64,000 bases of DNA from Flavobacterium franklandianum (GTDB lineage: Bacteria > Bacteroidota > Bacteroidia > Flavobacteriales > Flavobacteriaceae), in the NCBI RefSeq assembly GCF_007097365.1, contig NZ_VJZR01000010.1:62001-126000 (forward strand), written 5' to 3'. Position 1 is the first letter of the stretch. Every line of letters begins with the position of its first letter. The notes under the pieces are model-generated. The model made no database searches, was not told the origin of the DNA, and was given only the letters and a program-made list of their open reading frames with translations. The translations under genes were made by a program, and so were the position numbers. This document shows positions 1 through 64,000 of the stretch, piece after piece.

Positions 1-399
1 TTTCTTCATTGGCTCGACTGCATATTTCATCGAAAGCCAAACACCTATAACATTTATACGAAGGACACTTTCAAAATCTTCAAACTTTAAGTTTTCAATA
101 GGAGCATATTTACCCTCAGTTCCTGCGTTGGCAACTAAGATATCTAAACCACCAAATATTTTGATAGTAGCTTCAAAGGCTGCTGCCATAGCTGATTCAT
201 CTGCTACGTCTGCTACAAAATCTGCTACATTTTTAAAATCGTAGAGGCGTTGTCGAGTTTCTTTTAATTTCTCTTCAGACCGACCAACAAGCATAACACT
301 TGCACCTTCTTCCAGAAATCGTTTTGCAGTGGCTTCTCCAATTCCGCCTGTTGCGCCCGTAATTAATGCTATTTTTCCCTCTAATCTTCTTGAATACAT
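1..399 (-). CDS. Short-chain dehydrogenase/reductase (SDR), 3'-truncated by window edge
   Basis: The first 133 residues of a classical SDR oxidoreductase are visible. Starting at the ATG at 399, the protein has a short lead, then a Rossmann TGATGGIG motif (residues 14-21) and later the LVANAG (NAG) motif that closes the cofactor site. The catalytic YxxxK lies beyond the window edge, so the substrate cannot be judged; an NAD(P)-dependent alcohol/ketone oxidoreductase is expected from the family. A GTG five codons upstream is an alternative start. It is the most downstream gene of a minus-strand run that reaches back to 6670, separated from it by a decayed gene. Confidence 0.85.
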   Translation of the reverse strand, partial: MYSRRLEGKIALITGATGGIGEATAKRFLEEGASVMLVGRSEEKLKETRQRLYDFKNVADFVADVADESAMAAAFEATIKIFGGLDILVANAGTEGKYAPIENLKFEDFESVLRINVIGVWLSMKYAVEPMKK

Positions 400-446
400 T
401 TTTTGTTCTATCACGATGTTATATTTTATTGGTTTATTATTTTGTT

Positions 447-767
447 TTAATCTCTAGCTACGGAAATTGTTTTGACAGAAGTAGCAATTAAGCCTGCATC
501 AAATGCTTCTTACCAATAGTTTTCAATATTTGCTCCTCCTTTAATATTTAGTTCGGTTTGGGGTAATAAAAATGCAATTTAGTCATATTTACGAGTAGCG
601 TTTTGAGCATCTTTTACTACTAATACTTTGGCGATATCTTTATTCATTTGACCAATTTCTTCAGATGTTGCTGTTTTTGTTATTTCGGTTTCTTTGGCTT
701 TTTCGTTGCAACTTAACATCAAAAACGCAGTAAGACATACTGTCAATTTTATGAGTTTTATGATGGT
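447..767 (-). pseudogene. Decayed NTF2-like (DUF4440-type) lipoprotein
   Basis: Reading the minus strand from 767 gives a clear lipoprotein signal with a lipobox-like LMLSC, then a Glu/Lys/Thr-rich linker, a helix with MNKDIAKVL and a segment ENYW-x-EAFDAG that resembles the DUF4440/SnoaL fold. There is no ATG, GTG or TTG in frame before the hydrophobic segment: a TAA lies just upstream and the first codons are ACC ATC ATA. Two further TAA codons interrupt the frame, one after RKYD and one after ENYW. The C-terminal half of a normal NTF2-like domain is missing. I infer a dead copy of the same kind of gene as the two intact NTF2-like genes at 2768-4245. The bases from 768 to 990 hold nothing I can identify. 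Confidence 0.6.
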
Positions 768-990
768 AAATAATTAAAAAAGTTAAAAAATTTTAAATTT
801 AATTTAAAATAGCTAGAATTTATAATTTTTATTGGGATTTAGTTTTCCGTTATTTAATTTGAATGATTATTCAATGTTTTATTAACTGGGTTGAATGAAA
901 TGCTTAAGTCCTTTTTAACCTACTCGTTTTTTAAACAATACTTGCTTTTTCTTTGAGTTCTTTTTAGTTCAGGATCTACGACTGAATATT

Positions 991-1728
991 TTATGTAATA
1001 GGTAATTCGGCAAACCATTTAGCAAAGGAATCCCATAATGGAAAGCTCACCTGATTGAAAATTAGATAATGAAATGCCATAAATATTAATAATAAAAGTG
1101 GGAAAACCCATCTTCCGCTGGTTTGTTTACGTTCCATAATAATTAGCGAAATAATGAGAGTGTACATTATAGCTACTGTTATTCCAAGCCCAAGTATAAA
1201 ATTTGGCTCAGATAATACTGTTAGAATAATAAAACGTCCTAATGTTGGTTCTATAAACACAATGCCTGTCGCAATCATTGCTCGAGCGTGAATTTGAATG
1301 TTATTTTTATTCACTATTGCAATAGTGTACATCACACTAATTATAATGATATCTTTTAATTGCAACCACAAGCTAGCCCCCAAACCTTGTGCAACTTTTC
1401 CGCCAATTTGATGATGTTTCAATAAAATGACCGAGATGATAAACAAGGGTAAGATGATAAAACTCAATTTTCCAATTTGCTTGTGAATAGCCAGTTTTTT
1501 TTTCTTAATAAGTATGGGTTGTACAATTAATAAGCCTATCCATAGTGAAGCCATCATAAAATGGAAATGAAAATATAAATTGAAGTTCGCTGTTCCATCA
1601 AAATATTTGGAAAAGTAAGTAGGCCAAAAACCTAAAATCATAATAGCTACTAAGCCTATAAAATAATATCCAGATTTTTCAAATCGGATTTTTTTTGCGC
1701 GATTAACTTTAGCACTGGAGTCTTCCAT
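991..1728 (-). CDS. Seven-helix integral membrane protein, unknown function
   Basis: A 245-residue protein with a Lys/Arg-rich N-terminus and about seven hydrophobic helices (near residues 21-39, 48-72, 88-104, 124-138, 150-172, 178-198 and 210-228). Histidines sit in or beside helices (HFHF near 53-56, KHHQ near 105, IHARAM near 145), which recalls haem- or metal-binding membrane proteins such as the DUF2306 type, but I cannot assign it to a family. The ATG at 1728 lies 6 bases after the stop of the epimerase-like gene at 1735-2673, so the two are very probably co-transcribed. The function is unknown. Confidence 0.7.
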   Translation of the reverse strand: MEDSSAKVNRAKKIRFEKSGYYFIGLVAIMILGFWPTYFSKYFDGTANFNLYFHFHFMMASLWIGLLIVQPILIKKKKLAIHKQIGKLSFIILPLFIISVILLKHHQIGGKVAQGLGASLWLQLKDIIIISVMYTIAIVNKNNIQIHARAMIATGIVFIEPTLGRFIILTVLSEPNFILGLGITVAIMYTLIISLIIMERKQTSGRWVFPLLLLIFMAFHYLIFNQVSFPLWDSFAKWFAELPIT

Positions 1729-1734
1729 TATTTT

Positions 1735-2673
1735 TTAATTAGAATAATTATTTAAAGTTTTTTTTACGGGTCTGAATTGGATGCCTAAATCAATTTTAGC
1801 CAAATCATTTTTATAAATAATACTTGCTTTTTCTTTGGGTTCTTGATGATTAAGCATGGCGCTTATATCGGACACTTTATAGGTTTCGCTAGTCAATAAA
1901 TAATCTTTGCCGTGTAATCCAATGGTGGTTGCGGCTTTAAAAGCAGCATTGGCAACATCTTCAACATCTACAATAGCAAAAGGAACATCGTTGTCATAAA
2001 GTTCTTGAATGAATTTGTCAGGGGCAATTTTTTTTTTGATTAGATATTGTAATACTGATGAAGTGGAGTCTTCTCTATTAGACATTGATTTTCCTAACAC
2101 CATTACTGGAGAAACGGAACTGATTTCGAAAAACAAATTTGGATTGTCTTTTATAAACTTTTCTACAACTTGGTTAGCCATAAATTTAGCTTGCGCATAC
2201 GGATGACTTTCGGTGCTTGTAAATCGGGTATCGCTTTCATCAAAGGTATCCGTAAAAGACTTATTTACAGCGGGTAATGGAAAGTTGGTATTCCAAGCAG
2301 CAACCGAAGCGATAAAAACTATTTTTTCGATTCCTGGAGTTTTACTAACTACTTCTAAAAAGTTTTCGGTGCCTTTTATAGTGGGATCAAACAGTTGTTT
2401 TTTTGCATCTTGAAATTCTAAAAGAAAAGGTGTTCCACTATGAATAATAATATCACAATCGAAAACGAAATCTTGTAATGCCGATTTGTTCATTACATCC
2501 AATTCGCTAATGTGCAAATTATCCGAATGATTTAATGTTACCAAATGTTGGTATTTGTCTTCCCTTTTTATATCCGTTGCCGAAACTTTTACAAGAAACC
2601 CGTTATTTAAAAATGCTTTGGTGATATAGCTTCCTATGAAACCAGAACCACCTATTATTCCTACTTTTTTCAT
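1735..2673 (-). CDS. NAD-dependent epimerase/dehydratase-like protein (extended SDR)
   Basis: A 312-residue extended SDR. The N-terminal beta-alpha-beta has the nucleotide-binding pattern GGSGFIG (residues 8-14), and the active-site pair Y159-x3-K163 occurs in HPYAQAK. The length and the conserved VAAWNT region fit the dihydroflavonol-reductase/3-beta-HSD-like branch more than sugar-nucleotide epimerases, but the substrate is not readable. Its stop is 6 bases before the start of the membrane protein at 1728. With the SDR at the left edge, this places two NAD(P)-dependent oxidoreductases in the accessory cluster. Confidence 0.85.
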   Translation of the reverse strand: MKKVGIIGGSGFIGSYITKAFLNNGFLVKVSATDIKREDKYQHLVTLNHSDNLHISELDVMNKSALQDFVFDCDIIIHSGTPFLLEFQDAKKQLFDPTIKGTENFLEVVSKTPGIEKIVFIASVAAWNTNFPLPAVNKSFTDTFDESDTRFTSTESHPYAQAKFMANQVVEKFIKDNPNLFFEISSVSPVMVLGKSMSNREDSTSSVLQYLIKKKIAPDKFIQELYDNDVPFAIVDVEDVANAAFKAATTIGLHGKDYLLTSETYKVSDISAMLNHQEPKEKASIIYKNDLAKIDLGIQFRPVKKTLNNYSN

Positions 2674-2767
2674 TTTTAATTCGGTTTAAATAAACCTCAC
2701 TGGTTTTTACACCAATGAGGTTTGGAATTAATAATTGCATCTGCTTATTTAAACTGTTAGGTTTTGT

Positions 2768-3703
2768 TTATTTCAACAATGAGCCATTGTAATAAGCAAT
2801 TTCCCTTGATATTTTTCCGTTCTTGTCAACATTGTGCTGGTAATGCATCGGTAACGAAATTTCTTTTTTGTCTGATTTGCGAATCAAATGCCAAGTCCAC
2901 CAAGAATATACTACACCATTGTCTCCTAATTCATAGTGCATATAATCTGGATAACCAACTACTTCTAATCCAACGATATCAAAGGCATCCATAACTTTTT
3001 TGTCAATTGCTTTTTGCTCTTCAAGTGTATATGGTTTGTTGTTTGTACTGTTGATGTCTGTAAAAACGGCATCATTTGCAAAATAACTGTAACTTTTATT
3101 GAGGTCTTTATTTTCAAAAGCAAACAACATATTTTTTACGTTGTTGATGTTTTTGTGGTGGTTATAAATGGTTCCATTGGTTCTTTCGGTGTAGCTATCT
3201 TCTATTTCGTCAAAGACCTGAGGATTGTCATAGATGAAGATTGTTTTAATTTTATTGGCTTTATTAATGACGAAAGATCGGTGTAAATTCATATTTATTT
3301 TTACGCCAGTTTGTTTATGAACCCCTTTGACTTCGTCCCAAGTTTGCACCCAAACTACATCTTTTTGATCTTCATCTTTATATTCAATGGCATCAGGATA
3401 GGCTCCGTTTGCAGGTTTAATTGCAAAATAATCGATGCTTTCTCTCCAAGATTTTATTCTTTTTACAAAAGCTGTTTTATCTGTACCTTTACTATATTGG
3501 TTGTCTGTAGAGGAATTGTATGCTTTGAAATCGTCTGCAAAAAAAGCATCTAATTTATCCAAGTCTCCACTATTCACTGTTTTTGTATAGGCATCAACCA
3601 CATCAATAGCGGGATGATTGATATAAACAGTTCCATTTGATTTTTTTTGTGCGTAGCTAATGACCATAGTGAACAGTAATGCTACAAGTGTTAATTTTTT
3701 CAT
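2768..3703 (-). CDS. Exported protein with two NTF2/SnoaL-like domains
   Basis: A 311-residue protein with a signal peptide (MKKLTLVALLFTMVISYAQ, cleavage likely after residue 19), then two tandem NTF2-like modules. The first (about 30-165) contains VDAYTKTVNSGDLDKLDAFFADDF, the usual start of a SnoaL/DUF4440 domain; the second (about 175-311) contains FENKDLNKSYSYFANDAVF. In this fold the cone-shaped pocket binds small hydrophobic ligands or carries out isomerase/cyclase chemistry. The catalytic residues cannot be inferred. It is followed downstream by the epimerase-like gene and preceded by the single-domain relative at 3730-4245 (26-bp gap). Confidence 0.75.
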   Translation of the reverse strand: MKKLTLVALLFTMVISYAQKKSNGTVYINHPAIDVVDAYTKTVNSGDLDKLDAFFADDFKAYNSSTDNQYSKGTDKTAFVKRIKSWRESIDYFAIKPANGAYPDAIEYKDEDQKDVVWVQTWDEVKGVHKQTGVKINMNLHRSFVINKANKIKTIFIYDNPQVFDEIEDSYTERTNGTIYNHHKNINNVKNMLFAFENKDLNKSYSYFANDAVFTDINSTNNKPYTLEEQKAIDKKVMDAFDIVGLEVVGYPDYMHYELGDNGVVYSWWTWHLIRKSDKKEISLPMHYQHNVDKNGKISREIAYYNGSLLK

Positions 3704-3729
3704 GGTTTTATTTTTTTTGTTGTTATTAA

Positions 3730-4245
3730 TTAATTTGTTGTGGTCGTTTCTTTTGGAGCTAGCGGTTGCATTTTTTGTAAATCTATCATTAATTTAGAAT
3801 TGTCCCAATAGCCATCTTCTCTTACAATTTTACCATCAATAAATTTTGCAGTGAGATGAACAGGAGTTACATATGTTTTGTTGTTTGCTTTTAAAGTTCC
3901 TTCCCAATTCCCCCAAAAGTTTACCCAAGTTTCTCCTTTATCGGTAACGACCATTTCATATTCTACACTTTTGGGATTAAATCTCCAAGAGGAAAAATGC
4001 TTTGCATCATCTTTGCTTTGAGTTATGTTTTGAGCAATGGTTTGCGCATTTTCTTTAGTAACATTCATTTGGATTTTGGCGCTATCAGCATAATAACTAG
4101 CTAATTCATCCCATTTTTGTTTTTCATAAGCAGCAATAGCTTTTTTATAAGTATCGATTTCAGCTGATTGCTGGGTGTAGTGTTGTTTTTGATTGCAAGA
4201 TGTCAAGAATACTAATGCAAGTCCAAGTATAAATAAGTTTTTCAT
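3730..4245 (-). CDS. NTF2/SnoaL-like lipoprotein
   Basis: A 171-residue lipoprotein. The signal ends in a lipobox FLTSC (Cys17). The mature part is a single NTF2-like domain: YKKAIAAYEKQKWDELASYYADSA is the typical first helix and strand of the family, and it ends with VREDGYWDNSKLM. The likely location is the periplasmic face of a membrane. It follows the exported protein at 4250-5008 with only 4 bases between that stop and this ATG, which strongly suggests one transcript. Its function is unknown; detoxification or a small-molecule binding role is a guess from the fold. Confidence 0.75.
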   Translation of the reverse strand: MKNLFILGLALVFLTSCNQKQHYTQQSAEIDTYKKAIAAYEKQKWDELASYYADSAKIQMNVTKENAQTIAQNITQSKDDAKHFSSWRFNPKSVEYEMVVTDKGETWVNFWGNWEGTLKANNKTYVTPVHLTAKFIDGKIVREDGYWDNSKLMIDLQKMQPLAPKETTTTN

Positions 4246-4249
4246 AGTT

Positions 4250-5008
4250 TTATTTTTTAGTGTTATAGCTTAAAGTTGGAAGTACATAACCAGTTATTGG
4301 ATCATAACGGGATATGTTTTTAAATAAATCGTCAAGAAGTTTTTTTCCTTCATCTCCTATGACTGCTTCATTTTCCTCCGATTGTTTTGCATAGGATAGT
4401 TCATCTTTTGCTGAAATTACCACTAGAAAAAATTCACCCAATGTTCCAAAACCGCTATGATAAACTCGGTAATATTCTTTAGAACCTTTTTTAGCATAAA
4501 GCTCTTTTATGGCTTTCATTTTTTCTGCAATCATTTTAGAAGTAGAAGGTGTAACATATAAATAATGGTATTTTCTATAGTTCTGACCTTCCTGTGTAGC
4601 AATTGCTCCCTCTGGCATGTAAGTAAGATTCTCGATTCGAGTAATAATATAACTGCCGTGTCTGTCATAACATTTTGCATAGCGATCAAAAAGAGCACTA
4701 AATTTTTCTGCCCCCATTTTTTCTACTAATGGGGCAAAAACATCTACGTCTAATGCTGCCATGTTTGGAATAGCTTCGAAAGTAATATAAGTGCCATTAT
4801 CCAATCGTAATTGTGTCCAATCAGCATTTTGCAAATTGTGTTTTTTGCATTCAGCCACAAAAGCTTTGGAGATTTCAACATATTCTGATTCCATTGATGG
4901 TTTTACATAATCAGCATGAATAGAAAATATCTGATTTTGCGCATTCATTGTTAGGGTCGCAGTTAGCATTATTATTGCTATCAGCATTGTGTTTTTATGA
5001 TTTTTCAT
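4250..5008 (-). CDS. Exported two-module protein of unknown function (paralogue 1 of 3)
   Basis: A 252-residue protein with an N-terminal signal peptide ending near MNAQ (residue 24). The mature protein reads as two similar alpha/beta halves. Each has a helix followed by a strand containing a Trp or Tyr, as in NADWTQLRLDNGTYITFEA in the first half and EYYRVYHSGFGTLGEFFLVV in the second. This pattern recalls dimeric alpha/beta-barrel (ABM/NIPSNAP-like) proteins fused in tandem, but the match is by eye only. It is related in layout to the genes at 5092-5874 and 5927-6670, with low sequence identity. It is very close to the NTF2-like lipoprotein that follows. Confidence 0.65.
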   Translation of the reverse strand: MKNHKNTMLIAIIMLTATLTMNAQNQIFSIHADYVKPSMESEYVEISKAFVAECKKHNLQNADWTQLRLDNGTYITFEAIPNMAALDVDVFAPLVEKMGAEKFSALFDRYAKCYDRHGSYIITRIENLTYMPEGAIATQEGQNYRKYHYLYVTPSTSKMIAEKMKAIKELYAKKGSKEYYRVYHSGFGTLGEFFLVVISAKDELSYAKQSEENEAVIGDEGKKLLDDLFKNISRYDPITGYVLPTLSYNTKK

Positions 5009-5091
5009 GATTATACTGTTTTATTTATCTGTAAAATAATTGTTGACATTTATTAATTAATCAATTTTAAAAGTAAATTCACTTTTTGGTT

Positions 5092-5874
5092 TTACCGAAC
5101 TTTTTTCACTAGCGTGGCCATATATTTATATTTTAATTCTCTAGTGGCTATTCCTTCCTCAATTTTTTTGATTTCTTCTTCGGATGGTGCAGGTGAATCT
5201 TTCGTGCCACCATTTATTAGTTGATTATAATCTTTATACATATCTGTCGTAATGTGTGTTGCATTAATTTCACTTCCGACAGGTAACATATAGCGCATTA
5301 AACCCCAATTTCCCCTGTTTCCTGATTCAACCTCTTTTTGAGCCAATGGTTGAAAAATTTCTGTTTCAAATCTTTCATATTTTTCAAAATTCCCATCAGA
5401 TACTTTCATAAAATTTATACCGGCTATTGTTCCCATGGGCATCTGAAAGTTATCCTTGGTAGCTGCGATCTGTTCCAGATAAATGCGGACAGCCAAGTCT
5501 CTTGATTTTACAGTGTTGTTCATTTTTTTATTAACTTCTTCAACAGACATCTTTGGGTATGCCGCTTTTAGTGCCGCTTCAAAATTTCCGGCCCCACTCA
5601 TCATTTTTACGGGATTATTATAAAGTGTTACGGTTAAATATTGAAATCCCTGATCTTCGCCACCAGGTTGGAGACTCCATAAATCCCATCCTAAAATGTC
5701 TCCGTTTTTTGTTCTTTGTACTTGAATTTTTTCCCAAAAAGATTCGGTTTCCCAATAAGCACTTTCTTGCTCATTGTCAACTTTCATAAATTCGAATACT
5801 AAATACAGTTTGTCTTGTGCAATAACAGTATTGTCCAGTAACAGTATCGCGATAATCATCAGTAATTTTTTCAT
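5092..5874 (-). CDS. Exported two-module protein of unknown function (paralogue 2 of 3)
   Basis: A 260-residue protein with a signal peptide (hydrophobic residues 4-19). The first half has YWETESFWEKIQVQRTKNG followed by a Trp-rich strand and YLTVTLY; the second has FEKYERFETEIFQPLAQKE and a long charged tail (SEEEIKKIEEGIATREL). The repeated pattern of strand, amphipathic helix and Trp-containing strand matches its two neighbours and suggests tandem dimeric alpha/beta-barrel modules. No catalytic motif is visible. The gaps to the next genes are 83 bases downstream and 52 bases upstream, still compatible with one operon. Confidence 0.65.
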   Translation of the reverse strand: MKKLLMIIAILLLDNTVIAQDKLYLVFEFMKVDNEQESAYWETESFWEKIQVQRTKNGDILGWDLWSLQPGGEDQGFQYLTVTLYNNPVKMMSGAGNFEAALKAAYPKMSVEEVNKKMNNTVKSRDLAVRIYLEQIAATKDNFQMPMGTIAGINFMKVSDGNFEKYERFETEIFQPLAQKEVESGNRGNWGLMRYMLPVGSEINATHITTDMYKDYNQLINGGTKDSPAPSEEEIKKIEEGIATRELKYKYMATLVKKVR

Positions 5875-5926
5875 AATTGTTTAGTTTAAAAAATTGATTA
5901 GTTCCAGAGTTATAATTTTTTAATAT

Positions 5927-6670
5927 CTATTTCGAACTCAAATCTGCTCGTAGAAAAATTAATTCACTCCAAATATTATTGGTGTACTCGTGAATATTAT
6001 CAAGGTAAAGGTCATACGAACCTGCTCCGTGAACTTTTTCGTAGGTGACTTTAAATGGTTTACGAAATCCTTCAGCTTTTTCCTTTAGTCCTTGTTTGTA
6101 TCGTCTTGCTAATGCAAATTGAGACTCTCCAGAACCATTAGATTCATAAACTGCTACTGTTGACCCATCCGCAGCCCATACCGCTTTTAAGTTTTTTAGC
6201 ATTGTAAATACTTTATTGCCACAACCTGGTTTTGGATACAAATGGGTAACTTGAACTTTATCGGAATAATCGCCCACAGCAACAGTGCTCAACGAATCGA
6301 TATAAACGGAATAACCACTTGAATTTCTATCGGTTAAATAAATGGTCACACTTTTATGCCAATCATTGTTATGAGCAACATTTATATCACCTCGTGTGTC
6401 CTCAGATTCCCAACTTTTGGGACCTTCTACAATATGATACCCACCTGCATCTGGTCCTGATTGAATTTGGAATACACGCCATTTCACATCGCCTGTGTGG
6501 TACTTTTGTGCATGATTTGCTAAAGCTTTTTCAAATTCGAGTACTTTGTCGACTTTAGGGAATACTCGATTGGTAGAAATCACATTTTTGGCTTGGCTTA
6601 AACCTATCAAAGGGATAAGCAGTAAGAGAAGAAATATTTCCTTCATCTTATAACGGAAATTGTTGTTCAT
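5927..6670 (-). CDS. Exported two-module protein of unknown function (paralogue 3 of 3)
   Basis: A 247-residue protein with a signal peptide ending near GLSQA. The ATG at 6670 has the same AAAACT-ATG context as the NTF2-like lipoprotein start, so I prefer it over the in-frame ATG at 6646 (KEIFLL...). The mature part again has two halves: FEKALANHAQKYHTGDVKW with a following GGYHIVEG strand, and VFTMLKNLKAVWAADGS with SQFALARRY. It is the first gene of the accessory run, and any promoter should lie in 6671-6800. I see no perfect TTG-N19-TAnnTTTG there. The function is unknown. Confidence 0.65.
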   Translation of the reverse strand: MNNNFRYKMKEIFLLLLLIPLIGLSQAKNVISTNRVFPKVDKVLEFEKALANHAQKYHTGDVKWRVFQIQSGPDAGGYHIVEGPKSWESEDTRGDINVAHNNDWHKSVTIYLTDRNSSGYSVYIDSLSTVAVGDYSDKVQVTHLYPKPGCGNKVFTMLKNLKAVWAADGSTVAVYESNGSGESQFALARRYKQGLKEKAEGFRKPFKVTYEKVHGAGSYDLYLDNIHEYTNNIWSELIFLRADLSSK

Positions 6671-6905
6671 AGTTTTACTGTTTAAAGTTAGCAGAATAAT
6701 TATTTATTCTTGGTCTAAATAAATGTTTATCAAACAGATATAATCGTGATTTAGGACGAATGGGGTAAAATTTTGTCCAAAAGGTCAATATTTTTTATCG
6801 GGGAAAGAACATAGAAAAGAAAAATTACCAAGGAGAAGATAGAAATGGAAAATATAAATACGTGAATTTAATAGCAACTCACAATTCGAAAAGCGTTACA
6901 CGATT

Positions 6906-8786
6906 TTATGCTACTTTTAATTTAAAATCAAAAATAAGCGTGGTACCATTTTGACTTTTTTCGGTCATGATTCCGTTGAGTTGTTGTGTAAGAAGAGAAA
7001 CTAGTTGTCCGCCAAAACCAGTTCCGTGAGTAATACCTGATTTTCCAACGCCATTATCGGCAACTTCAAGATGAAGAAAGTGGATGTTTTGTTTTTCAAG
7101 TTTGATGGTAATGGTTCCTTTTTCTTCCTTCGGAAAAGCATATTTTATAGCATTAGTCAATAATTCATTAATAATTAATCCTAACGGAACTGCAGTGTCT
7201 ATGTCTAAATCTAATTTATCCATAGCCAAATGCAATTCGATTTTTTTCTCAACTCCAAAACTATCCAAGATACTTTCGCTGAGGTTGAGCAAATAATCTT
7301 TCATTTCTATGGCACCCAGATTACTGCCTTGATAAAGTTTTTGATGAACGATTCCTATTGAATTCACCCGATTTCGACTATCGGACATGGCATCTTTGGT
7401 ATTTGGATCATCGATTTGTGCCGATTGCAAAGCCAGTAAACTCGAAACTACTTCCAAATTATTTTTTACCCGATGATGAATTTCTTTCAATAGCAACTCG
7501 TTTTCGGCATTTTTTATCGCCAATAAACGATTGCTTTTGTTTCGGTTGCGCAAACCGATGAAGCCAAAAAGCAAGAGTATAATTAACAAAGCAACAAGTA
7601 CAAAACTCAATCGCTGAATCAGTTTTTGTTGTGAAATTTTACTTTCTTGGGTGGCAATTGTCTCTTCTTTCTTTTTGGCTTCATACTGGGTTAAAAGTTT
7701 TGACATCGCTGCATCGCTTTTTACCGAGGCGATGCTATCTCGCAAATTATAGGCTTTTTGTTTGTAGTCCAAAGCCAATTTAAAATCGCCGAGTTCTTTG
7801 TATATTTTGCTAACATGATGGTAGTTTTCAACCAAATTGGATACATCATTTTCCTGTTCTTGCAATTGAACGGTTTTTAGTTGATATCCCAACGCTTCTT
7901 TATAATTTCCTAAAAGCATATTTATTTCTCCTAAATTGGCAAAACTTGCCGCAATGGCATTGGCATAATTAGCTTCTTTGGCTAGAGCCACACATTTTTT
8001 ATAATTTATCAATGCTTCTTTGTATCTGCCTAATCTTTTGAGTGCATTGCCTTGGGCGTTTGTGACATCAGCTTGAGTGGCTAATCCTAAATTCTCTTTT
8101 TTTACAATTTTGGCCGCTGCATTGTAATAGTCAAGAGATTGCTTGTAATTTCCTAATGCCATGGCAACATTTCCAGCATTAAAGTTGACATAGAATTTTT
8201 CGGTGGTTAAGTTGTTGGTTTCAGCAATTGCGATGGCTTTTTCAGCATAATTTAATGCTGCGGATAATAGGTTTTGATTGGTTAAATCCTCGGAAATTCG
8301 GTTTAGTGCATCGCAAATTCCAGCTTTATCACCTAAAGATTCCATCAATTTTAAGGCTTGTAAATTTTTCTGTAATGCTTTTTCGTTTTCACCTTTCTTT
8401 TTCAAAACCCAAGCCATTTTGAATAGGGTGGTGGCTTGACCTTTTTTGTCTGTTATGGCGAGATAGCCTTTCATAGCTTTGTCAAAATAGAGCGATGCTG
8501 AATCCAATTGCAATAGGTTGGCGTGCATTCTTCCCTGCATTTCATAAAATTTAGGTTGCCAATTTTTATCTCCTATTTTATCCGACAACTGTACTCCTTT
8601 TTTGGCATAAGCCAATGCCTGTTCGATATCTCCGTTAAAAGCTATTGACACCATTTCGTTTAAAATTTCCAATTTGATGACAGCTTTTTTTTCGTTGTCT
8701 AGCTTTTTTTGCAGATCAACAAGGGGGATGTTTTGACTGAAAACAATCTGTGAAAAAAGGATGAGGAGGAAGTGAGTTTTTCTCAT
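6906..8786 (-). CDS. TPR sensor histidine kinase, HisKA_2 type
   Basis: A 626-residue membrane kinase. The ATG at 8786 is chosen; a TTG four codons upstream is the only longer option. The order is signal peptide (about 1-18), five or more tetratricopeptide repeats in the periplasm (about 50-350), a short coiled coil, one membrane helix (about 393-412), a HisKA_2 phosphoacceptor box EIHHRVKNNLEVV (about 435-447) and a HATPase with NELLTNAIKYAF and ADNGVGKSG. Kinases of this build pair with LytTR regulators in Bacteroidota, and the gene lies 21 bases after the LytTR gene at 8808-9551. Its stop is 235 bases before the start of the exported-protein cluster, so it may control that cluster. Confidence 0.9.
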   Translation of the reverse strand: MRKTHFLLILFSQIVFSQNIPLVDLQKKLDNEKKAVIKLEILNEMVSIAFNGDIEQALAYAKKGVQLSDKIGDKNWQPKFYEMQGRMHANLLQLDSASLYFDKAMKGYLAITDKKGQATTLFKMAWVLKKKGENEKALQKNLQALKLMESLGDKAGICDALNRISEDLTNQNLLSAALNYAEKAIAIAETNNLTTEKFYVNFNAGNVAMALGNYKQSLDYYNAAAKIVKKENLGLATQADVTNAQGNALKRLGRYKEALINYKKCVALAKEANYANAIAASFANLGEINMLLGNYKEALGYQLKTVQLQEQENDVSNLVENYHHVSKIYKELGDFKLALDYKQKAYNLRDSIASVKSDAAMSKLLTQYEAKKKEETIATQESKISQQKLIQRLSFVLVALLIILLLFGFIGLRNRNKSNRLLAIKNAENELLLKEIHHRVKNNLEVVSSLLALQSAQIDDPNTKDAMSDSRNRVNSIGIVHQKLYQGSNLGAIEMKDYLLNLSESILDSFGVEKKIELHLAMDKLDLDIDTAVPLGLIINELLTNAIKYAFPKEEKGTITIKLEKQNIHFLHLEVADNGVGKSGITHGTGFGGQLVSLLTQQLNGIMTEKSQNGTTLIFDFKLKVA

Positions 8787-8807
8787 AGACCAGTGCAATA
8801 AAAAGAT

Positions 8808-9551
8808 TTATATTTTTTGAATGCGTTGCAATAACTTTTTTTTTAATTCAGCACTCAATGGAATTGCTTTTTTTGCAATGACCACATGACTCATAGCAAT
8901 TTCGTCTATGTGAGAAAGGTTGACAATAAAGGATCTATGAATGCGAAGCAAATTATTAGAAGTTAATTTTTCCTCTAAATCTTTTAAGGTAGTCACCAAC
9001 AAATGCTCCCTGTCTTTGCAATGTATTTTGCAATAATTCCGTTCTGCTTCTATGAATAAAATATCATTTATACAGACTTTAACCATTTTATTATGACTGC
9101 GAACAAAGATGCAATCACTGAGTACAAAAGGGACATCATTGTCGATAGGAATACTTTTTTCGGTTTCATTTTCATTCTGAATCCTGATAATGGTCAACTC
9201 TATGGCATGCTGTAAATCTAATTTCTTAAAAGGTTTGGAAATAAAAGCATAAGGATTAGTGTCTTTGGCTCTTTCAAAATGTGCTTCGTCTGAGTTAGCA
9301 GTCAAATAAATAATAGGAATTTTGAATTCTTTCTGAATTAAAAGAGCCAATTGAATGCCGTCGATATCACCTTTAAGGTTGATGTCTAACAAAAGAATAT
9401 CAGGAACATACAATCGGATGTGAGGTAAAACCTCTTCTGCCCGTGGTATAATCCCCGTTACTTCATAGCCCAAATGAGTGAGTTGCAAAGAAATATTAGC
9501 AGCAATTATCATTTCATCCTCTACTATCAAAATGGTATTATTTTTAGTCAT
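8808..9551 (-). CDS. LytTR-family response regulator
   Basis: A 247-residue protein. The receiver domain (about 6-125) has the acidic pair E11-D12, the phosphoacceptor D56 in LLLDINL, the switch T in YLTA, and K in ISKPF. A LytTR DNA-binding domain follows (about 145-245), recognisable from VKVCINDILFIEAERNYCKIH and LLRIHRSFIVNLSHI. It is the first gene of a two-gene operon with the HisKA_2 kinase. LytTR regulators bind pairs of short direct repeats upstream of targets; none could be assigned here. Confidence 0.92.
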   Translation of the reverse strand: MTKNNTILIVEDEMIIAANISLQLTHLGYEVTGIIPRAEEVLPHIRLYVPDILLLDINLKGDIDGIQLALLIQKEFKIPIIYLTANSDEAHFERAKDTNPYAFISKPFKKLDLQHAIELTIIRIQNENETEKSIPIDNDVPFVLSDCIFVRSHNKMVKVCINDILFIEAERNYCKIHCKDREHLLVTTLKDLEEKLTSNNLLRIHRSFIVNLSHIDEIAMSHVVIAKKAIPLSAELKKKLLQRIQKI

Positions 9552-9975
9552 ATAAGTTGGTTTAACTTAATAATTAAAAAAATAGAAGTAAGTGAACAGT
9601 AGATTACTAGGGACAGTATTCTTGAATTTTGTAAATATAATAAAAAAACTATTCAATTGTAAATAAGAAGATTAAATAGGATAATAATTTGTTTTTTAAA
9701 CAGTGTTCAATGCCGACTATTTTAATGAGTTTCATTGGTTTTTAAAAACTTAATAAATTGCGACCCAATTTTTATCAAAGACAAACTTTTTGTCTTGTTT
9801 TTAAACTAAGATGTCATTGTGACTGTCAACGACAATAACTATGATTTGAATTTACTGCTACAAACAACATTAAAAAATAAACCTTAATACTATAATTTTC
9901 TGAATTTCCAAATCCTCAAATTTTCTATTCACCAAATAAAATCATACTTTAGCATTCTGTAAATTTTATAGTAAA
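9552..9975. other. 424-bp intergenic region between divergent genes
   Basis: This AT-rich stretch separates the LytTR regulator (minus) from nadC (plus) and must hold both promoters. A near-match to the Bacteroidota -7 box (TACTTTAG) lies in the 30 bases before nadC, and weaker TA-rich candidates precede the regulator. I see no reading frame, RNA gene, hairpin terminator or repeat in it. Confidence 0.5.
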
Positions 9976-10833
9976 ATGATTAACGAAAAACAATTCAACA
10001 ACGAACTTCAACTCATCATTCAAAACGCCATTCGTGAAGATGTAGGCGATGGCGATCACAGTTCTTTGGCTTGTATTCCGGCATCGGCAACAGGAAAAGC
10101 ACAACTTATTGTCAAAGAAAACGGCATTATTGCTGGCGTAGCTTTCGCCAAAATGATTTTCGAATATGTCGATAGCAATCTCAAAGTAGAAACATTCATC
10201 ACCGATGGAACTCCTGTAAAAAAAGGCGATGTGGTTTTTCATGTTTCAGGAAGTTCACAGGCTATTCTCAAATCCGAAAGACTCGTACTCAATTCGATGC
10301 AAAGAATGAGCGCCATTGCCACAAAAACCAAAAGCTATGTCGATTTGCTTCAAGGAACCAAAACACAAATTCTGGATACACGTAAAACCACACCTGGATT
10401 CCGTGCATGCGAAAAATGGGCAGTAAAAATTGGCGGAGGTGAAAACCACCGTTTTGCATTGTATGATATGATTATGCTCAAGGACAACCACATCGATTTT
10501 GCGGGCGGAATTACCTTGGCAATCAACAAAACCAAAGCGTATCTCAAAGAAAATAATCTCGATCTAAAAATTATCGTCGAAGCCAGAGATTTAGGCGAAA
10601 TCAAGGAAATTCTCGAAAGCGAAGGCATTTATAGAATCTTAATCGACAATCTCGATTTTGAAGACACCAAAAAAGCGGTTGCCTTAATTGGTGATCAATG
10701 CCAAACAGAATCTTCTGGAAACATAAATGAAAATACGATTCGCAGTTATGCCGAGTGTGGCGTTGATTACATTTCGTCTGGAGCATTGACGCATTCAATT
10801 TACAATATGGATTTAAGTTTGAAAGCTTTTTAA
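9976..10833 (+). CDS. nadC: Nicotinate-nucleotide pyrophosphorylase (quinolinate phosphoribosyltransferase)
   Basis: A 285-residue enzyme of de novo NAD synthesis. It makes nicotinate mononucleotide from quinolinate and PRPP, with release of CO2. Family hallmarks are visible: an N-terminal open-face sandwich domain, then TRKTTPGFRACEKWAVKIGGG and HRFALYDMIMLKDNH in the barrel, IIVEARDLGE, and the C-terminal GVDYISSGALTHS. The length is normal for NadC. The ATG at 9976 starts MINEKQFNNELQ, as expected. No nadA or nadB is nearby, so it is a lone gene; a 7-bp repeat array begins 7 bases after its stop. Confidence 0.95.
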   Translation: MINEKQFNNELQLIIQNAIREDVGDGDHSSLACIPASATGKAQLIVKENGIIAGVAFAKMIFEYVDSNLKVETFITDGTPVKKGDVVFHVSGSSQAILKSERLVLNSMQRMSAIATKTKSYVDLLQGTKTQILDTRKTTPGFRACEKWAVKIGGGENHRFALYDMIMLKDNHIDFAGGITLAINKTKAYLKENNLDLKIIVEARDLGEIKEILESEGIYRILIDNLDFEDTKKAVALIGDQCQTESSGNINENTIRSYAECGVDYISSGALTHSIYNMDLSLKAF

Positions 10834-10840
10834 TTAAGAT

Positions 10841-10896
10841 AGCAGAAGGCAGATTGCAGATGGCAGGTAGCAGATAGCAGAAGGCAGTTTGCAGGT
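10841..10896 (+). repeat. Array of eight degenerate 7-bp repeats (NGCAGAT orientation)
   Basis: Eight consecutive heptamers follow nadC: AGCAGAA, GGCAGAT, TGCAGAT, GGCAGGT, AGCAGAT, AGCAGAA, GGCAGTT, TGCAGGT. The phase is kept exactly throughout. The same motif in the opposite orientation follows the next gene (11308-11356), so the pair brackets the four-helix-bundle gene as an inverted repeat. Confidence 0.85.
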
Positions 10897-10941
10897 AGTT
10901 GTATTTCAAAAGAGTAGATGTGTGAATTTAAATTAATACTT

Positions 10942-11301
10942 ATGAGATTTCAGGATTTATTAGCTTACAAGAAATCATTTGAATTGGCAATGGATATTTT
11001 TTCTATTTCAATAAATTTTCCTGCTGAAGAGAAATATTCGTTGACGGATCAAATCAGGCGTTCTTCTAGAAGTGTCTCTGCAAATATTGCAGAAGCAACT
11101 AGGAAAAGAAAATATGAGAAACATTTTGTTTCTAAATTAACGGATAGTGATGCTGAAAATGCTGAAACTCAGGTGTGGCTTGAATATTCACATGCTTGCA
11201 ATTATATTGATACTATTAAGTTTGAAAATTTAACTTCAAAAAGTCTTGAAGTCGGAAAGCTATTAAACTATATGATGAATAATCCAGATAAATTTTTATG
11301 A
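10942..11301 (+). CDS. Four-helix-bundle protein (23S rRNA intervening-sequence / S23 family)
   Basis: The start chosen is the ATG at 10942 (MRFQDLLAYKKSFELA), because family members begin at this point; an upstream ATG at 10918 would add eight atypical residues. The 119-residue product has the hallmarks of the S23/IVS four-helix-bundle family: LLAYKKS in helix 1, YSLTDQIRRSSRSVSANIAEA in helix 2, then a helix with AENAETQVWLEYSHACNYI. Relatives are encoded inside 23S rRNA intervening sequences, and the Avd proteins of diversity-generating retroelements share the fold. The molecular role is not established. Inverted arrays of 7-bp repeats on both sides suggest the gene travels or is maintained as a unit. 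Confidence 0.85.
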   Translation: MRFQDLLAYKKSFELAMDIFSISINFPAEEKYSLTDQIRRSSRSVSANIAEATRKRKYEKHFVSKLTDSDAENAETQVWLEYSHACNYIDTIKFENLTSKSLEVGKLLNYMMNNPDKFL

Positions 11302-11307
11302 ATATTT

Positions 11308-11356
11308 CAATCTCAAACCTGCAACCTGAAATCTGCAACCTGAAATCTGCTATCTG
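11308..11356 (-). repeat. Array of seven degenerate 7-bp repeats (AAATCTG orientation)
   Basis: Seven heptamers in phase: CAATCTC, AAACCTG, CAACCTG, AAATCTG, CAACCTG, AAATCTG, CTATCTG. The unit is the reverse complement of the unit at 10841-10896. The array stops six bases before the ATG of the YihY-family gene at 11363, so it probably lies in that gene's leader. Confidence 0.85.
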
Positions 11357-11362
11357 AAAATT

Positions 11363-12310
11363 ATGAGTAAAGAAATAGAAGAAAGGATTGAAAAAATTCC
11401 TATACTACGCAATGTGGTTCGTCCGTTAAAAAAGATAAAAATGCCCAAATTGGGAGGCTTGTCTTTCTACGATTTATTAGAATTGTACGGTCTCGGAATT
11501 GCCGAAAGTGCCTTTTCATATCACGCCAGCGCGATTGCATTTAGCTTTTTTATGGCCTTGTTTCCTTTTGCATTATTTATCTTGAATCTTATTCCTTTCA
11601 TTCCAATCGAAGGATTTCAGGCCGATTTTTTGGAGTTTGTTAAGGATGGAGTCCCTCCCAATACATATGATGCCATTTATAAAATCATTAGTGATATTCT
11701 GAATAATAGTCATTCTGGATTACTTTCTTCGGGTTTTATATTGTCTATTTTCTTGATGGCAAACGGGTTGAACGGTATTTTGGGCGGTTTTGAATCCTCG
11801 AAGCACGTCCTCATCAAAAGAGGTTTTTTGCACCAATATTTGGTTGCTTTGGGAATGTCTTTAGTTTTGTCGTTATTGTTGTTGTTGACAGTTACAATAA
11901 TTATCGTTTTTGAAGTTTTTATTCAAATGACAATGATTCAGGATGTGTTTAGCGATAAGATTCCTTTAATCATTTTAGGAAGATATGTCTTTGTAATTTT
12001 AATGATTTTGGTTACCATATCCATACTTTTCAAGTTTGGAACGACGCACACTAAAAATAGCGCTTTTATTTCAATAGGTTCTGTATTTACTACTATTTTG
12101 GTAATTTTAGATTCTTATGCTTTTGGGATTTGGGTATTGCGATTTTCTAAATACAACGAATTGTATGGTTCCATCGGGACGTTGTTGATAATGATGTTTT
12201 ATATTTGGATAAACTGCGCCATTTTACTTTTAGGTTTCGAATTGAATGAGTCTATAAACAAATTGAAGCAGAAAAAAGGCGTTAAAATTAATGCCGAAGG
12301 AACGAATTAA
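11363..12310 (+). CDS. YihY/virulence factor BrkB family membrane protein
   Basis: A 315-residue inner-membrane protein. After a charged 45-residue cytoplasmic lead come six hydrophobic helices. The family signature is near the first helix: ESAFSYHASAIAFSFFMALFPF, followed by the short hydrophilic segment with PPNTYDAIYKII and later FGTTHTKNSAF. The C-terminus is Lys-rich. The family was once called ribonuclease BN, a label now considered wrong; its true function is unclear. It lies directly after the 7-bp repeat array and 31 bases before priA. Confidence 0.9.
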   Translation: MSKEIEERIEKIPILRNVVRPLKKIKMPKLGGLSFYDLLELYGLGIAESAFSYHASAIAFSFFMALFPFALFILNLIPFIPIEGFQADFLEFVKDGVPPNTYDAIYKIISDILNNSHSGLLSSGFILSIFLMANGLNGILGGFESSKHVLIKRGFLHQYLVALGMSLVLSLLLLLTVTIIIVFEVFIQMTMIQDVFSDKIPLIILGRYVFVILMILVTISILFKFGTTHTKNSAFISIGSVFTTILVILDSYAFGIWVLRFSKYNELYGSIGTLLIMMFYIWINCAILLLGFELNESINKLKQKKGVKINAEGTN

Positions 12311-12341
12311 TAGTATTGAAAATTGAAATCCCATATTGATA

Positions 12342-14792
12342 ATGCATTTTGTAGAAATAATTTTGCCACTTTCCCTCGCCAAAACGTTCACTTACAGCGT
12401 TTCTGAATCCGAGTACAATTACATTCAAAAGGGAATGCGGGTAGCAGTGCCTTTCGGCAAAAGTAAGATCTACACGGCATTGGTTATCGAGATTCACGAA
12501 AACAAACCTACATTATACGATGCCAAGGAAATTCACCAAATTCTTGATGAAAAACCCATAGTCAACGAAATTCAAATCGCCCATTGGCAATGGATTGCTT
12601 CCTATTATATGTGTGCCATTGGGGATGTGTATCGAGGTGCAATGCCATCGGCACTTTTGCTGGAAAGCGAAACGATTATTTCTCAAAAACAAGACGGTTT
12701 TGTGAACGAAAGCTTGCTGTCAGATGACGAATTTTTGGTTTATCAAGCCTTGCAGCAACAAAGTTCCTTGAAGGTTCAGGATATTATGAGCATTTTGAAT
12801 AAGAAGAATGTTTTTCCTGTTATTCAAAAATTGATAGACAAAAACATTCTCGTTCTTCAAGAAGAAATGCTAGATACTTATACGCCAAAACTTATTCGAT
12901 ACGTAAAATTACATTCCAAATACGAAACGAATGAAGGCTTGGGAGAATTATTAGAAGTGCTTAAAAATGCCAACAAACAAAAGGAAATTGTCTTGACTTA
13001 TTTTCAATTGAGTGCTTCTGAAAAAAAGCCAATTACCGTAAAAAAGTTAATTGAATCGGCAAAATCCACTTCGACAATTGTTAAAGCATTAATCGATAAA
13101 GAAATTTTTTCAGCATATTACATTCAAGTAGATCGTGTTAATTTCTCAGGAAAAACGAAGGAAGAACAACTGCAATTAAGCGAAGCGCAGCAAACGGCTT
13201 TCGAAGAAATTAAGCAAAGTTTTGTCCAAAAAGAAGTTTGTCTTTTGCACGGAGTAACGTCCAGCGGAAAAACCGAAATCTACATCAAACTCATCGAAGA
13301 ATATATTAAGGAAGAAAAACAAATCCTGTATTTATTGCCCGAAATTGCTCTAACAACCCAATTAGTGGGAAGGTTGCGCGATTATTTTGGGAATAAGGTA
13401 GCCGTTTTTCATTCGAAATACAGCAATAACGAAAGGGTAGAAGTGTGGCAACAAGTTTTGGAAAAGTCACCGAAAGCCCAAATTGTAATAGGAGCAAGGT
13501 CGGCTTTGTTTTTGCCATTTTCAAATTTGGGATTTGTAATTGTCGATGAAGAACACGAGCAAACTTTCAAACAAGTCGATCCATCGCCACGTTATCACGC
13601 CCGAGATGCTTCAATAGTTTTGGCAAATAGTCATAAAGCAAAAGTTTTATTAGGTTCGGCTACGCCAAGTATTGAAACGTATTTTAATGCGCAATCTGGA
13701 AAATATGGTTTGGTCGAGATTTCTAAAAGATATGGTAATGTCAAAATGCCCGAAATCGAATTGGTGGACTTAAAAGACAAATACTTTCGCAAGAAAATGT
13801 CGGGGCATTTTAGTGATACATTAATAGAAGAAATCACAAATGCGTTATCCTTAGGCGAACAAGTTATTTTGTTTCAAAACCGCAGAGGTTATTCGCCAAT
13901 TATCGAATGTTTGACTTGTGGTCACGTCCCGCAATGTCCGCAATGCGATGTGAGTTTGACCTATCACAAACATAAAAACCAGTTGCGTTGTCATTATTGC
14001 GGGTATTCAATGGCAAAACCAACGAATTGTCACGCTTGTACCAGTGTTCATCTCACCACCAAAGGTTTTGGAACAGAGCAAATTCAGCAGGAATTGGTCG
14101 AATTATTTCCAAACACTAAAATTGGTCGTATGGATCAAGATACGACTCGAGGAAAATTTGGTTTCGAAAAAATCATTGATAGTTTCAAAAATCGTGAAAT
14201 TGAAATTCTTGTTGGAACCCAAATGCTAGCCAAAGGTTTAGATTTTGATAACGTAAGTTTGGTAGGGATTATGAATGCCGACAATATGTTGTATCATCCT
14301 GATTTTAGGGCTTTCGAAAGAAGTTTTCAAATGATGACACAGGTTTCTGGTCGTTCCGGACGTTCAGAAAAACAAGGAAAAGTGATTATTCAAACCTATA
14401 ATCCAGATCACAACACCATTCAGCAAGTAGTTCACAATAATTATATAGGTATGTATAAGGAACAATTGTATGAAAGGCAAATTTATAAATATCCTCCTTA
14501 TTTCAAACTGATAAAGTTAACTTTGAAGCACCGGGATTTCGACAAACTCAAAGAAGGTTCGATGTGGTTGTATCAAGTGATGCAGCAAAACTTCACTATT
14601 CCAGTTCTTGGTCCTGAAGAGCCGCCTATTTCTAGAATTCGGAACGAATACATTAGAACCATAATGATAAAAATTCCGACAAACCAGTCCTTACAAGGCA
14701 CAAAAAAAACTATTCAGAAAATACTGAATAGTTTTGATGTTGTTTCACAATACAGAGCAATAAAAGTGTCTGTAAATGTCGATTTTTATTAG
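12342..14792 (+). CDS. priA: Primosomal replication restart helicase PriA
   Basis: An 816-residue 3'-5' DNA helicase that reloads the replisome at stalled forks. The ATG at 12342 (MHFVEIILPLSLAKTFTYSV) gives the family N-terminus; the TTG two codons upstream is rejected. Visible features are the 3'BD DNA-binding domain (1-105), a winged-helix region, Walker A GVTSSGKTE (residues 304-312), the DEEH box at 402-405, GSATPS, the cysteine-rich zinc region (CLTCGHVPQCPQC and CHYCGY, about 523-560) and GRSGRS of the second RecA lobe. It is full length. Its last four bases overlap the end of the convergent LytTR gene. Confidence 0.97.
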   Translation: MHFVEIILPLSLAKTFTYSVSESEYNYIQKGMRVAVPFGKSKIYTALVIEIHENKPTLYDAKEIHQILDEKPIVNEIQIAHWQWIASYYMCAIGDVYRGAMPSALLLESETIISQKQDGFVNESLLSDDEFLVYQALQQQSSLKVQDIMSILNKKNVFPVIQKLIDKNILVLQEEMLDTYTPKLIRYVKLHSKYETNEGLGELLEVLKNANKQKEIVLTYFQLSASEKKPITVKKLIESAKSTSTIVKALIDKEIFSAYYIQVDRVNFSGKTKEEQLQLSEAQQTAFEEIKQSFVQKEVCLLHGVTSSGKTEIYIKLIEEYIKEEKQILYLLPEIALTTQLVGRLRDYFGNKVAVFHSKYSNNERVEVWQQVLEKSPKAQIVIGARSALFLPFSNLGFVIVDEEHEQTFKQVDPSPRYHARDASIVLANSHKAKVLLGSATPSIETYFNAQSGKYGLVEISKRYGNVKMPEIELVDLKDKYFRKKMSGHFSDTLIEEITNALSLGEQVILFQNRRGYSPIIECLTCGHVPQCPQCDVSLTYHKHKNQLRCHYCGYSMAKPTNCHACTSVHLTTKGFGTEQIQQELVELFPNTKIGRMDQDTTRGKFGFEKIIDSFKNREIEILVGTQMLAKGLDFDNVSLVGIMNADNMLYHPDFRAFERSFQMMTQVSGRSGRSEKQGKVIIQTYNPDHNTIQQVVHNNYIGMYKEQLYERQIYKYPPYFKLIKLTLKHRDFDKLKEGSMWLYQVMQQNFTIPVLGPEEPPISRIRNEYIRTIMIKIPTNQSLQGTKKTIQKILNSFDVVSQYRAIKVSVNVDFY

Positions 14793-15484
14793 TTGACTGC
14801 CAAAGCTCTCACTAAATCTTCTTTTTTATGCCTGCTCAAAGGAATTTTTGTGACTCCAATTTCGGCAAATCTGCTGTTGAAGCGTTCTACTTTATCAATA
14901 TTAATAATGTATGATTTGTGCACTCTAACGAATTTGTCTTTCGATAAATCTTTTTCAAAAGATTTCATAGTCGAAAGAACCAAATTGCTATCGTCTTCGG
15001 TAACCACTTTTACATAATCACCAAAAGCTTCAATCCATTTAATTTTTGAAGTAAAGATTTTTAGTTTTTTTAGATTACTTTTAATGAAAATGTGCTCGCC
15101 ATCTTCCTCGTGAGTTTCTGATTTTAGCAAATGCAAATCCATTGCTCTTTTTACAGATGCATTGAATCGATCTACAGCAATAGGTTTTTGCAGATAATCA
15201 GTTGCATCATAATCAAATGCTTTCATAGCATATTCTGCCTTCGAAGTGATAAAAATAATTTGGGGTTTTGTTTTTAAACCATCCAAAAAATCGAAACCAC
15301 TAATTACTGGCATCTCAATGTCCAAAAAGATCAAGTCCACATTGTGTATGGTCATGCATCCTTTTGCTTCAATTGCGTTAGAAAAATCTCCAATTAAATG
15401 TAGATTGGGATGATTATTTACTAACTTTGTGATAATCATTCTTTGAATGGAACTATCATCTACAACGACACAATTTAGTTTCAT
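14789..15484 (-). CDS. LytTR-family response regulator
   Basis: A 231-residue protein with receiver domain (about 3-120: DD pair at 9-10, phosphoacceptor Asp in IFLDIEMP, conserved Lys in LQKPI) and a LytTR DNA-binding domain (about 130-228: KIKWIEAFGDYVKVV, FVRVHKSYIINIDKV). The gene stands alone and has no kinase beside it, so its partner must be encoded elsewhere. It runs convergently into priA and overlaps its stop by four bases, and no hairpin terminator separates the two. Confidence 0.92.
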   Translation of the reverse strand: MKLNCVVVDDSSIQRMIITKLVNNHPNLHLIGDFSNAIEAKGCMTIHNVDLIFLDIEMPVISGFDFLDGLKTKPQIIFITSKAEYAMKAFDYDATDYLQKPIAVDRFNASVKRAMDLHLLKSETHEEDGEHIFIKSNLKKLKIFTSKIKWIEAFGDYVKVVTEDDSNLVLSTMKSFEKDLSKDKFVRVHKSYIINIDKVERFNSRFAEIGVTKIPLSRHKKEDLVRALAVN

Positions 15485-15591
15485 AATTGATATTATTTAA
15501 GATTCGGGATAGTAAAAGTAATACACTTATTTCGTTAAACCTAATTTTTATCGGCTTTTTTTACCTTATAACGATTAAAGCTTAATTTGGT

Positions 15592-15621
15592 TTGTATATT
15601 AAAAAAAAATGATTACTTTCG
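15592..15621 (+). promoter_or_regulatory. Predicted promoter of the rpsF operon
   Basis: TTG at 15592-15594, 19-bp spacer, then TACTTTCG at 15614-15621, one mismatch from the Bacteroidota -7 box TAnnTTTG. It ends 28 bases before the rpsF ATG. Confidence 0.6.
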
Positions 15622-15649
15622 CGCCAAAATTAATTTTAAATAAAAATTT

Positions 15650-15991
15650 ATGAATCATTATGAAACTGTTTTCATTTTAAATCCCGTTTTATCTGAAGTT
15701 CAGGTAAAGGAAACAGTAAGCAAATTTGAAGATTTTCTTACTAGTCGTGGAGCTGAAATGGTATCGAAAGAGGATTGGGGTCTGAAAAAAATGGCTTACG
15801 AAATCCAAAACAAAAAAAGTGGCTTCTACCACTTATTTGAATTCAAAGTTGCAGGAGAAGTCCTAATTGCTTTTGAAACCGAATTTAGACGCGACGAAAG
15901 AGTTATGCGTTTCTTAACTGTAAGTCTAGACAAACATGCTATTTCTTGGGCTGAAAGAAGAAGAGCAAAACTTAAATCTACAAAAGCTTAA
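15650..15991 (+). CDS. rpsF: 30S ribosomal protein S6
   Basis: A 113-residue protein, the normal length for bS6. It begins [16 protein letters not shown], has the [24 protein letters not shown] core strand-helix pattern and [17 protein letters not shown] near the end. It binds the central domain of 16S rRNA with S18, whose gene follows after 5 bases. It is the first gene of a conserved rpsF-rpsR-rplI operon, read from the promoter at 15592-15621. Confidence 0.97.
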
Positions 15992-15996
15992 TTATT

Positions 15997-16293
15997 ATGG
16001 CAACATTACAACAATCTGCTTCAGGAAAAAAAGACGGTGATATCAGATATCTTACGCCTTTGAACATAGAAACTAACAAAACTAAAAAGTATTGTCGTTT
16101 CAAAAAATCAGGTATCAAATATATTGATTATAAAGATGCTGATTTCTTATTGAAATTCGTTAATGAACAAGGAAAAATTCTTCCTCGTCGTTTAACTGGT
16201 ACTTCATTGAAATACCAAAGAAAAGTGTCTGTAGCTGTAAAAAGAGCACGTCACTTAGCATTAATGCCATATGTGGCCGATTTGCTAAAATAA
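15997..16293 (+). CDS. rpsR: 30S ribosomal protein S18
   Basis: A 98-residue bS18 with the conserved [36 protein letters not shown] and [11 protein letters not shown] segments. Only a single Cys remains in the N-terminal region that binds zinc in some bacteria, as in other Bacteroidota. It follows rpsF after 5 bases, and the S6-S18 heterodimer joins the small-subunit platform. Confidence 0.97.
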
Positions 16294-16362
16294 TATTAAA
16301 AAACTCAGTTGTTGGTTTTCGATAAACCGAAACCTAACTTCTAATAACAAAAGGACAACAAC

Positions 16363-16803
16363 ATGGAAATTATATTAAAAAAAGACGTTCAAAATTTAGG
16401 TTTTAAAGATGATGTGGTAAATGTAAAAAATGGTTACGGTCGTAACTTTTTGATCCCACAAGGTCACGGACAATTGGCAACTCCTTCTGCAAAGAAAGTA
16501 TTAGCTGAAAACCTAAAACAAAGAGCGCACAAAGAAGCTAAAGTGGTTGCAGATGCAAGAGCATTGGCTGATACTTTGAAAGCTATCGAAATTAAAATTT
16601 TTGCAAAAGCAGGTGGAGAAAAACTTTTTGGATCTATCACTAACATCGATATTGCTGAAGCTTTGGAAAAAGCAGGTCAATCAATCGAAAGAAAATTTAT
16701 CACTAGTGGTATCGTTAAACGTACAGGTAAATATGCTGCAAGCATCAGATTACACAGAGATGTAGTAGTTGAATTACCTTATGAAATCATTGCAGAAAAA
16801 TAA
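16363..16803 (+). CDS. rplI: 50S ribosomal protein L9
   Basis: A 146-residue bL9 with the N-terminal rRNA-binding domain (MEIILKKDVQNLGFKDDVVNVKNGYGRNFLIP), the long connecting helix (about 45-75) and the C-terminal domain (GGEKLFGSITNIDIAEAL, LHRDVVVELPYEI). It is the last gene of the rpsF operon, 69 bases after rpsR, and is followed by a hairpin terminator at 16836-16863. Confidence 0.97.
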   Translation: MEIILKKDVQNLGFKDDVVNVKNGYGRNFLIPQGHGQLATPSAKKVLAENLKQRAHKEAKVVADARALADTLKAIEIKIFAKAGGEKLFGSITNIDIAEALEKAGQSIERKFITSGIVKRTGKYAASIRLHRDVVVELPYEIIAEK

Positions 16804-16835
16804 CATTTTGTTAACTCTTTGTTAATAAAATATCA

Positions 16836-16863
16836 AAAATCACTCATTGAGTGATTTTTTTTT
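16836..16863 (+). terminator. Rho-independent terminator after rplI
   Basis: AAAATCACTC and GAGTGATTTT form a stem around a 3-base loop and run into a T tract. It closes the ribosomal protein operon. Confidence 0.85.
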
Positions 16864-16874
16864 GGCTAATTTTG
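16847..16874 (+). promoter_or_regulatory. Possible promoter of the Oar-like receptor gene
   Basis: TAATTTTG at 16867-16874 is a full match to the -7 box, with a TTG at 16847-16849 (17-bp spacer, shorter than usual). The -33 triplet lies in the loop of the rplI terminator. Confidence 0.4.
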
Positions 16875-16900
16875 TAATTAACTAACTAAAATCTAAAAAT

Positions 16901-19900
16901 ATGAAAAAAATTTTTACTTTATTGTTTTTTGCAATTGGCCTTCAGGCAATAATTGCACAAACTACAACTTCAAACATTAAAGGTACCGTTAAAAGTAGCA
17001 ATAATGAATTTTTGCCAGAAGCTTCAATTCTTGCAATACATACTCCTACAGGAACTAAATATTCGACAGTTTCGAATTCTGATGGACGTTTTAGTATGTT
17101 GAATATGAAAATTGGTGGACCTTATAAAGTGATTGCAACTTTTGTAGGATATCAAACTCAAGAAATTGCTGATGTATTCCTTGAACTTGGAAAAACTTCG
17201 GCACTTGAATTTGTTTTAGTTAGTGAAAGTCAAAGCTTAAATGAAGTAAAAGTAACTTCAAAAAGCAAAGTCTTCGGAAGTGGTCGAACTGGTGCCGAAA
17301 CTACAATCGGTAGAAAAGAATTATCAACGTTACCCTCTATTTCTAGATCTGCAGAAGATTTTACTCGATTAGAACCCTCTGCGAGTGGAGGTTCATTTGG
17401 TGGTAGAAATGATCAATACAATAACTATTCTTTGAATGGGGCAATTTTTAATAACCCTTTCGGATTAGATGCTGCAACTCCAGGTGGGCAAACAGGGTCA
17501 CAGCCAATTTCATTGGATGCTATTGAACAAATTCAAGTTGCAGTTGCTCCTTATGATGTTACTTTGTCTGGTTTTACTGGCGCATCTGTAAATGCTGTAA
17601 CAAAATCAGGTACAAACGAATTTCACGGAACTGCTTATGGCTATTTCAGAAATGATGCTATGACTGGAAATAGAGTAAAAGGTCAAGATATTGTCGTTCC
17701 AAATTTAGAGCAAACTCAAGCTGGTTTTAGTATTGGTGGACCAATTGTAAAAAATAAATTATTCTTTTTTGCTAATTATGAAATTGATCAACGTAGTGAT
17801 TCAGGTTCAAATGTAGTTGCCAATGATGGAAATAGTACAACTGGTGTAAATGAATCTAGAGTGTTAGCAACAGATTTAATGCACGTTTCTACCGAATTGG
17901 GTAAACTTGGATATAATTCAGGTTCTTATCAAGGTTTTACTCATAATTCTAATTCTAATAAAGGAATTGTAAAGTTTGATTGGAATATTAATGATGATCA
18001 CAAATTAGCTTTCATTTATAACTTTTTAGACGCATCCAAAGACAAACCTGCTCACCCAACAGCTATTCGTCGTAGAGGACCTGATAACAATACAATGCAG
18101 TTTGAAAACTCGGGTTATGAAATAAACAACCAAATTAGTTCATTTTTATTAGAATTGAATTCAAAAATTACTGAAACAATTTCTAATAAATTGCAGGCTG
18201 GTTATACTCATTTTAATGATTTTAGAAACCCGTTTTCTGCACCAGCTCCAGTTATTAGTATCACAAAAGATGGTTCTCCTTATATTATTGCAGGACATGA
18301 ACCATTTTCTATCAATAACAGGTTAGACCAAAAAGTAATTCAAATTACCGATAATTTAAACATTGTTAGAGGAAATCACACATTTACAGCTGGATTTTCT
18401 TTTGAAAAATTCATATTCAAAAATTCATTCAACTTAAAAGGGTATGGTTTTGATGTTTTTGGAAGTGTTGATATGGCTGGTTTTGATGCCAATATAGCTA
18501 GTGGGTATTACGCAACAGCTTTTGCTAGCGCTCAAGCAACATTTGATGCTAAAAATAAATTAGAAGCAGGAACTGATGGTGGTTGGAATTTATCAGAAAC
18601 TACTGTTGGTCAATTAGCATTTTACGTGCAAGATGAATGGAATATTACCGATGATTTTAAATTAATTTATGGGTTAAGAGCGGATAAACCTCTATATTTT
18701 AATACTGCTGATAATATTCAAAAATTTATTGATACCGATAATTCAGAATCATACCTTCCTGGAATCAATTATTATGACCCTAAAGATGGTAGTACTGTGA
18801 ATCTTGATTCGACTGTTCTACCTGGAAATGCTTTATTATGGTCTCCAAGAGTGGGTTTCAACTGGGATGCTAATGGTGAAAAAACAACTCAATTACGTGG
18901 TGGAACGGGTATTTTTACAGGAAGACTTCCATTTGTATGGATAGGAAATCAAGTAAGTGGGATTGATCCATTTTTCTACCAAGTTGTCGATACTGATTTT
19001 AAATTTCCTCAAGTTTGGAGAACAAGTTTAGGTTTTGATCATAAATTTAAAGGAGACTATATATTGACTGTAGATATGTCTTATAACAAAGATTTGAACG
19101 CAGTACATGTTCAGGATTGGGGATTGAAAACACCAACTAGCAAATTAGTAGGCGCTGACGATAGAGCAATTTATGCTGCCGCTGATAAAGGTGTCTGGAC
19201 GGATTTTGGTTTTCCAGCAGATTCTCACGCATATGTATTGACTAATTCTAATAAAGGAAGTGCATTTAATACCTCAGTAAAACTTCAAAAAACGTTTGAT
19301 AATGGATTGTTTGCTAGCGTCGCTTATAACTATTTGAAATCAATGGATGTTAATTCGATTGAAGCTGAGATTACAGGTGATGCATTCAATTTTAACCCAG
19401 CTTTAGGAAATGTAAATAATGATCAACTTTCTAATTCTAAATATGGAGATACACACCGTTTTATTGGTGTAGGTTCAAAAAAATGGAAATATGGAACTGA
19501 TGCTAAGTGGGCAACTACGGTATCCACTTTCTTTGAATATGCTCAGGGAGGACGTTTTAACTACACTTACGGTGGTGATATTAACAATGATGGAGCGTTT
19601 GGAAATGACTTAATTTACATTCCTACATCCGCTGAGATTACTACTATGAGTTTTTCTGGTGCTGGTCAAGGAACAGCATTAGATAAGTACATCAATCAAG
19701 ATGATTATTTGAGTGGACGTAGAGGTCAATATGCTGAACGTTACGGCGCTTTAGCACCTTGGAGAGGTAAATGGGATTTTAAAGTATTACAAGATTATAA
19801 CTTTAAAGTTGGTGCTTCTAAAAAAGTGAATACCATTCAATTAAGTCTTGATGTTTTAAATCTTGGAAATTTATTGAATTCTGATTGGGGTTTAATTCAA

Positions 19901-20050
19901 CAACCTAACAGTGTTCAACCAATAGGTGTAAGTGTAGTAAATAATGTACCCACCTATACTTTTAATGGTGCTCAAACTAAAACATTTAGTTATGATGCTA
20001 GTTTAGCATCAAGATGGCAAGCACAATTTGGCATTAGATATATTTTCTAA
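16901..20050 (+). CDS. TonB-dependent receptor, Oar-like, with carboxypeptidase-regulatory-like domain
   Basis: A 1049-residue outer-membrane protein. It has a signal peptide (1-19), a CarboxypepD_reg-like beta-sandwich (about 22-112: IKGTVKSSNNEFLPEASI, SNSDGRFSM), a TonB plug (about 125-240: ISRSAEDFTRLEPSA, YSLNGAIFNNPFG, IEQIQVAVAPYD, GASVNAVTKSGTNEFHG) and a long beta-barrel ending in an aromatic residue (FGIRYIF). This matches the Oar group, large receptors abundant in Bacteroidota whose ligands are mostly unknown, and no SusD partner lies beside it. It has its own terminator, so it is monocistronic. Confidence 0.9.
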   Translation: MKKIFTLLFFAIGLQAIIAQTTTSNIKGTVKSSNNEFLPEASILAIHTPTGTKYSTVSNSDGRFSMLNMKIGGPYKVIATFVGYQTQEIADVFLELGKTSALEFVLVSESQSLNEVKVTSKSKVFGSGRTGAETTIGRKELSTLPSISRSAEDFTRLEPSASGGSFGGRNDQYNNYSLNGAIFNNPFGLDAATPGGQTGSQPISLDAIEQIQVAVAPYDVTLSGFTGASVNAVTKSGTNEFHGTAYGYFRNDAMTGNRVKGQDIVVPNLEQTQAGFSIGGPIVKNKLFFFANYEIDQRSDSGSNVVANDGNSTTGVNESRVLATDLMHVSTELGKLGYNSGSYQGFTHNSNSNKGIVKFDWNINDDHKLAFIYNFLDASKDKPAHPTAIRRRGPDNNTMQFENSGYEINNQISSFLLELNSKITETISNKLQAGYTHFNDFRNPFSAPAPVISITKDGSPYIIAGHEPFSINNRLDQKVIQITDNLNIVRGNHTFTAGFSFEKFIFKNSFNLKGYGFDVFGSVDMAGFDANIASGYYATAFASAQATFDAKNKLEAGTDGGWNLSETTVGQLAFYVQDEWNITDDFKLIYGLRADKPLYFNTADNIQKFIDTDNSESYLPGINYYDPKDGSTVNLDSTVLPGNALLWSPRVGFNWDANGEKTTQLRGGTGIFTGRLPFVWIGNQVSGIDPFFYQVVDTDFKFPQVWRTSLGFDHKFKGDYILTVDMSYNKDLNAVHVQDWGLKTPTSKLVGADDRAIYAAADKGVWTDFGFPADSHAYVLTNSNKGSAFNTSVKLQKTFDNGLFASVAYNYLKSMDVNSIEAEITGDAFNFNPALGNVNNDQLSNSKYGDTHRFIGVGSKKWKYGTDAKWATTVSTFFEYAQGGRFNYTYGGDINNDGAFGNDLIYIPTSAEITTMSFSGAGQGTALDKYINQDDYLSGRRGQYAERYGALAPWRGKWDFKVLQDYNFKVGASKKVNTIQLSLDVLNLGNLLNSDWGLIQQPNSVQPIGVSVVNNVPTYTFNGAQTKTFSYDASLASRWQAQFGIRYIF

Positions 20051-20071
20051 TTCTCAGAAAAGCTTTAATTT

Positions 20072-20098
20072 AGCCTTCTCAAACGAGAAGGCTTTTTT
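20072..20098 (+). terminator. Rho-independent terminator after the Oar-like receptor
   Basis: AGCCTTCTC and GAGAAGGCT pair perfectly over a 4-base loop and are followed by a run of six T. Confidence 0.92.
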
Positions 20099-20118
20099 AT
20101 ATATTAAAAACCCTCTTG

Positions 20119-20153
20119 AAATCTAATATCCTGAATCTAAAATCTAAAATTAA
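20119..20153 (+). repeat. Array of five 7-bp repeats (AAATCTA type)
   Basis: In-phase heptamers AAATCTA, ATATCCT, GAATCTA, AAATCTA, AAATTAA. They end one base before the GTG start at 20155. The unit resembles the AAATCTG unit of the array at 11308-11356. Confidence 0.7.
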
Positions 20154-20154
20154 A

Positions 20155-20628
20155 GTGAAATACTCCAGATTATCCAAAGAGCAATTCGAGGAATTGCATC
20201 AAGAATTTATTAATTTCCTTGCCACTCAAGCTATCGATAAAGCAGAATGGGACAAAATTAAAATTGAAAAACCAGAAGTAGCCGAACAAGAACTCGATGT
20301 TTTTTCAGATTTAGTTTGGGAAGGAGTTTTATCTAAAACCGAATATTTAGAACATTTTTCTAAAAATCATATTTTCCTTTTCCAATGTTTCGATACTGAT
20401 ATACAATCCATCGTGTTGAAATCATTGGTTCCCGAAACCAATTTTTTGACAAAAGAGGGATTGCAATGGCTGAGCGACAATATGTTTACTGACACTATCG
20501 AAATCAAAACCGGTAAAAAAGTATTTACAGAAGAGCGTAACAGTTCTATTTTTCAATTGATCCAACAAGGAGCCTTTTTAAGCGACGGACAATTATTCAA
20601 ACAAATTATTTCGATTATTGAATCGTAA
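20155..20628 (+). CDS. Conserved Bacteroidota protein, DUF6495-type, GTG start
   Basis: A 157-residue soluble protein with no signal peptide or membrane segment. Starting at the GTG at 20155 gives MKYSRLSKEQFEELHQEF, which fits the family as I remember it; the longer frame from TTG at 20116 would translate the 7-bp repeat array and is rejected. Other conserved-looking parts are AEWDKIKIEKPEVAEQELDVFSDLVW and QGAFLSDGQLFKQI. The function is unknown. It sits alone between the receptor terminator and the metal efflux operon. Confidence 0.75.
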   Translation: MKYSRLSKEQFEELHQEFINFLATQAIDKAEWDKIKIEKPEVAEQELDVFSDLVWEGVLSKTEYLEHFSKNHIFLFQCFDTDIQSIVLKSLVPETNFLTKEGLQWLSDNMFTDTIEIKTGKKVFTEERNSSIFQLIQQGAFLSDGQLFKQIISIIES

Positions 20629-20819
20629 TTTCTTTATTCTCATACTAAGAATAATTATCTCATTTTGATATTGTTGGTTTTAATTAATTGGGAATTTAAT
20701 TTTAAAAACTCAATATTGTTTTATCGTTAATGCAGTAAATACTATCTTTGTAGACAATAATAAAAATTGATTTATTAATCATAAATATTTAAAGTATTCA
20801 AGATAACCAAAAAATTATT

Positions 20820-20827
20820 TACTTTTG
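20820..20827 (+). promoter_or_regulatory. Possible -7 box just upstream of the efflux operon
   Basis: TACTTTTG is a full match to TAnnTTTG and ends five bases before the ATG at 20833. No TTG is found at the right distance upstream. A second exact box, TATCTTTG, lies further upstream near 20745. Confidence 0.35.
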
Positions 20828-20832
20828 CAATT

Positions 20833-21231
20833 ATGATAAAGGAGCAACTCTATATTTATTTTCTTTATACAGCCTGTTTCCTTCAGTTTGGGCACAGCTT
20901 GTTTCCTCATACCCATATTATAGAACATCATCACAATGGAAAACAGCATCATCATCACGAGGAGCAATCGGATGAAAATAGTTTACCTTTATTATTCTCC
21001 CATTTTAATCACACTTCAGACACTTTTTCAAATAGTCACATAGAAGATTTAGTTACCATTGTCAAAGAAGTACCCAATCTGATAGTTGTTTTAAACAGTT
21101 GTTTGTCCTATTCAAATGTGATAGGATATTATACTAAAAAAGAAGTAGTTCGAAACAAAGAACCGCTAATTTTTATTTCTCCTCATTTACTCTCTTTAAA
21201 ATTTCGTGGTCCGCCCACACTTTTTATCTAA
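20833..21231 (+). CDS. Small His-rich exported protein at the head of the metal efflux operon
   Basis: A 132-residue protein with an N-terminal hydrophobic segment (LYIYFLYTACFLQFGHSLF) that could act as signal peptide or anchor. It is followed by a dense His cluster (HTHIIEHHHNGKQHHHHEE, residues about 33-51) and more His at HFNHTSDTFSNSH. Proteins of this kind at the start of RND metal-efflux operons in Bacteroidota are thought to bind divalent metal or copper in the periplasm. I recognise the pattern but not a named family. It precedes the His-rich lipoprotein and the RND genes. Confidence 0.7.
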   Translation: MIKEQLYIYFLYTACFLQFGHSLFPHTHIIEHHHNGKQHHHHEEQSDENSLPLLFSHFNHTSDTFSNSHIEDLVTIVKEVPNLIVVLNSCLSYSNVIGYYTKKEVVRNKEPLIFISPHLLSLKFRGPPTLFI

Positions 21232-21320
21232 ACTATTCAATTTTTGAATAACAGGACACTTATTGCCTTTTTTTGGCTTTAAGTTATTTTCATATATACT
21301 ACTTTCTAAAAACAAAAACA

Positions 21321-21566
21321 ATGAAAAAAGTATTGCTTTCAATGGCGGTTGCAGGAATACTATTTACTGCTTGCAATGGTAAGAAAACCGAAGAACAAGG
21401 ACACGAGCACACCGATGGAGTACATCAACACGCAGACGGTGCAGAGCATCCAAATCACGAAAATGATACAGTAGTCCAAGAAGTATTTACGGTTGGGAAG
21501 GATAGTGTGGCTCCGAAAGAAGTACACGGTCACGAACACAAGGATGGAGAAAAACACGACCATTAA
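21321..21566 (+). CDS. Small His-rich lipoprotein
   Basis: An 81-residue lipoprotein from the ATG at 21321 (MKKVLLSMAVAGILFTAC); the lipobox Cys is residue 18. The mature part is short and carries repeats of His with acidic residues: GHEHTDGVHQHADGAEHPNHEND and, at the end, HGHEHKDGEKHDH. This suggests a low-complexity metal-binding sponge anchored to a membrane. It is followed 64 bases later by the RND adaptor, which ends in a similar GHEH tail. The function is inferred from composition and context. Confidence 0.75.
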   Translation: MKKVLLSMAVAGILFTACNGKKTEEQGHEHTDGVHQHADGAEHPNHENDTVVQEVFTVGKDSVAPKEVHGHEHKDGEKHDH

Positions 21567-21630
21567 TCTATTTTAATGCCTGTGACTATTGGAAGTACAG
21601 GTATTAAATTAACATTTATACTATATAAAA

Positions 21631-23121
21631 ATGATACAAAAAATAATGCTGCTTGGTCTATTCTTTATCGGATTTACGAGTTGCAACAACAAAGAAGAAG
21701 CAAAAGAAGGTTCTGCATTAGAGCCGTTGGCTTACACACTCTACACCAAAAATTCAGAATTGTTTGTCGAGTTTAAACCTTTGGTAGTAGGCGAAACTTC
21801 AAAGTTTGCTGCCCACTTTACTGTTTTGAGTGAAAATTTTAAAGCATTAACCGATGCCACAATTACTGTCAGTTTGATTATTGGAGATCAGGGTATCAAA
21901 AATTCAGTTGCTGCCCCAAGTTCGCCGGGAATATTCCGTTTGGCTTTAAGCCCGAAAACAGCAGGAACAGGAACTTTGGTATTTGATATTCAAACCAAAA
22001 ACTTTACTGATAAAATCACGATTGAAAATGTGATAGTTTATTCTGATGAAAAAACGGCTTTAGCGAAACAGCCAGAAGCAGCAGAAAGTGGCGCTATTTT
22101 TTATTTGAAAGAACAAGCATGGAAAGTGGAATTTGCCAATCAAGCGGTGAAAAAACAAACCTTTAATGATGTTATCAAAACCAGTGGGCAAATTCTTTCC
22201 GCTCCCGGTGACGAAATGATTGTCACCGCAAAAGCAAGTGGTGTGGTTGTGTTTTCAGGCAAAAATACGATTGTGGGTTCTGCCGTAAATTCAGGAAGTT
22301 CCCTTTTTACCATTAGTGGCGGCGATATGACTGAAAGTAATATTGATGCTTCGGTAAAAGAAAACAAAGCCAATTATTTAAAAGCCAAAGCAGATTATGA
22401 GCGTTCTAAATCGCTGGTTGCTGATAAAATTGTTTCTGAAAAAGACCACCAACAAGTAAAATTACAATTTGAAAACGCACAAATTACCTATGCTACTGTT
22501 TCCAAAAATTATGGTTCAAGGGGTCTAAATGTGCCGTCTCCAATGTCGGGTTTTGTTAAAAATGTACTGGTAACCGAAGGGCAGTATGTGCCATCGGGAA
22601 CGCCATTGGTAACAATTTCAAAAAACAAAAAATTGCTTGTTCAAGCCAATGTTTCTCAAAACTACTTTAGTAGATTATCAAGCATAACCTCTGCCAATTT
22701 TAAAACACCTCAAAGTGATGTAGTTTATAACACCACTGCCTTGAACGGAAGAATTATTTCTTACGGGAAAAGTGCATCAGCAGCCACGCCATTTATACCT
22801 GTCACTTTTGAAATTGACAATGCAGGTCAAATGGTTTCGGGATCGATAGTTGAAATTTATTTAAAATCTTCCTCAATTGCAGACGCTTTGGTAGTTCCTG
22901 TTTCCGCTCTTATTGAAGAGCAAGGAATTTTCTATGTGTATGTGCAAACCGGTGGCGAAAGTTTCCAAAAAAGAGAAGTGAAATTAGGCGGCAGTGATGG
23001 CTTGAATGTACAGATTTTATCAGGGATAGTTGAAAACGAAAGAGTGGTTACCAAAGGTGGTTATCAAATCAAGTTATCAAGTGCATCGGGCGCGTTGCCT
23101 GCTCACGGACACGAACATTAA
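21631..23121 (+). CDS. RND efflux periplasmic adaptor (CusB/CzcB type)
   Basis: A 496-residue membrane-fusion lipoprotein (lipobox GFTSC). An extra N-terminal beta domain (about 30-145) precedes the usual barrel-sandwich hybrid with a helical hairpin (NYLKAKADYERSKSLVADKIVSEKDHQQVKLQFENAQ, about 249-285), the lipoyl-like VPSPMSGFVKNVLVTEGQYV and the membrane-proximal domain (ALVVPVSALIEEQGIFYVYV). It links the inner-membrane pump to the outer-membrane channel. The last residues, HGHEH, add a His cluster at the C-terminus like that of the upstream lipoprotein. It is followed by the pump gene after 10 bases. Confidence 0.93.
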   Translation: MIQKIMLLGLFFIGFTSCNNKEEAKEGSALEPLAYTLYTKNSELFVEFKPLVVGETSKFAAHFTVLSENFKALTDATITVSLIIGDQGIKNSVAAPSSPGIFRLALSPKTAGTGTLVFDIQTKNFTDKITIENVIVYSDEKTALAKQPEAAESGAIFYLKEQAWKVEFANQAVKKQTFNDVIKTSGQILSAPGDEMIVTAKASGVVVFSGKNTIVGSAVNSGSSLFTISGGDMTESNIDASVKENKANYLKAKADYERSKSLVADKIVSEKDHQQVKLQFENAQITYATVSKNYGSRGLNVPSPMSGFVKNVLVTEGQYVPSGTPLVTISKNKKLLVQANVSQNYFSRLSSITSANFKTPQSDVVYNTTALNGRIISYGKSASAATPFIPVTFEIDNAGQMVSGSIVEIYLKSSSIADALVVPVSALIEEQGIFYVYVQTGGESFQKREVKLGGSDGLNVQILSGIVENERVVTKGGYQIKLSSASGALPAHGHEH

Positions 23122-23131
23122 TCTGTAACTT

Positions 23132-26100
23132 ATGCTAAATAAAATAATTAAATTTTCGCTGCACAATCGATTTTTTGTAGTGATAGCATCGGTTTTACTA
23201 TTGATTTTTGGAAGTGTTATCTCTTCCAAAATGGAAGTCGATGTGTTTCCAGATTTAACGGCTCCTACTGTAGTTGTGCTTACTGAAGCGCACGGAATGG
23301 CTCCTGAGGAAGTAGAAAAACTAGTTACATTTCCAATTGAAACTTCTGTAAATGGGGCGACTAATGTGAGACGTGTCCGTTCTTCTTCTTCCGCAGGTAT
23401 TTCTATTGTTTGGGTTGAATTTGAATGGAATACCGACATTTACAAAGCACGACAAATTGTTAGTGAAAAAATCACGGCAGTTGCCGATAAATTACCGCAA
23501 GGAGTTGGTAATCCGACAATGGGACCGCAATCTTCCATTATGGGGGAAATAATGCTTGTGAGCGTAACGGCAGACAAGACTTCCCAAATTGATTTGAGAA
23601 CCATTGCCGATTGGACTATTCGACCCCGATTATTAGCCACAGGTGGCGTTTCGCAAGTGGTGGTTATTGGCGGAGAATACAAGCAATATCAAATATTGGC
23701 TTCTCCTCAAAAGATGAATTACTACAATGTTTCGTTAAGCGAATTATTGAAAGCCAGTGAGGAAGCTAATGGCAATTCGTCTGGTGGTTTTATGAATGAA
23801 TACAGTAACGAATATATCGTTAAAGGTATTGGTAGAACCAACGAAATTGAAGCTTTAGGGAAATCAGTCATTAAAATGCAAAATGGAAATCCCATCAAAA
23901 TAGAAGATGTTGCCGAATTAACAATGGGTGCTTCTTTAAAAATTGGTGATGGCTCTTTGAAAGGGGAGCCTGCCGTGATTATGACCGTAATGAAGCAACC
24001 CGCAACCAATACTTTGGAACTCACCAAAACCATTGACGTTGCCATTGCTGACATTCAAAAGAACTTACCCAAAGACGTTCATATCAATACCAAAATTTTC
24101 CGTCAGGCTGATTTCATCAATGCATCCATCAGTAATATTCAAAAAACTTTATTGGAGGGAACCGCTTTTGTCATTATCATTTTGTTTCTGTTTCTGATGA
24201 ATTGGAGAGCCACTTTTATTTCCTTATTGGCTATTCCCATTTCTTTAATTGTAGCCATTTTGACCTTGAAATATCTTGGTTTTACTATCAATACGATGAG
24301 TTTAGGAGGTATGGCTATTGCCATTGGTGATTTAGTGGATGATGCCATTATTGATGTGGAAAATGTTTTTAAACGACTGAAAGAAAATGCACTCAAACCC
24401 AAAGAGGAACAAAAGGACAAACTGACTGTTATTTTTGATGGTTCCTTTGAAATTAGAAGTTCGGTTATTAATGCCACTTTCATTATCATCGTGGCGTTTT
24501 TACCATTGTTCTTTTTATCTGGAATGGAAGGCAAATTGTTAGCGCCGCTTGGCATCGCTTTTATTGTAGCGTTGTTTGCGTCTTTAATTGTATCCATAAC
24601 ACTGACACCAGTATTGGCCAGTTATTTATTGACTAACGACAGAATGCTTTTAAAACAGCACAAAGAAAGTTGGTTGGTTGACCGTTTGCAAAAAGTGTAT
24701 TCCAATGCTTTGAATCGCGCAATGGAAATGAAAAAAACAGTACTTGCCATTGCAGGAGTTTTGTTTTTGGTTGCTTTATTGGCTTTGAGCCAATTGGGAA
24801 GAAGCTTTTTGCCTGAATTCAACGAAGGTTCCTTAGTGGTCAGTGCCGTGAGTTTACCCGGAATATCATTAGAGGAAAGCAACAAGATTGGCACGCAAGT
24901 TGAAAAAGCATTACTTTCTGTGCCTGAAATAAAAATTACCACGCGAAGAACAGGAAGAGCCGAACTCGATGAACACGCACAAGGTGTAAATGCAGCCGAA
25001 ATTGATGCTCCTTTTACACTTGAAGAAAGAAGCAGAGCGGAATTTATGGCAGATGTTCGGGAGAAATTAGCAGGGATTTCGGGAGTAAATATCACAATAG
25101 GGCAACCAATAGGACATCGAATTGACCATATGCTTTCGGGAACACGAGCCAATATCGCCATCAAGATTTTTGGCAACGACCTGAATAAACTCTTTACGCT
25201 GTCCAACGAAATCAAAAATGAAATCCAGAATATAGAGGGATTGGTTGATTTGAGCGTGGAGCAACAAGTAGAAATTCCGCAGATTCAAATCAAAGCCAAA
25301 CGTGTTGTTTTAAACCAATACGGAATTACCATTGGACAGTTTAACGAATTTGTTGATGTGGCTTTTGCAGGAGAAAAGGTGTCTGAAATTTATGAAGGCA
25401 ACAAAACCTTTGATTTGATTGTACGTTTTGATGATGCCAACAAAGGTAAAATCGAGAACATCAAAAATGCGATGATTGATACTTATGACGGCAAAAAAAT
25501 ACCTTTGTATTATGTCGCTGATATTGTGAGCGCATCAGGTCCCAACACCATTAACCGCGAGAATGTGCAACGCAAAACCGTTGTTTCTGGCAATGTATCA
25601 GGTCGTGACCAAAAAAGTGTGGTCGCTGACATTCAGAAAATCATCAACGAAAAAGTAAAATTGCCCGAAGATTATCATATTGAATATGGTGGACAATTTG
25701 AAGCCGAAGCCGAAGCATCAAAAACGTTGGTTTTAACTTCATTTATCTCGTTGTTGATTATATTTTTAATTCTGTATCAGGAATTCAAAAAGGTCAAAAC
25801 GGCTTCGATCATTTTGTTAAATCTGCCGCTGGCTTTAATTGGTGGAGTATTTAGTATTTATTTCACCAGTGGTATTTTGAGTATTCCTGCCATTATCGGT
25901 TTCATCACTTTGTTTGGCGTTGCCACTCGAAACGGAATTTTATTGGTTTCCCATTATGAAACTTTGGAGAAAGAAGGATTGTCGCTTTATGAAACCGTTA
26001 TTCAGGGTTCAAAAGATAGATTAAGTCCAATTTTGATGACGGCTTTAACCGCAGGATTGGCATTAATTCCTTTGGCATTAGCCAGCGATCTGCCCGGGAA

Positions 26101-26227
26101 CGAAATTCAAAGTCCAATGGCGAAAGTTATTTTGGGTGGATTATTAACTTCCACATTACTGAACATTTTTATTGTTCCCATAGTATATTATTTATCTAAC
26201 AGAAAAAATGAAAGAAATGAAAAATAA
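23132..26227 (+). CDS. Heavy-metal efflux RND transporter, CusA/CzcA family
   Basis: A 1031-residue inner-membrane proton antiporter. It has twelve predicted helices and two large periplasmic loops. Helix 4 carries the acidic motif of the HME-RND group, AIGDLVDDAIIDVENVFKRL (about 395-414). Other signatures are VDVFPDLTAPTVVVLTEAHGMAPEEVEKLVTFPIE near the N-terminus, GGVSQVVVIGGE, and the C-terminal GVATRNGILLVSHYE. It pumps cations such as Cu, Ag, Zn, Co or Cd from the periplasm; the metal cannot be told from sequence alone. Its end overlaps the TolC-family gene by 20 bases. Confidence 0.95.
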   Translation: MLNKIIKFSLHNRFFVVIASVLLLIFGSVISSKMEVDVFPDLTAPTVVVLTEAHGMAPEEVEKLVTFPIETSVNGATNVRRVRSSSSAGISIVWVEFEWNTDIYKARQIVSEKITAVADKLPQGVGNPTMGPQSSIMGEIMLVSVTADKTSQIDLRTIADWTIRPRLLATGGVSQVVVIGGEYKQYQILASPQKMNYYNVSLSELLKASEEANGNSSGGFMNEYSNEYIVKGIGRTNEIEALGKSVIKMQNGNPIKIEDVAELTMGASLKIGDGSLKGEPAVIMTVMKQPATNTLELTKTIDVAIADIQKNLPKDVHINTKIFRQADFINASISNIQKTLLEGTAFVIIILFLFLMNWRATFISLLAIPISLIVAILTLKYLGFTINTMSLGGMAIAIGDLVDDAIIDVENVFKRLKENALKPKEEQKDKLTVIFDGSFEIRSSVINATFIIIVAFLPLFFLSGMEGKLLAPLGIAFIVALFASLIVSITLTPVLASYLLTNDRMLLKQHKESWLVDRLQKVYSNALNRAMEMKKTVLAIAGVLFLVALLALSQLGRSFLPEFNEGSLVVSAVSLPGISLEESNKIGTQVEKALLSVPEIKITTRRTGRAELDEHAQGVNAAEIDAPFTLEERSRAEFMADVREKLAGISGVNITIGQPIGHRIDHMLSGTRANIAIKIFGNDLNKLFTLSNEIKNEIQNIEGLVDLSVEQQVEIPQIQIKAKRVVLNQYGITIGQFNEFVDVAFAGEKVSEIYEGNKTFDLIVRFDDANKGKIENIKNAMIDTYDGKKIPLYYVADIVSASGPNTINRENVQRKTVVSGNVSGRDQKSVVADIQKIINEKVKLPEDYHIEYGGQFEAEAEASKTLVLTSFISLLIIFLILYQEFKKVKTASIILLNLPLALIGGVFSIYFTSGILSIPAIIGFITLFGVATRNGILLVSHYETLEKEGLSLYETVIQGSKDRLSPILMTALTAGLALIPLALASDLPGNEIQSPMAKVILGGLLTSTLLNIFIVPIVYYLSNRKNERNEK

Positions 26228-27395
26228 CATCATTTTATTTTTAGTAACAATGTCATTAAGTTTGGGTTATTCTCAATCTACTATTGATATTACTTTGATT
26301 GAAATTTCAAAAAACAATAAAACCATTCTTGCAAATACACAGTATTGGAACGCACAAAAAGTGCAATACAAAACAGGAAACTCATTATATAATCCAACTG
26401 TTGAGTATGATTATTTAAATGGAAGTCCTGCCAATGCCGGTAACCAGACTGATTTTACAATCACGCAATCTTTTGATTTCCCTTCGGTTTATGGGAAGAA
26501 AAATGCCTTGGCCTATCAGTTAGGTATTCAAGCCGATTTATACCTTCGAGCTGCCAATCAGGAATTGCTTTTGGAAGCTAAAAAGATTTGTATTGAACTG
26601 GTATATCGAAACAAATTGCAAATTCCGTTAACTAAAAGAAAAGAGGCGACCGAGAAATGGCTGACTTACTTTAAAAAGAAACTGGAAACCGGTGACGGAA
26701 CCATTTTGGATGTGAACAAAGCCGAAATTCAATTGTTGGAAATCAAGAAACAGTTTTTTGAAAATGCTTCTTTTATTGCCAAACTCAATGAGCAACTTAC
26801 CAGTTTAAACGGTGGAACTGCCATAACTTTAAATGATGTAGCTTATTTTGATGTTTCCGTGATTGCTGACTTTGAAACTTTGGAAAAAGAAATAGAAGCG
26901 CAAGATTACATCAAAAAAACATTAGAACAGGATAAGGTTATCGCTCAAAAACAAATTGATGTGAGCAAAGCTTTAGCGTTACCAAAAATGGAAGTTGGGT
27001 ATCATTATCAGGGTATTTTAGGTCAGACTTATAACGGAATTCACACTGGAATATCTTTGCCATTATGGGAAAGTAAAAACAGGGTGAAACTGGAAAAGGC
27101 TAAAATGACTTTTGCTGAAACCGCATTGACCGACCATACCAACGAACATTATTTTGAAATAAAACAGTTGTACGGTCGGTATGAAAGTTTAAAAAGCATA
27201 TTAGGAGACTACGAAAAAATAAACCAATCGGCTGCCCCGATTAAATTATTAGACAAAGCATTGTCGGCAGGGCAAATTTCGGTATTGGAATATTTTGTGG
27301 AACTTAATTATTATAATGCTACTTTTAACTCCTATTTGGAGATTGAAAAAGAATATTTTGAGGTTGTAGTTACTTTGATGAAGTATAAACTCTGA
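26208..27395 (+). CDS. TolC-family outer-membrane efflux channel (CusC/CzcC type)
   Basis: A 395-residue outer-membrane factor with a signal peptide ending near GYSQ. It shows the TolC repeat structure: two coiled-coil halves (LLLEAKKICIELVYRNKLQIPLTKRKEATEKWL, and LEKEIEAQDYIKKTLEQDKVIAQKQIDVSKA) and strand segments such as VEYDYLNGSPANAG and TGISLPLWESKNRV. It completes the tripartite efflux complex. Translation may be coupled to the pump: the ATG at 26208 lies 20 bases before the pump stop, and a second ATG at 26217 is also possible. Last gene of the operon. Confidence 0.9.
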   Translation: MKEMKNNIILFLVTMSLSLGYSQSTIDITLIEISKNNKTILANTQYWNAQKVQYKTGNSLYNPTVEYDYLNGSPANAGNQTDFTITQSFDFPSVYGKKNALAYQLGIQADLYLRAANQELLLEAKKICIELVYRNKLQIPLTKRKEATEKWLTYFKKKLETGDGTILDVNKAEIQLLEIKKQFFENASFIAKLNEQLTSLNGGTAITLNDVAYFDVSVIADFETLEKEIEAQDYIKKTLEQDKVIAQKQIDVSKALALPKMEVGYHYQGILGQTYNGIHTGISLPLWESKNRVKLEKAKMTFAETALTDHTNEHYFEIKQLYGRYESLKSILGDYEKINQSAAPIKLLDKALSAGQISVLEYFVELNYYNATFNSYLEIEKEYFEVVVTLMKYKL

Positions 27396-27529
27396 AACAA
27401 ATTCATAAAAAAGAAGTCGCAAAATAAAAAAAGTATTTATTCCTCTAAGTTAGCCTATATTTTTCGATAATTGAATTGTAATTTCATCGTTATTTCTATT
27501 AAATTGGTTATTTTAGTCCTTTATTTTAA

Positions 27530-30234
<2,705 letters not shown>

Positions 30235-30251
<17 letters not shown>

Positions 30252-30930
30252 TGAGCGTAATCTCAAAAGGTTAATATTAGTAATTTATTTCGCTGTTGCT
30301 ATGGTAGAAATTATCGCTGAATTATTTTTGTATAAGCCTTTTCTATTTGTTTTTAAACCCTTGATTTCAATTGTGTTGATGGTGCTTTATTGGAATACTT
30401 CTAATCAAAAAAATCCACTTTTTTTCTTTGCCATATTTTTTTCTTTGATTACCAATATGTTTTTTATATATGATACTGAGACAATGTTATTTCTAGGATT
30501 GATTGCCTTTTTTATTCATCGATTGCTGATTATTTATTACATTATTAAACTAATAGAGCTCAAGGATTATATTCCTTTGTTTATAGCAATGATTCCTTTT
30601 TTGTTTTTTTTCTTTTATTTATTGTCTATAACCACGGGACTAACAACAAGAAGTAATGGTATTTTGATTATTCAAAATATTTTGATTTCTATAATTGCCG
30701 GAATAACTTTATCCGATTTTATAATGAACAACAGTAAAAAAAATACTACTTGGTTTTTTATATTTGGACTGTTATCCATTACCCAATATTTCATTGTTTT
30801 TATCGAGAAATATTACCTCTCAGACCTTTCTCCAATTAGCTTCAGACCACTGGCAATTATCTTGAATGCGTCGGTTTATTTTGCCTTTTATAAATTTGTT
30901 TTAGCTATGGAAAGATCAAACGACAATTGA
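30235..30930 (+). CDS. YhhN-like integral membrane protein 2
   Basis: A 231-residue protein from the ATG at 30235 (MKILNNERN); an ATG at 30208 would add nine residues and increase the overlap with the upstream gene to 44 bases. Like its neighbour it has seven to eight hydrophobic helices, with FVFKPLISIVLMVLYW corresponding to the KSIIIPLVFMYYL stretch of the first gene and FAIFFSLITNMFFI to LFCFIGDVFNLL. The pair looks like a tandem duplication that has diverged strongly. It ends convergently, overlapping the metallophosphatase stop by 15 bases. Confidence 0.55.
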
Positions 30931-31827
30931 TTTTCCGTTAGCCATTTTCGACTTATCATTATCAAAATAAAAATCAATTCGACCCAAATTGATGCCATAA
31001 CAGCCTACTTGATTGACCAAGACTTCTTTCCCATCCAAGTTTTTTACAATAGTGGGTTTGTCAAGAAAAGTATGCGTGTGACCCCCAATAATTAAATCAA
31101 TATCTTTTGTTTGTTCGGCTAGTTTTAAATCGGATATTTTATTTGAATCGTCTTTGCTATATCTATAACCCAAATGCGATAGGCAAATAACCAAATCACA
31201 TTTGTTTTCTTTTTTTAGAATTCGAACCATATCTTGGGTAATTTCCAAGGGATTATTGTAAACAGTTTCTTTAGACATCGTTTTATCTACCAAACCTTGA
31301 AGTTCAATCCCAAGTCCAAAAACACCTATTTTAATTCCGTTTTTATTAAAAATCTTAAAGGGTTTTACGAAACCATCCATCGAAGTGTTTTTGAAATCGT
31401 AGTTTGCCGAAACAAATTCGAAAGTTGCGTGAGGCATTTGGGCTGTCAAACCATCGACACCATTATCAAAGTCGTGATTTCCTATGGTCGACAAATCATA
31501 TTTCATCATACTCATCAATTTGAATTCCAATTCGCCTCCATAATAATTAAAATAGGGAGTTCCTTGAAAAATATCGCCTGCATCCAGTAGTAAAACATTT
31601 GGATTTTCTTGCCGAATGGTTTCTATCAACGAAGCTCTTCTGGCCACGCCACCCATATTTGGATTTCGAGGATCATCTATTGGAAATGGGTCGATATGAC
31701 TGTGAACATCATTCGTGTGAAGTATTGTTATGTGTTTGCTATCTGATTTAAAACTGCTCAACGACAACCCTAAACTCAATAATGCCGAACTTGCAGCCGT
31801 TTTTTCAATAAAATCTCTTCTTTTCAT
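30916..31827 (-). CDS. 5'-nucleotidase/UshA-type metallophosphatase, N-terminal catalytic part
   Basis: A 303-residue calcineurin-like phosphoesterase with a twin-arginine-like signal (MKRRDFIEKTAASSALLSLG). Metal ligands are seen in ILHTNDVHSHIDP, LLLDAGDIFQG, TIGNHDFDNG and IIGGHTHTF. These are the motifs of the catalytic domain of UshA/5'-nucleotidases, which release phosphate from nucleotides in the periplasm. The C-terminal specificity domain is missing here and is encoded separately at 32055-32834. The 228 bases between the two genes hold a hairpin repeat element. Confidence 0.92.
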   Translation of the reverse strand: MKRRDFIEKTAASSALLSLGLSLSSFKSDSKHITILHTNDVHSHIDPFPIDDPRNPNMGGVARRASLIETIRQENPNVLLLDAGDIFQGTPYFNYYGGELEFKLMSMMKYDLSTIGNHDFDNGVDGLTAQMPHATFEFVSANYDFKNTSMDGFVKPFKIFNKNGIKIGVFGLGIELQGLVDKTMSKETVYNNPLEITQDMVRILKKENKCDLVICLSHLGYRYSKDDSNKISDLKLAEQTKDIDLIIGGHTHTFLDKPTIVKNLDGKEVLVNQVGCYGINLGRIDFYFDNDKSKMANGKSIVV

Positions 31828-31842
31828 TTTTTGTTTTTTTTG

Positions 31843-31984
31843 GAGCTATTTACTTCGTCAGTTCGCTTTGCTCGTATCCCGCTTTCCGTTGCAATCCACG
31901 CAAAAAAGCGTGGGATTTCCTCTTCAAACGAAGTTCACTGAACTCCAATGAAAATGGAAGCTATGTGAAGTAATCGGGGCTAGG
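31843..31984 (+). repeat. Intergenic REP-like element with internal hairpin (family A, copy 1)
   Basis: About 140 bases starting GAGCTATTT and ending ATCGGGGCTAG. Inside are CCCGCTTTCCGTTGCAATC and a hairpin of ATCCACGC and GCGTGG(G)AT around AAAAAA (31894-31915). A related element in the other orientation lies at 46718-46860; both share RAGCTATTT at one end and ATCNGGGCTA at the other. I recall similar blocks in other Flavobacterium genomes. Confidence 0.65.
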
Positions 31985-32054
31985 CTATAGGGTAACTAAA
32001 CATTTAATTTATTTAAAACTATCTTTTAAAACTGCAATCTACAATCTAACTATA

Positions 32055-32834
32055 TCATTCAACATTAATTCTCACATCTTTGATGACAGGAATTGTATCT
32101 ACTGTTTTAAAGTAATCAATGAGTACATTTCTCAATTTATAATCTAAATCGTATTTTTGAATTCCTTTTTTGAAGAAGTTCATATTGTCGCCACCATTCG
32201 ATAAATAATCATTTGTTGCTACATAATAAAGACTGTCTTTTTCTACTGGTTTTCCTTGAACTAAGATATTTTTTGCTAACTTGTCTTTTCCAATAGCAAA
32301 TGTAATTCCTGATAAAGGATGTGGTTTTTGAGTCGCAATAAAATAATCGACCAATTCAAAAATTTGTTCCCCTTTCAATGCTATAACAACAAGACTATTT
32401 TCAAAAGGCATTATTTCAAAAGCGGTTCTTGAAGTTACATTTCCCTTTGGAAGTATTGCGCGAATACCACCGCTGTTTAGAATACACAAATCGATGTCTT
32501 TTTTTTCTCGAGCTTTAAAAACTAAATTGCCTCTTTGCAAAGTGACATCAGCCATAAGATTTCCAATAGTAGACTGCCATTTTCCATCATTTTTATCTAA
32601 AGTAACTGGACAATAAGCCAATATACTGTCTAAGTCTTTGTTAATGTGTTCTCGATACGGTTTAACGTAGTTTTCAATTTGTTGATTTTGAGTATCTTTG
32701 TCAGTAATTGTGATTCGTTTACCTTCAATTTTTGAGACATAATAACTTTGTTTTGCACAGGAAATAATAAAAATAAGTGTTAAGAATATAACAAAAAGTT
32801 TTAAAACACCATTATACTTTTTTAGATTTACCAT
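32055..32834 (-). CDS. 5'-nucleotidase C-terminal domain lipoprotein
   Basis: A 259-residue lipoprotein (lipobox FIISC). It holds only the 5_nucleotid_C domain that binds the nucleobase in UshA-type enzymes: STIGNLMADVTLQ, DLCILNSGGIRAILPKGNVTSRTAFEIMPFENSLVVIALKG, and YYVATNDYLSNGGDNM. The matching catalytic domain is the next gene on the same strand (30916-31827). The split into two genes, one exported by a Tat-like signal and one a lipoprotein, is seen in other Flavobacteriaceae. The pair probably forms one periplasmic or surface nucleotidase. Confidence 0.9.
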   Translation of the reverse strand: MVNLKKYNGVLKLFVIFLTLIFIISCAKQSYYVSKIEGKRITITDKDTQNQQIENYVKPYREHINKDLDSILAYCPVTLDKNDGKWQSTIGNLMADVTLQRGNLVFKAREKKDIDLCILNSGGIRAILPKGNVTSRTAFEIMPFENSLVVIALKGEQIFELVDYFIATQKPHPLSGITFAIGKDKLAKNILVQGKPVEKDSLYYVATNDYLSNGGDNMNFFKKGIQKYDLDYKLRNVLIDYFKTVDTIPVIKDVRINVE

Positions 32835-32881
32835 CTGAAATGAGACTTAATTAATTAATTTTGTAATCAGGTAAAAGTAAT

Positions 32882-33400
32882 ATGTTTTTAAATTATATAA
32901 AGAATTATTTTTTATTAAAATTTTTAAAAAATAATTTACATAACACTAAGATTAGCAAAGATATAAGCTCTATTCAGACTGTTGGTTTGCTTATTGATGA
33001 GAGTTATTTTTTAGAAAAAGAAGCTTTGATAGCAGAAATAATTGCTAATGGGTTTTCTGAAAGCAACTTAAAAATAATTGTTTACAGAGATAAGTGGAAG
33101 AAAAATGAAGTTTATTCACATCCAACTTTTGGAATAAAACATCTGAATTGGAATGCACAAATTACAGAACCTGTCGTAAAAGAATTTATTAAAGAAAAAT
33201 TCGATTTATTAATAAGTTATTACGATATAGAAAAAGCCTTTTTGAAAATAGTGACGAATCATTCAAGAGCACAATTTAAAGTTGGGTTTTCCTCAGTAGA
33301 TAAAAAATTAAATCATTTGATGATTAATACAAATGCCGAAAATCATAGCGTTTTTGTTCACGAATTATTCAGATATTTGAAAATACTAAACAAAATATAA
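32882..33400 (+). CDS. Conserved flavobacterial protein, DUF6913-type
   Basis: A 172-residue soluble protein. A basic N-terminal helix ([15 protein letters not shown]) is followed by an alpha/beta core ([63 protein letters not shown]). I associate this pattern with DUF6913, found beside dapA and bamD in Flavobacteriaceae. No catalytic motif is recognised. It is 8 bases upstream of dapA and so probably shares its transcript. Confidence 0.7.
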
Positions 33401-33408
33401 AACAAATT

Positions 33409-34287
33409 ATGCAATCATTAATTGGAACTGGCGTTGCCCTTGCGACTCCATTTAAAAAAGATTTATCAATAGATACAGAAGCATTAATAAGAATAGTAAA
33501 TCTTTCTATTGATGGAGGTGTAGAATATCTTGTTATTCTTGGTACCACTGCAGAAAATGCAACAATGAATAAGGAGGAAAGAGAATTTGTTATTAAAACT
33601 ATAATCGAAGCTAATAAAGGAAGATTGCCAATGGTTCTTGGAGTTGGCGGAAACAATACAGCCGAAGTTGTCGAGGAACTTAAAACAAGAGATTTATCCC
33701 AATTTGATGCCATTCTTTCGATATCACCATATTATAACAAGCCCACTCAAGAAGGAATTTACCAACATTTTAAAGCTGTTGCTGAGGCTTCACCGATTCC
33801 AGTAATTTTATATAATGTTCCGAGCAGAACAGGAAGTAATGTCTTGCCTTCAACAGTAATTCGATTGGCTAATGATTTCAAAAACATAGTAGCTATCAAA
33901 GAAGCCGCTGGTGATATGATTCAAGCTATGCGATTAATAAAAGATAAACCAAAAGATTTTCTAGTACTTTCTGGCGACGATATGATTGCTTTGCCAATTG
34001 TTTTAGCGGGTGGTTCTGGCGTTATTTCAGTAATTGCTCAAGGTTTTCCAAAAGAATTTTCCGAAATGATTCGTTTGGGACTGAACAGAAAAGTGGATGA
34101 CGCATTCAAAATACAATACCTTTTTTCCGATTGTATCGACATGATTTTCGAACAAGGAAATCCTGCGGGAATCAAACAAGTCTATCAATCCCTAGGTTTG
34201 GCAGAGAATACTGTTCGTTTGCCGTTAGTGAAAGTTGATGAATCTCTTGAAAATAGAATCGATAAATTTGTCAAAAAAAATCAATAA
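33409..34287 (+). CDS. dapA: 4-hydroxy-tetrahydrodipicolinate synthase
   Basis: A 292-residue (beta/alpha)8 aldolase that condenses pyruvate with aspartate semialdehyde in lysine and diaminopimelate synthesis. Visible signatures are [10 protein letters not shown] at the N-terminus, [36 protein letters not shown], the tyrosine of [13 protein letters not shown] and the Schiff-base lysine of VAIKEAAGD. The length is normal. It follows the DUF6913-type gene after 8 bases; the next gene, bamD, has its own promoter. Confidence 0.97.
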
Positions 34288-34328
34288 ACTCACAGAAAAC
34301 GCTTCTTTTTAGTAGAAAAAAAAATATT

Positions 34329-34358
34329 TTGTAATGGCTAAATTAATACCTAAATTTG
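34329..34358 (+). promoter_or_regulatory. Predicted promoter of the bamD-rpoZ-coaBC operon
   Basis: TTG at 34329-34331, a 19-bp spacer and TAAATTTG at 34351-34358, an exact match to the Bacteroidota housekeeping consensus. The leader to the first possible start codon (34433) is about 70 bases and contains a run of 11 T. Confidence 0.8.
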
Positions 34359-34432
34359 CGCCCTAAACTTTTATGTTTTTTTTTTTTTTGAAAGCTCTAG
34401 TTTTCTTGTAGGTTACAAATTAAAGTAAAAAA

Positions 34433-35302
34433 ATGAATTCGAAGAATATTTCATCTGTTCGTCAAAATGGTTCGGTTCGCGAAATCAAAAAAAATGTCAT
34501 TATTGTGATTAAAAAAATAGTATCGTTGTTAATTCTTTTGGTTGTTTTCGCTTCTTGTAGTGAATATCAAAAAGCATTAAAATCAGAGGATGTAGCTGTA
34601 AAGTTTGAAACGGCAACAAAATTATATGAAGCAGGAAAATATGCTGATGCTATCAGGCTTATAGAACAAATAGCTCCAGCTTATAGAGGAAAACCTCAAG
34701 CAGAGAAATTATTTTATATGTTTTCGATGTCGTATTATAATACAAAACAATATTATTTAGCAGCTTATCAATTCGAGAGTTTTACTTCAGGTTATCCAAA
34801 AAGTGAAAAAATCGAAGAAACAGCTTTTCTCGGAGCAAAGTGTTTTTCAAAACTTTCGCCAGTATATAGTTTGGATCAAGTAGATACTTTCAAGGCTATA
34901 GAAAAATTGCAAGAATTTATAGATGCTTATCCCAATTCGACATACTTACCAGAGGCTAATAAAACTTTGAGAGAATTAAACGATAAAATTGAGAGAAAAG
35001 TCTTTGAAAATGCGAAGCAATACAATACTATTATGGAGTATAAAGCATCAATGGTAGCACTTGATAATTTTGTTTCAGATTATCCCGGAACGCCTTATAA
35101 GGAAGATGCTCTTTTCTATAAATACGATTCAGCTTACCAACTAGCAATAAACAGTGTGCCTGATAAAATGGAAGAACGTTTAAATATTGCTAAGACAGCT
35201 TACACTAGTTTAATTAAATTTAAACCAGAAACAAAACACAAAAAACTTGCCGACGAAATGTTTGCTCGAATTGAAACCGATTTAAAAAATTTCACTAAAT
35301 AA
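34433..35302 (+). CDS. bamD: Outer membrane protein assembly factor BamD
   Basis: A TPR lipoprotein of the BAM complex that folds beta-barrels into the outer membrane. The lipobox is VFASC; the Cys is followed by SEYQKALKSEDVAVKFETATKLYEAGKYADAIRLIEQ, typical of BamD, with five TPR-like repeats to the end. Two starts are possible: the ATG at 34433 puts 24 polar residues before the signal peptide, while the GTG at 34505 gives a normal lipoprotein signal (IKKIVSLLILLVVFASC). I list the longer frame but think the GTG may be the real start. It is followed by rpoZ after 11 bases. Confidence 0.92.
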   Translation: MNSKNISSVRQNGSVREIKKNVIIVIKKIVSLLILLVVFASCSEYQKALKSEDVAVKFETATKLYEAGKYADAIRLIEQIAPAYRGKPQAEKLFYMFSMSYYNTKQYYLAAYQFESFTSGYPKSEKIEETAFLGAKCFSKLSPVYSLDQVDTFKAIEKLQEFIDAYPNSTYLPEANKTLRELNDKIERKVFENAKQYNTIMEYKASMVALDNFVSDYPGTPYKEDALFYKYDSAYQLAINSVPDKMEERLNIAKTAYTSLIKFKPETKHKKLADEMFARIETDLKNFTK

Positions 35303-35313
35303 TAAACAAAGTA

Positions 35314-35631
35314 ATGGATTTAAGAAAGACAAATGCTCCGGTAAATACAATAACATATAATAAAAATGTTATAGAAGAGCCTACAGGAAATGTGTATGAA
35401 GCTATAACTATTATGGCCAAAAGAGCAAACCAAATCAATTCTGAAATCAAAAAAGAATTGACCGAAAAATTGGAAGAGTTCGCTACTTACAATGACAGTC
35501 TAGAAGAAGTTTTTGAAAACAAAGAACAAATTGAGGTTTCTAAGTTTTACGAAAAATTACCTAAACCACACGCTTTAGCAGTTCAAGAATGGTTAGAAGG
35601 AAAAATCTACCACAGAGAAGGAACCAAATAA
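35314..35631 (+). CDS. rpoZ: RNA polymerase omega subunit (Bacteroidota type)
   Basis: A 105-residue acidic protein. The segment NVYEAITIMAKRANQINSEIKKEL matches the conserved helix of omega that embraces the beta' C-terminus. The Bacteroidota version is longer and diverged, with an acidic middle (EVFENKEQIEVSKFYEKLPKPHA). The position between bamD and coaBC is the usual one in this group. It helps assembly and stability of RNA polymerase. Confidence 0.85.
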   Translation: MDLRKTNAPVNTITYNKNVIEEPTGNVYEAITIMAKRANQINSEIKKELTEKLEEFATYNDSLEEVFENKEQIEVSKFYEKLPKPHALAVQEWLEGKIYHREGTK

Positions 35632-35641
35632 ATAGCAATAA

Positions 35642-36853
35642 ATGTCAGTTTTAAGCGGGAAAAAAATTTTACTGGGAATTTCCGGTGGAATTGCAGCTTA
35701 TAAAACAGCTACATTAGTCAGACTTTTTATAAAAGCAGGTGCACATGTCCAAGTGATAATGACACCTGCTTCTAAGGATTTTATAACGCCACTTACGTTA
35801 TCTACTTTATCGAAAAATCCTGTTTATTCCAATTTTTACAATCAGGATGAAGAGAATGAAAAATGGAATAGTCACGTCGAATTAGGTCTTTGGGCCGATT
35901 TGATGATTATTGCTCCAGCTACAGCAAATACCTTGTCAAAAATGGCAAATGGTGCTTGCGACAATCTTTTAATTGCAGTTTATTTATCGGCAAAATGTCC
36001 CGTTTACTTTGCACCTGCAATGGACTTGGATATGTATATTCATCCCTCGACGTTAGAGAGTTTTAAAACTTTAAAGTTGTATGGAAATACAATGATTCCA
36101 GCTGAAACCGGTGAACTAGCTAGTGGTTTGTCTGGCGAAGGAAGAATGTCTGAACCGGAACATATAGTTGCTTTTTTAGAAGCCGATTTAGAGCATAAAT
36201 TACCTCTCAAAGGAAAAAAAATACTAATTACTGCTGGCCCTACATACGAAGCAATAGATCCTGTGCGTTTTATAGGAAATCATTCGTCTGGAAAAATGGG
36301 CTTTGATATTGCTCAAAGTGCAGCAAATTTAGGAGCTTCGGTGGTTTTAGTTGCTGGACCTACTCACTTAAAAACCGAAAATCATTTGGTAAAAGTGGTT
36401 CCAGTTATTTCAGCTCAGGAAATGTATGATGCTTGTCATCAATATTTTGCCAATGTAGATGTTGCAATTGCAGCTGCTGCTGTTGCTGATTACAAGCCAA
36501 AGAATGTTTCGATTCAAAAAATAAAAAAAGGAGCAGATGAGTTTTCAATCGAACTCGAAAAAACAAAAGATATTTTGGCTTCATTGGGCGAAATCAAGAC
36601 CAATCAGTTTTTAATTGGTTTTGCATTGGAAACTGAAAATGAAATTGATAATGCAAAGTCGAAAATTCAGAAAAAAAAGCTAGATTTGATAGTTCTTAAT
36701 TCTTTGCAGGATGAAGGTGCTGGTTTTGGTAAACCAACCAACAAAATTACTTTTATAGATAAGAATTTCTCGGTGGAACAAATGGATTTAAAATCGAAAG
36801 AAGCCGTTGCCGATGATATTTTAAACAAAGTAGTAGCCCATTTTGCAAAATGA
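35642..36853 (+). CDS. coaBC: Bifunctional phosphopantothenoylcysteine decarboxylase/synthase
   Basis: A 403-residue fusion enzyme in coenzyme A synthesis. The N-terminal CoaC half (1-180) binds FMN: KILLGISGGIAAYK, HVELGLWADLMIIAPATANT and the NGACDNLL segment. The CoaB half (about 190-403) shows ILITAGPTYEAIDPVRFIGNHSSGKMG, VAIAAAAVADYKP and the lysine-rich ATP/CTP region. It forms 4'-phosphopantetheine from 4'-phosphopantothenate and cysteine. It begins 10 bases after rpoZ. coaE, a later step, is nearby at 41998. Confidence 0.96.
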   Translation: MSVLSGKKILLGISGGIAAYKTATLVRLFIKAGAHVQVIMTPASKDFITPLTLSTLSKNPVYSNFYNQDEENEKWNSHVELGLWADLMIIAPATANTLSKMANGACDNLLIAVYLSAKCPVYFAPAMDLDMYIHPSTLESFKTLKLYGNTMIPAETGELASGLSGEGRMSEPEHIVAFLEADLEHKLPLKGKKILITAGPTYEAIDPVRFIGNHSSGKMGFDIAQSAANLGASVVLVAGPTHLKTENHLVKVVPVISAQEMYDACHQYFANVDVAIAAAAVADYKPKNVSIQKIKKGADEFSIELEKTKDILASLGEIKTNQFLIGFALETENEIDNAKSKIQKKKLDLIVLNSLQDEGAGFGKPTNKITFIDKNFSVEQMDLKSKEAVADDILNKVVAHFAK

Positions 36854-36932
36854 GTCTTCAAAATTGAATTAGAAATCTTATAATGATTTGAGCTTATTTC
36901 ATATTGCATTAAATAATAAATAGTAACTCCGT

Positions 36933-37817
36933 ATGACTAGAATAATTGTATCTTTCTTAATGCTTTCATTTGGATTTGCTCATTCTCAGGAGTTAAATTG
37001 CACAGTTACAGTAAATGCCGAAAGATTACCAAACGCAAATCAGCAGGTCTTCAAAACACTCCAAACTTCGTTGAGCGAATTTGTTAATCAAACGCAGTGG
37101 ACTGGACAAATTTTCAAACAAAATGAAAAGATAAATTGTTCGATGTATATTACACTTTCCTCTTATGAATCGGATAAATATACAGCTACAATTCAAGTTC
37201 AATCCGCTAGATTGGTATATAATTCGTCTTATTCAACTCCGATATTAAATTATAATGATAAAGATTTTAGCTTCAGTTACACACAGAATCAGCAACTAAT
37301 CTTCAATCCAGCTGAATTTGAATCGAATTTGGTTTCAGTGATTTCGTTTTATAGCCATATAATTATCGGATTGGACATAGACACTTTTATGCCTTTGGGT
37401 GGGAATCCTTTTTTAGAGACCGCTCAAAACATTGCAAATGTTGCCCAGCAAAGTGGTTACAACGGATGGAGTCCATCAGATGGGATTAACAGTAGGTATT
37501 TTTTGGTAAATGATTTATTAGCACCAGTCTATAATGATCTTCGTCAATCGTCTCTTTTGTATCATTCTGGTTTAGATATAATGACTCAGGATTTAAAGGC
37601 GGCAAAAGAAAAAATTAAATTATCATTGCTAAATATTGGAAAACTAAATTCAATAAAGCCAAATGCCTTCTTGACTCGAGTATTTTTTGATGCTAAATCC
37701 GATGAGATTGTCTCTATTTTTTCGGGTGGACCCAATATCCCAATTGCTGATTTAGTCGAAAGTTTAAATAAAACTTCACCGTTGAACTCGAGTAAATGGG
37801 TGAATATTAAATATTAA
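36933..37817 (+). CDS. DUF4835-family exported protein
   Basis: A 294-residue protein with a signal peptide (about 1-18, ending FAHSQ). The mature part has the pattern LNCTVTVNAERLPNANQQVFKTLQTSLSEFVNQTQW, INCSMYITLSSY, FYSHIIIGLDIDTF and GGNPFLETAQNIANVAQQSGYNGW that I associate with DUF4835. It is always near coaBC and recN in Flavobacteriaceae. The function is unknown; a role at the cell envelope is likely from the export signal. Confidence 0.85.
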   Translation: MTRIIVSFLMLSFGFAHSQELNCTVTVNAERLPNANQQVFKTLQTSLSEFVNQTQWTGQIFKQNEKINCSMYITLSSYESDKYTATIQVQSARLVYNSSYSTPILNYNDKDFSFSYTQNQQLIFNPAEFESNLVSVISFYSHIIIGLDIDTFMPLGGNPFLETAQNIANVAQQSGYNGWSPSDGINSRYFLVNDLLAPVYNDLRQSSLLYHSGLDIMTQDLKAAKEKIKLSLLNIGKLNSIKPNAFLTRVFFDAKSDEIVSIFSGGPNIPIADLVESLNKTSPLNSSKWVNIKY

Positions 37818-37866
37818 TTACCATCTTATTTTTATTTTTTACGTTTCTTTTTCAAAAATTATATAA

Positions 37867-39519
37867 ATGATAACTTCTCTGTCGATAAAAAACTATGCGT
37901 TAATCGAAAAATTGACTATCGATTTTTCTAAAGGATTTTCGATTATTACTGGAGAAACTGGTGCGGGAAAATCCATAATTTTAGGTGCTTTAGGATTAGT
38001 TTTAGGGAAAAGAGCCGATTTAACTTCACTGAAAAACAAAGACGAAAAGTGCGTCATCGAAGCTCATTTTGAAATCTCAAAATACAATTTACTTCCCTTT
38101 TTTGAAACCAATGATTTAGATTACGAAAATGAAACCATCATTCGTCGTGAAATTCTTCCTTCAGGAAAATCTAGAGCTTTTATCAATGACAGCCCCGTAA
38201 ATTTGCAGGAATTGCAGGAATTAAGTTTGTTTTTGATAGATATTCACTCACAACATCAAACCCAAGAACTTTCAGAAGAAAAAGTTCAATTCGAAATTAT
38301 CGATGCCATTGCCAATAATCAGGAAAGTATTTTAGAATATCAAACGGTTTTGAAAAGCTATAAATCTGATAAATCGAAGTTGAATTTGTTGCTTAAAAAA
38401 CAAGCGGAATCTTATAAACAACAGGAATACAATACTTTTTTATTGGACGAATTAATAACATCGAATTTAAAATCTGGCGAACAAGAAACCCTTGAAGCTG
38501 ATTTTGAAAAGTTGAATAATGTCGAAATCATAAAAGAGTCTATTGATAAATCTTTGGCTATAGCCAATGAAGAACAAATAGGTGTGATGTATAATTTGAA
38601 AGAGATTAAAGTTTCTTTGCAAAAAATTGCTTCATTTTCGCCAGAATATTTTTCATTGCTAGAAAGAATTACAAGTCTTACGATTGAATTTGACGATATT
38701 TCGGATGAATTGAATCGTTGTTCAGAGAAACTGATTAATGATCCTGAACAACTAGAATTAATTAGCCAAAAGTTGCAACTGATTTATAATTTACAAAAGA
38801 AACACCAAGTTTCAACTGTTGATGAGCTAATAGAAATTCAAAATAATCTTGAAAATTCGGTTTTAGAGTTAGGAAATCTAGAACATGAAATCGCTTCTTT
38901 GAACGATTCTTTTCAACAAAAAACAGAATCTTTAGATACTTTGTCCAAAGCGATTCATGAGAAAAGAGTCGAGGCAGTTCCCGTTTTATCTCAGAAATTA
39001 ATTTCAATTTTAGAGACTTTAGGAATGCCTAATGTTCGTTTCAAAATGGATTTAAACAAGTCTTCAACGTATTTCGAAAACGGAAAAGACGAACTTCAAT
39101 TTTTGTTTTCGGCCAATAAAGGAACCGATTTTGGATTGTTGAAAAAAGTAGCTTCAGGTGGCGAAATGTCCAGAATTATGCTGGCTGTAAAGGCAATATT
39201 AGCACAATATTCAAAATTACCTACCTTGATTTTTGATGAAATCGACACGGGAGTTTCTGGAGAAATTGCCAATAGAATGGGTGAAATCATGAAAGATATG
39301 AGTCAGACGATGCAAATATTTGCTATTACCCATTTGCCACAAATTGCAGCAAAAGGAACAGCACATTTCAAGGTTTCTAAAGCAACCATTGGTGAGGATA
39401 CACAATCAGAATTGCGATTATTGTCCAATGAAGAACGCGTTGTCGAAATTGCGCAAATGTTATCGGGAACTGTGGTTTCGGATTCCGCATTAAACCACGC
39501 AAAAGCCTTGTTGAATTAA
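37867..39519 (+). CDS. recN: DNA repair ATPase RecN
   Basis: A 550-residue SMC-like protein of double-strand break repair. The N-terminal Walker A is GETGAGKSIIL (about 31-41). Two coiled-coil arms (about 150-360) flank a hinge-like region. The ABC signature is VASGGEMSRIMLAVKAIL, and Walker B is LPTLIFDEIDTGVSGEIA, followed by FAITHLPQIAAKG. Length and order are standard. The promoter for fabV overlaps its 3' end. Confidence 0.96.
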   Translation: MITSLSIKNYALIEKLTIDFSKGFSIITGETGAGKSIILGALGLVLGKRADLTSLKNKDEKCVIEAHFEISKYNLLPFFETNDLDYENETIIRREILPSGKSRAFINDSPVNLQELQELSLFLIDIHSQHQTQELSEEKVQFEIIDAIANNQESILEYQTVLKSYKSDKSKLNLLLKKQAESYKQQEYNTFLLDELITSNLKSGEQETLEADFEKLNNVEIIKESIDKSLAIANEEQIGVMYNLKEIKVSLQKIASFSPEYFSLLERITSLTIEFDDISDELNRCSEKLINDPEQLELISQKLQLIYNLQKKHQVSTVDELIEIQNNLENSVLELGNLEHEIASLNDSFQQKTESLDTLSKAIHEKRVEAVPVLSQKLISILETLGMPNVRFKMDLNKSSTYFENGKDELQFLFSANKGTDFGLLKKVASGGEMSRIMLAVKAILAQYSKLPTLIFDEIDTGVSGEIANRMGEIMKDMSQTMQIFAITHLPQIAAKGTAHFKVSKATIGEDTQSELRLLSNEERVVEIAQMLSGTVVSDSALNHAKALLN

Positions 39520-39537
39520 AGAAATGACTTATATTTG
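39508..39537 (+). promoter_or_regulatory. Predicted promoter of fabV
   Basis: TTG at 39508-39510, a 19-bp spacer and TATATTTG at 39530-39537. This is an exact consensus match; it overlaps the last codons of recN. Confidence 0.75.
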
Positions 39538-39578
39538 TCAACTTAAAAAAACCGAATAAACGAATAATTTTTACATAT

Positions 39579-40769
39579 ATGATTATAGAACCAAGAATGA
39601 GAGGATTTATTTGCCTTACGTCGCACCCAGTTGGATGTGCACAAAGTGTAAAAAATCAAATAAATTACATCCAATCAAAAGGAACTATCGATGGTCCCAA
39701 AAAAGTTTTAGTAATTGGAGCTTCAACAGGATTTGGTTTGGCTTCTAGAATTACGGCAGCCTTTGGTTCTAATGCAGCAACAATCGGTGTGTTTTTTGAA
39801 AAACCTCCATTATTAGGTAAAACAGGATCTCCAGGTTGGTACAATTCTGCGGCTTTTGAAACAGAAGCTAATAAGGCAGGATTGTATGCCAAAAGTGTCA
39901 ACGGAGACGCTTTTTCTAACGAAATTAAAAGACAAACTTTAGACTTGATAAAAGCTGATTTAGGTCAGGTGGATTTAGTGATTTATAGTTTAGCTTCACC
40001 TGTTCGTTTGCATCCTGTTACGGGAGTTTTGCATCGTTCGGTTCTGAAACCAATTGGAGCAACTTACACGAATAAAACTGTCGATTTTCACACAGGAGTT
40101 GTGACTGAAATTAGCATTTCGCCTTCTCAAGATGATGATATTGCCAATACTGTTGCCGTAATGGGTGGCGAGGATTGGGCAATGTGGATGGAGGCGCTGA
40201 AGGCAGAAAATCTTTTGGCTCCAGGAGTTAAAACAGTTGCTTATTCCTATATCGGACCATCATTGACCGAAGCGGTTTATAGAAAAGGAACAATTGGCCG
40301 TGCTAAAGATCATCTTGAAGCAACAGCTTTCTCGATTTCGGATAGTTTAAAATCTATTGATGGAGAGGCATTTGTATCGGTAAATAAAGCATTGGTAACT
40401 CAAGCTAGTTCAGCGATTCCTGTGATTCCGTTGTATATTTCTTTGTTGTATAAAATAATGAAAGAAGAAGGAATTCACGAAGGTTGTATCGAACAAATCC
40501 AACGTTTGTATTACGAAAGATTGTTTACAGGAAATCCAATTCCAACCGATGATAATGGAAGAATTAGAATTGACGATTGGGAAATGCGTGACGAAGTTCA
40601 GGAAAAAGTAGCTACTTTATGGAAACAAGCTGCAACCGAAAATTTAGCAGAAATAGGTGATTTAGAAGGGTATAGAAAAGATTTCTTAAACCTTTTTGGG
40701 TTCGATTTTGCAGGCGTTGATTACAAAGAAGATTCTAACGAAATGGTAGGTATTCCTAGTATTATATAA
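39579..40769 (+). CDS. fabV: Trans-2-enoyl-ACP/CoA reductase FabV
   Basis: A 396-residue NADH-dependent enoyl reductase of the last step of fatty-acid elongation, in place of FabI. It begins with the typical MIIEPRMRGFICLTSHPVGC. The cofactor loop KKVLVIGASTGFGLASRI is present, and the catalytic Tyr-x8-Lys arrangement appears in YIGPSLTEAVYRKGTIG with the Lys of GRAKDHLEATA beyond. Length matches the family. It has its own promoter and terminator, so it is monocistronic. FabV enzymes are often tolerant to triclosan. Confidence 0.96.
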   Translation: MIIEPRMRGFICLTSHPVGCAQSVKNQINYIQSKGTIDGPKKVLVIGASTGFGLASRITAAFGSNAATIGVFFEKPPLLGKTGSPGWYNSAAFETEANKAGLYAKSVNGDAFSNEIKRQTLDLIKADLGQVDLVIYSLASPVRLHPVTGVLHRSVLKPIGATYTNKTVDFHTGVVTEISISPSQDDDIANTVAVMGGEDWAMWMEALKAENLLAPGVKTVAYSYIGPSLTEAVYRKGTIGRAKDHLEATAFSISDSLKSIDGEAFVSVNKALVTQASSAIPVIPLYISLLYKIMKEEGIHEGCIEQIQRLYYERLFTGNPIPTDDNGRIRIDDWEMRDEVQEKVATLWKQAATENLAEIGDLEGYRKDFLNLFGFDFAGVDYKEDSNEMVGIPSII

Positions 40770-40804
40770 TAAAATAATATTCTTTTTAGAATCAAAAATA
40801 GTAC

Positions 40805-40834
40805 AACCATCACGCATTGCGTGGTGGTTTTTTT
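40805..40834 (+). terminator. Rho-independent terminator after fabV
   Basis: AACCATCACGCA and TGCGTGGTGGTT form an almost perfect stem (one T-G wobble) followed by a T run. Confidence 0.88.
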
Positions 40835-40895
40835 ATGGATAAAAGTTTATCTTTGTTAAAATTTTTAGCCATACGTCGCACCTTAATTTTTGTTT

Positions 40896-41894
40896 ATGTT
40901 ATTTTCTTTAATCATACCCGTTTACAATCGTCCGGATGAAGTGGATGAGCTGCTAGAAAGTTTATCACAACAAGATTATACTGATAATTTTGAAGTGGTG
41001 ATAGTAGAAGACGGTTCTTCGCTGCGATGTGATGATGTGGTGCGTAAATTTGCTGGAAAACTGCACTTATCTTATTCTTTTAAAGAAAATTCAGGACCCG
41101 GCGATTCTAGGAATTACGGAATGAAAAAAGCCAAAGGCGATTATTTTATCATTTTCGATTCGGATTGTATTATCCCAAAAAGCTATTTGACCGAAGTTGC
41201 TAAGGCACTAAAAGAAAATTATGTCGATTGTTTTGGAGGGCCTGATGCGGCTTTAGATAGTTTTTCGGATATTCAAAAAGCAATCAATTTTGCGATGACT
41301 TCTTTTCTTACTACGGGCGGAATTCGTGGTGGTTCGGAGAAAATTGATAAGTTTCAACCCCGAAGTTTCAATATGGGATTGTCTCGAAAAGCATTTGAAG
41401 CATCGAATGGTTTTGGGAATATTCATCCCGGCGAAGATCCTGATTTATCTATCCGTTTGTGGAATTTAGGTTTTGAAACCAAACTTTTTCCCAAAGCTTA
41501 CGTTTACCATAAACGAAGAATCGACTGGGAAAAATTTACAGTTCAGGTCAATAAATTTGGCAAAGCCAGACCAATATTGAATAGTTGGTATCCTCAATAC
41601 AACAAGATCACTTTTTTCTTCCCATCGGTTTTTATAATTGGTTTGCTTTTTGCGGTGATTTTGTTGATTTTTACATATGATATATTGCTTCAATTGTATT
41701 TTGTGTATTTTGTGATGATTTTTTTGGTGTCAACTTATAAAAATAAAAGTTTCAAAGTGGGTTTATTATCCATCAAAGCGGTTTGGAAACAATTTTTTGG
41801 TTACGGAACTGGGTTTATGGAGTCCTTCATAAAAGTCATTATTCTGAATCAAAAACCGCAAGACGCATTTCCGGAGCTGTTTTTTTTAAAATAA
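40896..41894 (+). CDS. Family 2 glycosyltransferase with C-terminal membrane helices
   Basis: A 332-residue enzyme from the ATG at 40896 (MLFSLIIPVYNRPDEVDELL); a TTG two codons upstream is rejected. The GT-A nucleotide-sugar fold is clear: SLIIPVYNR, VVIVEDGSS, FIIFDSDCIIP with the DxD-like FDSD, and HPGEDPDLSIRLWNLGF (ED..L region). Two membrane helices lie at about 248-285. It probably adds a sugar to a lipid or polysaccharide; the substrate is unknown. An exact -7 box (TATCTTTG) lies about 30 bases upstream but lacks a well-placed TTG. Confidence 0.9.
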   Translation: MLFSLIIPVYNRPDEVDELLESLSQQDYTDNFEVVIVEDGSSLRCDDVVRKFAGKLHLSYSFKENSGPGDSRNYGMKKAKGDYFIIFDSDCIIPKSYLTEVAKALKENYVDCFGGPDAALDSFSDIQKAINFAMTSFLTTGGIRGGSEKIDKFQPRSFNMGLSRKAFEASNGFGNIHPGEDPDLSIRLWNLGFETKLFPKAYVYHKRRIDWEKFTVQVNKFGKARPILNSWYPQYNKITFFFPSVFIIGLLFAVILLIFTYDILLQLYFVYFVMIFLVSTYKNKSFKVGLLSIKAVWKQFFGYGTGFMESFIKVIILNQKPQDAFPELFFLK

Positions 41895-41997
41895 TACCGA
41901 TTATGTGTTCATTATAGTCCAATAAATTGTCCTATTTTCACACTATATCGGCATTATACCAGAAATATATCGAACTAATTTTTTTAATTGGTATAAA

Positions 41998-42579
41998 ATG
42001 ACAAAAATAATTGGATTAACAGGAGGTATCGGAAGTGGAAAAACCACTATAGCCAATCATTTTATGGAGGCGAATATACCTGTTTATATTGCTGATGATG
42101 AGGCAAGAAAGATTACGCAGTCTCCTGAAATTATAGAAGAAATTAAAAAAACTTTTGGCGACTCCATCTTTGATGACGCTATTTTAAACCGAGAAAAATT
42201 ATCTCAAATTGTATTTAGTAGCCCTGAAAAACTAAAACTACTCAACGCTATTATTCATCCAGCGGTAAAAAAACATTTCCAAGATTGGGTTTTGAACCAC
42301 AAAAATGCTCCGTTTGTTATTTATGAAGCTGCCATTTTATTTGAGAGTGGAAGTTATAAAAATTGCGATTTGATAATAACGGTTACTGCACCTTTAGAAA
42401 CAAGGATTCAGAGAGTAATTCAAAGGGATAAAACCACTCGTGAGTTAGTTTTGAGGAGAATTAATGCACAATGGAGTGATGATCAACGTGTTTCTAAAAG
42501 TGATTTTATCATCGAAAATGTAGATCCGAAAACTGCAAAAGCAGAAATTGATAAAATTCTTAAAATTTTGAATATTTAA
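41998..42579 (+). CDS. coaE: Dephospho-CoA kinase
   Basis: A 193-residue P-loop kinase that phosphorylates dephospho-CoA, the last step of CoA synthesis. Walker A is GLTGGIGSGKTT (7-18). The Asp-rich YIADDEARKIT, the HPAVKKHF motif and VTAPLETRIQRVIQRD are as expected, with IIENVD near the end. The length is typical. It stands between the glycosyltransferase and the two-component pair. Confidence 0.96.
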   Translation: MTKIIGLTGGIGSGKTTIANHFMEANIPVYIADDEARKITQSPEIIEEIKKTFGDSIFDDAILNREKLSQIVFSSPEKLKLLNAIIHPAVKKHFQDWVLNHKNAPFVIYEAAILFESGSYKNCDLIITVTAPLETRIQRVIQRDKTTRELVLRRINAQWSDDQRVSKSDFIIENVDPKTAKAEIDKILKILNI

Positions 42580-42640
42580 TAATTTCAATCTTTGTTGTTA
42601 ATCTTTGGTTAAATTATTATTATTTATATTGTTAAAATAC

Positions 42641-42648
42641 TAATTTTG
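42641..42648 (+). promoter_or_regulatory. Possible -7 box immediately before the kinase gene
   Basis: TAATTTTG is an exact match and ends five bases before the ATG at 42654. No TTG is found 17-21 bases upstream. If used, the transcript would be close to leaderless. Confidence 0.35.
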
Positions 42649-42653
42649 TATCG

Positions 42654-44237
42654 ATGAATAAATTATTTTTTAGAATACTGGTTTTATTGATGAGTTTATC
42701 CTTAATAGGGATAATTTTGGTACAAGTGTATTGGTTTAATACCTCGTTAAAAAATAATGACGAGCAATTTAAATTTCATGTCAAATCTGTAATAGGAACT
42801 GTAGCTGATAAGCTTCAAGAGCAAGAAGCTTATAGTTTTTTTGATAAGTACAATAGGTATAAAGATAGTACGGGTAAAATACCCCAAAAAGTGGATCTAT
42901 TAGAGTTTTATTATATTCAAAAGAATCATGAGAATAACACAACAACAGTTTATTCAAGTGTTTTGAAAGAGGAAGATTTTGATATTACCTCTTCAATTTT
43001 TGGTAAAAAATTAGATAGTGTTAAATTTAAAAGTTTTAATTCTAAGCGAGTTACTGAAGTTTACAACAATAATAAAATTGACAATTCGAGTGTTCAGCAA
43101 GATTTGATACCTGATGTCAAAATTGAAAAAACAGGAAGTTTAGGTGTTTTAGATAAAGCACAGTTTGAAATTTTCTTTAAGGATATAGCTTCGACAATGC
43201 CTTTGCAGGAGAGAGTTTCAAAAGAAGCCTTGGAAAAATTATTGAAGAAAGAATTAGTAAAATATGGTGTTAATACAAAATTTGAATTTGGAGTTTTTAG
43301 CAGTGGTTTAGCAACTAAGGTAAAATCGGATGGGTTTGTATATGATGCAAATAATACTTATACTATTCCAATATTTTCGGACAATGAAGGAAATAATAAA
43401 TATCAATTATTAGTTTCATTTCCCAATAAAAAGAAATTTTTGCTTTCTGATTTGGTTGGAATAACATTATTATCCATCATTTTTACGCTCATCATTATTA
43501 TTGCTTATTCAAGTGCATTAAATCAGTTGATTCGTCAACGTCATATATCAGAGATAAAATCAGATTTCATTAATAATATGACACATGAATTTAAAACACC
43601 CATTGCAACGATAAATTTGGCTTTGGATGCTATAAAAAATCCAAAAATTATAGGAAATGAGACGATGGTTCTCAAATATCTTCAAATGATTAAAGATGAA
43701 AATAAACGAATGCATGCCCAAGTGGAGAATGTATTGAGAATATCAAAATTAGAGAAAAAAGAATTAAATATTAGCAAAGAAACCGTTAATATTCAAGAAG
43801 TTATAGAAGACGCGATTGAACATGTTAATCTAATTTTAGAAGATAGACAAGGCACTATTACTAAATATTTTGTAGCAGAACGAACAAATGTTTTGTTGAA
43901 CGAAGTTCATTTTATTAATGTAATTGTAAATATTTTGGAAAATGCTATAAAATACTCTCCAAATATTCCAAAAATTGACATTTTTACCGAAAATGTAAAA
44001 GAATTTTTGATTATAAAGATTAAAGATAATGGAATTGGAATGAGTAAAATAGCTCAAAAAAGAATTTTCGAAAAATTCTATCGTGAGCACACAGGAGATT
44101 TACACGATGTAAAAGGGCACGGTTTAGGATTGGCTTATGTTAAAAAAATTATTGACGACCATAACGGTCAAATTTATGTAGAAAGTGAAAAGGGAAAAGG
44201 GAGTACCTTCATAATAAAAATACCATTAATAAATTAA
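42654..44237 (+). CDS. Sensor histidine kinase (HisKA, RprX-like)
   Basis: A 527-residue membrane kinase with two helices (about 7-27 and 267-287) that flank a periplasmic domain of roughly 240 residues. The phosphoacceptor H311 is in NNMTHEFKTPIATI. The ATPase domain has an N box (NVIVNILENAIKYSP), G1 (IKDNGIGM), an F box (IFEKFYREH) and G2 (KGHGLGLAYVK). It is 3 bases before its response regulator. The pair resembles RprX/RprY of Bacteroides, known by name only; the signal is unknown. Confidence 0.93.
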   Translation: MNKLFFRILVLLMSLSLIGIILVQVYWFNTSLKNNDEQFKFHVKSVIGTVADKLQEQEAYSFFDKYNRYKDSTGKIPQKVDLLEFYYIQKNHENNTTTVYSSVLKEEDFDITSSIFGKKLDSVKFKSFNSKRVTEVYNNNKIDNSSVQQDLIPDVKIEKTGSLGVLDKAQFEIFFKDIASTMPLQERVSKEALEKLLKKELVKYGVNTKFEFGVFSSGLATKVKSDGFVYDANNTYTIPIFSDNEGNNKYQLLVSFPNKKKFLLSDLVGITLLSIIFTLIIIIAYSSALNQLIRQRHISEIKSDFINNMTHEFKTPIATINLALDAIKNPKIIGNETMVLKYLQMIKDENKRMHAQVENVLRISKLEKKELNISKETVNIQEVIEDAIEHVNLILEDRQGTITKYFVAERTNVLLNEVHFINVIVNILENAIKYSPNIPKIDIFTENVKEFLIIKIKDNGIGMSKIAQKRIFEKFYREHTGDLHDVKGHGLGLAYVKKIIDDHNGQIYVESEKGKGSTFIIKIPLIN

Positions 44238-44240
44238 GAT

Positions 44241-44945
44241 ATGGAAAATGTAAATAAAAGAATACTTTTGGTTGAAGACGACTTAAATTTTGGGGCTGTT
44301 CTAAAAGATTATTTAATGTTAAATGACTTTGATGTCACTTTGGCCAAAAACGGAATGGAAGGCTTTGAAAAATTCAAAAAAGATAATTACGATTTGTGTA
44401 TTTTGGATGTAATGATGCCCTACAAAGACGGCTATACATTAGCAAAAGAGATAAGAGAAAAAAATCAAGAAGTACCAATTATTTTTCTAACAGCAAAATC
44501 TATGAAAGAAGATGTGCTAAAAGGATACAAAGCTGGAGCAGATGATTATTTGAACAAACCATTTGATTCTGAAGTTTTGTTGATGAAAATAAGAGCTATA
44601 ATTCAAAGAAAATCATCTGCAACTCCATCCGAACCGGTACAGTTTGAATTTAATGTAGGTAAATTTCACTTGAATTCTAAACTTAGATTTTTGTCTGTTA
44701 ATGAAGAGGAACCAGTGAAATTATCTCCAAAAGAAAACGAATTGTTGAAAATGTTGATTCTTCACGAGAATGATTTAATGCCAAGAGAACTAGCATTAAC
44801 AAAAATATGGAGAGATGACAACTATTTTACTTCCAGAAGTATGGACGTATATATTGCCAAATTGAGAAAATACCTAAAGCTAGATCCAAATGTGGAAATC
44901 CTAAACATTCACGGTGAAGGTTTTAGATTAGTGGTTAAAAAATAA
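44241..44945 (+). CDS. OmpR-family response regulator (RprY-like)
   Basis: A 234-residue regulator with a receiver (about 7-120: VEDD at 11-14, D56 in CILDVMMP, T in FLTAKS, K in LNKPF) and a winged-helix DNA-binding domain (about 135-232: LSPKENELLKMLILHENDLMPRELAL, MDVYIAKLRKYL, NIHGEGFRLV). It is the second gene of a two-gene operon with the kinase at 42654 and is followed by a terminator. Confidence 0.95.
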   Translation: MENVNKRILLVEDDLNFGAVLKDYLMLNDFDVTLAKNGMEGFEKFKKDNYDLCILDVMMPYKDGYTLAKEIREKNQEVPIIFLTAKSMKEDVLKGYKAGADDYLNKPFDSEVLLMKIRAIIQRKSSATPSEPVQFEFNVGKFHLNSKLRFLSVNEEEPVKLSPKENELLKMLILHENDLMPRELALTKIWRDDNYFTSRSMDVYIAKLRKYLKLDPNVEILNIHGEGFRLVVKK

Positions 44946-44962
44946 ATCAAATTTTGATTATA

Positions 44963-44990
44963 TAAGGCTTCGAGAAATCGGAGCCTTTTA
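44963..44990. terminator. Bidirectional terminator between the response regulator and the thioesterase
   Basis: AAGGCTTCGA and TCGGAGCCTT form a stem with a GAAA loop and one mismatch, followed by T-rich sequence on the plus strand. The genes on either side converge. Confidence 0.8.
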
Positions 44991-44993
44991 GTT

Positions 44994-45734
44994 TTACTCC
45001 AAATTCAACAGCAAGGCAAAACAGGTTTTTTCTTCTTTAGTAATGCTGAAAACCATAGCGTCTGACGTCAGGTTTTCGTGTATGACCACTTTATCTTTTA
45101 ATGACAATTCCTTGAGGAAATTCATTTCGAAACTTTCTATTTTTTGATTTAAAATCAATTCCAAATCTAAGAAATCCAAACACCATTCTAAGTATTTCAC
45201 GTTGTTCACGTGATTGACAATATCTAAATCTGAAAGTGCAACTACTTTTTCGAAGACCATTTCGGTTTCGTTGTTGATATTGATTTTTGAGAAAGGCTTT
45301 TCGGTTGCTTTTTGCTCTGGATATAATTCAAAATGTGCAAAAGGCAAAGCCAAGGCTTGTGGACGTCTTATTTTAGTATTGAAAACGGCCCAGAAAGTTT
45401 CGCAACCCACTATTTTCTTGTCATTTACATACAATTCCAAAGCTCGAACCGAACGAGAATTTTCGAGTGTATTAATCCAAGTTTTTACCGTTACAACGTC
45501 TTTCCATTTGGGTAATTCGTTGATTTCAACCCGCATTCTACTCAAAACCCAAGCCTGATTGAATTCCTGCATATCCGAAAAACTAATTCCTCCAAGTTCA
45601 GAATGAGCTGCAGCAGTCAATTGTAAAATGTTGCATAAATCGGTATATTTTAAATATTCGTTTGGCATGCATTGGGTAAAATTGATTTCCCAATCTTTAC
45701 TGAATATGGACGTGAAATTTGGCGAAATTGGCAT
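44994..45734 (-). CDS. Acyl-ACP thioesterase
   Basis: A 246-residue protein with two hot-dog domains. Residues 1-130 have LQLTAAAHSELGGISF and WVLSRMRVEINELPKWKDVVTVKTW, and residues 150-246 have the repeat-like VVALSDLDIVNHVNNVKYLEWCLDFL, with the Asn/His pair (NHVNNVKY) of the FatA/FatB-type active site. It releases free fatty acids from acyl carrier protein. A 7-bp repeat array lies just upstream of its ATG. Confidence 0.88.
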   Translation of the reverse strand: MPISPNFTSIFSKDWEINFTQCMPNEYLKYTDLCNILQLTAAAHSELGGISFSDMQEFNQAWVLSRMRVEINELPKWKDVVTVKTWINTLENSRSVRALELYVNDKKIVGCETFWAVFNTKIRRPQALALPFAHFELYPEQKATEKPFSKININNETEMVFEKVVALSDLDIVNHVNNVKYLEWCLDFLDLELILNQKIESFEMNFLKELSLKDKVVIHENLTSDAMVFSITKEEKTCFALLLNLE

Positions 45735-45745
45735 TTTGAGGGAAG

Positions 45746-45780
45746 AGTTTAGAAGTTAGAAGTTAGAAATTAGCATTTAG
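45746..45780 (+). repeat. Array of five 7-bp repeats (AAGTTAG type)
   Basis: In-phase heptamers AGTTTAG, AAGTTAG, AAGTTAG, AAATTAG, CATTTAG lie between the miaA stop and the thioesterase start. The array begins 11 bases upstream of the thioesterase ATG on the minus strand. Confidence 0.75.
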
Positions 45781-45785
45781 AATTT

Positions 45786-46712
45786 TTATATTCCATTGCC
45801 GTTGATATTGCCATTGATATTGTTATTGATATTTTTTATAATTTCTTTTCTATCCATCAAATAATCGAACCACATTGTTTGTTCGTTTCTTTTGAACCAA
45901 GTGAGTTGTCTTTTGGCAAATCGTCGGGTGTTTTTCTTGATTTCTTCGATGGCAAAATCCAAGGAGATTTCGCCTTCAAAATAACTGAATAATTCTCTGT
46001 AACCAACCGTTTGTAAAGCATTCAAGTCTTTGTGAGCAAATAAATTTTCGGCTTCGGCCAATAAACCTTCGGTCATCATTATGTCAACTCGCTGGTTAAT
46101 TCTATCGTAAATCAGGCTTCTTTCAGCTTCTAAACCAATAAGGATAGGAGTGAAGTTGCGAGTGTTTTTCTTTTGGTTTAAAAAGGAAGAATAAGGTTTT
46201 CCAGAACCAATGCAAACTTCCAAGGCACGCATCATTCGTTGTGGATTTTCTTTGGCCACGACTTCAAAATAATTGGGGTCACGTTTTTTTAATTCGGTTT
46301 GCAAATATTCGATTCCTAATTTTTCATAATTAGAAGTGACTTCACCCCGAACAGAAGTTTCAATTTCGGGAAAATCGTCAAAACCTTTTAAAATAGCGTC
46401 ACCGTATAAACCTGAACCGCCAACCAGAACAACATAATCATTGGTTAAAAATAATTCATCGAGTTTGGCAATGGCTTCTTTTTCGAAATCGCCTACGGTA
46501 TAATTTTCGAAAATGGATTTGTTTTGGATGAAATGATGTTGTGCTCCAGCCAATTCTTCGGTCGTGGGAACAGCGGTGCCAATTTGCATTTCCTTGAAAA
46601 ATTGTCGGCTGTCGCAGGAAATAATATCGCAATTGAAATGTTGCGCCAAGGTGATGCTCAAGGAAGTTTTTCCTATGGCTGTTGGTCCGACGATGGTGAT
46701 TAAGTACTTCAT
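45786..46712 (-). CDS. miaA: tRNA dimethylallyltransferase
   Basis: A 308-residue enzyme that adds a dimethylallyl group to A37 of tRNAs that read codons starting with U. The ATG at 46712 gives MKYLITIVGPTAIGKTSLSI, the expected P-loop start; a longer frame would read through an intergenic repeat. Other hallmarks are ISCDSRQFFKEMQIGTA, VLVGGSGLYGDAIL and the C-terminal KRNEQTMWFDY. The last residues, NINNNINGNINGNGI, come from a 12-bp DNA repeat and are probably not needed for catalysis. Confidence 0.95.
   Translation of the reverse strand: MKYLITIVGPTAIGKTSLSITLAQHFNCDIISCDSRQFFKEMQIGTAVPTTEELAGAQHHFIQNKSIFENYTVGDFEKEAIAKLDELFLTNDYVVLVGGSGLYGDAILKGFDDFPEIETSVRGEVTSNYEKLGIEYLQTELKKRDPNYFEVVAKENPQRMMRALEVCIGSGKPYSSFLNQKKNTRNFTPILIGLEAERSLIYDRINQRVDIMMTEGLLAEAENLFAHKDLNALQTVGYRELFSYFEGEISLDFAIEEIKKNTRRFAKRQLTWFKRNEQTMWFDYLMDRKEIIKNINNNINGNINGNGI
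45798..45833 (-). repeat. 12-bp tandem repeat in the miaA 3' end
   Basis: Three copies of a 12-bp unit (sense AATATCAATGGC with variants), encoding NINN-NING-NING at the C-terminus of MiaA. Such repeats can vary in copy number without breaking the frame. Confidence 0.75.
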
Positions 46713-46717
46713 ATTTG

Positions 46718-46860
46718 TTAGCCCAGATGGAAACGGAAACCCCGCAGTGGTGAAAGTTAGTTTTTCTTGGTGTAAAAGAGCGACCAACGGAAGCTCCTTT
46801 TATGCCTTAGAATAATAACTTGAACAACGAGGAGTTGTAGTGTACAGCTGGAAATAGCTT
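46718..46860 (-). repeat. Intergenic REP-like element (family A, copy 2)
   Basis: Read on the minus strand, it begins AAGCTATTTCC and ends GGTTTCCGTTTCC-ATCTGGGCTAA, with GGAGCTTCCGTTGGTCGCTC in the middle. It shares both ends and the TTTCCGTT core with the element at 31843-31984. It fills nearly all the space between the channel gene and miaA. Confidence 0.55.
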
Positions 46861-46864
46861 CTTA

Positions 46865-47704
46865 TTATTTGAGTGTCAGTGGATGTCCACAATGATAACA
46901 AAATTTAGAATTAGGGTTATGATTGGCGACACCACAATTTTCACATGAATTTTTTTCAAGTTCAGTTTTGTTGGTGTTCGTTCTTGTAAATTCGGCGGTT
47001 ACAATTCCTGTGGGAACGGCGATGATTCCGTAACCGAGAATCATAACCATCGAGGCGATGAATTGTCCCAAAGGTGTTCCGGGTGAGATGTCGCCATAAC
47101 CCACGGTTGTCAGTGTCACGATGGTCCAATAAATACTCATTGGAATGCTGGTAAATCCGTTTTCTTCGCCTTCGACAACGTACATTATCGAGCCGATTAG
47201 AATAGTGCTAATGAGAACAAAATAAAGGAATACAGTGATTTTGCCTCGGCTAGCATTCAGTGCTTTTAGCAAATGAATGGACTGTCCTGTAAATTTTGGA
47301 TGGTTTAATATTTTGAATAATCGCAATAATCTCAAGGCACGTATTATTGAAAAAACTTTGGAACCCACTAAGAAAAAGGATAAATACATGGGTAGAATAG
47401 CAAGTAAATCGATGATGCCAAAGATGCTGAAAATATAATTTCGAGGTCTATTGGTGGTGGCTATTCTTAGCAAATATTCAAGGGTAAAAAAACCAGTTAT
47501 AATCCATTCGAGAATAATGAGTTCATGGTGGTATTTGGCATCAAATCCTTTTACGGTTTCGAGCATTACCAAGAAAACGCTCAAGAGAATTAGTCCCAAA
47601 AGAATCAAGTCGAATAATCTTCCTGCGACTGTATCTGTACCATAAATGATGATATGGATTCTTTGCCTAAGAAGGTTGAGTTTTGATTTTGGTTTGCGTA
47701 TCAT
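46865..47704 (-). CDS. Voltage-gated-like potassium channel with C-terminal zinc ribbon
   Basis: A 279-residue ion channel from the ATG at 47704. Six membrane helices are visible, with an S4-like voltage sensor (SIIRALRLLRLFKIL) and the pore and selectivity filter TLTTVGYGDISPGTP. After the last helix (GYGIIAVPTGIVTAEF) the tail holds a zinc ribbon CENCGVANHNPNSKFCYHCG near the C-terminus. This KCh build is common in bacteria, but the added ribbon is less usual. It ends 5 bases after the family A repeat and follows the exonuclease gene after 10 bases. Confidence 0.92.
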   Translation of the reverse strand: MIRKPKSKLNLLRQRIHIIIYGTDTVAGRLFDLILLGLILLSVFLVMLETVKGFDAKYHHELIILEWIITGFFTLEYLLRIATTNRPRNYIFSIFGIIDLLAILPMYLSFFLVGSKVFSIIRALRLLRLFKILNHPKFTGQSIHLLKALNASRGKITVFLYFVLISTILIGSIMYVVEGEENGFTSIPMSIYWTIVTLTTVGYGDISPGTPLGQFIASMVMILGYGIIAVPTGIVTAEFTRTNTNKTELEKNSCENCGVANHNPNSKFCYHCGHPLTLK

Positions 47705-47714
47705 CAAATATAAA

Positions 47715-49076
47715 TTAAAAATTTATAATCTTGATTGTTTTTGACTTTCGAATATAGCTTTGAATACTGTTTCGAGTATCCCGATTGCTTTGCATTGGCG
47801 TGATGATATTCCTTAGAATTTCGATATTGTTGATTTGGTAATTCAAATCGTAAAAAGCATATCCTTTGTAGACTCCATTTTCTATTAAAATCGCACTACG
47901 CTCAGAAATGGTGCGACCTCTATCAAGAATTGCCAACGTTTTGTTGTCGAATATATTATTTTCTATGAAGGCTTGAACTCGTAAATTATATTGTTCGGGA
48001 GCTATTTTCTCAACACAAGCGCCATCGCATTCGTTGATGGTATGCTGAAAACAATGTGTTTTGGTTTCGTATAAACCAGTCAGTTTCTGGCATAAATGAT
48101 AATGCGAACTGATGCGAAACAAAGCGTCTTTTCCTTCTTGCAGGGAAGTATATGATTTTACTTCTTTCTTGCGACCGTCGGCTTTTTGTAGTTTTAAATT
48201 CAGATAACCGTTGGCATCTTTCTCGACATAAACTGCCCAAGAAAAATTGCTTTTTGGGGACATTCGGTTGTAGATTGGACGGTGAATTTTGACTTCTTGA
48301 GATTCTTTCAAAAGTGCAATCAATTCGCTTCCTGTTTCTTCATAAGTTACGGTAAAAACTTCATTTTGGATTTTCTTGGCACTTTTGGTGATTCCCGTAA
48401 AATGCTGATTCACCCTTTTTTTAATATTTCGGCTTTTGCCAATAAAGATTATGCCACCGTTTTCTTTATGGATGTAATAAATTCCTGTTTTTGAAGGCAG
48501 ATTCTCCACAATATCCATCAGTTTGGGAGCAATTCCTTTTTTGACTTCAAATTTGATGAGTTCTTTTACAATTTCTTTATCCAAATCTTTGTCTAAAAGC
48601 ATTTTAAACAATTTTACAGTTGCCATCGCATCGCCGCTCGCACGATGTCTGTCGGCCATTGGGATTCCTAAAGCACGAACCAATTTTCCTAAACTGTGGG
48701 AAGTTTGCTCTGGCAATAATCTCTTGGATAATTCGACAGTACAAAGTGTTTTTATATTGAAATCATATCCCAAACGACGAAATTCAGTGCGAAGAATTCG
48801 GTAATCGAAATCGGCGTTGTGTGCCACTAAAACGCAATCATTAGTCATTTCGATAATGCGTTTGGCTACTTCAAAAAACTTTGGAGCAGAGCGCAACATG
48901 GCATTATTAATTCCAGTCAATTTCACTACAAACGGCTGAATTGGAATTTCAGGATTGACTAAGCTAATGAACTGGTCTACGATTTCGTGACCGTCAAATT
49001 TATAAATGGCAATTTCCGTGATTCCTTCTTCGTTGAATTGTCCTCCGGTAGTTTCTATGTCGAGTATTGCGTACAA
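47715..49076 (-). CDS. DEDD exonuclease fused to a GIY-YIG endonuclease domain
   Basis: A 453-residue fusion. Residues 1-160 form a DnaQ-like 3'-5' exonuclease with D6 and E8 in DIETTGG, HNADFDYRILR (86-96) and HRASGDA (144-150). Residues about 195-280 form a UvrC-type GIY-YIG domain (TGIYYIHKENGGIIFIGKSRNIKKRVNQHF, and NRMSPKSNFSW). The C-terminal part has four cysteines. It starts at a TTG; no ATG fits upstream, and the family begins MYAILDIETT. A role in DNA repair or incision is likely, in place of or besides UvrC and DnaQ. Confidence 0.88.
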   Translation of the reverse strand: MYAILDIETTGGQFNEEGITEIAIYKFDGHEIVDQFISLVNPEIPIQPFVVKLTGINNAMLRSAPKFFEVAKRIIEMTNDCVLVAHNADFDYRILRTEFRRLGYDFNIKTLCTVELSKRLLPEQTSHSLGKLVRALGIPMADRHRASGDAMATVKLFKMLLDKDLDKEIVKELIKFEVKKGIAPKLMDIVENLPSKTGIYYIHKENGGIIFIGKSRNIKKRVNQHFTGITKSAKKIQNEVFTVTYEETGSELIALLKESQEVKIHRPIYNRMSPKSNFSWAVYVEKDANGYLNLKLQKADGRKKEVKSYTSLQEGKDALFRISSHYHLCQKLTGLYETKTHCFQHTINECDGACVEKIAPEQYNLRVQAFIENNIFDNKTLAILDRGRTISERSAILIENGVYKGYAFYDLNYQINNIEILRNIITPMQSNRDTRNSIQSYIRKSKTIKIINF

Positions 49077-49104
49077 AATAAGTGTTCGGTGTTCAGTTTT
49101 TAGT

Positions 49105-49158
49105 CTTCAGATTTCAAATCTGAATTCAAAAAGCGTTAATCTTAAATCAAAAATCAAA
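49105..49158 (+). repeat. Weak 7-bp repeats and a palindrome between yggS and the exonuclease gene
   Basis: CAGATTT-C-AAATCTG (49109-49123) is a perfect 15-base palindrome, and TAATCTT, AAATCAA, AAATCAA (49138-49158) follow in 7-bp phase. It seems to be a degenerate relative of the heptamer arrays elsewhere in the window. Confidence 0.45.
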
Positions 49159-49822
49159 TTCGTCCCCCAAAGATACTACTTCCTATCCGAACCATCGTAC
49201 TTCCGCATTCAATTGCGAGTTGATAATCGCCAGACATTCCCATTGATAATGTAGAGACGCGATTAATCGCGTCTTTACGCAATTGCAACTTATCAAAAAT
49301 CGATTTCAAATGGGTGAATTCTTTCTTGATTTGGTTTTGATTATCCGTAAAAGTCGCCATTCCCATTAATCCAACGATTCGAATGTTTTTCATTCCATCT
49401 TTGTCATTCTGAACGAAGTGAAGAATCTCGTTGAGTTCTTCTTCATCCAAGCCAAATTTACTTTCTTCTTCGGCAATATATATTTGTAATAAACAATCGA
49501 TAATTCTATTGTTTTTTTTAGCTTGTTTGTTGATTTCTTCCAATAATTTCAAGCTATCCACACCGTGAATCAAACTCACAAATGGCGCCATAAATTTGAC
49601 CTTGTTCGTCTGAACGTGACCAATCATATGCCATTCGATATCTTTTGGCATCGCTTCCCATTTTTCGGCCATTTCTTGGATTTTGTTTTCGCCAAAAATG
49701 CGTTGACCCGCATCATACCCTTCCATCAAATCGGGAATGGGTTTGGTTTTAGAAACGGCAACAAGAGTTACAGTTGATGGTAAAGTGGATTTTATTTTGA
49801 GGAGGTTTTGTGCGATTGACAT
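49154..49822 (-). CDS. yggS: YggS-family PLP-binding protein
   Basis: A 222-residue single-domain TIM barrel that keeps pyridoxal phosphate balanced; the PLP lysine is K25 in VAVSKTKP. Other landmarks are FGENKIQEM, WHMIGHVQTNKVK, RIVGLMGMAT, STLSMGMSGDY and ECGSTMVRIGSSIFG. Two short stretches look foreign: residues 130-141 (LNEILHFVQNDK) and 182-191 (RKDAINRVST). The DNA under each matches known kinds of bacterial palindromic repeat, and both keep the frame. They fall in loops, so activity is probably kept. Its ATG follows the dehydrogenase stop after 6 bases. Confidence 0.93.
   Translation of the reverse strand: MSIAQNLLKIKSTLPSTVTLVAVSKTKPIPDLMEGYDAGQRIFGENKIQEMAEKWEAMPKDIEWHMIGHVQTNKVKFMAPFVSLIHGVDSLKLLEEINKQAKKNNRIIDCLLQIYIAEEESKFGLDEEELNEILHFVQNDKDGMKNIRIVGLMGMATFTDNQNQIKKEFTHLKSIFDKLQLRKDAINRVSTLSMGMSGDYQLAIECGSTMVRIGSSIFGGRI
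49251..49279. repeat. Palindromic repeat inside yggS (GTAGAGACGCGATT type)
   Basis: GTAGAGACGCGATT and its reverse complement (one mismatch, GTAAAGACGCGATT) meet at ATTAAT to form an almost perfect 28-base palindrome. It is translated on the minus strand as RKDAINRVST. I know this palindrome from intergenic regions of several unrelated bacteria. Confidence 0.8.
49401..49435. repeat. Second repeat inside yggS (CATTCTGAACGAAGTGAAG type)
   Basis: TTGTCATTCTGAACG followed by AAGTGAAGAATCTCG is close to a widespread bacterial repeat (TCATTCTGAGCGAAGCGAAG). It is translated as part of NEILHFVQNDK. ATTCT and AGAAT at its ends are complementary. Confidence 0.75.
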
Positions 49823-49828
49823 ATTTTA

Positions 49829-50716
49829 TTATATAAACTGTTTCGAAATTTTCTCCGCTTTCTTACTTTCGCTATAATCATAAAAACCTTCACCAGATTT
49901 CACGCCCAATTTTCCAGCACGAACCATATTGACCAATAAAGGGCAAGGAGCGTATTTCGGGTTTTTGAAACCGTCGTACATCACATTCAAAATGGCCAAG
50001 CATACGTCAAGCCCAATAAAATCAGCTAATTGCAAAGGTCCCATCGGGTGTCCCAGACCGAGTTTCATCACGGTGTCAATTTCATAAACACCAGCCACTT
50101 TGTTGTACAGTGTTTCGATGGCTTCGTTTATCATTGGCATCAAAATTCTGTTGGCAACAAAACCAGGATAATCGTTGACTTCAACGGGAGTTTTACCCAG
50201 TTTTTCGGACAAAGTCATAATGATTTTCGTCACTTCATCGCTCGTATTATAACCACGAATGATTTCGACCAATTTCATTATCGGCACAGGATTCATAAAA
50301 TGCATTCCAATAACGCGTTCCGGATGAGCCACAACAGCACCAATTTGTGTAATAGAAATAGAAGAAGTATTGGTTGCCAAAATCGTATTATGCGAACAAA
50401 CTTCGTTCAATTGCTTGAAAATATTGAGTTTTAATTCCACGTTTTCGGTAGCTGCTTCAACAACCAAATCTACACCAACAACACCGTCTTTTATATCAGT
50501 ATAAGTAATAATATTACTGATGGTTTTGAATTTTTCTTCTTCGGTAATGGTTCCTTTGGCAACCATTCGGTCTAAATTGGCAAAAATAGTTGCCATTCCT
50601 TTATCCAATGATTTTTCGGAAACGTCAATCAGTTTTACGGTAAAACCACATTGCGCAAAGGTATGTGCAATTCCGTTGCCCATTGTTCCTGCTCCGATTA
50701 CGGCTATTATTTTCAT
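49829..50716 (-). CDS. 3-hydroxybutyryl-CoA dehydrogenase (3-hydroxyacyl-CoA dehydrogenase family)
   Basis: A 295-residue NAD-dependent enzyme with Rossmann motif IAVIGAGTMGNGIAHTFAQ and VVEAATENVELK, the catalytic His region in HFMNPVPIMKLVEIIRG, and DYPGFVANRILMPMINEA before the C-terminal dimer domain (GLGHPMGPLQLADFIGLD). It interconverts 3-hydroxyacyl-CoA and 3-oxoacyl-CoA in beta-oxidation or butanoate metabolism. It lies on the same strand as yggS, 6 bases upstream. Confidence 0.94.
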   Translation of the reverse strand: MKIIAVIGAGTMGNGIAHTFAQCGFTVKLIDVSEKSLDKGMATIFANLDRMVAKGTITEEEKFKTISNIITYTDIKDGVVGVDLVVEAATENVELKLNIFKQLNEVCSHNTILATNTSSISITQIGAVVAHPERVIGMHFMNPVPIMKLVEIIRGYNTSDEVTKIIMTLSEKLGKTPVEVNDYPGFVANRILMPMINEAIETLYNKVAGVYEIDTVMKLGLGHPMGPLQLADFIGLDVCLAILNVMYDGFKNPKYAPCPLLVNMVRAGKLGVKSGEGFYDYSESKKAEKISKQFI

Positions 50717-50766
50717 GTTATTATACTATAAACCCGTTAGGTGTAATTTAAAATGTTATTTATATT

Positions 50767-50906
50767 AAACGCATAGAATCATAGATTTTATAAGGCGTTT
50801 TACTTTTTGATAGTGATACATAGCTGTGAATCCAAGACCCGAGCGATAGCGAACAGGCGAAGCAATTGGTCTATCGAATTCTTTTTTTCTATATTTCTAT
50901 GCGTTT
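50767..50906. repeat. 140-bp element with terminal inverted repeats
   Basis: AAACGCATAGAA (50767-50778) and TTCTATGCGTTT (50895-50906) are perfect inverted repeats of 12 bp, extended to 19 bp with two mismatches. Between them is about 116 bp with no reading frame. It lies between the methyltransferase stop (50957) and the dehydrogenase start (50716). No clear target-site duplication was found. Confidence 0.65.
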
Positions 50907-50956
50907 CAATTTTTTATTTCTAATAATTTAATAATTGCACCAATGAGTTACTACGA

Positions 50957-51952
50957 TTATTTCTCTAAAATGTGCAAAAATTCAGTTGTGCTACTTGCTG
51001 TGTGAATTCTATTTTCGGTTTTGTCGGCTTTAAAACGTTGGTAATTGGTGGTCACCAAATCGTATTTTCCGTATTTGGACATAATAGTTCTAATTTCGTC
51101 TTCGGTCATTAAACCTTCGTTGTTGTAACTTAAAAAAGTATAATTGAAATTAGCGTTTTTTACCAACTCTTCAAAGGATTTTCTAACATTTGTTTTACTA
51201 CAATAATCCGAACGATTGTACTCTCTCAGACCTGTTTTTCCTTTTGGAATAAAGGTATCGTATTTTGCTATTGTGTTTAATAAGTGATAATTAGAGCCGT
51301 ATTGACGAGCATTATATGGTGGATCCAAATACAAAATATCACCTTCGATTTTCTTTATCAAAAGATTGCTATCTTCATTGAAAACTTCATGTTCGTTGTC
51401 GTTTATAGAGAAAATAGCGGGTTCCAAAACAAGATTTTTCTGTGCCGATTTCTTGATTTTTTTTAAATAAGCACCATAAACCGAAGCTGTATTTGCCACT
51501 TTATCAGCGCTTTCTAGTAAAGAAGCCAAAAGGAAATAATAGGCTTTTGAATTTATAATTTTTTCCCTTTTCCAACTTCCTATTTGTTGCCGAATAGCAT
51601 CAATTTTTTTTCCGTTGTGTTCAGAGAAATAGAGTCTTTCTTTTGCTCCGTTTTCGGAATATTCATTGAAAATAAAACCTTCAATTCCGTTGAGTTGATT
51701 GAGTTCTTCGATGGCTGAATAAAAATCTAATGGTTCGTGATTTTCAATATAATTTTTATTCAAAACATAGCTGTAATATTCTAAATCATTACTAATCACT
51801 TTTTTTACATTGGGTTTAAAAGTTCTGCCCACAATTCCGGTTCCGGCAAATAAATCACAAAAAGTTTTTTGCGACAAATCCTCTCCAACTACTGAATTCA
51901 CAGCCGTTTTAATGAAGGAAGATAACTTTTGTTTGGAGCCGATGTAGTTCAT
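50957..51952 (-). CDS. DNA adenine-N6 methyltransferase (D12 class)
   Basis: A 331-residue alpha-class adenine methyltransferase. Motif X is NYIGSKQKL (2-10), motif I DLFAGTGIVG (33-42), motif II SNDLEYYSY, and the catalytic motif IV LDPPYNARQYG (209-219). The target-recognition region lies between I and IV. The hypothetical gene 51959-52570 ends 6 bases before its start and is probably its partner restriction enzyme. The specificity cannot be read from sequence; a Dam-like orphan role is possible but the pairing favours a type II system. Confidence 0.9.
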   Translation of the reverse strand: MNYIGSKQKLSSFIKTAVNSVVGEDLSQKTFCDLFAGTGIVGRTFKPNVKKVISNDLEYYSYVLNKNYIENHEPLDFYSAIEELNQLNGIEGFIFNEYSENGAKERLYFSEHNGKKIDAIRQQIGSWKREKIINSKAYYFLLASLLESADKVANTASVYGAYLKKIKKSAQKNLVLEPAIFSINDNEHEVFNEDSNLLIKKIEGDILYLDPPYNARQYGSNYHLLNTIAKYDTFIPKGKTGLREYNRSDYCSKTNVRKSFEELVKNANFNYTFLSYNNEGLMTEDEIRTIMSKYGKYDLVTTNYQRFKADKTENRIHTASSTTEFLHILEK

Positions 51953-51958
51953 ATTATA

Positions 51959-52570
51959 TTAATTTTCAACCCAAATAAGGTCGGATAAAATGGTGTTATT
52001 TTCTAGATTGATTGGGATTAAATTCTCTGAATTAAAATTTTCGACATACGTATCAATTTCTGATTTCAAGAGTTTAATTTCTGCTTTTAGTTTCCAATGT
52101 TCCTTATTTTTTTCGACCAAAACGATGAATAATCTGTTTTTCAAATGCTTTCTGCTTTCCTGACTTTGGTTCAAATACAGCCATTGAATCAATTCGGCAG
52201 GATTGTTTTTAGCGTAAGCCACAGTTTGGTTAAACCCTATTGGGAAAACCGTAGTTTTATGGTCAAAACAAGTTTTATTTATGGTGAAATCAATTAGTTT
52301 ATCGAATTTATTTATGTTGGGTGTTACTTTTTCGTGCAATGAAAATAGGTTTTCAACTGCTTCGGCAGACCAAAAATTATACCATCTGTTCAAAGCATAA
52401 TTGTGAACTTCTTCATCAAATGAAGCTGTTTTTTCTAATAATTTTTCAAAAGTATAAGTCGAATAGATAAAACTAGTTTTTGCATCCCAGTCATCAGATT
52501 GTTTTCGTCCCCATTTATAAGGATAAATCAATCTTTTTTTTAATTCAGTTTCAACTCGTAATAAATCCAT
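51959..52570 (-). CDS. Hypothetical protein, candidate type II restriction endonuclease
   Basis: A 203-residue soluble protein of no family I can name. A possible PD-(D/E)xK-like core is present: LIDF (D94) and, eight residues later, FDHKTTVFP (D103-x-K105), followed by a hydrophobic strand RLFIVLVE (about 146-153). Upstream, NRWYNFWSAEAVENLF may supply a helix with an acidic residue. Together with the methyltransferase 6 bases downstream on the same strand this suggests the R gene of an R-M pair. The assignment rests on motif spacing and context only. Confidence 0.5.
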   Translation of the reverse strand: MDLLRVETELKKRLIYPYKWGRKQSDDWDAKTSFIYSTYTFEKLLEKTASFDEEVHNYALNRWYNFWSAEAVENLFSLHEKVTPNINKFDKLIDFTINKTCFDHKTTVFPIGFNQTVAYAKNNPAELIQWLYLNQSQESRKHLKNRLFIVLVEKNKEHWKLKAEIKLLKSEIDTYVENFNSENLIPINLENNTILSDLIWVEN

Positions 52571-52632
52571 AATTTAAAATTTGTTTAGAATTCAAATTGA
52601 ATTGATCTTTGGAAAACTAATAAGATTGTTTT

Positions 52633-53595
52633 TTACTTAAAACAATCAATAATTTGGTACGCCACTCTTAAAGCTTCTGTAGCTTGTTCCAATGTTACCA
52701 CTGGAGTAGTGTCATTATTGATGGCGTCGGCAAATGATTCCAATTCGTCCAGAATGGCGTTGTTTTGCTCCACATCGGGATTCGAAAAGTAGATTTGTTT
52801 TTTTACACCTTCGGCATTTTGTAGAATAATATCAAAATCTCCAGGAATTTCGGGAGCATCTTTCATTTTTACAACCTCACATTTTTTCTCCAAAAAGTCA
52901 ACTGAGATATAAGCATCTTTCTGGAAGAAACGTGATTTACGCATATTTTTCATTGAAATTCGGCTGGCAGTTAAATTAGCAACACAGCCATTTTCGAATT
53001 CAATTCGAGCATTGGCAATATCAGGAGTATCACTAATTACCGAAACTCCACTGGCGTGAATGTCTTTCACTTTCGAATTTACTACACTCAAAATAGCATC
53101 AATATCGTGAATCATTAAGTCTAAAACTACGGGAACATCAGTGCCACGTGGATTGAATTCAGCTAATCGATGGGTTTCAATAAACATCGGATTTTCAATC
53201 ATATTTTTGGTCGCTTTGAACGCAGGATTGAATCTTTCGACGTGACCTACTTGACCTTTGAGGTTATATTCTTTGGCTAAAGCTATGATTTCTTCCGCTT
53301 CGGCAACGGTATTTGAAATGGGTTTTTCTATAAAAACATGTTTACCCGATTTTATGGAAACTTTGGCACATTTGAAATGCGAAAGTGTGGGCGTTACAAT
53401 ATCGATAACATCGACGGCGTGGATTAAAGTGGCGATTGTGGAGAATTGCTTGTAGCCAAATTCCTTTGCCACTTTTTCTCCATTTTCTTGGTTTTCGTCA
53501 TAAAAACCAACTAATTCATATTTTTCAGATTGTTGTAACAATCTCAAATGTATTTTTCCAAGATGCCCAGCACCTAAAACGCCTACTTTTAACAT
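52633..53595 (-). CDS. Gfo/Idh/MocA-family oxidoreductase
   Basis: A 320-residue NAD(P)-dependent oxidoreductase from the ATG at 53595 (MLKVGVLGAGHLGKIHL); a TTG six codons upstream is rejected. Rossmann motif GAGHLGKIH, the EKPIS signature (near 95) with its conserved Lys, VGHVERFNPAF and DLMIHDIDAIL in the C-terminal domain are present. Members act on sugars or biliverdin-like and inositol substrates; the substrate is unknown here. Confidence 0.92.
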   Translation of the reverse strand: MLKVGVLGAGHLGKIHLRLLQQSEKYELVGFYDENQENGEKVAKEFGYKQFSTIATLIHAVDVIDIVTPTLSHFKCAKVSIKSGKHVFIEKPISNTVAEAEEIIALAKEYNLKGQVGHVERFNPAFKATKNMIENPMFIETHRLAEFNPRGTDVPVVLDLMIHDIDAILSVVNSKVKDIHASGVSVISDTPDIANARIEFENGCVANLTASRISMKNMRKSRFFQKDAYISVDFLEKKCEVVKMKDAPEIPGDFDIILQNAEGVKKQIYFSNPDVEQNNAILDELESFADAINNDTTPVVTLEQATEALRVAYQIIDCFK

Positions 53596-53726
53596 AAAAA
53601 TGATTTTCAACAAATATAAAATTTATTTGTTTATTGTCTATATTTTGTTGTTTAAAGTTTTGGAAATTGTTACTTGATTTTTGAATATTTAAAGTTTATT
53701 TTTACCGAAATAAATCAACCCAAATT

Positions 53727-54374
53727 TTGAAAGATACTGCCAAACATCAAGGACTTCGCAATCAATTAGTAACCCTTTTGAAAGAAAAAGGAATTACAGA
53801 TAAAGGTGTTTTGGAAGCTATTAGTAAAATACCACGACATCTCTTCTTGAATTCCAGCTTTGCCGATTATGCTTATCAAGACAAAGCATTTCCAATTGGT
53901 GCTGGACAAACCATATCGCAACCTTATACGGTGGCTTTTCAGAGTCAGTTATTAGAAGTAAAAAAAGACCATAAAATTCTTGAAATTGGAACGGGTTCTG
54001 GTTATCAGACAGCTGTTTTGTGTTTGATGGGAGCTAAAGTTTTCAGCGTAGAAAGGCAAAACGAATTATTCAAACAAACTTCGGCTTTATTGCCAAAATT
54101 AGAAATTGGAATACGCCCAAAACATCTTTCTTTTGGAGACGGTTATAAAGGGTTACCCAATCACGCTCCTTTTGACAGTATTATCGTTACGGCTGGTGCG
54201 CCAATAATACCGCAAGCTTTGATGGCACAACTAAAAATAGGAGGAAGGCTTGTAATTCCGCTTGGCGAAGATGTTCAAATTATGACTTTGCTTATCCGAA
54301 AAAATGAAACTCAGTTTGAAAAACACGAATTTGGAGATTTTAAATTTGTTCCTTTATTGGAGAATAAAAATTAA
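53727..54374 (+). CDS. pcm: Protein-L-isoaspartate O-methyltransferase
   Basis: A 215-residue SAM-dependent repair enzyme for damaged Asp/Asn residues. The start is a TTG at 53727, giving MKDTAKHQGLRNQLV as in relatives; no ATG is available upstream. The region GAGQTISQPYTVAFQSQLLE is the PCMT signature, ILEIGTGSGYQTAVL is SAM motif I, and FDSIIVTAGAP follows. It is flanked by a divergent oxidoreductase and a bidirectional terminator. Confidence 0.95.
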   Translation: MKDTAKHQGLRNQLVTLLKEKGITDKGVLEAISKIPRHLFLNSSFADYAYQDKAFPIGAGQTISQPYTVAFQSQLLEVKKDHKILEIGTGSGYQTAVLCLMGAKVFSVERQNELFKQTSALLPKLEIGIRPKHLSFGDGYKGLPNHAPFDSIIVTAGAPIIPQALMAQLKIGGRLVIPLGEDVQIMTLLIRKNETQFEKHEFGDFKFVPLLENKN

Positions 54375-54440
54375 AGGTTCTACTGGAAATGGTTTAATTC
54401 TTATGTGTTTCACATAAATGTCAGTTGTATCAAAATGGAT

Positions 54441-54480
54441 AAAATGCCGTCTCGTTTTTTAAGAACTAGACGGCATTTTT
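54441..54480. terminator. Bidirectional terminator between pcm and the Fic gene
   Basis: AAAATGCCGTCT and AGACGGCATTTT form a perfect 12-bp stem with a 15-base loop, flanked by A and T runs, so it can act in both directions between converging genes. Confidence 0.88.
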
Positions 54481-55528
54481 ATTGACCAATAATTTCAAGA
54501 TAACGCTCTAAACTTTCTTTCTCGGTTTGAGCAATAAACAAGAGAAAATCCTCTTTGTTGTTTTTGGTTTGAGCAGTTTCTAGTGCATTGTAATACTGCA
54601 TTCTAGAATCATAATCTCCTTTTATATTGGCAATTACATAGCCGTTTTGCAACAAAATTAGATTCATTACCAAACGAGAAGTTCTGCCATTTCCATCAAT
54701 AAAAGGATGAATAGTAACCAAACGCTCGTGAAGTTCTGCTGCCAAAACTATTGGATGTAAGGCATTTTTATTGGTTTCATACCAAATAAAATAATCTTCC
54801 ATTTCCTTAGAAACCAAAAACGGTTGCGGAGGCATAAATGAACTTCCTTTAATCATTACTTGTACTCTACGATATCGCCCAGCATCTTCGGGATTGATAC
54901 CACGAAGAATCAAGTTGTGAATAGATAGAACTTCTCGATCATTTAAAGTGGTGTTTTTATCCATCAAATGTTTGATATTAACAATCGCTTCATGATGATT
55001 GATGACTTCAAGATGTTCTCGCATACTTTTTCCAGAAATGGTTAAACCTTCGTTGATAACCAAATCAGTTTCGCGAAGTGTCATTGTATTTCCTTCGATT
55101 CGATTGCTTTCAAAAGTGTATTCGAGTTCTAATGCATGATCAATTCTATAACTGTCAAACTGTCTAAATTGATCCAATTTTGCTTTCAAAGTATCTATCT
55201 CATTAAGGATAGACAATAAGTTTTTAGAAAGGGTATTTTTTACGGCAACGCAGCTATTTTCAACCTCTTCGCGGACCAGATTCATTGCTTTCAGGGCAAA
55301 ATCATCTTGTCCTATTTCATAAAGAATTTTTTCTTTGAGCCAAGCAACCATTAAAGTTTCAAAGTCGATTTCTAGCAAAGAAGCCAACTTAATGACTTGA
55401 TCTTTGGTTGGTTTCCTCGAACCCTTTTCGAATTTACTGATTAAAGCTTGGTCAATTCCTAAAATTTGTGCCACTTCTCTAGTCTTTAATCCTTTTTGTT
55501 CTCTTGCATTTTTGAGTAGTGTTTTCAT
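54479..55528 (-). CDS. HTH-Fic protein (class II Fic AMP-transferase)
   Basis: A 349-residue fusion. An N-terminal XRE helix-turn-helix (about 1-60: KTREVAQILGIDQALISKFEKGSRKP) is followed by a helical linker (about 90-125) and the Fic domain. The Fic active motif is HPFIDGNGRTSR (H274-R285), complete for AMP or another nucleotide transfer. The self-inhibitory helix S141-x3-E145-G146-N147 sits before it, making this class II. It may modify a target protein and regulate its own promoter through the HTH. Confidence 0.92.
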   Translation of the reverse strand: MKTLLKNAREQKGLKTREVAQILGIDQALISKFEKGSRKPTKDQVIKLASLLEIDFETLMVAWLKEKILYEIGQDDFALKAMNLVREEVENSCVAVKNTLSKNLLSILNEIDTLKAKLDQFRQFDSYRIDHALELEYTFESNRIEGNTMTLRETDLVINEGLTISGKSMREHLEVINHHEAIVNIKHLMDKNTTLNDREVLSIHNLILRGINPEDAGRYRRVQVMIKGSSFMPPQPFLVSKEMEDYFIWYETNKNALHPIVLAAELHERLVTIHPFIDGNGRTSRLVMNLILLQNGYVIANIKGDYDSRMQYYNALETAQTKNNKEDFLLFIAQTEKESLERYLEIIGQ

Positions 55529-55622
55529 TTTTCATTACATTTAAAGTCTTGACAGATTTAGTCATAATTTTTTCGATAAAAAAACATTTTGTCAAATTTG
55601 AATAGCTATTGTATAAATAAAA

Positions 55623-56075
55623 CTAAAAAGATTTTTTTATTCTATCGAGATCGCGCTTAGTGTCTTGTTCTTTAAGTGATTCGCGTTTGTCGTAGGTTTT
55701 TTTCCCTTTGCAAAGTCCAATTTCTAGTTTGGCCATTCCTTTTTCGTTGGTAAATAATTTCAAAGGAACAATTGTTAAACCTTTGGCTTGAACGCTTCTC
55801 GCCAAACCTTTTAGTTCTCTTTTGTTCAACAAAAGTTTGCGTTCGCTTCTGGCTTTGTGGTTAAATTGGTTGCCAAAGGCATATTCTTCAATGTAAGTAT
55901 TGATTGCAAAAAGCTCGGTTCCACTAAATTCGCAAAAACTTTCCGTAATATTGGCTTTTCCCAACCGAATCGATTTTATTTCGGTTCCAGCCAAAACGAT
56001 TCCAGCCGTAAATTTTTCGATTATTTCATAGTCGAAACGGGCTCTTTTATTAAGTATGTTGATTGTTTTTAGCAT
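55623..56075 (-). CDS. smpB: SsrA-binding protein SmpB
   Basis: A 150-residue tmRNA partner of trans-translation. The ATG at 56075 gives MLKTINILNKRARFDYEI; a longer frame upstream is rejected as non-conserved and containing the promoter. Signatures are GIVLAGTEIKSIRLGKANITESFCEF, FNHKARSERKLLLNKREL, VPLKLFTNEKGMAKLEIGLCKGKKTYDKRE and the Lys-rich tail. It lies 70 bases from the divergent VF530 gene. Confidence 0.96.
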   Translation of the reverse strand: MLKTINILNKRARFDYEIIEKFTAGIVLAGTEIKSIRLGKANITESFCEFSGTELFAINTYIEEYAFGNQFNHKARSERKLLLNKRELKGLARSVQAKGLTIVPLKLFTNEKGMAKLEIGLCKGKKTYDKRESLKEQDTKRDLDRIKKSF

Positions 56076-56082
56076 CGGATGG

Positions 56083-56113
56083 CAAATGTAGATACAATTG
56101 AATGAAACACCAA
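56083..56113 (-). promoter_or_regulatory. Predicted promoter of smpB
   Basis: On the minus strand, TTG (56113-56111), a 20-bp spacer and TACATTTG (56090-56083), ending 7 bases before the ATG. The match is good and gives a very short leader. Confidence 0.6.
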
Positions 56114-56133
56114 AGAAATATATAAAAATGCCA

Positions 56134-56141
56134 TAAATTTG
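56134..56141 (+). promoter_or_regulatory. Possible -7 box before the VF530 gene
   Basis: TAAATTTG ends four bases before the ATG at 56146. A correctly spaced TTG is not seen. It lies back to back with the smpB promoter. Confidence 0.35.
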
Positions 56142-56145
56142 CAAT

Positions 56146-56376
56146 ATGGAAAAGTCACAATCAAAAGATCCGTTGCACGGAATTACATTACAAAGAATTT
56201 TGGAAATTCTTGTCGATTTTTATGGATTTGACTCTTTGGGTGAATTGATAAAAATTAAATGTTTTACGGATAAACCAAGTATAAAATCAAGCTTGACTTT
56301 TTTAAGAAAGACAGATTGGGCTAGAAAAAAAGTAGAAGAACTGTATGTGAAAACAATTCCTAAACTTAGTATCTAA
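56146..56376 (+). CDS. VF530-family DNA-binding protein
   Basis: A 76-residue protein. DPLHGITLQRILEILVDFYGFDSLGE and KCFTDKPSIKSSLTFLRKTDWARKKVEELY match the small VF530 (DUF2132) family, whose Vibrio member has been structurally studied as DNA-binding. It overlaps the end of the convergent DUF3575-like gene by four bases. Confidence 0.9.
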   Translation: MEKSQSKDPLHGITLQRILEILVDFYGFDSLGELIKIKCFTDKPSIKSSLTFLRKTDWARKKVEELYVKTIPKLSI

Positions 56377-56930
56377 TTTAAACGATACGAAATCATTATT
56401 CCACCACGATAAGGAAGCCAATCGCCACTTTTGTTCCAATGTTCAGCGTTTTCATATTTTCCGGGAGTTCCGTCATTATAATATCCTTTGTAAAATCCTT
56501 GATGCCAACCACCTCCAATAAAGAAATCTAGCATTAATCTATCATTTATTTTTTTCTCGTATCCAATTGTTCCTCCAAATTTGTATCCAAAACCATCTTC
56601 GTACATATTAGTATCCCAATAGTTCCATTTTTGTAGTTGGTATCGATCTGCTCCTGCATGTCCTCCAAAATAAAAACCGTTGTATTTTTCGTGAAAATGA
56701 TAGCGCACTTCAGTAACTAATGAATAAAATTTCATGGGATGATGTCCATTAAATGATTCCCAAAAAGAAGCCATTACGTCAGCCTGAAAAGTGATTTTTT
56801 TTCCGATGCTAGTTTCTATTCCAATATTTGGAAATAAAACCAAAGCCGTTGCAGCATTACCTTTTATATAAGTTTGACTTTGAGAAAAAATAGAAATTAG
56901 TAGGAAAGAAAATATGAAAAATTTTTTCAT
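56373..56930 (-). CDS. DUF3575-like exported protein
   Basis: A 185-residue protein with a signal peptide (about 1-19, ending SQSQ). The mature part reads as a small beta-barrel-like outer-membrane protein: repeated aromatic strands such as GFYFGGHAGADRYQLQ, GYKFGGTIGYEKKINDRLMLDFFIGGGW, ending RGGIMISYRL. I associate this with DUF3575 with moderate confidence. The function is unknown. Confidence 0.75.
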   Translation of the reverse strand: MKKFFIFSFLLISIFSQSQTYIKGNAATALVLFPNIGIETSIGKKITFQADVMASFWESFNGHHPMKFYSLVTEVRYHFHEKYNGFYFGGHAGADRYQLQKWNYWDTNMYEDGFGYKFGGTIGYEKKINDRLMLDFFIGGGWHQGFYKGYYNDGTPGKYENAEHWNKSGDWLPYRGGIMISYRLN

Positions 56931-56983
56931 GAAATTTTGGTTTTATTTTACGAAAATATAAATTATTTTCGATAAAATATAAA

Positions 56984-57535
56984 TTAATGTTGATTCAAAA
57001 TAGAATAAATTACAGTATCTAAAAATCGACCTTCATAATATTCGTTTTCTTTCAGATGGGCTTCTTTTAAAAAGCCATTTTTTTGCAATACTCTCTCCGA
57101 TGCAAAATTTTCAGGATCAATTATAGCTTCTATCGAATGGAGTTTCATCACTTCAAAACCATAATTTACAACTTCTTTTATAGCTTCGGAAATGATGCCA
57201 TTTCCATTATAAACAGGAAGTAACATATAGCCAATTTCAGCTCTAAAATGTTCGGGTCTTATTCTATAATGACCAATAATTCCTATGAGTCTAGGATTGC
57301 CTTTCAGAGTAATTGCCCAATTTATTCCTTCATTAGAATCGATTTTTTCATTAATCATGGCAATATGCGCCAAAGCCTCTTCATTAGTTTTTGCAAGAGG
57401 TCTAGGAATGTATTTCATCACTTCTTGATCTGATCGAAGAGCTAATATTTCATTCACATCTTCATTTGCTAATCTTCTTAGCAGCAAACGTTCGGTTTCT
57501 AGGTTGTGAAAAGGAGAAAAATTAATGTCTAACAT
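56984..57535 (-). CDS. GNAT family N-acetyltransferase (RimJ/RimL type)
   Basis: A 183-residue acetyltransferase. LETERLLLRRLANEDVNEILAL is the usual RimJ/L start, GYMLLPVYNGNGIISEAIKEVVNYGF holds the acetyl-CoA loop (Q/RxxGxG/A variant NGNGI), and AIIDPENFASERVLQKNGF the C-terminal strands. It probably acetylates an amino group of a protein or small molecule. It begins 3 bases after the aldose epimerase stop. Confidence 0.9.
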   Translation of the reverse strand: MLDINFSPFHNLETERLLLRRLANEDVNEILALRSDQEVMKYIPRPLAKTNEEALAHIAMINEKIDSNEGINWAITLKGNPRLIGIIGHYRIRPEHFRAEIGYMLLPVYNGNGIISEAIKEVVNYGFEVMKLHSIEAIIDPENFASERVLQKNGFLKEAHLKENEYYEGRFLDTVIYSILNQH

Positions 57536-57538
57536 ATA

Positions 57539-58390
57539 TTAAAAAATTTCGATACTATAATTTGATTCGAAGGTTTCGTTTTTTTTCAAAAGCTGAATAC
57601 CTTCCTTTTTTGAAAAATCATCATATTCATTTAACGTATCCGAATAGCCAAACCAAGGTTCAATGCACAAAAAAGGAGCATTTACAACTGTCCAAATACC
57701 TAAATTTGGAAAATCTGTAAAATTTACTTTCAATATTGGATTTGCGTTTTTTAAAATGGTTATTGTTTTAGATTTTAAAGTTTTAAATACCAAAGCATCT
57801 TTTTCGAACAATTGATACGTTAAACCTAGTTGACTATTATAAAGTTGAAGTTCATTTGTACTATTCGAAATTAAGCCTTCTTCTAAAAGATAATATTTTA
57901 GAGTTTCATCTTGTTGGAATTCAAGACTATAGTCATTAAAGTTTCCTGGCAGGGCAAATGCAGGATGTGCTCCAATGGCAAACGGCATTGTTATTTCATT
58001 TTTATTAATGACTTTATAATCAATATTTAATTTGTTGTTTTTCAATGAATAACAAATCTGTAATTCAAAATCGAATGGATATATTTTTTTTGTTTCTAAT
58101 GTTGAAAATAAAGAAAATGTTGCACTTTCCTCCGTTTTTTTAATTAATTCAAATTCCATTTCTCTAGCAAAACCGTGCCTGTTTAACTCATATTCTTTTT
58201 CATTATATATATAAGAATTATTTTTTAAAGAGCCAATTATTGGAAACAAAATTGGAGAATGTTTCCCCCAAAATGTTGGATTTCCTTCCCAAATGTATTC
58301 TTTATTTTGTTTGTTTTTTAGAGAAAATAATTCAGCTCCCAAGTGTTTTATTTGAGCTGTTAAATTAGAATTTGAAATTGATGTTGTCAA
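57539..58390 (-). CDS. Aldose 1-epimerase family protein (LacX-like)
   Basis: A 283-residue beta-sandwich mutarotase-like protein. AELFSLKNKQNKEYIWEGNPTFWGKHSPILFPIIGSLKNN and the His/Glu region (FAIGAHPAFALPG with His about 142, PWFGYSDT) fit the LacX subgroup. The start is TTG; a TAA lies upstream with no ATG between. It may interconvert anomers of a sugar. It is followed by the GNAT gene after 3 bases. Confidence 0.9.
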   Translation of the reverse strand: MTTSISNSNLTAQIKHLGAELFSLKNKQNKEYIWEGNPTFWGKHSPILFPIIGSLKNNSYIYNEKEYELNRHGFAREMEFELIKKTEESATFSLFSTLETKKIYPFDFELQICYSLKNNKLNIDYKVINKNEITMPFAIGAHPAFALPGNFNDYSLEFQQDETLKYYLLEEGLISNSTNELQLYNSQLGLTYQLFEKDALVFKTLKSKTITILKNANPILKVNFTDFPNLGIWTVVNAPFLCIEPWFGYSDTLNEYDDFSKKEGIQLLKKNETFESNYSIEIF

Positions 58391-58565
58391 AATAGGTACA
58401 ATTTATATTATGATTTTTTTTGAGTTGTAAATATATTTCATAAATTTAAATTTTGATATAAGAATGAAGCAAATCCTGTAACAAATTAATTTTTAATTAA
58501 TAAATATTGATCAATTCGGGCTGAAACGTTTATTTTTCTTTAATTTGCAGCAATAAATTTACAAA

Positions 58566-60557
58566 ATGGAAAATAATTCTTTCAAAGCTCTATTTCGATT
58601 GGTTTTATTATTAATGATTTCGAACATTTGGTCACAAGAAAATGCAACAAAGCAGCTGTCAAAATATAATTATCAAGAAACTTTCGCGCCTTTTTTTTAC
58701 ACTAAAAACGGAACGAATACACGCTCTGCAAGTGGTCAGCCGGGATTTGAGTATTGGCAAAACAGAGCCGATTATCAATTATCGGCAAAATTAGACGAGG
58801 CAAAAAATGAAATTTCGGGAACCAGTATTGTTTCTTACACCAATAATAGTCCCGACAAGATGGCTTTTTTGTGGATGCATTTGGACCAAAATTTATTTAA
58901 AGATGATTCTCGTGGCAATGCTGTAATTCCAATAAAAGGCAGTAGAAATGGTGCTCAAGGACAAATTTTTGATGGAGGTTTTAAGATAAAATCAGTAAAA
59001 ATTATAGTTTTAAATAAAGGGATTTCTACTGAAAAAGAGGTAAAATTTATAATTACCGATACCCGAATGCAGGTTTTTCTGCCTCAAGAATTGAATTCAA
59101 AAGGAGGAAACGTTAAAATAAAAATTGATTTTTCTTTTATTTCTCCTAATGAAGGTTCCGATCGGATGGGAATATTGGGGACAATGTTTGGTAAAATTTT
59201 TACCGTAGCACAATGGTATCCTAGGATGTGTGTTTATGATGATATTCAAGGGTGGAATACCAATCCGTATCTTGGAGCTTCAGAATTTTATTTGGAATAC
59301 GGTGATTTTGATGTTAATATTACTGTGCCTTCCAATCATTTTGTGGTTTGTTCAGGTGAATTGGTAAATGCTAATGAAGTTTACACGATAGAACAGCAAA
59401 AGCGTTGGGAGCTTGCTTCAAAAAGTGAGCAAACTGTTATGATACGTTCAGCCGAAGAATTAAAAAACACTTCAAAATCCCTTTCCCAATCGAATAAAAC
59501 TTGGCATTTTAAAATTAAAAATGCCCGTGATGTTGCTTGGGCTTCGTCAACTGCATTTATTATTGACGCTGCCAAAATTAATTTGCCCAGTGGAAAAAAA
59601 TCAATGGCAATTTCTGCTTATCCTATCGAGAGTAACGGTAATGGAGCTTGGAGTCGCTCGACTGAATATGCCAAAACTTCTATTGAATATTATTCACAAA
59701 AATGGTTCGAATATCCTTATCCATCGGCTGTAAATGTGGCAGGAATTGTAGGTGGGATGGAATATCCAGCTATCATTTTTTGTGAATATAGTGCTAAAAA
59801 TGCTGATTTATGGGGTGTTACTGATCATGAGTTTGGGCATATTTGGTTTCCGATGATTGTGGGTTCAAACGAACGACTATTTGCTTGGATGGATGAAGGA
59901 TTTAATACTTTTATAAATACTTTAAGTTCAGTCGAATTTAATAAAGGCGAATACAAACGAAAGGTTTCTGATTTGCACATTGAATCTGAGAGATATACTA
60001 ATCCAAATCTTGAAATTATGATGAGTTCTCCTGATAATATGAAAGAGGTAAATATTGGAACTTTAGGGTATTCAAAACCAGGGCAAGGATTGGTAATTTT
60101 GCGGGAACAGATTTTGGGACCAGAACGATTTGATTTTGCTTTCAGAACTTATGTGGAACGTTGGGCATACAAACATCCCGCCCCAGATGATTTTTTTAGA
60201 ACAATTGAAAATGTAGCAGGCGAAGATTTAAGTTGGTTTTGGAGAGGCTGGTTTGTCCATAATTGGAGGTTAGACCAAGGAATTAATTCGGTTAAATACG
60301 TTGATAATAATCCAAAGTTAGGATCTATAATCACCATCGAAAATTTTGAAAAAATGGTGATGCCCGTAGTTTTAGAAATAAAAACAAAAAACGGAACAAT
60401 TTCACGTCTCAAATTGCCTGTAGAAATTTGGCAGAAAAATGTGGATTGGTCCTTCAAATACAATTCTACCGAAGAAATAGAAAGTATTGTTATTGACCCA
60501 GATCATGTATTTCCAGATTCTAACGAAAGTAATAATGTTTGGAAGTCAGCTAACTAA
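58566..60557 (+). CDS. M1-family metallopeptidase
   Basis: A 663-residue exported zinc aminopeptidase. It has a signal peptide (about 1-23), an N-terminal beta domain (to about 290) and the catalytic HEFGH (421-425) with the third ligand E444 in WMDEGFNTF, spaced as in HExxH-x18-E. GGMEYPA (the substrate-binding GxMEN-like loop) lies 30 residues before it. The C-terminus is beta-rich. It probably trims peptides in the periplasm or outside the cell. Confidence 0.94.
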
Positions 60558-60568
60558 GCAAAAAAAAT

Positions 60569-60621
60569 TAGCCACAGATTCACAGATTTGAATAATAATC
60601 TGTGAATCTGTGGCTATTTTT
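60569..60621. terminator. Long perfect hairpin between M1 peptidase and agmatine deiminase
   Basis: A perfect 20-bp stem (60569-60588 and 60597-60616) with an 8-base loop, flanked by an A run and a T run. It contains the repeated word ACAGATT twice (CCACAGATTCACAGATT). It fits a bidirectional terminator, and its sequence resembles a recurring flavobacterial intergenic repeat. Confidence 0.85.
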
Positions 60622-60641
60622 AATTTTTTACTGTCCTTTTG

Positions 60642-61682
60642 TTATTCAGGAATTTGTTGACTTAAACAATGCAAAGTTCCAAAACCCCAAATCAAATCGA
60701 TGGCATTTATTCCGATGATTTCTCTATCGGGGAAACAATTGGCGATGATGTTCAAAGCTATTCTGTCGTTGGAATCGTTGAATGTTGGAACTAAAACACA
60801 GTTGTTCAAAATCAAGAAATTGGCATAACTGGCAGGTAATCGCAATCCGTCAAAATCGATGCGTTTTGGCATTGGTAGTTCTACAATTTTTGGTGATTTT
60901 CCGTTTTCTAATTTGGCATTTTGCAAACGTTTTAAGTTGTCTTGCAAAGGTTTGTAATTATTGTCGTTTGGGTCTTTTTCTACAATGGTAATGATGGTGT
61001 CTTCGTTTACAAATCGACATAAATCGTCGATATGGCCGTGAGTATCATCACCTTCAATTCCGTCACCTAGCCAAATCACGTTGGTAATTCCCAAATATTC
61101 TTTGAAAACCGCTTCATAATCCGCTTTGGAAAAACCTGGATTTCGAACCTGAATATCAGGATGCATCAAACATTCTTCCGAAGTCAATAAAGTCCCTTTT
61201 CCGTTTACGTCAATCGCTCCGCCTTCCAAGATTACGGGTTTTCCGTTATACATAACTTGTGTAACAGGAAGTTTTAGAAATTCGCCCACTTTTGCAGGAA
61301 CGTGTTTGTCTAAATTGATATTTTTATATTTGGCCCAACCGTTAAAATTGAAATTCAAAGCTTCTCTTTTTGTTCCGTTTTGAACAATAATTGGCCCAGA
61401 ATCTCGCATCCAACTTCTGTTGGTTTTATGAATGATGAAAGAAACGTTGGTTAGTTGCACAGTTGCTGATTCTAGCATTTCGGTAACTTTAACTTTTAGT
61501 TTTTCATCGGCAACGACTAAAAATACTTGCTCGAAAGTCGCTACTTTTTTGATGAATTCTACAAAAGCCCATTGAATAGCTTCATATTTCCCTGGCCAAT
61601 CGTTGCCATTATGCGGAAAACACAATAAAATTCCCTCTTGCTTTTCCCATTCAGCAGGAAAACGTCTGTTTGTAGTTGTCAT
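60642..61682 (-). CDS. aguA: Agmatine deiminase family protein
   Basis: A 346-residue enzyme of the peptidyl-arginine/agmatine deiminase group that turns agmatine into N-carbamoylputrescine. Catalytic features are WMRDSGPIIV, EGGAIDVNGKGTLLT, GDDTHGHIDDLCRF (His-Asp pair) and the nucleophilic Cys in GTLHCLSQQ near the end. The partner amidase (aguB) is not beside it. It is transcribed alone. Confidence 0.92.
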   Translation of the reverse strand: MTTTNRRFPAEWEKQEGILLCFPHNGNDWPGKYEAIQWAFVEFIKKVATFEQVFLVVADEKLKVKVTEMLESATVQLTNVSFIIHKTNRSWMRDSGPIIVQNGTKREALNFNFNGWAKYKNINLDKHVPAKVGEFLKLPVTQVMYNGKPVILEGGAIDVNGKGTLLTSEECLMHPDIQVRNPGFSKADYEAVFKEYLGITNVIWLGDGIEGDDTHGHIDDLCRFVNEDTIITIVEKDPNDNNYKPLQDNLKRLQNAKLENGKSPKIVELPMPKRIDFDGLRLPASYANFLILNNCVLVPTFNDSNDRIALNIIANCFPDREIIGINAIDLIWGFGTLHCLSQQIPE

Positions 61683-61950
61683 ATAATGAAGCTAAAATTA
61701 ATGACCGCAAATATAAGCATTCATAAGGATTATAAAAATGGAGCGATTGATAAATGTGGGGTGGTGTTTTTTGCTAGGTTCCAATTTATTTTACTGGAGT
61801 TTAGCGATGAATAATTTTAGAGAAAAGTCTTTAGTTATAATATTTTTGTAAGCTAAATTTTATACATTTGAGGGTTAATTATTTCTTATTCTAGAACTGG
61901 ATTCTTATTTAGAAACGCGCATCTTTCTACCAAACAATAAAATAAATTAT

Positions 61951-62547
61951 ATGAAACAAATTATCCTTACAATAATTACTCTTTTGTCGTATTCGATTTA
62001 CTCACAGAATCGATATGAACTTCTCGATAAAGGAAAAGAAAAATTATTTCTTTCTGATTCCATTTCTAAAATGGCGGAAAGTGGTTTAATAAAAAATCAG
62101 CCTATTATTGTAATCAATGGTATTCCTTTTCGCTTTCAAGATTTAGAAAATCAAAAATTGCCATTGTCAAAATTCGCTATTGAAAAGATTGTAGCGTTAA
62201 AAAAGCCTGTGGGAATTTCTATTTATGGTAGTTATGGTGAAGCAGGAGTGCTGATAATTACAACTACAAAATCTAAAATATTTTTGTTAGGCAATGAAGA
62301 TGATTCTATGTATTATTTGGTTGATATAATTAAAACTGCTTTTCAAAGTGAGCAAATTGCAAATACACCATTAATTGCAATAGATGGTGTTCTTTTTGAA
62401 TACGATAAAGCGCTTAACACAATATTTTTACCATTAAAGAAAGAAGAAATAACGGATGTTACTATATTGAATAAAAATAGTAGTCCAGTAATTTATGGAA
62501 AAGATGAAATTTATGGAGCAATTATAATATCTACCTCAAAACAATAA
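61951..62547 (+). CDS. Secreted protein made of two TonB-plug-like repeats
   Basis: A 198-residue protein with a signal peptide (about 1-19). It has two similar halves. The first (about 50-106) reads QPIIVINGIPF, IEKIVALKKPVGISIYGSYGEAGVLIITT; the second (about 139-198) reads TPLIAIDGVLFEYDKAL, EEITDVTILNKNSSPVIYGKDEIYGAIIIST. Each resembles the plug of TonB receptors (DG..., I..I.VLK...A.YG..G..GVIIITT), but no barrel follows. It may bind another receptor or a surface ligand. A terminator follows its stop. Confidence 0.75.
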   Translation: MKQIILTIITLLSYSIYSQNRYELLDKGKEKLFLSDSISKMAESGLIKNQPIIVINGIPFRFQDLENQKLPLSKFAIEKIVALKKPVGISIYGSYGEAGVLIITTTKSKIFLLGNEDDSMYYLVDIIKTAFQSEQIANTPLIAIDGVLFEYDKALNTIFLPLKKEEITDVTILNKNSSPVIYGKDEIYGAIIISTSKQ

Positions 62548-62580
62548 TTTACAGAAAAAAAAGTTTAATCACAACCCAAC

Positions 62581-62617
62581 AAAAAAGGACTAAAACACTA
62601 TGGTTTCAGTCCTTTTT
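62581..62617. terminator. Bidirectional terminator between the plug-like gene and the HipT-like gene
   Basis: AAAAAAGGACT and AGTCCTTTTTT form an 11-bp stem, extended by AAAC/GTTT pairs, between two converging genes. Confidence 0.85.
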
Positions 62618-63642
62618 TATTCTAATCCCAATTGCTTGTACCTATTGTTTAGTAAAGCATAATAGTTTTCTTTGTATTCCTCACTCACAAAACTTTTTTC
62701 TAAAACGGCTTCCATTTCGGGTTTGCAATACTGGAAAAGTTCTAAAGTATTGTCTAAAACTTTCTTGTTTAAACCTCCATTTTCATAAGCAGCAAGAAAA
62801 TCATTGTAATTTAGTTTTCTCTTTTTTGCGTTTAAAGTTAAGGCTAATTCTTCGGTGTCTGCTGGGTTTACTAATGCTGTTGGCACTAAATCATAAGCAG
62901 GACACAAACTTAATCCTTGTCCTTCTTTTTCTAAAAGCGAGAAATTCTTCAAGTGCATATCGGTGTTTCCGGTAAAAAAACTAAACAAAACCTGCTCATA
63001 AAAATTACTAACATCCAGCAAAGGATTTGAGGAATATTTCAAGATCAATTTGGCCACTTGCTCTTGACTTCCTTTGTATTTGTCTTCGGTAAGTCGTTCG
63101 CTTAGTTGGCACATATCTTCCATACGTAGTTTTCCTTTTCGGGTTCTATCGACACGTTTGGTGATGTAACACAAAGTGCCGTCCTGCAAATGGATTAAGC
63201 TATGCGGAACTACATTGATGCCACAAACAGCCGCCATATGCATTGTTGCGCTTTCTAATTCGGGCAATTGTGCATAATGTTCGGAGGGTGGTTTTAAGAT
63301 GTAATCGCCATAAAGACCAACGATGGTCAATTTTTTGGTTAAATTTTTCTCTTGTTTTCTATATAAACTCAGCGATACTTTGGCTTGAACACCCGTAACC
63401 GCCATCTGACTTTGGATCACTTGTGTGGCCAATTCTTGTAAATTATCTAAACTATACCCCAGTTGAGGGGTTTTTAGTTGCCCAAAAAACCGTTTGTTAC
63501 AAGCTTGATGAAAATCGGAAGTGGTGTCAAAAAGGGGTTCGTAACAATACAAGCATCTTCTGCCATACAGCGTTTCTTTTTCTTGAACTTCTGTGGTGTT
63601 GTTTTCTAATCGAGCTAAATATTTCTTTTTATAATTCTTCAT
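62617..63642 (-). CDS. HipT-like serine/threonine kinase toxin (HipA C-terminal type)
   Basis: A 341-residue kinase. A C30-x2-C33-x11-H45-x2-C48 cluster near the N-terminus looks like a zinc site. A Gly-rich loop AVTGVQAK (81-88), the catalytic GNTDMHLKN (D228, N233) and the metal Asp of CPAYDLV (D251) identify the HipA kinase fold without the large N-terminal domain. This is the layout of HipT in HipBST. The gene overlaps its neighbour at 63629-63955 by 14 bases. HipT targets tryptophanyl-tRNA synthetase in E. coli; the target here is unknown. Confidence 0.88.
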   Translation of the reverse strand: MKNYKKKYLARLENNTTEVQEKETLYGRRCLYCYEPLFDTTSDFHQACNKRFFGQLKTPQLGYSLDNLQELATQVIQSQMAVTGVQAKVSLSLYRKQEKNLTKKLTIVGLYGDYILKPPSEHYAQLPELESATMHMAAVCGINVVPHSLIHLQDGTLCYITKRVDRTRKGKLRMEDMCQLSERLTEDKYKGSQEQVAKLILKYSSNPLLDVSNFYEQVLFSFFTGNTDMHLKNFSLLEKEGQGLSLCPAYDLVPTALVNPADTEELALTLNAKKRKLNYNDFLAAYENGGLNKKVLDNTLELFQYCKPEMEAVLEKSFVSEEYKENYYALLNNRYKQLGLE

Positions 63643-63955
63643 TGTTTACAACGCTTACAGCTCCAATGCAATCTGTACAGCAGGTGAGGAGCAATCCCAT
63701 TCTGTCTTTATAGTTTATTTTCCAGTTTCTTTCGGCTAAGTCTAAAAGCCATCCTTCGGGGATTAATCCATCAAAAAAGGCAAATAATGTTTTGCTTTGA
63801 TAGGGTTTTTCAGTTAGTGGCAATGTTAAACTTACTGCTTGTGCTTGGTTATTTTGTACATAGTCTTGGTTGTATTCAAATAAATAGCCAGCGTCAGTTT
63901 CGCTTACTACGCCACAGAAAACATTTTTCATATATACTTTTCCACTTCTATTCAT
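63629..63955 (-). CDS. HipS-like protein (HipA N-subdomain 1)
   Basis: A 108-residue protein corresponding to the first subdomain of HipA (Couple_hipA). The core LFAFFDGLIPEGWLL (about 57-71) is the usual signature. In E. coli HipBST this subunit is the antitoxin that plugs the HipT active site with a tryptophan; W69 here could play that role. It is 14 bases into the HipT-like gene on the same strand, so the two are translated together. Confidence 0.85.
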   Translation of the reverse strand: MNRSGKVYMKNVFCGVVSETDAGYLFEYNQDYVQNNQAQAVSLTLPLTEKPYQSKTLFAFFDGLIPEGWLLDLAERNWKINYKDRMGLLLTCCTDCIGAVSVVNNEEL

Positions 63956-63999
63956 TTGTAAATTTTTATTGTTTTTTCATTTGTCAAATGTAATTCGCA
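63952..63999 (-). CDS. Possible end of a HipB-like gene, truncated by window edge
   Basis: In the frame whose TGA overlaps the ATG of the HipS-like gene (ATGA), the last 15 codons read CELHLTNEKTIKIYK. A 4-base overlap is usual between the genes of such operons, and a HipB-like helix-turn-helix protein is expected at this place. Too little is visible to identify it; a second frame ending LRITFDK is also open. Confidence 0.3.
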   Translation of the reverse strand, partial: CELHLTNEKTIKIYK

Positions 64000-64000
64000 A

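Follow-up and report, generated by a model that had tools for sequence, protein, structure and literature searches.

The closest described counterparts of the locus reported here are the intervening sequences (IVS) of bacterial ribosomal RNA. In the sections of PMC4990558 drawn on here, the 23S rRNA IVS of Coxiella burnetii carries heptameric repeats (GACAGAT) before its S23 gene and is excised in vitro by RNase III, and the mobility of the IVS is given as theory. A second system, REPIN/RAYT, consists, according to the part of the source used, of intergenic inverted pairs that form hairpins, small non-autonomous copies matched to a resident gene with which co-evolution has been proposed (PMC3116915). 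Hairpin P6b of the Nostoc trnL intron has a stem of 7-nt motifs, two motif classes filling one structural role (PMC4476775, in part). Intergenic heptamer arrays have been reported as TAACTGA in Beggiatoaceae and others (PMC4679880), and as GGGAATC in Xanthomonas and GGGGA(C/T)T in Nostoc, with 70 convergent inverted pairs in Xanthomonas campestris (PMC4692102; both papers in part). A word search of the accessible text of these two papers returned no mention of S23. X. campestris encodes the S23 protein XCC0516, which is PDB entry 2gsc.

The element described here shares with the rRNA IVS of Coxiella and of an Azospirillum plasmid (locus L408, below) a terminal stem whose loop contains the S23 gene, the heptameric repeats or arms and the sporadic presence; here, however, the element sits in the transcript of a protein-coding operon, its units have a GCAG core and arrays without S23 occur in the same genome. 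Intergenic inverted hairpin pairs are common to this element and REPIN/RAYT, and small copies matched to a resident gene may be, but no RAYT lies beside the arrays, the ends are tandem arrays of 7-8 bp units whose sequence varies instead of a fixed palindrome, and the protein is a four-helix bundle. The P6b stem is likewise built on 7-nt repeats but is part of a group I intron, and the portion of PMC4476775 consulted does not mention S23. The heptamers of Beggiatoaceae, Xanthomonas and Nostoc are, as far as the cited excerpts describe them, 7-bp arrays lying mostly between genes, as in this locus.

Within the open-licence PMC literature, subscription journals being beyond its scope, our search found no paper connecting S23 genes outside rRNA with heptamer arrays. 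Each of the three parts, protein family, IVS and heptamer repeats, is known, while the joint rule of array and S23 gene is, to our knowledge, new; the comparison ties S23-type IVS to heptamer repeats, a separate puzzle of several bacterial groups.

The S23 gene between nadC and yihY

The window is a 64-kb stretch of Flavobacterium franklandianum (GCF_007097365.1, contig NZ_VJZR01000010.1); its genome is called G000 below and the S23 locus in it L004. The features are collected in Table 1.

Table 1. Features of the window (positions within the 64-kb stretch)
Feature	Position	Strand	Evidence
nadC (quinolinate phosphoribosyltransferase), upstream host gene	9976..10833	+	PF01729, PF02749
Upstream-flank segment best matching the downstream array, inverted; partner 11319-11358	10834..10873	+	inverted local alignment score 40 (positions converted from L004); arms paired in RNA fold
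Upstream array, eight 7-bp units GCAG(A/G/T)NN	10842..10897	+	lag-7 score 19, 0/1000 shuffles
S23 / 23S_rRNA_IVP four-helix-bundle gene, 119 aa from ATG at 10942; open frame from 10918	10942..11301	+	PF05635, TIGR02436
Downstream array, seven 7-bp units in opposite orientation, AACCTGC / AATCTGC type, first degenerate	11309..11357	-	lag-7 score 14, 0/1000 shuffles
YihY/BrkB family gene, downstream host gene	11363..12310	+	PF03631
Solo array, unit GTTAGAA, no adjoining S23 gene	45749..45785	+	lag-7 score 20; score 44 vs arms of own locus L008

The upstream GCAG recurs at 10842, 10849, 10856, 10863, 10870, 10877, 10884 and 10891, in exact 7-bp phase. The downstream units read, in order, AATCTCA, AACCTGC, AACCTGA, AATCTGC, AACCTGA, AATCTGC and TATCTGA, six of the seven holding [TC]CTG. 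These positions confirm the original prediction of eight heptamers before the gene and seven inverted ones after it, both in 7-bp phase, and the shuffles that failed to attain either lag-7 score were mononucleotide shuffles. Throughout the whole window, a scan of lags 2-15 for scores of at least 14 gave three segments at lag 7 (both arms and the solo array), two at lag 14 (both arms), one at lag 12 and none at other lags.

The inverted similarity of the two flanks, 40, exceeded that at 2000 random positions in stretches of G000, G010 and G073, which had a median of 18, a 99th percentile of 27 and a maximum of 37. The computed fold of the transcript paired the arms at −143.9 kcal/mol, compared with −112.25 ± 5.79 for 100 shuffles (z −5.47). 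In this computed fold the terminal inverted repeats form a stem with the S23 gene in its loop, as in an IVS and as had been proposed for this transcript, for which a long imperfect stem was suggested. As the site is nadC-yihY and no rRNA was matched in 9800-12600, the element was not filed as an rRNA IVS. The one Rfam match in 9800-12600 was below threshold and was taken as chance. No RAYT transposase gene adjoins the arrays, the neighbours being nadC and yihY. Stretches 82-84% identical to the upstream array alone (10837-10894) were seen on plasmids of Pseudomonas silvicola (4 places) and Klebsiella pneumoniae (2 places), with no listed feature beneath them.

The window protein scored 104.6 bits with PF05635 (cut-off 33.8) and 98.4 bits with TIGR02436 (cut-off 24), which places it in the family, and its AlphaFold2 model has four helices with a mean pLDDT of 97.0. 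We know of no enzymatic activity of the S23 four-helix bundle. Foldseek matched the model to 2gsc and 2rld (E ≤ 3.3e-4), each of which has five chains in the PDB listing; we take both to be functional pentamers. Basic charge, considered as a sign of nucleic-acid binding, gave no support, the median pI being 7.9 over 191 proteins and 6.7 for the window protein.

Inverted arrays at S23 genes in other genomes

By profile search, S23 genes were present in 99 of the 101 genomes of the genus and in 116 of 148 genomes across the phylum. Flanks were analysed by one fixed rule at 218 usable loci: 8 of the own genome, 67 of the genus, 28 of the phylum, 80 from named GTDB records, 10 from genome G096 and 25 from plasmids. 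These loci are neither random nor independent, many being orthologues chosen from the top of match lists: for genus and phylum the top-scoring profile matches were taken, together with 40 further places picked from the genus list, the named loci are the best 80 of 583, found by a profile scan from a closer set of 7 S23 proteins, and the plasmid loci are 25 of 35 and 27 match records. One locus at a contig end (L028) was dropped throughout, two duplicates (L093 and L109, of L358 and L359) from the final tally and two of the 80 named loci, with short flanks, from one inverted-score comparison. For the two genes with in-frame stops (L005, L007), the end of the profile match served as gene end in flank counts; both were dropped from the tree and, with L402 (all three broken frames), are missing from the ranking by closeness to the window protein.

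The best period was 7 or 8 at 182 of the 218 loci (7, 8 or 9 at 201), compared with 177 of 1000 random positions, drawn from stretches of G000, G010 and G073 only. An inverted score of at least 27 was reached at 143/218 loci and one of at least 24 at 164/218, leaving 75 under 27; among called genes in general, 27 was reached by 16/337, 18/436 and 6/183. Inverted periodic flanks hence accompany S23 genes generally, which is what the original prediction had proposed to check in related genomes; the unit differs among loci. Both neighbours were co-directional with S23 at 168 of 179 loci, as against 55-68% of genes in a control made with a different gene caller. A phage collection yielded two weak relatives only. 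Inverted-repeat S23 loci were also seen in MAG contigs labelled Gastranaerophilales, Cloacimonadota, KSB1 and Ignavibacteriales (L224, L246, L192 and L256), in which bin contamination is possible.

The own genome holds eight PF05635 genes, L005 and L007 being the copies with a stop. By eye, the flanks of all eight are repeat-like and inverted, with a separate unit at each. By the fixed rule, seven reach an inverted score of 27, the exception being L005, a broken copy whose array lies farther out. Six of the eight have 7 as their best period, while one has 10 and one 9 (by reading, L003 and L007).

Period and unit are usually common to both arms of a locus. A clear period, taken as the best among lags 5-10, was seen in 195 arms, being 7 in 116 and 8 in 62, and where both arms were clear (59 loci) the period was shared in 52 (7/7 in 30, 8/8 in 20, other in 2) and differed in seven. 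An arm usually has 3-6 units, with a median length of 32 bp. The period tracks the S23 tree, with 9 changes over 133 loci compared with a shuffled mean of 35.2 and minimum of 29. In pairs of loci at the same site with S23 identity of 50-70%, the own-arm score exceeded the cross-arm score in 242/249, a test that admitted only loci with an own-arm score of at least 24, a filter which favours this outcome; the figures were 113/142 at 70-80%, 53/70 at 80-90% and 19/35 above 90%. The unit evolves faster than the protein, but its two arms tend to change together. The downstream arm of a locus was the best match of its upstream arm in only 23 of 77 loci.

Comparison of the sequences also shows similar repeat units around close S23 relatives that occupy different sites. 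The cross-arm score was at least 24 in 83% of 35 different-site pairs with S23 identity of at least 70%, many of them formed within a single clade that occupies two junctions of a fatty-acid operon (one member, L193, without a downstream neighbour on its contig), in 24% of 248 pairs at 60-70% and in 0-2% below 60%. Other different-site pairs scored 35.5 (L213/L252), 39 (L197/L203) and 25 (L209/L233); the arms of L177/L204 do not match (17.5), and two pairs of the own genome, L002/L003 (22.5) and L004/L005 (20.5), fall short of 24, their units being alike by eye.

Outside its own clade, the window protein has its nearest relatives on cyanobacterial plasmids, those of Nostoc among them (46-54% identity); these relatives are closer to it than the other S23 proteins examined of its own genus. 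Most of these plasmid genes lie between inverted arrays of unit type AGCAGGGG with a period of 7-9. Periodic GCAG/CTGC, a motif picked after the window and the first Nostoc loci had been seen, occurred at 13 of the 17 loci closest to the window protein (in both arms at 8) and at 0/165 others, the 17 being rows above 100 bits with the window included; the four misses are L395, L397, L401 and L405, and a limit of 44% identity gives 13/18, the extra locus being L152 (partial alignment). Inverted scores were 61 on a Gemmatimonadota plasmid (period 8), 55 for an Anabaena gene between cas6 and cas4, 63 in Nostoc edaphicum and 30 in Stanieria; Calothrix L410 had no inverted pair (18). Two cyanobacterial copies (L410, L413) are antisense to both neighbours. 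The neighbours of the plasmid genes were often annotated as recombinases: a tyrosine recombinase or integrase lay downstream at 6 of 18 loci fetched and upstream at 2, and a DDE enzyme downstream at 1 (L388, L389, L392, L394, L402 and L403; also L398, L401 and L400). S23 genes were also observed in or beside CRISPR-cas operons of cyanobacterial plasmids (L411, 1483-1851; L406, 1980-2369; between cas6 and cas4; after cas2).

The original prediction likened the locus to S23 genes in rRNA intervening sequences, and one 23S rRNA gene indeed has an IVS with heptad arms. At L408, on Azospirillum lipoferum plasmid AZO_p2, an S23 frame lies within the LSU rRNA gene, where it occupies a hairpin tip close to model position 1213-1218. 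Its terminal stem consists of the heptads TCAGAGG, ACGGATG, ACAGAGG, ACGGAGG and ACAGAAA and a matching inverted arm; 0/2000 shuffles of either arm attained the lag-7 score, and the fold z is −8.79. In the register GACNGAN these units look to be of the same type as the GACAGAT of Coxiella. Heptad arms in rRNA IVS thus comprise two cases, one of them from the paper. No rRNA context was found at thirteen S23 loci of odd phyla or short contigs. S23 genes of Bacteroidota and Cyanobacteriota are thus shown to have a similar architecture around them, as are those of one Gemmatimonadota plasmid and the one within a 23S rRNA gene of Pseudomonadota.

Occupied and empty junctions

Among the 30 best-matching genomes, the element was present at nadC-yihY in two, the own genome and G062, where S23 again has GCAG arrays; its presence is sporadic, as that of IVS is. 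In the other 28, 13 junctions measured −4 to 43 bp and 15 were S23-less junctions of 71-144 bp, 11 of which had 7/8-bp periodicity (score at least 9) of another unit and were weakly inverted (scores 10-19). With 16 S23 proteins as tblastn queries, S23 was found at folE-cysS in 1 of 15 genomes, at ruvB-queG in 1 of 14, at hisA-hisF in 2 of 14 (31% alike; four of these junctions undisplayed) and at a further junction in 4 of 15, from different clades. Differing S23 clades therefore occupy one junction in different species. By eye, the relatives' nadC-yihY junctions were too divergent for the exact ends of the element, or a target-site duplication, to be fixed. As the same junctions host other short repeats, they may be hot spots for small elements. 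In other species, the intergenic junctions of L258-L316 hold terminator-like hairpins, a CTCTCCCCGACC... element and a CCTAGCCCTGATGGAAGC... element.

Comparison shows the unit of a 7-bp-repeat array, an S23 gene and an inverted array to have been added to a junction that measures −4 to 43 bp in 13 of 29 relatives. This supplies the empty sites sought between nadC and the YihY gene and supports part of the proposal of a small mobile or self-maintaining unit with arrays as its ends: gene and arrays are an insertion relative to these short junctions, and movement itself is an inference. We consider that the window element is probably a small insertion element of the S23-bearing IVS kind, situated in a protein-coding operon junction and having the arrays as ends. 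The S23 gene would be transcribed from the host operon; the arms would pair as an imperfect duplex that RNase III could cut, freeing the S23 message, for which the Coxiella rRNA IVS is an in vitro precedent. The S23 protein, with the fold of 2gsc, 2rld and the retroelement helper Avd, might then recognise the repeat units, perhaps with each subunit reading one unit of 7-8 nt, and such recognition would favour the persistence and spread of the element. We infer transposition, cutting by RNase III and the binding of S23 to the arrays. This reading predicts that an S23 protein would bind arrays that have its own unit and period, and that such arrays would be cut in the transcript; S23 genes with matching clade-specific arrays at junctions empty in relatives are testable material.

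At the RNA level, the duplex of a locus's own arms was stronger than that with arms of other loci in 176 of 190. There was no G.U excess in the arm mismatches, with 89 G.U versus 134 A.C among 601 mismatches of 68 loci; the A.C excess may come from composition (few G before start codons). The sense arm duplex was stronger than the antisense one at 86 and weaker at 103 of 190 loci (p 0.10). Because of this lack of a G.U excess and of stronger sense pairing, the RNA step has no support from covariation. Selection on an RNA stem likewise gained none from the mismatch and duplex-energy tests.

Arrays away from S23 genes and other explanations

In 464 kb of G000, 25 lag-7/8 arrays lay off S23 genes, so that most arrays sampled there are not at S23. 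Twenty of them match the arms of the own eight S23 loci, with a mean best score of 34.8, whereas 200 random sets of eight foreign S23 loci gave a mean of 20.8 and a maximum of 23.2, none being as good. Repeated in G096, which has ten S23 genes and gave 25 arrays in 500 kb, the comparison was weaker, with 18 of 25 matching versus 12.3 and a mean of 29.0 versus 26.4, which is not significant (23 of 200 random sets as good). The original prediction had named, as the finding that would speak against it, arrays equally common away from S23 genes together with inheritance without empty sites. Arrays are indeed common there; empty sites exist, and therefore the combination does not hold. As a whole, that interpretation is partly supported.

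Solo arrays with resident units, as in G000, are what a REPIN- or MITE-like DNA element would leave, its inverted arrays being hairpin ends moved as single-stranded DNA by a transposase acting in trans, for example of the Y1 family, and S23 being cargo or an accessory DNA-binding protein. The equality of the two strands in arm pairing, the six Y1_Tnp matches in G000 and the pairwise behaviour of the arms (in filtered pairs) agree with such an element. Nevertheless, we hold it to be unlikely: 33 of the 101 genus genomes have no Y1_Tnp match, G055, G043, G054 and G026, with 14, 10, 9 and 8 S23 genes, among them, the G096 replicate is not significant, and an insertion into 23S rRNA would presumably be more tolerable if removed from the RNA. 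Dependence on a Y1 transposase is not supported, given these S23-rich genomes.

Slightly less probable still are ordinary heptanucleotide microsatellites, generated in gene junctions by polymerase slippage and hairpin-templated copying, beside which S23 merely sits. Heptanucleotide repeats are over-represented in several bacteria and slippage has been proposed for them in the consulted parts of PMC4679880 and PMC4692102; the 25 arrays off S23, the S23-less periodic nadC-yihY junctions and the absence of an RNA-strand preference are all compatible with this origin. Against it, the pattern is rare at random flanks and ordinary genes, period and unit core track the S23 phylogeny, and the arms share their period in the large majority of the loci where both are clear. 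Lag-7/8 segments numbered 0 in 500 kb of four S23-less genomes and 42 in 1164 kb of seven S23-bearing ones, a contrast that is a hint only, because base composition (G+C) differs, 30 of the 42 coming from G000 and the S23-rich sample G201 giving none. DNA slippage alone was rejected as the whole story on the shared arm periods, the tree, the GCAG core and the generality of the pattern.

The S23 proteins themselves are under strong purifying selection (median dN/dS 0.065, 98 non-independent pairs) and so must do something. L016 and L080, which occupy two junctions of a single fatty-acid operon at a distance of 3 kb, encode proteins 96.6% identical with a dS of 1.34, synonymous sites being near saturation, and at one junction the period is 8 in 22/22 labelled loci. 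Such selection and such constancy of period also fit a host function, that is, an adopted mRNA-processing or regulatory module in which S23 binds its own hairpin and tunes the flanking genes under vertical inheritance; the keeping of the gene at one junction in many species and the prevailing co-direction with both neighbours accord with it. We nonetheless find this module improbable, since the nearest relatives carry the gene at nadC-yihY, folE-cysS, ruvB-queG and hisA-hisF in one or two genomes each, two copies of the own genome contain a stop, and the same junction is occupied by unlike S23 clades in different species.

A relic or satellite of a diversity-generating retroelement, with S23 as an Avd working with a reverse transcriptase, is highly improbable: the Foldseek search that returned 2gsc and 2rld next gave Avd (4dwl, E 0.012, TM 0.79 by query length), whose fold is shared, and the bAvd profile scored 41.5 bits (cut-off 40), but G000 has no RVT_1 match, which rejects dependence on a reverse transcriptase for the own genome, and RVT_1 occurs in 48 of the 101 genus genomes as against 99 for S23.

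Beyond the insertion element favoured for this locus, we put forward more tentatively that all S23 genes, in or out of rRNA, might be one selfish family spanning phyla, its ends being arrays with a 7-8 bp period. Each lineage would read its own unit, one per subunit of a five-membered ring; ribosomal IVS would be copies that landed in rRNA, and the heptamers of Nostoc, Xanthomonas and Bacteroidota would largely be solo ends. If so, the repeat code could be conserved across phyla, an example being the GCAG shared between the window's genome and Nostoc.

The window itself includes further repeats of this kind. At 45744-45852, the GTTAGAA solo array is accompanied by a 12-bp repeat ATTGCCATTGAT that extends into the end of the adjoining gene, which, named by eye from its sequence, looks like miaA. 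Two weaker 7-bp-periodic intergenic stretches, at 49082-49158 (by eye with a short hairpin) and 20119-20154, are candidate decayed solo arrays.
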